Origin: Syntrophomonadaceae bacterium
GTDB taxonomy: Bacteria; Bacillota; Syntrophomonadia; Syntrophomonadales; Syntrophomonadaceae
DNA: 36,097 nucleotides
NCBI GenBank assembly: GCA_014360155.1
Contig: JACIYB010000006.1
Span: forward strand, 1-36,097
Reading direction: 5' to 3'
The notes beneath the pieces are model-generated. The model worked only from the letters and a program-made list of their open reading frames with translations, searched no databases and had not been told where the DNA came from. Both the position numbers and the translations under genes were made by a program. Shown here in pieces: positions 1-36,097 of the stretch. How positions within the stretch are numbered: position 1 is the stretch's first letter; every line of letters begins with the position of its first letter.

Positions 1-35
1 AATAAAGCGCTATCACAAGACTCGAACAAAACAAA

Positions 36-90
36 GAGGATAAGGTAAACCGTTTCCTCCTTATCCTCGAAATAATCCTTTTTTATTTTT
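36..90. terminator. Hairpin with T-rich flank, possible bidirectional terminator
   Basis: A perfect 10-bp inverted repeat, GAGGATAAGG (36-45) and CCTTATCCTC (59-68), encloses a 13-nt loop. On the plus strand it is followed by a T-rich run (about 78-90). On the minus strand it is followed by TTTGTTTTGTTC. It lies downstream of the BofC-like gene and could end that minus-strand transcript, or a plus-strand transcript entering from outside the window. Confidence 0.5.
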
Positions 91-150
91 TCTATATTAA
101 ATTAGCCCCTTTCTAACCACCTCTATCCTCCAGCGCTGACCTTAAGCGTT

Positions 151-203
151 CAGTCCCAAAAGTCCATAAATGATGGAAATGGGAGCGGGGCTGAAGGCTT
201 AAG
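151..203 (+). repeat. Dispersed intergenic element, copy A
   Basis: This copy shares the core CATAA...TGGAAATG...GGGG.TGAAGGCTT with copy C at 21674-21742 and, more weakly, with copy B at 15218-15276. TCCAT/ATGGA can form a small hairpin inside an outer TCCC/GGGA pair. Like the other copies it lies on the plus strand just past the 3' end of a minus-strand gene. The alignment was made by eye and the function is unknown. Confidence 0.45.
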
Positions 204-228
204 AATTTATTTTCGCATTAAAAGGCTC

Positions 229-798
229 TTACAGGTATTCATCCAGGTTTTCTAAAGCATCATTGAGAAACTGTTCATCTTTAAATTCGTACTCGCCAGC
301 CCTTATAGCTTCTCGAATCTTTTCTGGCAGCATGTCCATTTTAATAGCAGTTACGCGTAAGAGCTTGTCATTCTTACTATCCGGTCCCTTATAAACTGCT
401 ACTCTCCCATTATATTCTTTAAGGCGACACTTCTTTTTGTCGTCAGGACACCAGTCATCTACTATCTGCCGTATCACCAGAGTATCTTCCTGCATTGATA
501 CCCGGTAGCCGTTTTCCGAGTTATAAATTTTCCGTATCTCCTCTACGCTTTTGCCTATAAGAACATCCCTGTCTTCGAATTCGGATATGATAACGTGCCC
601 GCATCTCTGATATTCCTGCTCATAAATTACTGGACTGTCTTTGTTTATTACCTTCTTCTTTTCTTCTACTCCCATCACCGGCTTCTGTTCGCTGTCGGCA
701 ACCCCTAAATTCCGGTATATATAGGCAAAAGTATAGCCTATTCCAAAACTTGTAATCAAGACTGCAGCCATTACTGCCCCCAGGACTTGCCTGTTCAT
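229..798 (-). CDS. BofC-like sporulation protein (BofC C-terminal domain)
   Basis: This 189-residue protein begins with a short basic end and a hydrophobic stretch at about residues 6-27, so it is likely exported or membrane anchored. The C-terminal half (about 125-189) has the pattern of the BofC C-terminal domain: GRVAVYKG, then LLRVTAI, LPEKIREAI and an acidic tail. In Bacillus, BofC acts in the forespore checkpoint on pro-sigmaK processing, and its gene lies close to yebC and ruvAB. Here yebC is the next gene upstream, which supports the call. The start has a GGTGA ribosome site. The middle region, with paired cysteines (WCPDDKKKC), is not recognised. The role in this organism is inferred. 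Confidence 0.6.
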   Translation of the reverse strand: MNRQVLGAVMAAVLITSFGIGYTFAYIYRNLGVADSEQKPVMGVEEKKKVINKDSPVIYEQEYQRCGHVIISEFEDRDVLIGKSVEEIRKIYNSENGYRVSMQEDTLVIRQIVDDWCPDDKKKCRLKEYNGRVAVYKGPDSKNDKLLRVTAIKMDMLPEKIREAIRAGEYEFKDEQFLNDALENLDEYL

Positions 799-1144
799 GG
801 GAAATCACCTCAATAGATATTTTTCCCAAAATTCTTTAAACTATACCATGTTTCAACAAAAATTCTGGTTTATGCCGTACAGCATCCGGGAGCAAAGCTA
901 AAAACGCCAGTAAACCAAGGGGTATTTTTATATCCGAAGTACAACACCTGCAAATACAAAAAACACCCGTATTGTATTGCTATAATAAAAACGGATAAAT
1001 AACACAGTAAAAAGCGTAAAATACTTCACCCAGTATAAGCTTTTTAAGAAACCGGAACAAAACCGGCAGTTTATCCTGGAGGCAAAATCGTGATAAGTAA
1101 TTAGACTGTATCTTCAGTGAAAAGATTGATAAAGCGGGATAGGT
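799..1144. other. Intergenic region between yebC and the BofC-like gene
   Basis: These 346 bases hold no supportable gene. After the yebC stop there is a weak minus-strand hairpin (CCGG-loop-CCGG near 1050-1067) followed by TTTC, a poor terminator. Close to the downstream gene there is a TATAGT on the minus strand without a convincing -35 box, so the BofC-like gene may have its own, perhaps sporulation-specific, promoter. A TATAAT on the plus strand near 980 leads nowhere obvious. Confidence 0.4.
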
Positions 1145-1903
1145 TTAGCCGAGCTTTGACATTATTTCATCTGATATGGACATATTGGTATAGACATTTT
1201 GCACATCATCGTGTTCTTCTAGAGTTACAATCAGTTTAAGCACTTTTTCCGCCGTAGTTTCGTCATTAATCTCAACAACATTTTCCGGCAGCATGACTAT
1301 GTCAGCAAACTCAAATTGAACATCCTCCTGTTCCAGTGCTTCCTTTATCTCCATGAAAACATCGGGAGATGTTATTATCTCATATACATCACCCTCATCC
1401 CTTACATCATCAGCTCCGAGTTCGAGAGCTTTTAACATAAACTCTTCTTCATCGACATCAAGTTTTTCCTTATCAATATCCAACAACCCCGCACGTTTAA
1501 ACATCCAAGACACACACCCGCCCTCACCCAGGTTACCGCTGTTTTTTGCAAAAATGTGCCTTATCTCCGAGGCTGTCCTGTTGCGGTTATCAGTTGCTAT
1601 CTGCAGCATTACCGCCACCCCCCCTGGAGCATAGCCTTCATATATTATTTCTTCGAATTCCTCGCCACCTGCTTCTCCCGTCCCTTTTTTTATCGCCCTG
1701 TTTATATTGTCATTGGGCATATTTATCGCCTTTGCCTTCTGGATAGCCATTTTCAACTTGGGATTGAAATTGGGGTCACTCCCTCCTCCCGTGCGTACGG
1801 CTATAGTGATTTCTCTTGCTACTTTAGTAAATTCTTTGCCTTTTTTTTCATCGGAACGGGCTTTCCTGTGTTTAATATTAGCCCATTTCGAATGCCCAGC
1901 CAT
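1145..1903 (-). CDS. yebC: YebC/PmpR (TACO1) family protein
   Basis: The N-terminus MAGHSKWANIKHRK is diagnostic for the YebC family, and the 252-residue length is typical of the three-domain fold. Family members have been called transcriptional regulators (PmpR, YebC), while related work on TACO1/YebC points to a ribosome-associated role in translating difficult sequences, so the label 'transcription factor' should be treated with care. The ATG is preceded by AGGGAGGG. The gene follows the membrane methyltransferase-like gene by 24 bp and so probably sits at the end of the metH-led transcript. In Bacillus the family member also lies near bofC and ruvAB. Confidence 0.95.
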   Translation of the reverse strand: MAGHSKWANIKHRKARSDEKKGKEFTKVAREITIAVRTGGGSDPNFNPKLKMAIQKAKAINMPNDNINRAIKKGTGEAGGEEFEEIIYEGYAPGGVAVMLQIATDNRNRTASEIRHIFAKNSGNLGEGGCVSWMFKRAGLLDIDKEKLDVDEEEFMLKALELGADDVRDEGDVYEIITSPDVFMEIKEALEQEDVQFEFADIVMLPENVVEINDETTAEKVLKLIVTLEEHDDVQNVYTNMSISDEIMSKLG

Positions 1904-1927
1904 AGCTTTCCCTCCCTTGTTCTAATT

Positions 1928-2599
1928 TCACCATATGCCCGGAATCATTTTTTTGGTCCTCTTCATGTACTGCGCATACTCATCGCCAAAATGCTTCAGC
2001 ATAAACTCCTCTTCTATCCTTATCCTGTATACCAGTGCAGGTACAGTAGCCAGCAGTATTATTAACAAACCTCCCCAGGAATTAAAAACCATCGGGATGG
2101 CAAAAAAACCTACGGCAGACCCCAAGTAAAGAGGGTGCCTTATATTTTTGTAGGCTCCTTCAGTCATCAAGCGGTGGTTTTCATAAACAGCCACTCTGGG
2201 ATTAAAATATTTATCTATAGATTCGAACCCCCGCCAGCGGATAAAACAGGAGATTATGAAAAGTATAAAGCCAATATATATCACATAGGGTTCTAGAAAA
2301 AACAGCCTGGTGTAATGCAACTCTACAAAATCAATAGCTGCATAAAAGAGAGCAACTAAAAAAGAAAGCTGCAGATAAAGGTAAGATCTCTTATCCTGGT
2401 CCTCGATCACGTAAGCCTCCGGGTCTTTATAAATCAGCGTTTCCGCAACTACCGACCATACAGAATAGACGATGAAAAAAAGCATAACAACCCAGAAATC
2501 AAAGCTCGGAAGCTGTTGCCAGGCAACATAACCTACATATATAAAAACTATAAGGGCAATCAGCATGCGTATAAATACACCGCGCATCCTCGAAATCAA
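1928..2599 (-). CDS. Isoprenylcysteine carboxyl methyltransferase-like membrane protein
   Basis: This 223-residue integral membrane protein has about five hydrophobic segments and the C-terminal signature of the ICMT/PEMT/NnrU superfamily: YKNIRHPLYLG, then EEEFMLKHFGDEYAQY. Family members bind S-adenosylmethionine in the C-terminal part and methylate small or lipid substrates, but the bacterial substrate is generally unknown. The start is TTG with an AGGGGG site about 8 nt upstream; an ATG four codons later is the alternative. It begins 16 bp after nadE. A SAM-dependent enzyme in a SAM-riboswitch transcript may be meaningful, but this is speculative. Confidence 0.8.
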   Translation of the reverse strand: MISRMRGVFIRMLIALIVFIYVGYVAWQQLPSFDFWVVMLFFIVYSVWSVVAETLIYKDPEAYVIEDQDKRSYLYLQLSFLVALFYAAIDFVELHYTRLFFLEPYVIYIGFILFIISCFIRWRGFESIDKYFNPRVAVYENHRLMTEGAYKNIRHPLYLGSAVGFFAIPMVFNSWGGLLIILLATVPALVYRIRIEEEFMLKHFGDEYAQYMKRTKKMIPGIW

Positions 2600-2615
2600 A
2601 TTGTATTCCCCCTGT

Positions 2616-3362
2616 TTATCTGTATTCGCTGGGAACGATTGCTATAGGCGGCATCTGTCTCTTGTGCTCACTGGCGCTTATCATTTTTTCAATCTTGGTG
2701 ATTATTCCAGGATCCCCTTCTTTGCAAGCTATATAATTATCCAACTGTTCGTAGGTTACCCCCATTTCTTCCTCATCAGTCTGTCCCAGCCACAACCCAC
2801 CTGAAGGCGGCTTCTTTATAATTGCATCAGGTATTTGTAAGTAGCGCGCCAGCTCATATACTTCTCTTTTCAAAAGATCTCCCAGAGGTTGGAGATCTAC
2901 AGCATTATCCCCATATTTGGTGAAATAACCCACAGTTAACTCGCTCTTATTACTAGTTCCAAGAACCAGGTAATTTCTGGCCTGTGCCGAATAATAGAGG
3001 GTAAGCATTCTAAGCCGTGGTTTTATATTAGCCCGCAGCAATCTCCCCCTATGTCCTTCTAACTTCAAATAAGATTCAAATTGAGTCAATAAAAGATTGT
3101 AAGCGTTATCCAGCTCTACCACCTTGTAAGGAATATCAAACTCTTCTGCTAGCTGTTGGCTGTGAATACGATCATTTATATCGCTTTTGCATGGTAAAAA
3201 GAGTGCCAAACAATTATTAGGAAATGCTTTTTTAGCGATAACCGCAACTACAGCCGAATCAACCCCCCCACTCATCCCAAAAACAACCCCAGCAGCACCC
3301 GCTTCTCCTACTTTCCTCCGCAACCAATAGACGAGGTGCTGAATTACAGCTTCAGGCTTCAT
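2616..3362 (-). CDS. nadE: NH3-dependent NAD+ synthetase
   Basis: NadE converts nicotinate adenine dinucleotide to NAD+ using ATP and ammonia. The ATP-pyrophosphatase P-loop SGGVDSA is at residues 31-37. The signatures GTSNKSE, YFTKYGD and KPPSGGLWLGQTDEEEMG are characteristic of this enzyme. At 248 residues it is the short, ammonia-using form without a glutaminase domain. Its ATG follows a GGAGGAGAG site. It lies 17 bp after cysK and 16 bp before the methyltransferase-like gene, so it is probably cotranscribed with the sulfur amino acid genes. Confidence 0.96.
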   Translation of the reverse strand: MKPEAVIQHLVYWLRRKVGEAGAAGVVFGMSGGVDSAVVAVIAKKAFPNNCLALFLPCKSDINDRIHSQQLAEEFDIPYKVVELDNAYNLLLTQFESYLKLEGHRGRLLRANIKPRLRMLTLYYSAQARNYLVLGTSNKSELTVGYFTKYGDNAVDLQPLGDLLKREVYELARYLQIPDAIIKKPPSGGLWLGQTDEEEMGVTYEQLDNYIACKEGDPGIITKIEKMISASEHKRQMPPIAIVPSEYR

Positions 3363-3379
3363 GCTTTTAACTCTCCTCC

Positions 3380-4297
3380 TCAGTCAAATAATTCAGTAGA
3401 CATGTATTTATCTGCTCCATCTGGGGATATAGTTAAAATTTTTTTATCTTTCCCCATCTCTCTAGCTAAAGCAAGGGCAGCGAATATGACTGCCCCAGAC
3501 GAAATTCCCAAGAGTAAAGCTTCCTTACGCGCCAGTTCCCTACAAGTCTTTAAAGCCTCGTCATCTTCTACGGTCACAATTCTATCGATTAAGTCAATAT
3601 TCAACACAGGAGGGATAAATCCTGCCCCAATTCCTTGAATTTTGTGAGTTCCTGGCGAATTGCCGCTTAATACTGCAGAATTTGCAGGCTCAACAGCTGT
3701 TATGGTAATTTTTGGTATACGCTCTTTTAATACTCTAGCTACCCCAGTTATCGTTCCACCGCTTCCAACACCACAAATCAAAACGTCAATATCGTTCCCC
3801 ATTTGCTGCAGGATTTCTCTGGCGGTATTGACTTCATGACATTCAGCGTTATCCGGATTTTCGAACTGCCTGATCAGATAATATCTAGAATCGGCTTCAG
3901 CCATGCTTCTAGCTCTCTCCACTGCTCCCGGCATCCCTTTTTCTGCCGGGGTCAAAACCAATTCAGCACCATATGCTTTCAATATCTTTTTTCTTTCCTC
4001 GCTCATATTTTCCGGCATTACGATCACAATAGGATAACCCTTCACAGCTGCGGCCATAGCCAGCCCTATCCCGGTATTCCCGCTAGTGGCTTCCAGAATG
4101 ACCGATCCCTTTTTAAGGGCACCTCTTTCTTCCGCTTTTTCGATCATGAACAGTCCCGGGCGGTCTTTAATGCTGCCGCCTGGGTTCAAACCCTCTAGCT
4201 TCACATAAACTGCAGCATCATTTTTTTCAGTCATATTGTTCAGTTTAACTATCGGTGTTCCGCCTATCAATTCGAGAACATTTTCTGCTACTCTCAT
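3380..4297 (-). CDS. cysK: Cysteine synthase A (O-acetylserine sulfhydrylase)
   Basis: The enzyme makes cysteine from O-acetylserine and sulfide with pyridoxal phosphate. The PLP lysine is K44 in GGSIKDRP, the substrate loop is TSGNTG at 71-76, and the phosphate-binding loop GSGGTITG and the QGIGAGFIP motif are present. At 305 residues it is a standard CysK. Its ATG overlaps the stop of the UPF0280 gene by 4 bp (ATGA), so the two are translationally coupled. In this operon it supplies cysteine from the same sulfide pool that the homocysteine genes would use. Confidence 0.96.
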   Translation of the reverse strand: MRVAENVLELIGGTPIVKLNNMTEKNDAAVYVKLEGLNPGGSIKDRPGLFMIEKAEERGALKKGSVILEATSGNTGIGLAMAAAVKGYPIVIVMPENMSEERKKILKAYGAELVLTPAEKGMPGAVERARSMAEADSRYYLIRQFENPDNAECHEVNTAREILQQMGNDIDVLICGVGSGGTITGVARVLKERIPKITITAVEPANSAVLSGNSPGTHKIQGIGAGFIPPVLNIDLIDRIVTVEDDEALKTCRELARKEALLLGISSGAVIFAALALAREMGKDKKILTISPDGADKYMSTELFD

Positions 4298-5070
4298 TGC
4301 TGCTTCCCCCTTTTAATCGGGATAATCTCAATTTCGCCCCAGAGCGCCATTTTATTGTTTTTTATTATTAATATGCCACTAATACCTGGTATATTTTTAA
4401 CATAATCAATTGCTTTGAGCAAATCCGCTTCACTTTTTACCAAGTTGCCCGCTCCAGTTGCTGCTGCGTCAGCCAGAGCAACCGGCATCCCTTTTACCAC
4501 TACTGCATCGGCCGTCCCAAAACTCAAGCTGGGACCAACTGTGCCTGAAGAAGTGCAAACCCCTACCGGGCCTTCACCAGCATTAATCTTTATCCCTATT
4601 TTATAACTAAAACTGGATTCCCCAGCAAATACTGCTATTATCCTGTCTCTTGAAGAACTTAAATATATATCTCCGCCGTTTTCTACAATAACTTCATCTG
4701 CGTAACCCGCCAGCATCTCTCCTACTGCTTGAGCAAAAGCGCCTGCCACAGCTGCCATCGGGCCTACTCCCGCTGCAGCTGCAGCTGCAGCCATCTCAGA
4801 AGCGATATGCGGCGCTCTGGGTGAAAGCTGCAAAGGAAGCAGCGAAGTCCTAAATTCGGGGTGCATGGAAATGTAATCTTCAAGTTCTCCCCTCAGCCTA
4901 ATCAGTTCCTTACGGCACAGGTCGAAAAGAACATCCCTGTAACTGTTGCGGTCCACTCCAACAGCCAAATCGCTTTCCTTCAGTTGAACTTTAAAATAAC
5001 ACAGGTCACTAGCCTCATGAAGAAAACGATAATCGCGGGTTACATACCTTCCGGCTTTACTAATGTCCAT
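4294..5070 (-). CDS. UPF0280 family protein (COG2122, ApbE superfamily)
   Basis: This 258-residue protein matches the UPF0280 family: an N-terminal YRFLHEASDLCYFKVQLKES segment, a central AAVAGAFAQAVGEML helix followed by VIVENGGDIYL, and a C-terminal GTVGPSLSFGTADAVVV segment resembling the FAD-binding fold of ApbE. The family recurs beside HcyBio and NIL-ferredoxin genes in anaerobes and methanogens and has been linked to sulfide use in Methanosarcina, but its chemistry is not settled. Here it sits between the NIL-ferredoxin gene and cysK, overlapping cysK by 4 bp. The ATG at 5070 has only a distant GGAGG. I know of no assigned catalytic residue. Confidence 0.88.
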   Translation of the reverse strand: MDISKAGRYVTRDYRFLHEASDLCYFKVQLKESDLAVGVDRNSYRDVLFDLCRKELIRLRGELEDYISMHPEFRTSLLPLQLSPRAPHIASEMAAAAAAAGVGPMAAVAGAFAQAVGEMLAGYADEVIVENGGDIYLSSSRDRIIAVFAGESSFSYKIGIKINAGEGPVGVCTSSGTVGPSLSFGTADAVVVKGMPVALADAAATGAGNLVKSEADLLKAIDYVKNIPGISGILIIKNNKMALWGEIEIIPIKRGKQQ

Positions 5071-5078
5071 TTAACTAG

Positions 5079-5501
5079 CTAAACTGCCTCCTTAACCTCA
5101 AAATGGAGATTTATAGCCCGGGTAGGGCAGCAGTCCAAGCACATGCCACAAACCACACACTTGGAATTATCAAAAGATATTATCATTGTATCCCGATCTA
5201 TGGAAAGCGCTTCTGTCGGACAGAACGATGCACAGGCACCGCACTGAATACATAACTCCTCATTCCATACAACCGTTTCGCTAAGGGGCTCTACTATCAC
5301 TCCCAAATTCTTCAAAAAAGCAATACCTTCTTCATACTGCCCTTTATCGCCTTCCAATTCCACTACTAAATATCCTTCTTTCTGTGGATTAATGTTGGCC
5401 TTCAGGATATTCACTATCAAATCGTAATTCCTAATCAACTGGCATATTATAGGCTGTTCAGACTGGGCCGCCGAAAAATAACATACTACTTTGTTTTTCA
5501 C
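5079..5501 (-). CDS. NIL domain protein with two [4Fe-4S] motifs (homocysteine synthesis partner)
   Basis: This 140-residue protein has two parts. Residues 1-75 look like the NIL domain, a small ligand-binding fold also found at the C-terminus of methionine ABC transporter ATPases. Residues 85-130 carry two ferredoxin clusters, CIQCGACASFCP and CVVCGMCLDCCP. Its homologue in Methanosarcina (MA1822) is needed, together with the HcyBio protein, for making homocysteine from aspartate semialdehyde and sulfide. The likely role is delivery of electrons, and perhaps sulfur, to its partner. The GTG start follows GGAGGAGGG and overlaps the end of the HcyBio gene region, indicating tight coupling. Confidence 0.9.
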   Translation of the reverse strand: MKNKVVCYFSAAQSEQPIICQLIRNYDLIVNILKANINPQKEGYLVVELEGDKGQYEEGIAFLKNLGVIVEPLSETVVWNEELCIQCGACASFCPTEALSIDRDTMIISFDNSKCVVCGMCLDCCPTRAINLHFEVKEAV

Positions 5502-5502
5502 G

Positions 5503-6747
5503 CTAATCCCTCCTCCTGTTTCCGTTTAAAAATAACCCATTAGGGGTTCGCGTTGGAATAGATTTAAATTCTATATCAGCATCAGCAGACGGGAGCAGTT
5601 GTACCGGCTGGGTCAGCTCGAACTTGCCTGCCTTAATCCAGTTTTTCAGTATATTGGCAATCTGTCTCGCCCTGGGATAACTGGATTGCGGTGTTGTAAC
5701 CACTTCTCTGCCATTAATTGTTATCTTTCCGCTCTTCAACTCTTTAAAATTAGCAAAACCCAAATCTATAGGTTTACAATAAGGGTAACCCTCACTGAAA
5801 TCGACTATGGGACAATAAATATCTTCATCTTTAACTGCTGTGTAACGCAGTATTTCTTCATCAAGAATAGGTATAGGTACCCCTATCCCTACTGCCATCG
5901 TTGCCCCATAACCTATATAACTAAGCCCCACCAACCAGTACGGGTCCATCTGTTTGAGATCCCCAATAACGGAGAGAGTTCCAGCAGGTACTTTGGGGAC
6001 GCCGTTTTCTCCCCGCAGTACATTAGGATGATGCTGGGTTCCATTCCAGGCAACATAGCCTATTCCCCCACCCAAGAAAATCCTGGTGCCTATGCCTATA
6101 GTTTTATAATAAGGGTCATTCAGCAACGGGCTCAGCTGACCCGACGTAGAATAACTGGCATTTCCTAAATTAGGTCTTAAAATACCCATATAAGTGTAAA
6201 GAATCCGTTCCCCTAGATTGACAGCGCAATTATAATTTTGATAAGCATTGCGCGGATTAAAAATAAAAGCTTCGTTAACATCATTTAAGGTAATAACTGT
6301 ATCTACCTTTTTATTGGGATAGCAGTCTGTTCCATAGGCTACAGCTTCTAACCGAATCCTTTTGCCGGCCACAAAATCGTGGATTACATGCCCGCCCCCA
6401 TAGGTAAAACGACCAGGGTACACTTTATTCTCAGGATCAGTCTCCGGCAGCTGGGCTGCACCCAGGTAAGCATCAACAGCGGCTATCCCCGTGTAGGCCT
6501 CCACCCCGTTTAACCACACTCTTTTCATCTTTATACGAGGATTAGAATGCCCGAAATTTATAAAAATACCGGAAGAACACATCGGTCCAAAAGTACCGGT
6601 AGTAACCACATCTATTTCCCGAGCCGCTTTTTCATAACCTTTTTCTGCGACAATATCAATTACTTCTTCTGCAGTCACTACCACAGCTTCTCCTCGCCTG
6701 ATCTTCTCATTTATCTCCTCATAAGTTTTCTTATATGTCATATACAT
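5503..6747 (-). CDS. Homocysteine biosynthesis protein (HcyBio, DUF39)
   Basis: This 414-residue protein belongs to the HcyBio/DUF39 family (COG1900). Visible family hallmarks are TTGTFGPMCSSG (Cys57), GTDCYPNKK (Cys142), the glycine-rich RIFLGGGIGYV stretch and GEDGVP-like RGENGVPKVP. The Methanosarcina homologue MA1821 converts aspartate semialdehyde to homocysteine with reduced sulfur, replacing the O-acylhomoserine route. The methanogen protein carries C-terminal CBS domains; this one lacks them. It lies 9 bp after metH, so its product would feed directly into methionine synthase, and it is followed by its ferredoxin partner. The enzyme mechanism remains unclear. Confidence 0.9.
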   Translation of the reverse strand: MYMTYKKTYEEINEKIRRGEAVVVTAEEVIDIVAEKGYEKAAREIDVVTTGTFGPMCSSGIFINFGHSNPRIKMKRVWLNGVEAYTGIAAVDAYLGAAQLPETDPENKVYPGRFTYGGGHVIHDFVAGKRIRLEAVAYGTDCYPNKKVDTVITLNDVNEAFIFNPRNAYQNYNCAVNLGERILYTYMGILRPNLGNASYSTSGQLSPLLNDPYYKTIGIGTRIFLGGGIGYVAWNGTQHHPNVLRGENGVPKVPAGTLSVIGDLKQMDPYWLVGLSYIGYGATMAVGIGVPIPILDEEILRYTAVKDEDIYCPIVDFSEGYPYCKPIDLGFANFKELKSGKITINGREVVTTPQSSYPRARQIANILKNWIKAGKFELTQPVQLLPSADADIEFKSIPTRTPNGLFLNGNRRRD

Positions 6748-6756
6748 CGCTCCTTA

Positions 6757-9264
6757 TCAGTTAACTAATCTTTGTGCAGCAAGAACTGCCGATCTTGCAT
6801 CTTCAGAATAGGCATCAGCTCCTATACTTTTCGCGTATTCCTCATTTAGCACAGCTCCCCCCACCATTATTTTACAGCGCAAGCCCCTTGCTTTAGCACC
6901 TTCAATTACTTCCTTCATTCTGGTCATGGTTGTCGTCATAAGGGCGCTTAGTCCTATAATATCAGCATTTTCTTGCTCAGCAACATCGAGTATCCGTTCA
7001 GTCTTCACATCTTTGCCCAAATCTATTACCCTAAAACCATAGTTTTCCAGCAATACGCAAACTATGTTCTTGCCTATGTCGTGAATATCACCTTCTACTG
7101 TAGCCATAACGATAACGCCCTTCACTACCTCAGATTCTTTGGGCAGATAAGGCTTAACAACAGCGAATGCTTTCTTCATAGCTTCAGCCGACATCATTAA
7201 CTGGGGCAAAAAATATTTTTTCTGGTCATACATCTCTCCTGCCCTTTCAATACCGGGGATTAAAGCTTTGTTAATGATATCCAAGGGTGCTGTTTTTTCT
7301 TCCTCCAGAGCCTTTAAAACCAGGTCTTCAATTCCGTCTTTATCTCCCTCGAAAACAGCGGTCTCCAGTTCTCGCCATATTCCCTTCCGCGAGCTATGCT
7401 CTGTCCTGCCGATGCTCACATCATCGGGAGAAATTGATTCCTTGCTCCCCTCCTGTAAAATTTCCGGGATATTACAGACCTCGCAAATACTGTGCCTGGG
7501 TTTCAATGTCGTTCCCGTCCCTCCAGGCTTATAATCACTATAGTGGTATATAAAGGCTTTACAGTTGATATCCCGATTAAGCAAGACAGCAGCAGCCCGG
7601 GTAACATCAAACATCCGTTCCTCAAACGGATTTATAATCGGCAGATCAAGTCCGGCCGCCCAAGCCATCGCAAGATAAGTCGAATTCAAAACATCACGGG
7701 CCGGCAACCCGTGGGATATATTACTGATACCCAACACTGTTCCCACATCAAGCTCACCCTTCACAGCACTCAAAGCTTTCAGGGTCTCCATAACCAGAGA
7801 TTGTTCGGCACTGGCTGTTTTCACCAGGCAGTCAATATAAATGTCCTCATCACGAAGTCCGTACTCTTTACACCGCCTATATATTTTCCTGGCTATTGCT
7901 ACTCTCTCCTCAGCCCTATCGGGGATGCCGCTTTCATCCAGGCACAGTCCTAATACAGCAGCGCCATATTTTTTAGCCAGAGGAAGCACTCTTTTTAAAT
8001 GTCTTTCTTCTCCTGTAGTAGAATTTATCAGCGGCCTGCCCACGAAGTGCTTGAGCCCTTCTTCCACTGCCTCAATATTGGTCGAATCTATGGAAAGAGG
8101 CAGATCCACAGCTGATTGTATAGCTTTAACTGCCCGTTTCATAGCCAGTGGCTCATCTATTCCCGGCACACCCATATTCACATCAAGCATAGGCGTACCT
8201 GCAGCAGACTGTCTCCTTGCTTCTTCAACAACCATCTGCATCCTGCCTTCCTTTATATCATAAGCCAGCTTTTTTCTCGCTGTAGGATTAATTCTCTCCC
8301 CTATAAAAGCCAGGGGATAACCCTCACCTATCAAAAGATGTGTACTGCGTGATGCAAATGCTTTCAATTTCTTAGGTTTCCTTGCAAGCGGCGGCAAACC
8401 TTTAATCGTGCTGGATATGGCCTGGATATGTTCTGGAGTGCTGCCGCAGCAGCCGCCTATTATATTGGCGCCTGCGTCTCTTAACCGCAGAGCATATTCG
8501 GCCATTTCCTCAGGTGTATCAGGAAAAACCGTTTTTCCGTCAATTAGCACCGGCATTCCCGCGTTAGGTTCGACCGACAAAAAAACACTGGAGTATCTCT
8601 GCATTTGTTCTATAACAGGCAACAGTTCTTTAGAACCCCCCGAGCAATTAGCTCCTATTGCTAATGGCTGAAGTGCCTCTAGAATTATCAGTGCTGTTAT
8701 GGGGTCAGTCCCCATAACAGTCCTCCCGTCATTTTCAAAAGTCATATGAGCAATAACCGGCAAACGAGTATTTTCCTTAGCAGCTATCAAGGCTGCTCTC
8801 ATCTCTCCAATATCAGTCATGGTCTCAATTGAAATTAAATCTGCCCCCGCTTTTTCACAAGCAACCATTTGTTCCTTAAATACAGCGTACAAATCGTCGA
8901 ACTCAACATCCCCCATAGGACTGAGAATTTTACCTGTTGGTCCTATAGAAGCAGCTACTATCGCACGGCCCTTCGCCTGTTGCTTGGCTATCCTCACAGC
9001 TTCAGAATTAATCTCTGCAACCATTTCATGCAGGCCATATTCAGCCAACTTGAAACGGTTTCCCCCAAAAGTGTTAGTTTGAATAATATCTGACCCGGCT
9101 TCTAAATAGCGATAATGTATTTCTCTTAAAACTTGAGGGTGGTTGATCCCGTACAGCTCTGGACACTCTCCCGGTTTCATCCCGTTTTCTTGTAGCATGG
9201 TCCCCATGGCCCCATCGAGTATTAAGATCTTTTCTTTTAACAAAGCCGACAAATCAGCAACCAT
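6757..9264 (-). CDS. metH: Cobalamin-dependent methionine synthase without reactivation domain
   Basis: The enzyme transfers a methyl group from methyl-tetrahydrofolate through cobalamin to homocysteine. Domains in order: homocysteine-binding barrel at about 1-290 (LDGAMGTMLQ; zinc cysteines in GANCSGG and GGCCGSTP), pterin-binding barrel at about 310-580 (GERINPTARKK, LDVNMGVPGID), cobalamin cap helices at about 620-710, and a Rossmann cobalamin domain with DIHDIGKN, His728 being the cobalt ligand. The protein ends at 835 residues, directly after the cobalamin domain, so the C-terminal SAM-binding reactivation domain of E. coli MetH (about 1200 residues) is absent, as in several anaerobes and Thermotoga. 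The ATG follows GGAGGA. It is the first gene after a SAM riboswitch. Confidence 0.95.
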   Translation of the reverse strand: MVADLSALLKEKILILDGAMGTMLQENGMKPGECPELYGINHPQVLREIHYRYLEAGSDIIQTNTFGGNRFKLAEYGLHEMVAEINSEAVRIAKQQAKGRAIVAASIGPTGKILSPMGDVEFDDLYAVFKEQMVACEKAGADLISIETMTDIGEMRAALIAAKENTRLPVIAHMTFENDGRTVMGTDPITALIILEALQPLAIGANCSGGSKELLPVIEQMQRYSSVFLSVEPNAGMPVLIDGKTVFPDTPEEMAEYALRLRDAGANIIGGCCGSTPEHIQAISSTIKGLPPLARKPKKLKAFASRSTHLLIGEGYPLAFIGERINPTARKKLAYDIKEGRMQMVVEEARRQSAAGTPMLDVNMGVPGIDEPLAMKRAVKAIQSAVDLPLSIDSTNIEAVEEGLKHFVGRPLINSTTGEERHLKRVLPLAKKYGAAVLGLCLDESGIPDRAEERVAIARKIYRRCKEYGLRDEDIYIDCLVKTASAEQSLVMETLKALSAVKGELDVGTVLGISNISHGLPARDVLNSTYLAMAWAAGLDLPIINPFEERMFDVTRAAAVLLNRDINCKAFIYHYSDYKPGGTGTTLKPRHSICEVCNIPEILQEGSKESISPDDVSIGRTEHSSRKGIWRELETAVFEGDKDGIEDLVLKALEEEKTAPLDIINKALIPGIERAGEMYDQKKYFLPQLMMSAEAMKKAFAVVKPYLPKESEVVKGVIVMATVEGDIHDIGKNIVCVLLENYGFRVIDLGKDVKTERILDVAEQENADIIGLSALMTTTMTRMKEVIEGAKARGLRCKIMVGGAVLNEEYAKSIGADAYSEDARSAVLAAQRLVN

Positions 9265-9412
9265 CTTAGAAATTCCTCCTCTACTTTTATGTGCAAAAGC
9301 TTATGGGCACAATCATAACAGTAATCGAGCAACCACCGTCAAGTCCCCAGCTAATCGACGCACCCCTTTTATATTCACTTGCAATGCTTATAACATTTTT
9401 ACAATATATATA

Positions 9413-9440
9413 AGAAAAACCCTCTGGCAAAGGAGGGTTA
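9413..9440 (-). terminator. Riboswitch-controlled intrinsic terminator ahead of metH
   Basis: On the minus strand the 7-bp stem AACCCTC/GAGGGTT with an 8-nt loop runs straight into TTTTTC. It lies just downstream of the SAM aptamer and upstream of metH, the expected place for an S-box expression platform that ends transcription when SAM is bound. Confidence 0.8.
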
Positions 9441-9451
9441 ATGGGTTCTCC

Positions 9452-9553
9452 CTCTTATCTGCCAGGTTCTCCCTGCAGGAATTGGCACCATACCCTCGCC
9501 TGGGCGGTTGCCGGGTTTCATCGGGCCAGTCCCTCCACCTCTCTGGATAAGAG
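9452..9553 (-). promoter_or_regulatory. SAM-I riboswitch (S box)
   Basis: Read on the minus strand, the closing stem CTCTTATC/GATAAGAG surrounds the canonical S-box core: AGAGAGGTGGAGGGACTGGCCC, then GATGAAACCCGGCAACC, and GGTGCCAATTCCTGCAG further on. All of the highly conserved internal loops are recognisable. A terminator follows at 9413-9440. SAM binding should stop transcription of the metH-HcyBio-NIL-UPF0280-cysK operon. Confidence 0.95.
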
Positions 9554-9566
9554 TACAATTATCTAA

Positions 9567-9590
9567 AATGCACATAGTATAATTATACTG
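9567..9590 (-). promoter_or_regulatory. Probable -10 region for the SAM riboswitch transcript
   Basis: On the minus strand TATAAT is followed directly by TATACT, about 25-35 nt upstream of the aptamer. No good -35 hexamer is seen; the upstream sequence is a T/A-rich run. The transcription start is inferred from the position of the aptamer. Confidence 0.4.
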
Positions 9591-9649
9591 TTAATTCTAA
9601 AAAATACGTTTAATTTTTAAACAAAATTACAGCCCGGCTAACAGCAGAC

Positions 9650-9928
9650 TCATGAACCAGAACTGTCCGTTTCCTCGAGTTCACTTTTAATATTGTTTGT
9701 TTTACCAGCTTCCTGCTTTTTATCAGTTTTACTGGCAGAATCGTCATCCACTTTCAGGGCATTTTCGAATTCCCTCTTCACTCCCGTGGTGGCCTTCTTG
9801 AATTCATTCATAGCTTTACCAACAGATTTTGCGACCTCAGGCAATTTCCCCGGTCCAACTACGATCAATGCTATCAGCAAAATGAGAACTATTTCCCAAG
9901 GGCCAATATTCCCAATAAATCCGAACAT
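9650..9928 (-). CDS. tatA: Twin-arginine translocase subunit TatA/E family
   Basis: This is a small Tat pore-forming subunit with one N-terminal membrane helix (about residues 4-21), the hinge VGPGKLPEVAKSVG, an amphipathic helix KAMNEFKKAT and a charged, low-complexity tail. I place the start at the ATG at 9928 (MFGFIGNIGPWE), which has an AGGAGG site 6-7 nt upstream, rather than at the ORF-track start nine codons earlier. The product is then 92 residues. TatC is not in the window. TatA and TatB cannot be separated with certainty from sequence alone, but the short form fits TatA. Confidence 0.92.
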   Translation of the reverse strand: MFGFIGNIGPWEIVLILLIALIVVGPGKLPEVAKSVGKAMNEFKKATTGVKREFENALKVDDDSASKTDKKQEAGKTNNIKSELEETDSSGS

Positions 9929-9981
9929 AATTACCTCCTGTAAACAACTGGGCACAGCCTTAATACCTTCGCACTGTTTCT

Positions 9982-10010
9982 ATTGTACTTTTCTTTAGCG
10001 AGATTAGCAA
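9982..10010 (-). promoter_or_regulatory. tatA: Predicted sigmaA promoter of tatA
   Basis: On the minus strand TTGCTA (10005-10010) and TACAAT (9982-9987) are separated by exactly 17 bp. They lie about 55-80 nt upstream of the tatA start codon. Confidence 0.55.
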
Positions 10011-10085
10011 CGGTTTTCCTCATTACATAACCTTATAATTCAACAACTCCTCAACGTTTACCCGTATTAAAGAATGCACAACCCA

Positions 10086-10120
10086 TAAAAATAAATAGAC
10101 CAGTACAAAAACTGGCCTAT
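10086..10120 (-). terminator. Intrinsic terminator after the holin-family gene
   Basis: On the minus strand ATAGGCCAGT and ACTGGTCTAT pair over 10 bp (one G-U) around a 6-nt loop, followed by TTATTTTTATGG. The hairpin is perfect only as minus-strand RNA, because the wobble would be an A-C mismatch on the plus strand, which supports the assigned direction. Confidence 0.65.
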
Positions 10121-10196
10121 ATCGGAAAAACTCTTAAAACCGGAGCGCTTCTCAATCCTTATTTTTAGCCCTGCTTAAACAACATTGGCTTTCCTA

Positions 10197-10538
10197 TTAC
10201 CTTAATGCAGTAGGAACAAAAGCATCCACGAGGCCAATAACAAATGCTGCCAGCAAACTCCCTAGAAGCGACACCGATAAGTAACTGGGAATTATAAATT
10301 GGGCCAGATAAATTACTACTGCAGCGGTAATAAAACCGACCCACCCTCTGGAACGAGGAGAAATTTTGTCCCCCAAAACGTATTCCACAGCGAAACCTAT
10401 AACTGCGATTACTATTGCAGCAATCAAGGCCCCGGTAAAACCAGCCACAGTTATCCCTGGTAAAAGATAACCGATCAGCATCAGGACAAGAGCGGATACT
10501 ACAAAACGAACTATTATACCAACCCAATCAATAGCCAT
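10197..10538 (-). CDS. Phage holin-family (4-TM) small membrane protein
   Basis: The product is a 113-residue, almost wholly hydrophobic protein with four predicted membrane segments: VGIIVRFVVSALVLMLIGYL, a glycine/alanine-rich second segment, GFITAAVVIYLAQFI, and LGSLLAAFVIGLVDAFV. Such proteins are annotated as superfamily IV or YvlD-like holins and are widespread as single chromosomal genes in Clostridia, so the name does not imply a prophage; no phage genes are nearby. I use the ATG at 10538, preceded by AGGGAG, not the ORF-track start 29 codons upstream. The function is not known. Confidence 0.7.
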   Translation of the reverse strand: MAIDWVGIIVRFVVSALVLMLIGYLLPGITVAGFTGALIAAIVIAVIGFAVEYVLGDKISPRSRGWVGFITAAVVIYLAQFIIPSYLSVSLLGSLLAAFVIGLVDAFVPTALR

Positions 10539-11055
10539 ATCAAATCTCCCTTCAAAACAAATTTCTTTTTTTATGTTTTTATATTTCCTAAGAAAAATAA
10601 AACTATTCAATTTATTTGCATACAAAAATATGGTAATTTTTTGCTTTTAAACAAAATCCTAGCCCTATTGAGCATTAAACTGGTACAAACATCGGCAACA
10701 CCTGCTGCTCGAATTAAAAATCAAATATAAAACCTGTAAAATAAAATTTCTCAAATACTCGTACAGAACATGTGCAAACAGTTAATTTATACCGCAAATC
10801 TCGCAATACCCCCATTTATAATGAACTTCGGCGCAATATACCCAGGATTTTCCCACAAAATAAGTTTCTGACACGTATAATATAACCCTATTTTTATATA
10901 ACTTAACAACTATATGTATATGCATAATACATCCCTCTCTCCACTCTATACAACCAGAATTTAGGTTACATTATGAAAAATCTCCTTAAATATTCGGTTT
11001 CAAATTTAGCAGTATTTTCATATAGTAATATAGCAAAACTGAAAGGTTGAGCTCC
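10539..11055. other. Divergent intergenic region, AT-rich, no gene seen
   Basis: These 517 bases separate the minus-strand holin-family gene from the plus-strand protease gene. The region is strongly AT-rich and has stop codons in all frames. It must hold promoters for both flanking genes, but I see only a weak candidate for the protease. No repeat, riboswitch motif or tRNA was recognised. Confidence 0.5.
10998..11026 (+). promoter_or_regulatory. Weak candidate promoter of the subtilisin gene
   Basis: TATAGT (11021-11026) is preceded at 17 bp by TTTCAA (10998-11003). The -35 match is poor. The placement, about 30 nt before the start codon, is reasonable. Confidence 0.3.
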
Positions 11056-12078
11056 ATGAGAAGTGTATCTTTATTCCCGTACTATGCAAAAGACGCCGAT
11101 GACAAAATTACCGTGCCCTGGAATATAAAGCATGTAAGAGCCTCTTCTTTTTGGCCGCACTCTCAAGGTGATGGTGCAGTCGTAGCAGTAGTCGATACCG
11201 GCTTGGACGTAGAACATCCCGAAATAAAAGAGAGAATAATATCACCGGTTAACTTCACTGCCCCCGGTTACAGGGATAATGACGTAAGGGATAAGGAAGG
11301 CCACGGAACCCATGTTGCAGGAATAATAGGCGGAAAAAATACTGGAATTGCTCCACGCTGCAGAATAATGCCTCTCAAAGTATTCGGAGACGATAAAGCC
11401 GGAATTAATATTCATGAAGCCTTCAAATACATCCTGGAGTGGAATCGAACTGCAACAGAACATGACAGGGTAGTAGCTGTAAACTGCAGCTTCGGCAGCC
11501 AGGTTTACGATCCAATTATGGCTTACCTCATACGCACCTTAACCAGCAGCGGTGTTTCAGTAATAGTAGCTGCCGGTAATTCTGGAGATGGAGACCCCGA
11601 TACCCATGAAGTATTCTCCTACCCTGCTTACATTTGGGAAGTCATAACTGCCTCAGCTATCAAAGAAGACGGTCTTAACGCCGGCTATTCGAATTCCTTT
11701 GACGGCATCGACCTAGGAGCCCCAGGGAATAACATCTGCTCGTGCTGGCCGGGAGGAAAATACAAAAAGCTGTCGGGAACCAGTATGGCTGCTCCTCATG
11801 TAACCGGAGCGATGGCTTTGATATACGCCATGTGGCGAAAAAGGGAAGGCAGGTATCCTACAGTTGAGGAAGCAGAATCCGTTCTATGGAAACACATACG
11901 CACAGTCGATATGGACCCTTTTCTGATAGGCAAGGGAATACTCGATCTAACTTACGAGCCAAAACGATGGCCGCTGTACAGGGTTCAGATAGGTGCTTTC
12001 TATCACAAATCCAGGGCCAGAGTAAAGCAAAAAGAAGCTGAAAAATTAGGCTTGAGTACACATCTGGCAAAGTACTGA
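11056..12078 (+). CDS. S8 (subtilisin) serine protease, intracellular type, with truncated SPOR tail
   Basis: Counting from the ATG at 11056 the product has 340 residues. The catalytic triad is clear: Asp47 in VVDTGLD, His83 in GHGTHVAG, Ser243 in SGTSMAAPH, with oxyanion Asn175 in AAGNSG. There is no signal peptide. The N-terminus SLFPYYAK, followed by VPWNIKHVRASSFW, resembles the LIPY-type inhibitory prosegment of Bacillus intracellular subtilisins. After the protease domain, the last 35 residues (LYRVQIGAFYHKSRARVKQK...) read as the first half of a SPOR peptidoglycan-binding domain, then stop. The TTG at 11047 is rejected because the AAAGG site fits the ATG. It stands alone among minus-strand genes. 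Confidence 0.9.
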   Translation: MRSVSLFPYYAKDADDKITVPWNIKHVRASSFWPHSQGDGAVVAVVDTGLDVEHPEIKERIISPVNFTAPGYRDNDVRDKEGHGTHVAGIIGGKNTGIAPRCRIMPLKVFGDDKAGINIHEAFKYILEWNRTATEHDRVVAVNCSFGSQVYDPIMAYLIRTLTSSGVSVIVAAGNSGDGDPDTHEVFSYPAYIWEVITASAIKEDGLNAGYSNSFDGIDLGAPGNNICSCWPGGKYKKLSGTSMAAPHVTGAMALIYAMWRKREGRYPTVEEAESVLWKHIRTVDMDPFLIGKGILDLTYEPKRWPLYRVQIGAFYHKSRARVKQKEAEKLGLSTHLAKY

Positions 12079-12230
12079 GCAGAGACATCTGAATTGTATT
12101 TGTTGACTTTCCATAAAAAAACGGGACAGACAGTTTCGGTAATACCAAAACCGTCTGCCCACAAAACCGTTCGTAAAGATGAGTTTTCCCCAACAATAAT
12201 TCCTGCCCTTGTTGTTGCCATACTCCAGCC

Positions 12231-12443
12231 TCATTTGGGTTCCAAATACAATTTAAATTCCCTGCCGTTTTCCTCCTCTTTAACCGTATAGCCGCTGTTC
12301 TCTGCCAGTCTAGATACATTTTCCCTAGACACCTGGCTGTCGGTCATTACTTCAATAGGCTGGTTCGGGTTTTCTTCCATAGCCTTTTTAACCTTAACAA
12401 CAGGAATAGGACACGACAATCCCCTTACATCAATTTTCACCAT
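12231..12443 (-). CDS. TusA-family sulfurtransferase (sulfur/selenium carrier)
   Basis: This 70-residue protein has the TusA/YedF signature GLSCPIPVVK; the CPxP cysteine is residue 11 from the ATG at 12443. TusA-like proteins carry persulfide or selenide sulfur between donor and acceptor proteins in the cytoplasm. The start has a GGGGGTG site; the ORF-track GTG two codons upstream is less likely. The gene follows the kinase-like gene, whose stop lies within the first codons of this gene (overlap of about 14 bp). Its position downstream of YedE and DUF3343 suggests it receives sulfur or selenium imported or handled by that cluster. Confidence 0.93.
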   Translation of the reverse strand: MVKIDVRGLSCPIPVVKVKKAMEENPNQPIEVMTDSQVSRENVSRLAENSGYTVKEEENGREFKLYLEPK

Positions 12444-13323
12444 GCACACACCCCCTGTTCATGGAATTTATACCCAGGAAATCCAGGGCATCTGGTAAAA
12501 AGCGTATAAGCTCCGAGATCTTGGTAACAGGAGTTACCCCGGCAGCTTTACCCGCCAGACGATTTGCTTTTACACTTGCGACCGCAGCATCTTCGAGTTC
12601 AAAACCTGCATGTACAAGCGCTGCTGCCATTCCCGTGATGGTATCGCCAGTCCCGCCTATACATTCCATTTCAGGAACATCCGGTTCATCAATCCGGTAC
12701 TTAATCCCATCTTTCCTAGCAATATAGTCAACTGCTCCTTTAACTATTAATAATTTGGCGGCACCTCCCAATCTATAAGCTTCTTCAATTAATCCGGGCA
12801 CCTCATTGTCGCAGGATTCAAAGAGGTGCTGGTTAATGTACGCCGGGTGAATGGCGTCCCTATCCGCAAGAAAAGCCATTTCCGATACATCGGGTGTAAA
12901 TATGTCAAACTCCTCTGCCAAACCTGCAGCTTTAGCAGCATACATAGAAGCCGCGTCCGCAATCATAACCGGCCTTCTTGGTAATTTCGCCGCTGCTGCA
13001 ACAACATTTTTAATCAAACCCAGGTTAGGCAGCCAGTAATGAAGAGCAAGAACACGGGGAGCATATTCTTCCAGCTTTTCTGCCAGATGCTCATAAAGCA
13101 ATCTGCTCCCTTTACCAGAACCCGTATCCCCTCCCAGAACCGCATAAGGCGGGGACAATCGCAGAGCATTGCTGACCGTCAATGCAGCACTTGCCATTGC
13201 TGAAGTTCCCTGAAAACATGGAACAGTATAACCACCAACAGACAACGAATCGTCCTTCATCTCTACTGTACCTTCGACCAAAGAAATATCTGGAAAAGGC
13301 ACAATTCCAGCAATTATTAACAC
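12430..13323 (-). CDS. YjeF_C / ribokinase-superfamily protein in a sulfur/selenium cluster
   Basis: This 297-residue protein has the layout of ADP/ATP-dependent NAD(P)HX dehydratase and related ribokinase-fold enzymes: a glycine-rich nucleotide loop GGDTGSGKGS at 64-73 where the family usually has a GPGLG motif, PVMIADAASM, FTPDVSEM, LIVKGAVDYIA and the C-terminal GGTGDTITGM with the catalytic-type aspartate. It lacks the YjeF_N epimerase domain. It sits in a tight cluster with YedE, DUF3343 and TusA proteins and overlaps DUF3343 by 7 bp, so a role in phosphorylating or repairing something in sulfur or selenium handling is possible. The GTG start follows GGAGGAG. The substrate is unknown. 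Confidence 0.65.
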   Translation of the reverse strand: MLIIAGIVPFPDISLVEGTVEMKDDSLSVGGYTVPCFQGTSAMASAALTVSNALRLSPPYAVLGGDTGSGKGSRLLYEHLAEKLEEYAPRVLALHYWLPNLGLIKNVVAAAAKLPRRPVMIADAASMYAAKAAGLAEEFDIFTPDVSEMAFLADRDAIHPAYINQHLFESCDNEVPGLIEEAYRLGGAAKLLIVKGAVDYIARKDGIKYRIDEPDVPEMECIGGTGDTITGMAAALVHAGFELEDAAVASVKANRLAGKAAGVTPVTKISELIRFLPDALDFLGINSMNRGCVHGEN

Positions 13324-13871
13324 TTTTTATTCTCCTCCCAGATCATAAGGCTTTCTTCCAGAGCTCGATCGAGCATCAGCGCACAGAGAGTCGCCCCAAT
13401 ATCCTTCGGACGAGGGGCTTGGTCTAACCGTTTGCCGACCAACTGTATATTGAGAAAAGGAATGTCAGGACATCCCCCTCCAGAAACGTTAACGATCATA
13501 CCTGTTATATCATCAAAGGTCAACTTCATATTCCCTGCCTTCACCATAGTATACCCTTCATAATGGGTGACCTTCACTACATCCAGCAGCTCAAGGTTGC
13601 CTTTGACAGGGTAAATACCTTGATGAGGAACCCCGTTAGCCAATATGCGGTTAATTACAGGCAGCTCTACCAACCTTATCTCCAGAGCAAGATCACACCC
13701 CTTGCGCAGCTCTGGAGGCGGAGCAAGCAGCCTGCAGTATAAATCATTCTTCCGCACCAGCTTTTCTGCTTTAATGGCCTCTTCTACTGTATTAAAAATC
13801 ACCAAGCCCTTTTCTATCGCAGACTGCGGCCCAGACTCATCAGCAGAAGTTCTCTTCCCTTTCCAGAACAT
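13317..13871 (-). CDS. DUF3343 (putative Se/S carrier) domain protein with C-terminal extension
   Basis: Residues 22-70 match the DUF3343 pattern: VIFNTVEEAIKAEKLVRKN, then CRLLAPPPELRKGCDLALEI with Cys59. DUF3343 proteins recur next to YedE and YedF and are described as putative selenium/sulfur carriers. Here a further segment of about 115 residues follows, ending in SGGGCPDIP (Cys134) and IGATLCALMLDRALEE (Cys163), which makes the protein (184 residues) about twice the usual length. The ATG follows GGGAGGG. It begins 48 bp after the YedE stop and overlaps the kinase-like gene by 7 bp, so the four genes form one unit. Function is inferred from context only. Confidence 0.7.
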   Translation of the reverse strand: MFWKGKRTSADESGPQSAIEKGLVIFNTVEEAIKAEKLVRKNDLYCRLLAPPPELRKGCDLALEIRLVELPVINRILANGVPHQGIYPVKGNLELLDVVKVTHYEGYTMVKAGNMKLTFDDITGMIVNVSGGGCPDIPFLNIQLVGKRLDQAPRPKDIGATLCALMLDRALEESLMIWEENKKC

Positions 13872-13918
13872 ATATACCCTCCCGTTGCATGCATAATAAA
13901 GACACTGCTTTGTCCTAA

Positions 13919-14971
13919 TTAATCATATCTTTCAATCATTGTGAACCCGACTATTACCATAAAAACGAGGCCTATAATAACAGCTGTTGGACCAAAGGCA
14001 CCTACACCGGCTGGGCTTGATGCCAGACCGAAATTATGAGAAAAAGCCGCTCCGGCTAATATCCCTAATATGCAGATACCCGCATCAGTGTCTCCCTCAG
14101 ACGCCAGTATAGTCTGCCGCAATGGACATCCCCCCAGCAGGGTAGCGCCAAGACCCACCAGAACCATACCCATAAAATTCCACAAACCGTCGTTATGAGC
14201 TACCGGTTGGTCAACAAAACCGATATTAACCCCGCCCATTATCAGATTAACCAGCAATGCGCCCGCAAAAAACGCAGCAATCCCACTGAAAAGGTAACTG
14301 TCCTTTACCAGGAAAAGGTCACGCCATCCGCCCACAAAACACATCCTGGTCTTTTGGGCAAGAATTCCGATGACAAGGCCGACCGCCAGTGATATTCCCA
14401 GAGCTGCATGGGCTGCACCCGGTCCTTTTTCACTGCTGAAAATAAATCCAGGTTGAAACACAGCTAAAAGCAACAATCCAAACATCACCATGGGTATCAG
14501 CCAGCCAAGCAAAACAGGCTGTTCGACCGCACGCCCCAGGTTAAACCCGCGTTTTAAGAAATAGATCCCAACTAATGCCCCCACGGCAACCCCTAGCAAA
14601 CCGACAGCGGCATTAAGGTCACCTCCGGCCAAACGGAGAACAGCCCTAACCGGACAGCCGAGAAAAACCAAAGCTCCGATCATTGCAAACGCAGACAGAA
14701 AAAACCGCAGCAGAGGAGAAGATCCCCCCCGAGGGCGAAAATCCTTACTGACAAACGCACTCAAAGCCGCCCCCAAGCCTATCCCCATGATTTCAGGACG
14801 CAGATACTGAACTACCTCAGCCCTGTGCAAACCTAGTCCACCCGCAATGTCCCGGTAAAAACAGGCTATACAAATTCCCATATTGACCGGGTTACCCAGC
14901 CCAGTCATATAAGCTGCCAATCCGCCAAAAATAAATCCAGCCGCAATCATTAACAACTTCAGATTTTTCAA
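13919..14971 (-). CDS. yedE: YeeE/YedE family transporter, selenium-metabolism YedE type
   Basis: This 350-residue polytopic membrane protein has about nine to ten helices and the paired half-repeat layout of the YeeE/YedE family. Conserved cysteines lie in MGICIACF, FLGCPVRA, CFVGGWRD and LLGGCPLRQ. The strings FRPRGGSSPLLRFF, GLHRAEVVQYLRPE and PVAHNDGLWNF fit the subgroup described as a putative selenium transporter, while a related branch imports thiosulfate (TsuA). I place the start at the TTG at 14971, which has GGGGAGGG 6 nt upstream and gives the family length; the ORF-track start adds 19 residues that mostly encode that ribosome site. It leads the DUF3343, kinase-like and TusA genes. 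Confidence 0.88.
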   Translation of the reverse strand: MKNLKLLMIAAGFIFGGLAAYMTGLGNPVNMGICIACFYRDIAGGLGLHRAEVVQYLRPEIMGIGLGAALSAFVSKDFRPRGGSSPLLRFFLSAFAMIGALVFLGCPVRAVLRLAGGDLNAAVGLLGVAVGALVGIYFLKRGFNLGRAVEQPVLLGWLIPMVMFGLLLLAVFQPGFIFSSEKGPGAAHAALGISLAVGLVIGILAQKTRMCFVGGWRDLFLVKDSYLFSGIAAFFAGALLVNLIMGGVNIGFVDQPVAHNDGLWNFMGMVLVGLGATLLGGCPLRQTILASEGDTDAGICILGILAGAAFSHNFGLASSPAGVGAFGPTAVIIGLVFMVIVGFTMIERYD

Positions 14972-15163
14972 ATAATATCCCTCCCCTAGAAAATTCTTAA
15001 AAACTAAATACCGTCCCTCCTCTCTCATCCCGTTTCTATAATTCCATATAATAATTATACTAATAATGTTTATTTATTTTTTCAATAGAAATTCAAAACT
15101 TTTTATGATTTATTGTATAACATAAAGTTATTGTTTAGGTTAAGAGTGAACCCCCAGATATAG

Positions 15164-15195
15164 AAAGCAGGCTGCATTGCCTGCTTTTAATAAAT
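15164..15195. terminator. Intrinsic terminator downstream of the LysE gene
   Basis: AAAGCAGGC (15164-15172) and GCCTGCTTT (15179-15187) form a perfect 9-bp stem with a 6-nt loop. The stem is followed by TTTCTATATC on the minus strand and TTTTAATAAATAAATTT on the plus strand. It most likely ends the minus-strand LysE transcript before yedE. Confidence 0.7.
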
Positions 15196-15217
15196 AAATT
15201 TAAATGTTAATAATAAT

Positions 15218-15276
15218 ACCCATGTCCATAGGGCATAACCGTTGATGGGAATAGGAAAGAGGATGAAGTTATTTGA
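15218..15276 (+). repeat. Dispersed intergenic element, copy B
   Basis: ACCCATG.CC..AGGGCATAACC.TTG is shared with copy C, followed by a similar GGATGAAG. A hairpin ATGTCC-ATA-GGGCAT (one G-T pair) matches the perfect hairpin of copy C. It lies past the 3' end of the minus-strand LysE gene, in the same orientation as the other copies. Confidence 0.5.
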
Positions 15277-15342
15277 TTATTAATTTAACTGTTAAACCCC
15301 GCTTTAACTTGCTTAAGTAAAGTGCTGCTCAGGAATTCACCA

Positions 15343-15993
15343 TTAAAATCCCCGCAAGCCGCTTATAATAAAATACACTCCCAGCCCAATCAGTAATAAT
15401 CCACAGACTGAAATTAAATAGCTGTATATTTTCTGACTGAAGAAACGGCTTCCGCCAGCAACAACTGCAGCGATGAACGTAAACCAGAGCAGATCGGCCA
15501 GTATGTGGCCGAAAAAAAATGAAGCCAGACCCCCGCCCCCTTTTTTTAGGGAAAGAGTGATATAACTCAGACCGACAGTCGCCCACCATATAGTCCAGTA
15601 TGGATTAGACAGACTAACAAATATGCCGCTGAGTACCGGGTGAAATCCCCTGCTTTCTCTTTTGCCGCCGAATATGTCTGCAGCATCGACCCGTTCCTGT
15701 AATGCATCTCTGCACATTGTAAAACCCAGGAAAACCAGGAAAGCCCCTCCTACCAAAGCAATAGTCCGTATAACAGCACCCTGAGTCAGGATGGAAGCCA
15801 TTCCAATTGCCAATGCCAAAATAAGGATTATCTCCAAAATCCCGTGGCCCAAAACTATAAGGGGGCCTGCTTTTATCCCCCTTTTACTGCTTTCCGCAAT
15901 TGTAGCCGTAAGCATAGGCCCCGGCATAATAGCCCCTGAAAAAGCCACAACAAAAGACGTTATAAAAATCTCCAGATCCCCTATTTTTACCAC
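15343..15993 (-). CDS. LysE/RhtB family transporter
   Basis: This 216-residue membrane protein shows the LysE-family start FSGAIMPGPMLTATIAESSKRG, in which the PGP motif is conserved, followed by GHGILEIILIL and SNPYWTIWWATVGLSY, with six membrane segments. Family members export amino acids or related small molecules; the substrate cannot be read from the sequence. The start is GTG with an upstream GGGAGG at a rather long spacing. It appears to be a single-gene unit ending at the hairpin at 15164-15187. Confidence 0.88.
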   Translation of the reverse strand: MVKIGDLEIFITSFVVAFSGAIMPGPMLTATIAESSKRGIKAGPLIVLGHGILEIILILALAIGMASILTQGAVIRTIALVGGAFLVFLGFTMCRDALQERVDAADIFGGKRESRGFHPVLSGIFVSLSNPYWTIWWATVGLSYITLSLKKGGGGLASFFFGHILADLLWFTFIAAVVAGGSRFFSQKIYSYLISVCGLLLIGLGVYFIISGLRGF

Positions 15994-16150
15994 CTCGCTA
16001 GGATACCTCCCGCGGCCTGTGAAATTCTGTTATTGTCACTCCCACTCTGTGATTAAGCCTTTTTCGGTATTTTCTATTCTTGATTTTACTGCATTTCACG
16101 CCATTATTTTTTATATTTTCAATGAAAAAATCAGGCTTCAAAAATTTTGC

Positions 16151-16168
16151 GTATCATTTTCGTATCAC
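16151..16168 (+). repeat. Direct repeat, left copy, flanking the toxin-antitoxin pair
   Basis: GTATCATTTTCGTATCAC matches 16894-16911 with a single mismatch (T/G at position 10). The two copies flank the toxin-antitoxin genes at a distance of about 740 bp. Internally the sequence is itself a degenerate tandem repeat of CGTATCAyTTT. Confidence 0.55.
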
Positions 16169-16209
16169 TTTTCCACTCATTTATTATATTTTCTGTGGTG
16201 TCAAATATA

Positions 16210-16512
16210 TCATTTTATAATCTTTGTTAAATCCATTCTTGAATTTATAATTCGGTGAATCTCAATTGTATCTTCTAACACGATATAAAATATTAAGTAT
16301 TTATCAACTACCATCTTTCGGTATCTAAAACCCATCACATCTACTGGATATTCCTCATAAATAAATGGGAATTCTTTTAAAGCATTAATTTTTTCTATAA
16401 TTCTATCATATTGTTTTAAAGCTGTGCTTGGGTAGAATTGAGATAAATAATCAATCATATCACCCAAATCAACCTTTGCAGAAGGAAGCATTTTAATCTT
16501 ATATTTTTTCAA
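16210..16512 (-). CDS. RelE/ParE superfamily toxin
   Basis: This 100-residue protein has the RelE/ParE layout: KIKMLPSAKVDLGDMIDYL, then a helical middle, MGFRYRKMVVDKYLIFYIV and the C-terminal strand IEIHRIINSRMD. Such toxins act on mRNA at the ribosome or on gyrase; the sequence alone does not say which. The start is TTG, with GGGAG about 7 nt upstream inside the antitoxin gene. The two genes overlap by 14 bp, a common arrangement that keeps toxin translation tied to the antitoxin. Confidence 0.88.
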   Translation of the reverse strand: MKKYKIKMLPSAKVDLGDMIDYLSQFYPSTALKQYDRIIEKINALKEFPFIYEEYPVDVMGFRYRKMVVDKYLIFYIVLEDTIEIHRIINSRMDLTKIIK

Positions 16513-16771
16513 TGAGTTTCTCCCTCATTTCTTTTGAAACCTCATCAAAATCATATCTTACATCTGTTGATTTTGCTTCCATTGCAGCTTCTTTTAATTT
16601 TTCATAAATCAAAATATCCAGCTTAAGCCTTTCATAAGCTTCCATGCTCATTACAACCATATCCCCATAACCATTCTTAGTCAAGAATACAGGTTCGGCG
16701 GTTTCATGGACAACCCTTGAAATATCAGCAAAATTATTTCTTAAATCTGAAACTGGTCTGATATGCGGCAT
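16499..16771 (-). CDS. Phd/YefM family antitoxin
   Basis: The protein has 90 residues from the ATG at 16771 (the ORF-track start is a GTG three codons earlier that overlaps the ribosome site). The N-terminal half matches Phd/YefM: IRPVSDLRNNFADISRVVHETAEPVFLTKNG, then GDMVVMSMEAYERL. This part forms the DNA-binding dimer, and the charged C-terminal half should wrap around the toxin. A perfect palindrome just upstream is the probable operator for autoregulation. Confidence 0.92.
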   Translation of the reverse strand: MPHIRPVSDLRNNFADISRVVHETAEPVFLTKNGYGDMVVMSMEAYERLKLDILIYEKLKEAAMEAKSTDVRYDFDEVSKEMREKLIEKI

Positions 16772-16790
16772 AATATTCACTCCCTTAATT

Positions 16791-16825
16791 AGTTTAGCAT
16801 AATTTTATCATAATTATGCTAAACT
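16791..16825. promoter_or_regulatory. Perfect palindromic operator of the toxin-antitoxin operon
   Basis: AGTTTAGCATAATT (16791-16804) and AATTATGCTAAACT (16812-16825) are exact 14-bp inverted repeats separated by 7 bp. The site lies 20 bp upstream of the antitoxin ATG. On the minus strand a TTGTTG lies just upstream of it and TATGAT/GATAAA-like -10 sequences fall inside it, so a bound Phd-type dimer would block the promoter. Confidence 0.7.
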
Positions 16826-16893
16826 ACCAACAAGTTTTTGAAAGTTAATTTTCAATATCCTGATATAAATGATACTACTGGAAGATAGGAAAT

Positions 16894-16911
16894 GTATCAT
16901 TTGCGTATCAC
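16894..16911 (+). repeat. Direct repeat, right copy, flanking the toxin-antitoxin pair
   Basis: GTATCATTTGCGTATCAC matches the left copy at 16151-16168 at 17 of 18 positions. The copy lies between the antitoxin promoter region and the guaA terminator. Confidence 0.55.
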
Positions 16912-16966
16912 AAGCAAAATTATAATCCTCTAAACCCTTTATTATCAAGGCTTAGAGGATTTTTCC
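16912..16966. terminator. Intrinsic terminator of guaA, possibly bidirectional
   Basis: On the minus strand AATCCTCTAAGCC and GGTTTAGAGGATT pair over 13 bp (one G-U), followed by ATAATTTTGC. It begins 9 bp after the guaA stop. On the plus strand the stem is followed by TTTTTCC, so it may stop transcription from both sides. Confidence 0.8.
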
Positions 16967-16969
16967 TTA

Positions 16970-18502
16970 CTATTCCCACTCGATAGTTCCAGGAGGTTTG
17001 GAGGTTATGTCGTAGGCTACCCGGTTTACGCCCTGCACTTCATTGACTATGCGTAGGGCCATCTTGTCCAGCACTTCATAAGGAAGCCAGGCCCACTCAG
17101 CTGTCATAGCATCATCACTTGTAACAACCCTTATAATCACAGGATAGGCATAAGTACGCGCATCCCCCATAACCCCTACACTTCTAACTGGAAGCAATAC
17201 CGCAAAAGCCTGCCAAATATCCTTTTTAAACCCTGCCTTTTCTATCTCTTCACGGACAATTGCATCTGCTTCCCGCAGAATATCAAGTTTTTCTTTTGTA
17301 ACTTCTTCTAGCACCCTTACCCCCAGTCCGGGTCCGGGAAACGGCTGGCGCCAGACTATTTCTTCAGGTATACCTAACTTTTCACCAATAATCCTAACCT
17401 CATCTTTAAATAAAAGGCGAAGAGGCTCAATCAGTTCGAAGTCCATCACTTCAGGGAGCCCCCCCACATTATGGTGGGTTTTAATAGTATGAGCAGTTCT
17501 TGTCCCGCTCTCTATGACATCAGGGTAAACAGTCCCCTGAACTAAATATTCTATATCGCCCAGCTTAGATTTTTCCTCTTCGAAAACCCGAATAAATTCT
17601 TCTCCTATAATTTTGCGTTTTCTTTCCGGATCTCTCACACCCTCCAGCCTAGTCAAAAAGCGGCTCTCAGCCTGTACAAAAATCAAGTTCATTTTCATCT
17701 GATTTTTAAATGTCTCTATTACCTGCTCTGCCTCTCCCTTACGCAGAAGCCCGTTATCCACGAACACACACACCAGCTGATCCCCCACCGCTTTATGTAC
17801 CAGAACAGCAGCAACGGAAGAATCAACGCCTCCGCTTAGGGCGCACAGCACTTTTTTCTTACCTACTTTAGCTTTAATATCTTCGGTTATCTCATCAATA
17901 AAGTCGCTCAAATTCCAATCGCCTCTTAACGAGCACACATTGAAAAGAAAATTCCGCAAAATATCCATACCGTAAGGTGTATGCCTGACTTCCGGATGAA
18001 ACTGCACTCCATACAACTTGCGTTCAGGAAAACTCATAGCGGCTACAGAACAATTGTCTGTACACGCTGTAACACGAAAGCCCTCCGGTACTCTTTTAAT
18101 AGAATCCCCGTGACTCATCCACACCTGCATCTCTCGCGCGAGGCCTGCAAACAACAGATCGTCTTCTAATACAGTCAAATAGCTGCGGCCATACTCCCTT
18201 AGCCGGCTTGCTTCCACATTGCCTCCCAGCTGGCTGGCTAAAAGCTGCATTCCGTAGCAGATACCCAGCACCGGTATACCCATAGTAAAAATTCGCGGGT
18301 CACACGCAGGGGCATCTTCACTGTGAACATTGGCAGGCCCGCCGGTAAGAATAATAGCCTGCGGCCTTTTGGCTTTGACCTCTTCATAAGATATATCATA
18401 GGGGACCATCTCACTGTACACCGACAATTCCCGAACCCTGCGAGCAATTAATTGATTATACTGCCCCCCAAAATCTAGAACAAGAACAAGTTCTTTATGC
18501 AA
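16970..18502 (-). CDS. guaA: GMP synthase (glutamine-hydrolysing)
   Basis: GuaA aminates XMP to GMP in purine synthesis. The N-terminal class I glutaminase domain (about 1-195) has the nucleophile Cys82 in LGICYGMQ and the catalytic VQFHPEV. The ATP-pyrophosphatase domain has the P-loop SGGVDSS at about 225, and the C-terminal dimerisation domain ends in [10 protein letters not shown]. The length of 510 residues is standard. The start is TTG, 7 nt after GGGGGG. It is 11 bp downstream of hpt and ends in a strong terminator, so hpt-guaA is a two-gene purine operon combining salvage and de novo steps. Confidence 0.97.
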
Positions 18503-18513
18503 AAAAAGCCCCC

Positions 18514-19053
18514 CTACTTTTCATAGACTGATGGTTTTAATATATACACATCCGGATAATTACGGTATTGTTCTGCGTAATCAAGCCCGTAACCTACAAC
18601 AAACTTGTCTGGGATAATATACCCGACATAATCGGGAGAAATATCAGCCTTACGACGCGATGGTTTGTCCAGCAGACAACATATCTTTAAACTTCGCGGG
18701 TTTCTGTTTCGCAAAATTTCGGTTATATATTTTAAAGTCAAACCTGTATCAACAATATCTTCCACAATCAGCACGTCTTTGTCCTGTATAGAATACTCCA
18801 AATCTTTAATTATCCGCACTTCACCTGAAGAAGAAGTAGAGAGCCCATAACTGGAAACATCCATAAAATCGACCTCTATTGGTACATCTATTTCCCTTAT
18901 GAGATCGGCCATAAAGATAAAAGCACCCTTCAATATTCCAACAACTAATAACTCCCGCCCGCTGTAGTCTTTAGTTATTTGTTGCCCCATTTCAGCAACT
19001 TTTTTCCTCAATTCACTGCGATCAAACAGCACTTCCATTTTGACCAAGTTCAA
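18514..19053 (-). CDS. hpt: Hypoxanthine phosphoribosyltransferase
   Basis: The enzyme salvages hypoxanthine and guanine to IMP and GMP using PRPP. The PRPP-binding motif [13 protein letters not shown] is at about residues 94-106, and the upstream [13 protein letters not shown] and SSYG loops fit type I HPRT. The length of 179 residues is normal. The TTG start follows GGAGGG by 7 nt; an ATG five codons later is the alternative. A well-formed promoter lies directly upstream. Confidence 0.96.
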
Positions 19054-19077
19054 CTAAAATCCCTCCCTTACGAAAAA

Positions 19078-19106
19078 ATTATAGCAACAAGTAAGTCAAG
19101 GTGCAA
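19078..19106 (-). promoter_or_regulatory. Predicted sigmaA promoter of hpt-guaA
   Basis: On the minus strand TTGCAC (19101-19106) and a consensus TATAAT (19078-19083) are separated by exactly 17 bp. They lie about 25 nt upstream of the hpt start codon. Confidence 0.75.
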
Positions 19107-19205
19107 TTATTACCTCTGGTCCCGCTGCAAAAATAAAGGACTGACAAAAACAGAAACATACCCCTTTTCTCCATCATTTTAACGGATCGCGAAAACAGTG
19201 CCCTA

Positions 19206-19246
19206 TTAAAACACACACAAAACCAGAGGCTTTTAAAGCCTCTGGT
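19206..19246 (-). terminator. Intrinsic terminator of the LolA-like gene
   Basis: ACCAGAGGCTT and AAGCCTCTGGT form a perfect 11-bp stem with a 3-nt loop (19222-19246). On the minus strand it is followed by TTTGTGTGTGTTTT. It lies 50 bp past the stop of the 19297-19992 gene. Confidence 0.75.
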
Positions 19247-19296
19247 CAAAAACAATTTCCGTCTTGGAACATCTCCTTTTCATTTCCTGCCTGAAA

Positions 19297-19992
19297 CTAA
19301 TTTGCATCAGGCGGCGGTTTGATTTTAATCTCTTTATTAAAGTCAAAAAAACGCACTTCCAAATTCAGCTTAGTGTTGGGATTATTCTTATTAACTGCAT
19401 TTAAAGCAGCCTTCCTTATGAACCCCTTTTTATAATCTATCCATAGCCTGTATTCAAAATCTTCCCATAAAGTTTCCAATAACTGGCTTTCAACAGAAGG
19501 TTGACAAGCAACCACCAAACATTCTGTGCCATCTACTTTTTCAAATTTTAGTTTATCAACGGTATCCACCTGTTTAAACCTGAAATTAGACAGAGGATTA
19601 AGTTCAGATATGAGCAATTCTTCAGAATTAGTCGTATCACTTTCGATTACAAGCCAATTCTTGGAAAAAGAATCGTAGTTGTAGATGGTACGGTCTACAT
19701 AATAGATATCTACAGGTGTGTTGACCATCTCCCCCTTTATATGCGTATTTTCTTTATTCTTTTCTCCTCTTACCTCACTTATCACCTCCTTCCGGTTGTC
19801 AACGGCAAAACTGGATTTTAAGCTGTATCTGTAGCTATCAACTGCAGCCATATTTTTGCTAGCTTTTTCCAGTTCAACCTTCGGGTCAAGCTTTGATTTT
19901 ATATAATAATCATTTATTTTCTCTGCAAATATAAGCAAAACAAGTACCAACAAGGCAGCTACAACAAGAAAAATCCAGCGGTTCCTGTTAAT
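19297..19992 (-). CDS. Membrane-anchored LolA-like lipoprotein-carrier-fold protein
   Basis: The ORF track starts inside a hydrophobic helix at a TTG (19953). Reading upstream in frame adds INRNRWIFLVVAALLVL, a basic end before an 18-residue membrane helix, and there is no ATG, GTG or TTG there before the stop. The only well-placed candidate is an ATT at 19992, 9 nt after GGGGAG, so I extend the gene to it (231 residues). The outer part (about 45-231) resembles the LolA-like fold: AVDSYRYSLKSSF, YYVDRTIYNYDSFSKNWLVIES, YRLWIDYKKGFIRKA. It is probably an extracytoplasmic lipid- or protein-binding domain of unknown role. A monocistronic unit with its own terminator is likely. Confidence 0.55.
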   Translation of the reverse strand: MNRNRWIFLVVAALLVLVLLIFAEKINDYYIKSKLDPKVELEKASKNMAAVDSYRYSLKSSFAVDNRKEVISEVRGEKNKENTHIKGEMVNTPVDIYYVDRTIYNYDSFSKNWLVIESDTTNSEELLISELNPLSNFRFKQVDTVDKLKFEKVDGTECLVVACQPSVESQLLETLWEDFEYRLWIDYKKGFIRKAALNAVNKNNPNTKLNLEVRFFDFNKEIKIKPPPDAN

Positions 19993-20153
19993 ATCCGCTC
20001 ACTCCCCATTCCCCTTACAACTCGATGACTTCTAAGAACCGTAGTACATTTTATTAACCAGGCCAACAATATATTACAGGCAAAAGAGGAGAATTTTATT
20101 CCAGTGAGCCACAGAGCCAGAATAATGTATACTGCATATTGCATATATTACTC

Positions 20154-20182
20154 TTTACTAAGAATATCTCGTCTGTTATAAT
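20154..20182 (+). promoter_or_regulatory. glnA: Predicted sigmaA promoter of glnA
   Basis: TTTACT (20154-20159) and a consensus TATAAT (20177-20182) are separated by 17 bp. They lie about 40 nt upstream of the GTG start. No TnrA/GlnR-type palindrome was recognised. Confidence 0.65.
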
Positions 20183-20220
20183 TTGCACGATGTATACAAA
20201 ATAAAGGGGGCTATAATAGA

Positions 20221-21654
20221 GTGTTCAAAAATTACGAAGAAGTAATTAATTTTTGTAGAGAAAAAGAAATACAGATGATTGATTTCAAAATGATCGACTT
20301 GCTGGGACGGTGGCGTCATCTCAGTATTACTACCGGACGCTTTACTCCCGACACATTGAAATACGGCATAGGGTTTGACGGCTCAAACTACGGCTTTGCC
20401 CCGGTAGAAAAAAGCGATATGGTTTTTATCCCTGACATATCTACTTCTTTCTACGATCCATTTACTGAAGTCCCTACGCTAAGCATGATAGGCGATGTTT
20501 TTGTTATAGCTCAACCCGAAAACTACCGCTTTGACCAGGACCCTCGAGCTATAGCTTATAAAGCTGAAGATTATATGAAAACTACTGGTATCGCCGATGA
20601 AATGATAATCGGTCCCGAATTTGAGTTTTACATTTTCGACCACGTAAGTTACGAATGCTCTCCACAGAGGACCGGTTTTACAGTAGATGCTGAACAGGCA
20701 ATATGGAACAGCGGTGAAAATGAATACGAGAACCTGGGTTTTAAGATACCCCTCAAAGGTGGATATCATATAACTCCTCCCCAAGACGTGCTCTACGACT
20801 TAAGATCCCGCATGTGCATATTAATGGAAGAAAACAATATCCCCATAAAGTATCATCATCACGAAGTCGGAGGACCGGGACAGGTAGAAATTGAAGTCGA
20901 GTTCGGCAGAATGCGGGAAATGGCTGATAAAACCATGCTGTCCAAATACCTGATCAAAAATCTGGCCTTTGCCGAAGGCAAAACAGTAACCTTTATGCCT
21001 AAACCGCTCTATGGTGAAGCGGGAAATGGCCTGCATGTTCACATGCACCTGTTCAAAAATGGGAAGCCTATATTCTACGACAAAGACGGCTATTCAGGAT
21101 TAAGTAAGGAAGCCCTGTATTTTATTGGCGGCCTGCTAAAACATGCTCCTGCAGTACTGGCTTTCACTAACCCCAGCACTAACTCCTACAAGCGTTTGAT
21201 ACCTGGCTATGAGGCCCCGGTAAGTATCTGTTTTGCTACTGCTAACCGCAGTGCAGTTATAAGAATTCCCGCTTATGCTAAATCTCCAGAGCAAAAGCGT
21301 TTTGAATTCCGCTCCTCAGATGCCACCTGTAACCCTTACCTGGCTTATTCAGCTATATTGATGGCCGGCCTGGATGGGATTACTAAAAAGATAGACCCAA
21401 TGGCGGAAGGTTTTGGCCCCTATGATATTAACCTTTATAATCTGCCCCCAGAAGAACAGGCTAAGATCAAATCACTTCCTAAATCACTGGACGAAGCCTT
21501 GGATGCTTTGGAAAAGGATTACGAATTTCTGCTGGCCGGAGGCGTTTTCCCTAAACGCTTGATCGAAATATGGATCGATAAGAAAAGAGCAGAAGCACGC
21601 AGGGTAAATGACATCCCCCATCCTATGGAATTTGAACTCTATTATGATCTCTAA
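20221..21654 (+). CDS. glnA: Type I glutamine synthetase
   Basis: GlnA makes glutamine from glutamate, ammonia and ATP. The 477-residue protein shows the GSI signatures FDGSNYGF, IGPEFEFYIF, the ammonia-site HHHEVGGPGQVEIE, the ATP-site TFMPKPLYGEAGNGLHVHMHL, the glutamate flap region NPSTNSYKRLIPGYEAP and RFEFRSSDATCNPYLA. The string INLYNLPPEE matches the adenylylation-site region of the GSI-beta branch rather than the feedback-inhibited Bacillus type. The start is GTG with AAAGGGGG upstream. It is one of only two plus-strand genes and converges on accA; a strong hairpin follows it. Confidence 0.95.
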   Translation: MFKNYEEVINFCREKEIQMIDFKMIDLLGRWRHLSITTGRFTPDTLKYGIGFDGSNYGFAPVEKSDMVFIPDISTSFYDPFTEVPTLSMIGDVFVIAQPENYRFDQDPRAIAYKAEDYMKTTGIADEMIIGPEFEFYIFDHVSYECSPQRTGFTVDAEQAIWNSGENEYENLGFKIPLKGGYHITPPQDVLYDLRSRMCILMEENNIPIKYHHHEVGGPGQVEIEVEFGRMREMADKTMLSKYLIKNLAFAEGKTVTFMPKPLYGEAGNGLHVHMHLFKNGKPIFYDKDGYSGLSKEALYFIGGLLKHAPAVLAFTNPSTNSYKRLIPGYEAPVSICFATANRSAVIRIPAYAKSPEQKRFEFRSSDATCNPYLAYSAILMAGLDGITKKIDPMAEGFGPYDINLYNLPPEEQAKIKSLPKSLDEALDALEKDYEFLLAGGVFPKRLIEIWIDKKRAEARRVNDIPHPMEFELYYDL

Positions 21655-21673
21655 AAACAATAAAGAACATATT

Positions 21674-21742
21674 AACCCCCATGCCCTCAGGGCATAACCA
21701 TTGGAAATGTGTAAGGGGATGAAGGCTTGAGCCTTCATCCCC
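21674..21742 (+). repeat. Dispersed intergenic element, copy C, with strong hairpin
   Basis: The copy contains a perfect hairpin ATGCCC-TCA-GGGCAT, then AACCATTGGAAATGTGTAAG, then a perfect 12-bp stem GGGGATGAAGGC/GCCTTCATCCCC with a TTGA loop (21715-21742). It lies between the convergent ends of glnA and accA and could act as a terminator for either, although only short A/T runs follow. Its left part is shared with copies A and B. Confidence 0.55.
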
Positions 21743-21824
21743 AAAAAGTCATTTTTATAAAAAGGATGTTGGAAAAATTCAGCCAACAGCCTTTCTATTA
21801 TGCCAAAAACAGCCAATATGTGCT

Positions 21825-22799
21825 CTATGGTTTCTCGCTGCCGTTTTCCACAAACCTGCCTACATTTCTAAATTTGTTATAACGTTCCTCCAGTATTTCG
21901 TCAATATCTCTGCTTAACAGTTCAGCCAACGCCTTTTTAAGGCTAACCTTTATATTATTTGCTGTTGTCTCAAAATCCTTATGAGCACCGCCTAGAGGTT
22001 CTTCTATTATTTCGTCCACAATTTTTAATTTGTGAAGGTCAAATGCCGTTATTTTCATGGCCTCAGCCATTTCTTCCACTCTCTGCAGGTCTTTCCACAG
22101 GATAGAAGCACAGGCCTCAGCAGACGCAATGGAGAAAACCGCATTGGAGAGCATTAATAAACGGTCAGCGACTGCTAAAGCCAAAGCCCCTCCACTGCCA
22201 CCTTCCCCGGTAACAATGGAAACCACAGGCACCTTTATCTTTGCCAGGGTCATAAGCAGCTGCGAAATACTCCAGGCCTGCCCTCTTTCTTCAGCACCGA
22301 TTCCCGGGTATGCTCCCTGAGTATCTACCAAAGTCACGACTGGCCGGTTAAATTTTTCAGCCTGCAGAAGCAACCGGTAGACTTTTCTGTACCCTTCAGG
22401 ATGAGGCATCCCAAAATTACGAAGCAAGTTATCTTTGGTATCCTTACCCCTCTGGTGGCCCACAATGGTAAGCGGCTGTCCTTCTAAAATCCCTATTCCG
22501 CCGATTATAGCTCTATCATCTCCATAAAGACGGTCACCGTGCAACTCTATCCATTCGTCACAAAAAAACTTGATATAGTCATAACTAGTAGGCCTCTCAG
22601 GGTTTCTGACCAGCAGTATTTTTTCCCAGGGAGACAGGTTTTTATATTTCTCTTCCCGCAAACTTTCCATTCTGGCCTCAAGAGATTTTATTTCACCCGA
22701 TAAGTCAATATTAAAAGTTTTAGACATCTCTCGCAGTTCTTTAACTTTCTCCTGCAATTCCTGATATTTCTTTTCGTAATCAAACTGTCGCTTAACCAT
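21825..22799 (-). CDS. accA: Acetyl-CoA carboxylase carboxyltransferase, alpha subunit
   Basis: AccA, with AccD, transfers carboxyl from biotin to acetyl-CoA to give malonyl-CoA. The N-terminal coiled segment, then GMPHPEGYRKVYRL, LVDTQGAYPGIGAEERGQAW and TGEGGSGGALALAVADR are family hallmarks. The length of 324 residues is typical. Its ATG has AAGGAGG and overlaps the accD stop by 8 bp. It is the last gene of the fatty acid operon. The biotin carrier and carboxylase genes (accB, accC) are not in the window. Confidence 0.97.
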   Translation of the reverse strand: MVKRQFDYEKKYQELQEKVKELREMSKTFNIDLSGEIKSLEARMESLREEKYKNLSPWEKILLVRNPERPTSYDYIKFFCDEWIELHGDRLYGDDRAIIGGIGILEGQPLTIVGHQRGKDTKDNLLRNFGMPHPEGYRKVYRLLLQAEKFNRPVVTLVDTQGAYPGIGAEERGQAWSISQLLMTLAKIKVPVVSIVTGEGGSGGALALAVADRLLMLSNAVFSIASAEACASILWKDLQRVEEMAEAMKITAFDLHKLKIVDEIIEEPLGGAHKDFETTANNIKVSLKKALAELLSRDIDEILEERYNKFRNVGRFVENGSEKP

Positions 22800-23655
22800 T
22801 ATTACCTCCTTGATGCAGCCTTAACAAGCTCGCTATAGTGCTGTGTAACTGTGAACGCTGCACCACCAGATCTACCATCCCGTGTTCTAGAAGAAATTCA
22901 GAACGCTGAAAGTTCTCAGGCAGCTTCTGCCCTATAGTCTGGCTAATAACACGAGGCCCGGTAAATCCCACCAAGGCTCCCGGCTCAGCAATGATAATGT
23001 CAGCTAAAGAAGCAAAGCTCGCTAAAACACCGCCGGTAGTCGGATGGGTAAAAATAGAAATATATAAGAGACTGTTCCTGTGAAAACGCGACAATACAGC
23101 ACTTGTTTTAGCCATTTGCATTAAACCGACCATGCCCTCCTGCATACGAGCACCGCCAGAAGCCGTGCACATAATAAGAGGAAATCTGTTTTTTATGGCG
23201 TGTTCAACAGCCCTGCTAACTTTTTCTCCCACTACTGAACCCATACTAGCCATCATAAAACTCGGCTCCATAATTCCCAGGACTACTTTATAGCCAGCAA
23301 TACTGGCATAACCCGTGATAATAGCTTCCCTTAACCCGGACTTCTCTTCCCCTGCAACAAGCTTTTCTTCATAGCCCGGGAAATCTAGAAAATTACAGGA
23401 GTACAGGTCAGAATCCAATTCTGCAAAACTGTTCGGGTCAACCAGCAAATTAAGGCGTTCCCATGCTCCCACAGGAAAATGATACGTGCATTTTGGACAA
23501 ACCCTGTAGTTTTTCACTAACTCCGTTTCCCATATTAAACTGGAACAGGAAGGACAGGCAATTTTCCTTGGGATTTCATCCGGCTTCTTCCCCGCTGCCT
23601 CAGCGCTTTTACTTATTGAAAAATACCTTTTCTTGCCAAAGGTGTTCCTAATCAT
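22792..23655 (-). CDS. accD: Acetyl-CoA carboxylase carboxyltransferase, beta subunit
   Basis: AccD forms the carboxyltransferase with AccA. The N-terminal zinc ribbon is complete: Cys34, Cys37, Cys53 and Cys56 in CPSC and CPKC. The crotonase-fold part has MCTASGGARMQEGMVGLMQMAK and PTTGGVLASFASLADIIIAEPGALVGFTGPRV. The 287-residue length is normal. It starts 13 bp after fabZ and overlaps accA. Confidence 0.97.
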   Translation of the reverse strand: MIRNTFGKKRYFSISKSAEAAGKKPDEIPRKIACPSCSSLIWETELVKNYRVCPKCTYHFPVGAWERLNLLVDPNSFAELDSDLYSCNFLDFPGYEEKLVAGEEKSGLREAIITGYASIAGYKVVLGIMEPSFMMASMGSVVGEKVSRAVEHAIKNRFPLIMCTASGGARMQEGMVGLMQMAKTSAVLSRFHRNSLLYISIFTHPTTGGVLASFASLADIIIAEPGALVGFTGPRVISQTIGQKLPENFQRSEFLLEHGMVDLVVQRSQLHSTIASLLRLHQGGNNG

Positions 23656-23668
23656 AAACCTTGCCGCC

Positions 23669-24094
23669 TTAGATTTCAGCTAAAGCAAACAAGAATTCAC
23701 CTCCACAAACTGTTTCATTGTTGACAGTTACACTGCCACTACCCTTTCCCATGTTTCCCCTAATATTTACCAACTCGGTGGTAATCTCCAATGTGTCACC
23801 CGGGAATACCTGATGTCTGAATCGAATACGGTCGACACCTGCCAGATAGGCAATCCTGTTTTTGTATTTGTCATCACACAGCAAAGCACAAGCTCCCACC
23901 TGTGCCATGGCTTCTATCATCAATACCCCGGGCATTACCGGCCGGCCGGGAAAATGTCCTTTAAAATGCGGTTCATTTATAGAGACATTTTTGATCCCCA
24001 CTGCCCTTTTCCCAGGAACCAGCTCTATAATCCGGTCTACAAGCAAAAAAGGATAGCGGTGGGGAAGAATACTCATTATCTCTTCTATATTCAC
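23669..24094 (-). CDS. fabZ: 3-hydroxyacyl-ACP dehydratase FabZ
   Basis: FabZ removes water from 3-hydroxyacyl-ACP in each elongation round. The hot-dog fold signatures [13 protein letters not shown] and the catalytic segment [20 protein letters not shown], with active-site His and Glu, are present. The protein has 141 residues and a GTG start after GAAGGTGA. It is separated from fabF by 143 bp that contain a hairpin and a possible second promoter, so fabZ-accD-accA may also be expressed on its own. Confidence 0.96.
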
Positions 24095-24116
24095 GATTTA
24101 TCACCTTCTTATTACA

Positions 24117-24145
24117 ATTTTACCACTAAAAGGAAGGAGCGTAAA
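24117..24145 (-). promoter_or_regulatory. Possible internal promoter for fabZ-accD-accA
   Basis: On the minus strand TTTACG (24140-24145) and TAAAAT (24117-24122) have a 17-bp spacer, just after the intercistronic hairpin and about 23 nt before the fabZ start. Confidence 0.4.
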
Positions 24146-24151
24146 GTTAAA

Positions 24152-24196
24152 GGCATTCTATTTCTTAAGATATAGACCTTAAGAACTATAGATGCC
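24152..24196 (-). terminator. Long imperfect hairpin between fabF and fabZ
   Basis: GGCAT/ATGCC, CTAT/ATAG and TTCTTAAG/CTTAAGAA pair in register to form a stem of about 17 bp with small bulges and an 8-nt loop. On the minus strand it is followed by TTTAACTTTACG, a weak U-tract. It may be an attenuating terminator or an RNA-processing site inside the fatty acid operon. Confidence 0.5.
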
Positions 24197-24237
24197 CTAA
24201 ATAATTACAAAAATCATTTTACTGTAAAACAATATTT

Positions 24238-25488
24238 TTAATTTTTAGAATCAAGTTTGCTGATTATTAAAACCGCGTTATGCCCTCCGAAGCCGAGAGA
24301 ATCGGAGAGAACAATACGCAGTTCTTCCTGCCTGGGCTTTCCGCAAACATAGTTCAGATCACAGCGAGGATCCGGGGTTTCCAGATTAAGAGTAGGCGGA
24401 ATCGTATTTTGGACCAAGGACAGGGTAGATGCGATTAATTCTATCGCGCCTGCTGCCCCTAACATGTGTCCAGTATTAGGTTTTATGGAACTAATCGGAA
24501 CTTTATACCCATGAGCGCCAAATACCTCTTTAATCACAAGCGTCTCCACCACGTCATTCAGCTCGGTCCCAGTTCCATGAGCATTTATATAATCTACCTT
24601 TTCCGCATCTATACCGGCATCCTCCAGTGCCATTTTGAAGGCCAACACCGCTCCTTCTCCTTCTTCATCCGGCTGGACCATGTGACATGCATCAGCGCTG
24701 GAGCCATAACCAAGCACTTCAGCATAAATGCGGGCCCCTCGTTCTAAAGCATGCTCTAGTTCCTCCAATACCAGGATACCTGCACCTTCACCCATTACAA
24801 AACCGTCCCGGTTGATGTCAAAAGGACGACACGCTTTGGCGGGCTCTTCGTTAGAAGTGGACAGAGCTTTCATACTGCAAAACCCCCCTATAGCTAAAGG
24901 AGTAATTGCAGCTTCTGCACCTCCGGTTATCATAACATCAGCCTTGCCATTTTGAATCAAATGAAATGCTTCTCCAACGGAGTTGGTCCCCGAGGCACAA
25001 GCCGTAACCGTACATCCATTCGGCCCTTTGGCCCCCAGCATAATTGCAATCTGCCCTGAAGCCATATTAGGGATCATCATAGGAATAAAAAAAGGACTTA
25101 TCCCTGCTGCACCCTTTTTCAACATATTGGAGTGCTGTTTTTCTAAGGTCTCTATGCCGCCTATTCCCGAGCCTACCCATACACCCACCCGACAAGCCTT
25201 CGCCGGTTTTACTTCCAAAGCAGCATCTTCTACCGCTATACGAGCAGCAGCACAGGCATACTGAACGAAAAGATCCATGCGCCTCGCATCTTTTCGGGCA
25301 ATGTAATCCTGGACATTAAAATTGCTCACCTGTGCGGCGATTTTAGCAGGAAAAGAAGAGGTATCGAAGCGCTCGATTTCTCTGACGCCGCTATACCCCT
25401 GCACCAGGTTATTCCAGAATTCTTCTTTATTGTGTCCAATAGGAGAAACCATCCCCAGACCAGTTATAACAACTCTGCGTCCAGGCAT
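24238..25488 (-). CDS. fabF: 3-oxoacyl-ACP synthase II (KAS II)
   Basis: FabF condenses malonyl-ACP with growing acyl-ACP. The thiolase-fold catalytic triad is seen: Cys164 in VTACASGTNS, His in NAHGTGTELND and His in KPNTGHMLGAAG. The ending GFGGHNAVLI is characteristic. The length of 416 residues is normal. It starts 13 bp after acpP. Confidence 0.97.
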   Translation of the reverse strand: MPGRRVVITGLGMVSPIGHNKEEFWNNLVQGYSGVREIERFDTSSFPAKIAAQVSNFNVQDYIARKDARRMDLFVQYACAAARIAVEDAALEVKPAKACRVGVWVGSGIGGIETLEKQHSNMLKKGAAGISPFFIPMMIPNMASGQIAIMLGAKGPNGCTVTACASGTNSVGEAFHLIQNGKADVMITGGAEAAITPLAIGGFCSMKALSTSNEEPAKACRPFDINRDGFVMGEGAGILVLEELEHALERGARIYAEVLGYGSSADACHMVQPDEEGEGAVLAFKMALEDAGIDAEKVDYINAHGTGTELNDVVETLVIKEVFGAHGYKVPISSIKPNTGHMLGAAGAIELIASTLSLVQNTIPPTLNLETPDPRCDLNYVCGKPRQEELRIVLSDSLGFGGHNAVLIISKLDSKN

Positions 25489-25501
25489 ACTACCACCTCT
25501 G

Positions 25502-25744
25502 CTATGCTTTCTCTTTAATTTTTGCTTCCACGTATTCTACCGCATCTTTTACCGTCTTCAACCCCTCAGCATCTTCCTCAGGAATCTGAATATCAAACTT
25601 TTCTTCCAGCAGCATGAGCATTTCAACAATATCCAGAGAATCAGCTTCCAGATCATCTTCGAAATTTGATTCAAGCTTTATGTCCTCTTCTGGGATATCC
25701 TTAATCTCAACAATAATCTTTTTTAACTCTTCAAATACCGACAT
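25502..25744 (-). CDS. acpP: Acyl carrier protein
   Basis: This 80-residue acidic protein carries the phosphopantetheine attachment Ser36 in the motif [11 protein letters not shown]. It holds the growing fatty acyl chain for the enzymes encoded around it. The ATG follows a GGGAGGAG site. A short hairpin lies in the 115-bp gap between fabG and acpP, and ACP is usually made in excess of its neighbours, so separate expression is plausible. Confidence 0.97.
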
Positions 25745-25781
25745 GTTTACTCCTCCCTTAAATAATTTATTCTATATAATA

Positions 25782-25798
25782 AACCCTGAAACAGGGTT
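25782..25798 (-). other. acpP: Short intercistronic hairpin upstream of acpP
   Basis: AACCCTG-loop-CAGGGTT is a perfect 7-bp stem in the fabG-acpP gap, followed on the minus strand by TTATTATATAG. It could stabilise the acpP mRNA 5' end or be a weak attenuator. Confidence 0.4.
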
Positions 25799-25859
25799 AT
25801 AAATAGCCAGTCGAATTTCCAGCCGCCAAAACTGCAACCAAACAAGCTACGCTAATATC

Positions 25860-26639
25860 TTACAAAGAAGATAGACCTCCGTCAACTCTAATAATTTGGG
25901 CAGTTATGTAGGAAGCCTGGGGTGACGCCAGAAAAGCTACTGCACCGGCAATGTCTTCCGGTGTCCCTATTCTGCCTAGGGCAATAGCTGAAAGGAGTTT
26001 CTCCCTTTGCTCAGGGGTAAAATCCTTTGTCATATCGCTTTGTATATACCCCGGAGCTATTACGTTAGCCGTTATCCCCCGCGGTCCATATTCACGGGCA
26101 ATAGAAAAAGTCAGCCCCAGCAACCCCGATTTGGAAGCAGCGTAATGGGCTTGCCCTACATTTCCGTTAATCCCTACTACAGAAGATATGTTAATTATAC
26201 GCCCATAACGTTTTCTCACCATATACCTCAGAGCTGCCCTGCTGCAGTAAAAAGCGGAACTTAAATTAGTATTTATTAATTCATCCCAATCGTCGTCATT
26301 TATGCGCAACATAAGCTGATCCTTGTTTATGCCGGCATTGTTGACCAACACATCAACTCTTCCAAATTCTTCTACGGTTTTTTCCACGAGTTCTGCTGCT
26401 GACTGAGAATTAGAAACATCAGCTCCGATCATTATACCTATGCTGCCTGTATTTTCAATTTCTCTCAATACTTCCTCTGCCTGGCGCCGGTTTTCCTCTA
26501 CTGCCTCTTCAGGAGCGCTTTTGTTACTATAATAATTAACTGCTACCCGATATCCTTCACGGGCAAGCTGGAGGGCAATAGCCCGCCCAATTCCCCGAGA
26601 ACTGCCTGTTACTATGGCGACCTGATCTTTCTTTATCAT
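25860..26639 (-). CDS. fabG: 3-oxoacyl-ACP reductase FabG (SDR family)
   Basis: FabG reduces 3-oxoacyl-ACP with NADPH. Short-chain dehydrogenase motifs are GSSRGIGRAIA (cofactor loop), NNAG, the catalytic Ser in NISSVVG and Tyr-Lys in YAASKSG. At 259 residues it is slightly longer than usual, owing to an insertion rich in Glu and Arg after the second beta strand (SNKSAPEEAVEENRRQAEEV). Its ATG overlaps the fabD stop by 4 bp (ATGA). Confidence 0.95.
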   Translation of the reverse strand: MIKKDQVAIVTGSSRGIGRAIALQLAREGYRVAVNYYSNKSAPEEAVEENRRQAEEVLREIENTGSIGIMIGADVSNSQSAAELVEKTVEEFGRVDVLVNNAGINKDQLMLRINDDDWDELINTNLSSAFYCSRAALRYMVRKRYGRIINISSVVGINGNVGQAHYAASKSGLLGLTFSIAREYGPRGITANVIAPGYIQSDMTKDFTPEQREKLLSAIALGRIGTPEDIAGAVAFLASPQASYITAQIIRVDGGLSSL

Positions 26640-27556
26640 GGTTTCACCTTCTCGATAATTTTTTTCAATGATCTGACATCCTCGATGTTCCCCAGCACAC
26701 GGTTTCGGTCGATCCTCTTGATCAACCCCGTGAGGGTTGACCCCGGCCCTATTTCTATAAAATATTCCACCTTATTCATCATGTACCTGACGCTCTGTTC
26801 CCACAACACCGGAGAAAAGAGCTGTTTCACCAACAGATCTGCAAATTCATCGTATGTATTACAGCGGGCATTGACATTGCTTACAACCTCGATAACCGGT
26901 TCCTGCCACTTAATCTGTTCCAAATAAGAACTCAGCTCCACAGCAGCATCATACATAAGCTGACTGTGAGAAGGGACGCTGACTTCCAGCATCCTCACAC
27001 GGCCTCCGGCCTCTTTTAGTATAGAGCCGGCAGCGATTACTGCCTCTTTTTCTCCCGAAATAACTACCTGCCCTGGGGCATTATAATTGGCAATATCTAC
27101 AATTCCTCCTGTTTGTCTGCATGCATCCTTTACCACCTCATCATCAAGGCCCATCACAGCAGCCATAGCTCCTTTTCCCAGCGGCACTGCCTCCTGCATC
27201 AAACGGGCTCTCACCTGCACCAGCGGCAACGCTTCCCGGAAAGATAAAGCACCTGCGGCCACTAAAGCAGTATACTCCCCCAGACTGAGACCCGCAACAA
27301 CAGTCGGAATTATTCCCTGTTTTTTTACTGCTTCATAAACAGCAAGGCTCGTGGTGAGCAAAGCCGGCTGGGCGTACTCCGTCTTATCCAGCAACCCATC
27401 AGTATCCTCAAAACACAAGGTGCTTATCTTATACCCGGCGATTTCATCTGCTGCAGCAAAAACCTCGGCAGCTTCCTTACAATTTTGGGCCAAGTCCCTG
27501 CCCATCCCTTTATACTGTGCACCCTGACCAGGAAAAACAAAAGCTATTCTCTCCAT
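26636..27556 (-). CDS. fabD: Malonyl-CoA:ACP transacylase
   Basis: FabD loads malonyl groups on ACP. The nucleophile Ser91 lies in AGLSLGEYTALVAAG, the start FVFPGQGAQYKGMG is diagnostic, and the catalytic His is in VPSHSQLM. The length of 306 residues is normal. It overlaps fabK by 13 bp and fabG by 4 bp. Confidence 0.97.
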   Translation of the reverse strand: MERIAFVFPGQGAQYKGMGRDLAQNCKEAAEVFAAADEIAGYKISTLCFEDTDGLLDKTEYAQPALLTTSLAVYEAVKKQGIIPTVVAGLSLGEYTALVAAGALSFREALPLVQVRARLMQEAVPLGKGAMAAVMGLDDEVVKDACRQTGGIVDIANYNAPGQVVISGEKEAVIAAGSILKEAGGRVRMLEVSVPSHSQLMYDAAVELSSYLEQIKWQEPVIEVVSNVNARCNTYDEFADLLVKQLFSPVLWEQSVRYMMNKVEYFIEIGPGSTLTGLIKRIDRNRVLGNIEDVRSLKKIIEKVKP

Positions 27557-28497
27557 TCTATGTCCCCCAATTCTCTCAGAACCCGGCAGGCATCGCTTAT
27601 TATATCAGCAACAATCTCCGCTGCAGGCTGTATATCCTTGACCAACCCGCTTATCTGGCCTGCAAGGATAGTCCCCTCATCTATCCGTCCCTCTAAAGCA
27701 GCAGCCGGATAACGACCTCTCCCTAATTCCTCTAATTCCTCTTTACTAGCACCCGTTTTTTCAGCCTTTAAATACTGCCGCACAAATTTATTATGAATGG
27801 CACGCACCGGGTGCCCGGTCGTAACGCCGCAAACCACGGTATCCCTGTCCCTGGCCTTTAATATCTTTTGCTGATAGTCAGGGTGGACATCGCATTCTTT
27901 AGCGCAAATAAACCTCGTTCCTACCTGCACCCCGCGAGCTCCCAAGGCTAAACTGGCTATTAACCCTCTGCCATCCGCCACACCGCCAGCAGCTATAACC
28001 GGAATATCTACGGCATCAACAACCATAGGGACCAAACACATAGTAGTCATTTCCCCCACATGCCCACCAGATTCCATACCCTCCGCTATCAAAGCATCAG
28101 CTCCCAGACGGCTTAGGCGCTTTGCGAGAGCAACAGAAGCTACAACAGGTATTACTTTTATACCTGCTTCCTTCAATGATTTCATATAACGCCCCGGATT
28201 ACCGCCGCCGGTAGTAACTACAGGAACTTTCTCCTCTATTACCAAATTTACAATACTTTCAATTTCAGGCGATGTCAGCATCAAATTGACGGCAAACGTA
28301 TTATCAGTAATTTGGCGGACTACATCTATTTCCCTTTTAAGCCAGGCAACATCAGCATTGCCGGCCCCGATCACTCCCAGTGCTCCCGCACTGGAAACCG
28401 CTGCCGCCAGCCTCCCTCCAGCTATCCAGGCCATGGCTCCCTGGATCAGAGGATACTCTATATTCAGCAGATCACACAAGCAGGTCTTTAAGAACAA
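27544..28497 (-). CDS. fabK: Enoyl-ACP reductase II (FabK, FMN-dependent)
   Basis: This 317-residue TIM-barrel flavoprotein resembles nitronate monooxygenases and FabK: IEYPLIQGAMAWIAGG at the start, FAVNLMLTSPE, the flavin-site AEGMESGGHVGEMTTMCLVP and AAGGVADGRGLIASLALGARGVQVGTRF. Its place between fabH and fabD, and the lack of fabI, identify it as FabK, the last reductive step of each elongation cycle, rather than a nitronate monooxygenase. The start is TTG after GGGAGGG. It follows fabH by one base and overlaps fabD by 13 bp. Confidence 0.94.
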   Translation of the reverse strand: MFLKTCLCDLLNIEYPLIQGAMAWIAGGRLAAAVSSAGALGVIGAGNADVAWLKREIDVVRQITDNTFAVNLMLTSPEIESIVNLVIEEKVPVVTTGGGNPGRYMKSLKEAGIKVIPVVASVALAKRLSRLGADALIAEGMESGGHVGEMTTMCLVPMVVDAVDIPVIAAGGVADGRGLIASLALGARGVQVGTRFICAKECDVHPDYQQKILKARDRDTVVCGVTTGHPVRAIHNKFVRQYLKAEKTGASKEELEELGRGRYPAAALEGRIDEGTILAGQISGLVKDIQPAAEIVADIISDACRVLRELGDIEWRE

Positions 28498-28498
28498 A

Positions 28499-29485
28499 TC
28501 AATCCCTCCCCCAGCGCAGCAATGCCCCCCCGTAGGTTAAACCCGCTCCAAAAGCCACCATTAAAATAAGGGCACCATCATGCAATCTTCCTTCTTGATT
28601 TGACATGGACAAAGCTATTGGGATACATGCCGCGGATGTGTTTCCAAACACGTCCAAATTAATTAGAGTTTTTTCTGGAGGTATATTCATGCGCTTCATG
28701 GCAGTTTTTATGATACGTATGTTGGCTTGATGGGGAATAAAAAAATCAATATCTTTATAACCCAGCCCTGACATGGCAAATAACTTTTCACTCACTTCTA
28801 CCGTGATTCTCGTAGCAAACTTGAATATCTCGTTTCCGTTCATTTTAACAAAATGCAGCCTTTCCTTAACAGTCTGCGGGTTTGCAGGCAAAGCGGACCC
28901 GCCCGCTGGCATATTCAAATGTTTACCGCCCCTGCCGTCAGCTCCGAGATAGGTGCATATTATACCAGAACCGGTATTCCCTCTTCCCAAGACTACTGCT
29001 CCCGCCCCATCCCCGAAAAGAACGCAGGTATTACGATCAGTATAATCAACTATTCTAGAAAGGGCCTCAGTTCCAATAACCAGTGCATACTTATATTGCT
29101 GGGACAGCAGGAATTTCTCAGCAACCGTTAGGGCATAGACAAAACCTGTACACCCTGCTTCCAGATCAAAAGCAGCTGCATTCCAAGCTTCAAGACGTTC
29201 CTGAATAATACAAGCAGTAGCAGGGAAAAGCATATCTGGAGTCGCAGTAGCTACTATGATCAGATCCAGCTCTTCAGGCTCTACACCAGCCTCATCAAGA
29301 GCCATACGAGCAGCCTCAAACCCTAAATCAGAAGCTGCCTTATCTTCATCTATAATTCTTCGTTCTAAAATTCCACTCCTCTCCACTATCCACTCATGAG
29401 TCGTATCTACCATCTTCTCCAGTTCTTTATTGGTCAATACCCTTGACGGCAAAGCATGCCCTGCTCCCAATACCTGGACATTCAT
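28499..29485 (-). CDS. fabH: 3-oxoacyl-ACP synthase III (KAS III)
   Basis: FabH starts fatty acid synthesis by condensing acetyl-CoA, or a branched acyl-CoA, with malonyl-ACP. With the ATG at 29485 (MNVQVLGAGHALPS, 328 residues) the catalytic Cys is residue 112 in EAGCTGFVYAL, the same number as in E. coli; the triad is completed by PHQANIRII and NTSAACIP. The ORF-track start eight codons earlier has no ribosome site, while a GGTGGTG lies before the chosen ATG. It is the first gene of the fatty acid operon. The upstream plsX-fapR pair seen in many Firmicutes is absent here. Confidence 0.95.
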   Translation of the reverse strand: MNVQVLGAGHALPSRVLTNKELEKMVDTTHEWIVERSGILERRIIDEDKAASDLGFEAARMALDEAGVEPEELDLIIVATATPDMLFPATACIIQERLEAWNAAAFDLEAGCTGFVYALTVAEKFLLSQQYKYALVIGTEALSRIVDYTDRNTCVLFGDGAGAVVLGRGNTGSGIICTYLGADGRGGKHLNMPAGGSALPANPQTVKERLHFVKMNGNEIFKFATRITVEVSEKLFAMSGLGYKDIDFFIPHQANIRIIKTAMKRMNIPPEKTLINLDVFGNTSAACIPIALSMSNQEGRLHDGALILMVAFGAGLTYGGALLRWGRD

Positions 29486-29566
29486 ATGAAACACCACCAC
29501 AGATTCCATTTAATTTATTTAAAAAGCAATATATGTAAAATCTATTAATTCTCTACAATTATTATT

Positions 29567-29596
29567 AATTAAATCAGCTATACCTGCAAATGTCAA
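29567..29596 (-). promoter_or_regulatory. fabH: Predicted sigmaA promoter of the fab operon
   Basis: On the minus strand a consensus TTGACA (29591-29596) is followed after 18 bp by TTTAAT (29567-29572), about 80 nt upstream of the fabH ATG. No FapR-type palindrome is visible around it. Confidence 0.6.
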
Positions 29597-29618
29597 GAAA
29601 TATGCAGGATAACACACG

Positions 29619-29651
29619 ACTGCAGGACAAAACAAGGTTTTGCCCTGCAGT
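29619..29651 (-). other. Long stem-loop upstream of the fab promoter
   Basis: ACTGCAGG/CCTGCAGT and CAAAAC/GTTTTG stack into one 15-bp stem with a 3-nt loop. The single non-Watson-Crick position is a G-U on the minus strand and an A-C mismatch on the plus strand, which favours function as minus-strand RNA. There is no U-tract after it. Confidence 0.45.
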
Positions 29652-29764
29652 AAATTAATACTAACCTCCTCAGGCTCTCAGGACTCAGTCATTTACGGAG
29701 ACAGGGGAAAACAGCTTTATCCCCCTGCGCTAACCCCAACCCTTTACCCCCAAGGAGTTTTTAT

Positions 29765-29802
29765 ATGATTAACCCCCGCTAAAATCATGCCTTAGCGGGG
29801 GT
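29765..29802 (-). terminator. Terminator of groESL
   Basis: ACCCCCGCTAA and TTAGCGGGGGT form a perfect 11-bp stem around a 9-nt loop. On the minus strand it is followed by TAATCATATAAAAA, a weak U-tract. It lies about 60 bp past the groEL stop. Confidence 0.6.
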
Positions 29803-29813
29803 CTTAAAAGCCT

Positions 29814-29837
29814 GCGGCCGCTCTGCAGAGCGGCCGC
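29814..29837. repeat. Perfect 24-nt GC-rich palindrome after groEL
   Basis: GCGGCCGCTCTG is followed immediately by its exact reverse complement CAGAGCGGCCGC. On the plus strand it is followed by the T-rich TTGTTTTCTGCTTTGTTTG, so it could terminate plus-strand transcription, or it may act with the neighbouring stem to end groEL mRNA. Confidence 0.6.
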
Positions 29838-29861
29838 TTGTTTTCTGCTTTGTTTGTTTTT

Positions 29862-31517
<1,656 letters not shown>

Positions 31518-31808
31518 TTAATTCAACTTTGCCAGTATATCTCTTTCAGACAGAATAAGGTATTCTTCTCCATCGATTTTGACCTCTGTTCCGCCGTACT
31601 TGGCAAATATAACTCTATCTCCTACTGCTACATCAATCGGAATCCTTTCGCCCTTCTCATTTAAAGCGCCCGGGCCTACTGCTAAAACTTCTCCTTCCTG
31701 CGGCTTCTCTTTGGCAGTATCAGGCACGTACAAACCTGCCTTGGTTTTTTCTTCAACTACTTCCGCCACTTTGACTACCAAGCGGTCTCCTAATGGTTGA
31801 ATCCTCAA
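31518..31808 (-). CDS. groES: Co-chaperonin GroES (Hsp10)
   Basis: GroES caps the GroEL chamber. I place the start at the TTG at 31808, 8 nt after AAGGGGG, giving [13 protein letters not shown] and 96 residues, the normal GroES length. The ORF track begins 12 codons earlier, within the leader. The mobile loop region [21 protein letters not shown] and the ending [15 protein letters not shown] are typical. Confidence 0.97.
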
Positions 31809-31837
31809 AGGTATACCCCCTTTTAATATTTTTATTA

Positions 31838-31864
31838 TTAGCACTCAATAAGTGTGAGTGCTAA
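31838..31864. promoter_or_regulatory. CIRCE operator (HrcA binding site)
   Basis: TTAGCACTC, 9 bp, GAGTGCTAA is an exact match to the CIRCE consensus. It lies between the groES promoter and its ribosome site, so HrcA should repress groESL until heat or protein stress. hrcA is not in the window. Confidence 0.97.
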
Positions 31865-31868
31865 TATG

Positions 31869-31897
31869 TATATATAATATTAGGTTAGATAAAACAA
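31869..31897 (-). promoter_or_regulatory. groES: Predicted sigmaA promoter of groESL
   Basis: On the minus strand TTGTTT (31892-31897) and TATATA (31869-31874) have a 17-bp spacer and lie directly upstream of CIRCE. Confidence 0.65.
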
Positions 31898-31899
31898 GA

Positions 31900-31929
31900 A
31901 TTCAAACCAGAATACTGATTAAATCTGGT
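31900..31929 (-). terminator. Weak terminator after mogA
   Basis: ACCAGA/TCTGGT form a 6-bp stem with a 12-nt loop, followed on the minus strand by TTGAATTCTTGTTTT. The trailing T-rich part overlaps the groES -35 region. It is the only candidate end for the moa transcript. Confidence 0.35.
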
Positions 31930-32004
31930 CTGTATTTCCGATTTATAGTATACTCTTTCATTTTTCTTTTTATACCTTTAAATAGCATTATTTTTTAAAA
32001 CTTT

Positions 32005-32493
32005 CTAACTTTCACCACATTCATTTGCTGAACCAACAATTATGTCTAAGCCGTGGCTGAGTGCCGGAAAAATCGCTTCCAGCGATTCTCTTACACCCTT
32101 CACACTGCCCGGCAGGTTAATGATAAGTGTTTTTCCCCTTATACCTGCAACTGCCCGGGACAACATAGCCCTAGGAGTCTTTTGCATGCCATAGTAGCGA
32201 ATTGCTTCCGCAATACCTGGAGCAATTTTTTCAATAACCTGCAGACTGGCTTCGGGGGTAACATCACGTTTAGAAAAACCGGTACCTCCTGAGGTTAATA
32301 CCAAATCCAGCGATAATTCATCACAGGCATACAACAGTTTTTCTATAATAACTTCTTTATCATCGGGTATTATTTCATAAAAATCGATACTATATTCCTC
32401 GTCCAGCATTTTCCGTATCTGTTCACCGCTCAGGTCCTGTCTCTCTCCCGCAAAACCTCTATCACTGACAATTAAAATTCCGGTTCGATACAT
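32005..32493 (-). CDS. mogA: Molybdopterin adenylyltransferase MogA/MoaB family
   Basis: The protein activates molybdopterin by adenylylation before metal insertion. The 162-residue sequence has ILIVSDRGFAGERQDLSG, the MPT-binding LVLTSGGTGFSKRDVTPEA and IINLPGSVKGVRESLEAIFPAL, as in Mog and MoaB. The two are hard to separate by sequence, so the symbol is tentative. Its ATG overlaps the MOSC stop (TAATG). It is the last gene of the molybdopterin operon. Confidence 0.9.
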   Translation of the reverse strand: MYRTGILIVSDRGFAGERQDLSGEQIRKMLDEEYSIDFYEIIPDDKEVIIEKLLYACDELSLDLVLTSGGTGFSKRDVTPEASLQVIEKIAPGIAEAIRYYGMQKTPRAMLSRAVAGIRGKTLIINLPGSVKGVRESLEAIFPALSHGLDIIVGSANECGES

Positions 32494-32930
32494 TACATCA
32501 CCTCTACAGAATCACCTTTTTTTATATGTCCTCCCTTGATAACTCTACAGAACAGGCCTTCATGAGGCAACAGAGAAACACCCAGTGCCCTGGTGACCAC
32601 GCTGGGATGATCCTCTTTTCCCACCTGAGTAACTTCCAAAACAACATCATTCCCGATTTTCAACCGCCCGGCAACCCCTACTCCGGTGAAGTCTATGCCT
32701 TCTATCAAAAGATTCTCAGCAAAATCGCCCGGTCCGGCATTCAGGTTATATTTTTCATTCGCCTTTAAGACGCTTTCCCGGCTGAGACATGTTACCTGCC
32801 GCCCCCAAGGTCCTGCATGGCCGTCGTTTTCTATTCCATGGTCTTCAATAACTCTCGCTTCTGGAACTTCGTATTTTAATTGCCCTCTCTCCGGATTGAT
32901 ACAGATTGAATACAATCTCCCTTTGGCCAT
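32493..32930 (-). CDS. MOSC domain protein
   Basis: This 145-residue protein is a stand-alone MOSC domain: GIENDGHAGPWGRQVTCLS, AGPGDFAENLLIEGID, LKIGNDVVLEVTQVGKE and the end GHIKKGDSVEVM. MOSC domains occur in molybdenum cofactor sulfurases and are thought to handle sulfur for metal-sulfur clusters. The usual conserved cysteine region is replaced in part by HEGLFCRVI, which keeps one Cys. It is sandwiched between moaC and mogA and overlaps mogA, so it probably modifies or transfers the cofactor. Confidence 0.92.
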   Translation of the reverse strand: MAKGRLYSICINPERGQLKYEVPEARVIEDHGIENDGHAGPWGRQVTCLSRESVLKANEKYNLNAGPGDFAENLLIEGIDFTGVGVAGRLKIGNDVVLEVTQVGKEDHPSVVTRALGVSLLPHEGLFCRVIKGGHIKKGDSVEVM

Positions 32931-32953
32931 ATATTTACCTCCTAAAGACTTTT

Positions 32954-33433
32954 TTACGCTTCGCTTCTTCTAAGGTGCCCACTCTTGCCCCCCGCCTTTT
33001 CCACCAATTTTACATCGGTTATCTCCATCCACCGGTCAACCGCCTTGGCCATATCATATACGGTGAGGGCGGCCACGGTAACAGCCGTAATCGCTTCCAT
33101 TTCGACCCCGGTTTTTCCAGTAGTCTTGACCTGGGCAGTAATAATTATCCCCGGATTATCTTCGTCGAAGTCAAACTTCACATCAACAGCAGTAAGCATA
33201 AGTGGATGGCACATAGGAATCAAACTGGGGGTCTGCTTTGCCCCCATTATGCCTGCTACCTGGGCAACTGCAAGAACATCGCCTTTTCTAATTCCGCCGC
33301 CCTGTATAGTCCTTAGAGTTTCCAGCTGCATGCGTACCACGGCCTGAGCTACCGCCACCCGTTCAGTATCGTCCTTCTGACTTACATCAACCATCCGCGC
33401 GCGCCCCTGCTCGTTGATATGGGTCAAATCCAT
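32954..33433 (-). CDS. moaC: Cyclic pyranopterin monophosphate synthase
   Basis: MoaC converts the MoaA product to cyclic pyranopterin monophosphate. The 159-residue protein has ARMVDVSQKDDTERVA, IPMCHPLMLTAVDV and KTTGKTGVEMEAITAVTVAALTVYDM, all conserved active-site regions. It begins 4 bp after moaA. Confidence 0.97.
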   Translation of the reverse strand: MDLTHINEQGRARMVDVSQKDDTERVAVAQAVVRMQLETLRTIQGGGIRKGDVLAVAQVAGIMGAKQTPSLIPMCHPLMLTAVDVKFDFDEDNPGIIITAQVKTTGKTGVEMEAITAVTVAALTVYDMAKAVDRWMEITDVKLVEKAGGKSGHLRRSEA

Positions 33434-33437
33434 GTCT

Positions 33438-34418
33438 TTAGCCCCCTATTTGGTACATTTTGCGCTTGTTCTCCACGCCCCATCCTGCATTCATATTATG
33501 TTTAAACGGCTTCATCTTTATAACATTAACGAACAAACGCTTTATTTCCTCGTCGCCGGCACCACTTCTAAGAGCGTGCTTCAAACTAATTTCCCGCTTA
33601 TCATAAAGACACCCTCTAAGACTCCCTTCTGCAGTTAGTCTAATACGGTTGCATTCACCGCAGAAATGATTGCTCATGGGACTGATAAAGCCTATTGAAC
33701 CTTTCCCCCCCTGGATATTATAATATTTTGCCGGTCCATTGCCTTCTATCTTTTTGGCTGCCTTTAGAACGTATTTTTTCTCGATGGCCTCCTGCATCTT
33801 CCGGGCGCTTAAAACGCGCTCTTTTTTCCAAAAAAGCAGGTCCCCTACAGGCATAAATTCTATAAAACGTATATGCAGGGGATATATATAGGCCAGCTCA
33901 GCAAAATCTAGCAATTCATCATCATTAAACCCCTTGATTATAACAGTATTGATCTTTACTGGATGCATTTCGAGTTCCAAAGCCCTGAAAATAGCATTCC
34001 TGACATCAGTTAAATTTCCGCAACGGGTAATATATTTGAATTTTTCTGCCACCAGGCTGTCCAGGCTTATATTTACCCGCTGTAAACCTGCATCTTTCAA
34101 CTGCTCTGCCATCTGAGCAAACAAGACCCCATTGGTGGTAATGGCTATATCATCAATTTTAGGAATATTCGAAATGCCCCGTACAAGCTGAATTATATTC
34201 CTCCGAACCAGCGGCTCCCCACCGGTTAGCCTAACCTTCCGAACACCTACCTGAGAAGCAATATCAACAAGCCTCACGATCTCCTCAAAGCTTAAGATTT
34301 GAGAATGATCCAGCTTGTCCACACCGTCTTCAGACATACAGTACCTGCAGCGTAAATTGCACCTGTCAGTTACAGATATACGCAAATAATTTATATTCCT
34401 GCCATAACTATCCTGCAC
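33438..34418 (-). CDS. moaA: GTP 3',8-cyclase (radical SAM)
   Basis: MoaA starts molybdopterin synthesis by rearranging GTP. The radical-SAM cluster is CNLRCRYC (Cys20, 24 and 27), the second C-terminal cluster is in HFCGECNRIRL and SLRGCLY, and the protein ends in the functionally important Gly-Gly. I use the GTG at 34418 (MQDSYGRNINYLRISVTDRC, 326 residues), which has GGGGAG 8 nt upstream and the usual family start; the ORF-track TTG eleven codons earlier lacks a good ribosome site. Confidence 0.96.
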   Translation of the reverse strand: MQDSYGRNINYLRISVTDRCNLRCRYCMSEDGVDKLDHSQILSFEEIVRLVDIASQVGVRKVRLTGGEPLVRRNIIQLVRGISNIPKIDDIAITTNGVLFAQMAEQLKDAGLQRVNISLDSLVAEKFKYITRCGNLTDVRNAIFRALELEMHPVKINTVIIKGFNDDELLDFAELAYIYPLHIRFIEFMPVGDLLFWKKERVLSARKMQEAIEKKYVLKAAKKIEGNGPAKYYNIQGGKGSIGFISPMSNHFCGECNRIRLTAEGSLRGCLYDKREISLKHALRSGAGDEEIKRLFVNVIKMKPFKHNMNAGWGVENKRKMYQIGG

Positions 34419-34452
34419 ATTCACCACTCCCCGGAAAACGCTGTGATCCAAG

Positions 34453-34629
34453 CTAAAAACAGCCTAATTCACAACCATAAATCTTTAGACCAGCTTTATC
34501 ACACAATTCTCCCATCTCAGCGAGTTCAATATCTAATTCAACCGCTACTCGTCTAGCTTCCGTACAGCTTATTTTTCTCTGGGGGAACATTTCCTGCAGT
34601 TTTTTAACCAGTTCACTTTTATCCTCCAC
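34453..34629 (-). CDS. Small conserved Cys-containing protein at the head of the moa operon
   Basis: The product is 58 residues from the GTG at 34629, which has GGGAGGTG 6 nt upstream; the longer ORF-track start is not supported. It is predicted to be helical: KSELVKKLQEMFPQRKISCTEARRVAVEL, then ELAEMGELCDKAGLKIYGCELGCF. The part from ISCTEARRVA to the end reads like a small helix-turn-helix, and four cysteines, including the terminal CELGCF, suggest metal or redox binding. I recall similar small proteins beside molybdopterin genes in Clostridia but know no function. It is the first gene after the predicted Moco riboswitch. Confidence 0.6.
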   Translation of the reverse strand: MEDKSELVKKLQEMFPQRKISCTEARRVAVELDIELAEMGELCDKAGLKIYGCELGCF

Positions 34630-34655
34630 CGCTATCACCTCCCTAAAATAGATGA

Positions 34656-34675
34656 GCACCCTTTAGAAAGGGTGC
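34656..34675 (-). other. Hairpin near the ribosome site of the small moa-operon gene
   Basis: GCACCCTTT and AAAGGGTGC form a perfect 9-bp stem with a 2-nt (or opened 4-nt) loop, about 15 nt upstream of the GGGAGG site. It is followed by TCATCTATTTTAG, not a good terminator tract. It is probably part of the riboswitch expression platform. Confidence 0.5.
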
Positions 34676-34713
34676 AATTAAGCCTAAACACACACATTAA
34701 CCCGGCTTAAATT

Positions 34714-34808
34714 AACTCCTTTCCACTGGGAGGCATAACAGTTTCCCATTATACCCTGTCGTTCAACTGCCATAGCATTGAAGCCTTAGGACTGGTTGAA
34801 TCGGAGTT
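34714..34808 (-). promoter_or_regulatory. Probable molybdenum cofactor (Moco) riboswitch
   Basis: Read on the minus strand, AACTCC and GGAGTT close the element, starting with CTCCG and ending with TGCCTCCCAGTGGAAAGGAG, strings I associate with the Moco RNA motif. Inside, GGTATAA/TTATGCC encloses a GGGAAAC loop, and TTCAA-TGC/GCA-TTGAA forms a second stem. It lies between a good promoter and a moa operon, the standard setting for this motif. The assignment is from memory of the consensus, not from a model search. Confidence 0.72.
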
Positions 34809-34851
34809 TTCCTCGATATTCCTTTTTTTTACGGACGGCTACACAGTTTAT

Positions 34852-34880
34852 ATTATAAATAATATCAACATTTACTACAA
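34852..34880 (-). promoter_or_regulatory. Predicted sigmaA promoter of the moa operon
   Basis: On the minus strand TTGTAG (34875-34880) and a consensus TATAAT (34852-34857) are separated by 17 bp, about 45 nt upstream of the predicted Moco aptamer. Confidence 0.7.
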
Positions 34881-34901
34881 CAGCCATTGACAAAATTCTT
34901 T

Positions 34902-35486
34902 TTAAAAATAATCCCAATTTATCACCAATTCCGATTTATCGGTAACAATCCAGTGCATAGGAATATCGCTCTCATGGGGAAAAACGTTTTCCACCAGCTG
35001 AAATTCGTAACAAACGCCGCAAATAAAAACACTTTCTCTAAGCAGCTTTAGAAATCGATCATAATAACCTTTACCGTAACCCAAGCGATAACCGTTGCCA
35101 TCAAAAACCAATCCCGGCACCAAAACCGCATCGATATTTTCAGCTGCGTACGGCTTTCCCAAAGGTTCCCTTATTCCATATGGCCCCTTCACCGTGTATT
35201 CCCAACCCCTGAATTCAACTGCCTCCATCTCACCCCCCTGACCTATCCGGGGAAGCAGTATGACTTTATTTTTTGTCCCTGCCTGTTCCATAAACGGAGT
35301 CAGGTCCACTTCGTTTCGTATACTGGCAAAGCCCATAACCACTTTGGCCAGCCGAATCGGTTCCAGCTGCCATAATTTATACGCTATCTTTCGGCTCAAT
35401 TCTCTAACCTGAGCAGGTGAAAGTTTGTTTCGTTCAACCATCATATTCTTTCTTAAAACATCTTTTTGCAGCTCGATATCAGCCAT
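34902..35486 (-). CDS. 5-formyltetrahydrofolate cyclo-ligase
   Basis: The enzyme returns 5-formyl-THF to the 5,10-methenyl-THF pool with ATP. The 194-residue protein has the N-terminal LRKNMMVERNKLSP, GFASIRNEVDLTPF and the diagnostic VPGLVFDGNGYRLGYGKGYYDRFL. The ATG at 35486 is chosen over an upstream TTG because of the GGTG spacing. It follows lgt by 51 bp. In a folate-using anaerobe it supports one-carbon flow, which also feeds MetH. Confidence 0.95.
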   Translation of the reverse strand: MADIELQKDVLRKNMMVERNKLSPAQVRELSRKIAYKLWQLEPIRLAKVVMGFASIRNEVDLTPFMEQAGTKNKVILLPRIGQGGEMEAVEFRGWEYTVKGPYGIREPLGKPYAAENIDAVLVPGLVFDGNGYRLGYGKGYYDRFLKLLRESVFICGVCYEFQLVENVFPHESDIPMHWIVTDKSELVINWDYF

Positions 35487-35537
35487 GGCCAATACACCTT
35501 TCCCGCAATATTTTTTCAGGCAGCAACAGGCTACACG

Positions 35538-36097
35538 TCATGTCCTGCCTGCTTTCGACCTGCGCCATAAGTAAAACAGCGCCGCCGCTATAAAAAGGCC
35601 TGCTGTATAAACCTGCCCCATTGAAAATATACCGTACATTACCAGGTTGTCACGGAAGAATTCAACCAGGAAACGATATACGGCGTATCCCATAAGATAA
35701 AACAGCAGCAGCTGGCCCTCGAACTTTCGGCGGGGATAATACCAGAGCAGAAAAATAAAGAGCAGCAGGTTAAGAGCCGAACTGTATAACTGGGTTGGGT
35801 GCCTGGCAAATTCGTCTACATAGGGAAAAACCACACCAAAAACAGATTCAGTTACCTTGCCGTAACAACACCCGTTTAAAAAGCACCCTATCCTCCCAAT
35901 AGCATATCCCAGGGCAAGAAAGGGCGCGAATATATCACTCACCTGCCAAAATGGCAGACCTTTTTTCCATATATAAAGGGCAAAAGATATAAACCCCCCT
36001 GCCAAGGCTCCATACCATACTAATCCCCCGAGCCCCCCACTGGACAAAGAAATAAAGCTAAGGGGGTTACTGAGAAAAACCTCCCGCTCATAGAGCA
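35538..36097 (-). CDS. lgt: Prolipoprotein diacylglyceryl transferase (5' end outside window)
   Basis: Lgt adds diacylglycerol from phosphatidylglycerol to the lipobox cysteine of prolipoproteins at the membrane. The frame is open to the window edge: the ORF-track TTG at 36047 is internal, and LYEREVFLSNPLSFISL precedes it in frame, so the gene is partial, lacking roughly its first 70-80 residues. Hallmarks are GGLVWYGALAGG, the Lgt signature GRIGCFLNGCCYG and RHPTQLYSS, with about five membrane segments visible and a basic C-terminus. Confidence 0.95.
   Translation of the reverse strand, partial: LYEREVFLSNPLSFISLSSGGLGGLVWYGALAGGFISFALYIWKKGLPFWQVSDIFAPFLALGYAIGRIGCFLNGCCYGKVTESVFGVVFPYVDEFARHPTQLYSSALNLLLFIFLLWYYPRRKFEGQLLLFYLMGYAVYRFLVEFFRDNLVMYGIFSMGQVYTAGLFIAAALFYLWRRSKAGRT

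What the first reader, a model, noticed from the sequence alone, without database searches (positions are those of the whole stretch)
21674..21742. Three-copy dispersed structured element (151-203, 15218-15276, 21674-21742)
Three intergenic sites share the series CCCATG.CC...GGGCATAACC.TTGG..AATG....GGGGATGAAGGCTT to different degrees. The small hairpin is kept, with a compensating G-T pair, in copies B and C. All have the same orientation and lie just past the 3' end of a minus-strand gene. This fits a REP/MITE-like family or a small structured 3' RNA and matches no riboswitch I know.
Basis: seen in the sequence. Interest (0 to 1): 0.55.

Follow-up and report, generated by a model that had tools for sequence, protein, structure and literature searches.

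The report
Hairpin-ended mobile repeats in Syntrophomonadaceae
The three similar spots are worn fragments of a small, gene-less DNA element that has copied itself about 80 times around this bacterium's genome and lives in many of its relatives, sometimes in chains of differently filled units that share the same ends; the enzyme that moves it is still unknown.

Summary
Intact form, on the window's minus strand: TTARTACGAAAATA - long stem enclosing a ~150-nt core - TATTTTC - GGTTGTG(GCC..GGC)CATGGGGGG - TTARTA. It has no terminal inverted repeats and no ORF. The stem covaries strongly across genera (14 of 25 pairs changed on both sides; none of 500 shuffles reached this). The right end occurs in 23 of 54 genomes of the family and in none of 9 from other families of the order. 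In a 2,936,195-bp genome, the size I recall for Syntrophomonas wolfei, the same ends flank unrelated inserts in mixed head-to-tail arrays. In G067 a young burst inserted seven times at one point inside another repeat's terminus, with no duplication beyond a shared GTT. I read it as a non-autonomous, PATE-like mobile element, moved in trans by an enzyme that probably recognises a folded single strand; that enzyme was not found. Proximity to gene 3' ends does not generalise (35 same strand, 33 opposite).

The parts
21671..21763 (-). Copy C: internally deleted element: left end 21743-21763, collapsed stem hairpin 21715-21742, right end 21671-21714 with hairpin ATGCCC-TGA-GGGCAT (21681-21695) and the TTAATA core (21670-21675)
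   Evidence: (E=4.4e-11)
15212..15283 (-). Copy B: right-end remnant; hairpin 15222-15236; the 5' part of the element is lost
   Evidence: E=3.7e-4
102..223 (-). Copy A: composite of a left end, a partial right-end module and a second partial left half; same layout as locus L016
   Evidence: (86.5% to L016 over 89 nt)
29660..29772 (-).
   Evidence: E=4.8e-4

Best explanation
The sites are old, partly deleted copies of a non-autonomous mobile element (PATE-like: no terminal inverted repeats, near-terminal hairpin, no target duplication, no gene). SHOWN: (1) about 80 dispersed, mostly intergenic copies in this genome, with relatives in 23 of 54 family genomes; (2) a right end of about 50 nt with a covarying hairpin, a left end reduced to TTARTAMGAAAATA, and left and right arms that are complementary and change together between cassette types; (3) a 150-nt core in several genera whose stem covaries; (4) head-to-tail arrays in which units share one TTARTA; (5) insertion between TT and the following bases, without duplication beyond a shared GTT. 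INFERRED: a transposase or site-specific recombinase acting in trans recognises the folded single strand of the right end, joins right end to left end in a circle, and inserts that circle 3' of TT at TTARTA-like sites. Because the right end itself ends in that sequence, new copies stack into arrays. In this genome the family looks inactive: its copies are diverged (about 71-79% identical) and many are collapsed to fused ends, as in copy C.
For: Copy number; full-length alignments and ends; family distribution; same ends with different cargo (in 400 kb of G020, 46 right ends, most of those with a recognised left end having it 51-195 bp upstream); arrays of 211-bp period in G067; seven insertions inside the terminus ...GCGAAAGTT^GAGT of another repeat, against six loci where GAG still follows that terminus uninterrupted; young copies mostly 87-96% identical in G067; stem covariation and right-end hairpin covariation; no gene-orientation bias.
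Against: No mobilising enzyme was identified: no Y1 locus carries the ends, IS110 loci do so only in one chance neighbour, and the presence of Y1 (p=0.064) or IS110 (p=0.78) genes does not track the element well. No orthologous empty site in a sister genome was available; the empty-site argument uses paralogous targets. The left end has no conserved near-terminal palindrome, unlike typical PATEs. Conservation of the 150-nt core across genera is more than a passive passenger would need.
Confidence: 0.75

Rival explanations
1. Integron-like cassette system: the 50-nt right end plus next left end is a folded recombination site (attC-like), and ORF-less cassettes are stacked and shuffled by a tyrosine recombinase.
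For: Minimal left end, structured right end, strand-specific pairing, mixed head-to-tail arrays of different cassettes with one shared site, arms complementary across the junction, GTT at the junction, insertion without duplication.
Against: In own-genome insertions the base before TT is not conserved as G; no conserved R''/R' pair around GTT (inspection); integron integrase not searched.
Confidence: 0.15
2. RNA-mediated copying (SINE-like): the folded strand is an RNA reverse transcribed into new sites.
For: Conserved G-U pairs on one strand; 11 copies in G067 lack the 5' part at different points but keep the 3' end.
Against: Against about 4 copies lacking the 3' part the asymmetry is not significant (p=0.12); 5' truncated copies mostly lack the left half of the target; no reverse transcriptase in G067, rated 100% complete.
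Confidence: 0.06
3. Guide-RNA element: the conserved core is a bridge-RNA-like guide used by an IS110-type enzyme with a TT core.
For: Structured core with variable inner loops; bipartite target and recurrent insertion into another repeat's terminus.
Against: IS110 genes are no commoner in carriers (12/23 against 14/31) and absent from the own genome; the cassettes of G020 lack the core.
Confidence: 0.04
4. Host-selected 3' regulatory RNA or terminator spread by duplication.
For: Covarying stem; copy C has a strong hairpin between convergent glnA and accA.
Against: No orientation bias, high copy number, arrays, insertions into other repeats, no T-run after the hairpin of copy C.
Confidence: 0.03

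Closest known systems
PATEs (palindrome-associated transposable elements), Haloquadratum walsbyi, PMC3119063
   Same: No terminal inverted repeats, near-terminal palindrome, no target duplication, no gene, heterogeneous interiors with conserved ends, core deletions leaving fused ends, frequent nesting in other elements.
   Different: Palindrome conserved at the right end only; no IS605-type relative with these ends found; mixed head-to-tail arrays; complementary left and right arms; a 150-nt covarying core.
MITEs / small bacterial repeats such as RUP, ERIC, CIR (PMC2229807)
   Same: Short, non-coding, intergenic, many copies, structured.
   Different: Most have terminal inverted repeats and target duplications; this one has neither. 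CIR also lacks inverted ends but is unrelated in sequence as far as I know.
REP/BIME elements with RAYT transposases (PMC2817692)
   Same: Hairpin repeats in large numbers, composite arrays.
   Different: Far longer units, direct not alternating orientation, no RAYT carries the ends.
Integron gene cassettes / CALIN (attC arrays)
   Same: Head-to-tail units sharing a folded ~50-nt site, minimal left end, no target duplication.
   Different: No ORFs, dispersed over the chromosome, no conserved R''/R' boxes, no integrase linked.

Membership tests
PATE | No terminal inverted repeats | tested here: met
   Left TTARTACGAAAATAAC and right ...CATGGGGGGTTARTA are not inverted
PATE | No target duplication | tested here: met
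   Seven insertions in one repeat terminus, GTT left and RAGT right, against uninterrupted paralogues; at most 3 bp shared. Paralogous, not orthologous, empty sites
PATE | Near-terminal palindromes at both ends | tested here: not met
   Covarying hairpin at the right end; none conserved at the left end across cassette types
PATE | Ends shared with IS605-type transposons | tested here: not met
   No right end or element in 52 Y1-transposase loci; TnpB-only elements not searched
MITE | Terminal inverted repeats matching a transposon | tested here: not met
REP with RAYT | RAYT gene flanked by the repeat | tested here: not met
   G007 has 24 right ends and no Y1 gene
Integron cassette (attC) | R''/R' boxes (RYYYAAC/GTTRRRY) pairing around the crossover | tested here: not met
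   Inspection of right ends: TACTAAC present only in some types
Integron cassette (attC) | Integron integrase in the genome | not tested
IS110 / bridge RNA | DEDD transposase (PF01548) in carriers | tested here: not met
   12/23 carriers, 14/31 non-carriers; absent in own genome
Non-LTR / group II-type retroelement | Reverse transcriptase available | tested here: not met
   None in G067, which carries the young burst
Known Rfam RNA | Covariance-model match | tested here: not met

The most novel reading that the evidence does not exclude
A recombination system unlike described ones: ORF-less cassettes with a common folded end that are captured, swapped and stacked head to tail across the chromosome, in which one cassette type carries a conserved, covarying RNA-like core that takes part in its own mobility or targeting.
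Probability: 0.2. Interest if true: 0.8.

Novelty: new variant of a known kind. Interest (0 to 1): 0.52.

Why it matters
It is a family-wide, apparently undescribed mobile repeat of syntrophic bacteria. The mixed arrays with one common end and the strongly covarying core suggest that a folded single strand matters for movement. Finding the enzyme would show either a bacterial relative of haloarchaeal PATEs or a chromosome-wide cassette recombination system outside integrons. Young copies in G067 make it testable.

Tried and rejected
SINE-like copying was attractive because of 11 5'-truncated copies, but 11 against 4 is not significant, the left target half is usually missing and G067 has no reverse transcriptase. 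RAYT/Y1: no linked ends, and weak correlation (20/23 against 19/31, p=0.064). IS110: no correlation; one right end 230 bp from an IS110 gene at a contig edge (L346) judged coincidence. Autonomous ORF-bearing versions: two 3-kb left-right spans in G020 hold ordinary chromosomal genes between separate cassettes; others none or spurious. Hammerhead, retron and intron resemblances were considered by eye and dropped. Viral contigs, plasmids and phages: no match. Literature on repeats in this family: nothing found in the held library.

Full report
WHAT WAS CHECKED. The three sites are present as described and lie between genes. Own-genome searches with copy C and then with a fuller copy returned 79 and 49 matching places. 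A covariance model of the full element (R1, 222 positions) found 81 places at E<=0.01. Copies C, B and a fourth window copy D (29660-29772) are among them. Copy A is recognised by the sequence profile and by an 86.5% match to another genomic copy, L016. The finding is therefore not a chance similarity.

ANATOMY. On the window's minus strand the intact own-genome element reads TTARTACGAAAATAACTTCTT - GGGGATGAAGGCTTAAGG...CCTTAAGCCTTCATCCCC (long stem with a ~150-nt interior) - TAACCTATTTTCATCAGTGGTTGTGTCCTGCGGACATGGGGGG - TTARTA. The left-end GAAAATA pairs with TATTTTC near the right end. The window copies are damaged forms. C keeps left end, collapsed stem and right end; B keeps a right end; A and D are composites. 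Similar collapsed forms occur elsewhere (L002, L003, L004, L008, L010).

STRUCTURE IS UNDER CONSTRAINT. An alignment of 24 core sequences from G000, G067, G021, G035, G017, G004, G019 and G033 supports a 25-pair stem. 89.6% of cells are paired, 14 pairs show changes on both sides (shuffled mean 6.1) and 0 of 500 shuffles reach the observed values; slid controls drop to 35-58% paired. On the element strand 65 cells are G-U and 16 are A-C, including two positions where G-U is the common state, which points to this strand as the one that folds. The right-end hairpin also covaries: one position has U-G 9, G-C 7, U-A 4, C-G 1 and G-U 1. Some of this signal could come from shared descent.

DISTRIBUTION. 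R1 hits 22 of 54 family genomes. A 52-nt right-end model (R2) hits 23 of 54, with 90 matches in G020, 84 in G073 and 53 in G034, and none in 9 genomes of other families of the order. Contig lengths identify G067 as Syntrophomonas sp. BL5_bin.17 (283,995 bp contig). G020 is 2,936,195 bp, the size I recall for S. wolfei Goettingen; that identity is not verified here. Exact right-end patterns gave no viral contig, and blastn of one right-end stretch gave no plasmid or phage record.

SAME ENDS, DIFFERENT CARGO. In G034, G020, G076, G077, G005, G075, G031, G001 and G073 the left end and right end enclose unrelated sequences of about 20-320 nt. In G020 at least three cassette types share the ends, and their arms agree within a type (GAAAATA with TATTTTC; GAAAAGTGAG with CTCACTTTTC). 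Types are joined head to tail, with one shared TTAGTA, and one unit is a hybrid of two types. In 400 kb of G020, 46 right ends were found; 27 had a left end in range, nearly all 51-195 bp upstream.

INSERTION. G067 carries a young burst (mostly 87-96% identical) with tandem arrays of 211-bp period. Seven copies sit at the same point inside the terminus of another ~220-bp repeat with inverted ends ACTCAACTTTCGCA...TGCGAAAGTTGAGT: GCGAAAGTT-[ARTACG...GGYT]-RAGT (the right junction of L200 was read). Uninterrupted termini read GCGAAAGTTGAG or a close variant in L141, L144, L147, L149, L150 and L151. Insertion therefore falls between GTT and GAGT with no duplication beyond the shared GTT. In the own genome both ends carry TTARTA. 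Two old copies are shared at orthologous places between species of one genus (L123/L094/L115 and L129/L095), with identity inside the element (88-93%) similar to the flanks, so there is no sign of special host conservation.

NOT A 3' RNA. For 72 own-genome copies the upstream gene is on the same strand in 35 and opposite in 33; the downstream gene 37 and 28; 62 of 72 overlap no ORF. The pattern in the window reflects that most genes there are on the minus strand.

WHO MOVES IT. Unknown. Y1 transposase genes are in 20 of 23 carriers and 19 of 31 non-carriers (p=0.064), but no Y1 locus examined shows the ends. IS110 genes do not correlate. G067 has no reverse transcriptase; the own genome has one single RT gene (L210), which I judge to be of the Abi type. 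The asymmetry of truncations in G067 (11 against 4) is not significant.

COMPARISON. The nearest described kind is the PATE of Haloquadratum (PMC3119063, read): no inverted ends, near-terminal palindromes, no target duplications, heterogeneous interiors, core deletions. Two PATE features were tested and not met (palindrome at both ends; ends shared with an IS605-type element), so it works like a PATE but is not filed as one. It differs from MITEs (PMC2229807) in lacking inverted ends and target duplications.

LIMITS. Own-genome counts depend on model thresholds and a fragmented assembly. No orthologous empty site was obtained.

Noticed in passing
   Followed up: yes
L004 1630-1782; also L006, L013, L019, L020, L026, L055: A second, unrelated ~150-bp MITE in the own genome (GATTTCACTGCTGAAAG...CAGTGGAATC), sometimes inserted within the element described here.
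   Followed up: partly
L147, L150, L151, L152, L153 (G035, G067): A ~220-bp MITE with inverted ends ACTCAACTTTCGCA in Syntrophomonas genomes; its terminus is a recurrent target of the element.
   Followed up: partly
window 9452-9553 (-) and 34700-34818 (-): SAM riboswitch upstream of a metH-like gene and a molybdenum-cofactor riboswitch upstream of moaA (Rfam gathering-level hits).
   Followed up: no
L049 around 1690-1700: The right end GGAGGTTAGTATG supplies a Shine-Dalgarno-like sequence and abuts a start codon; insertion at TTARTATG may be harmless or even activating.
   Followed up: no
L307 2286-2335 (G020): A hybrid cassette with the 5' part of one cassette type and the 3' part of another, suggesting exchange between cassettes.
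   Followed up: no
L123, L094, L115 (G067, G021, G035): An old copy kept at the same place in three species of one genus.
   Followed up: partly
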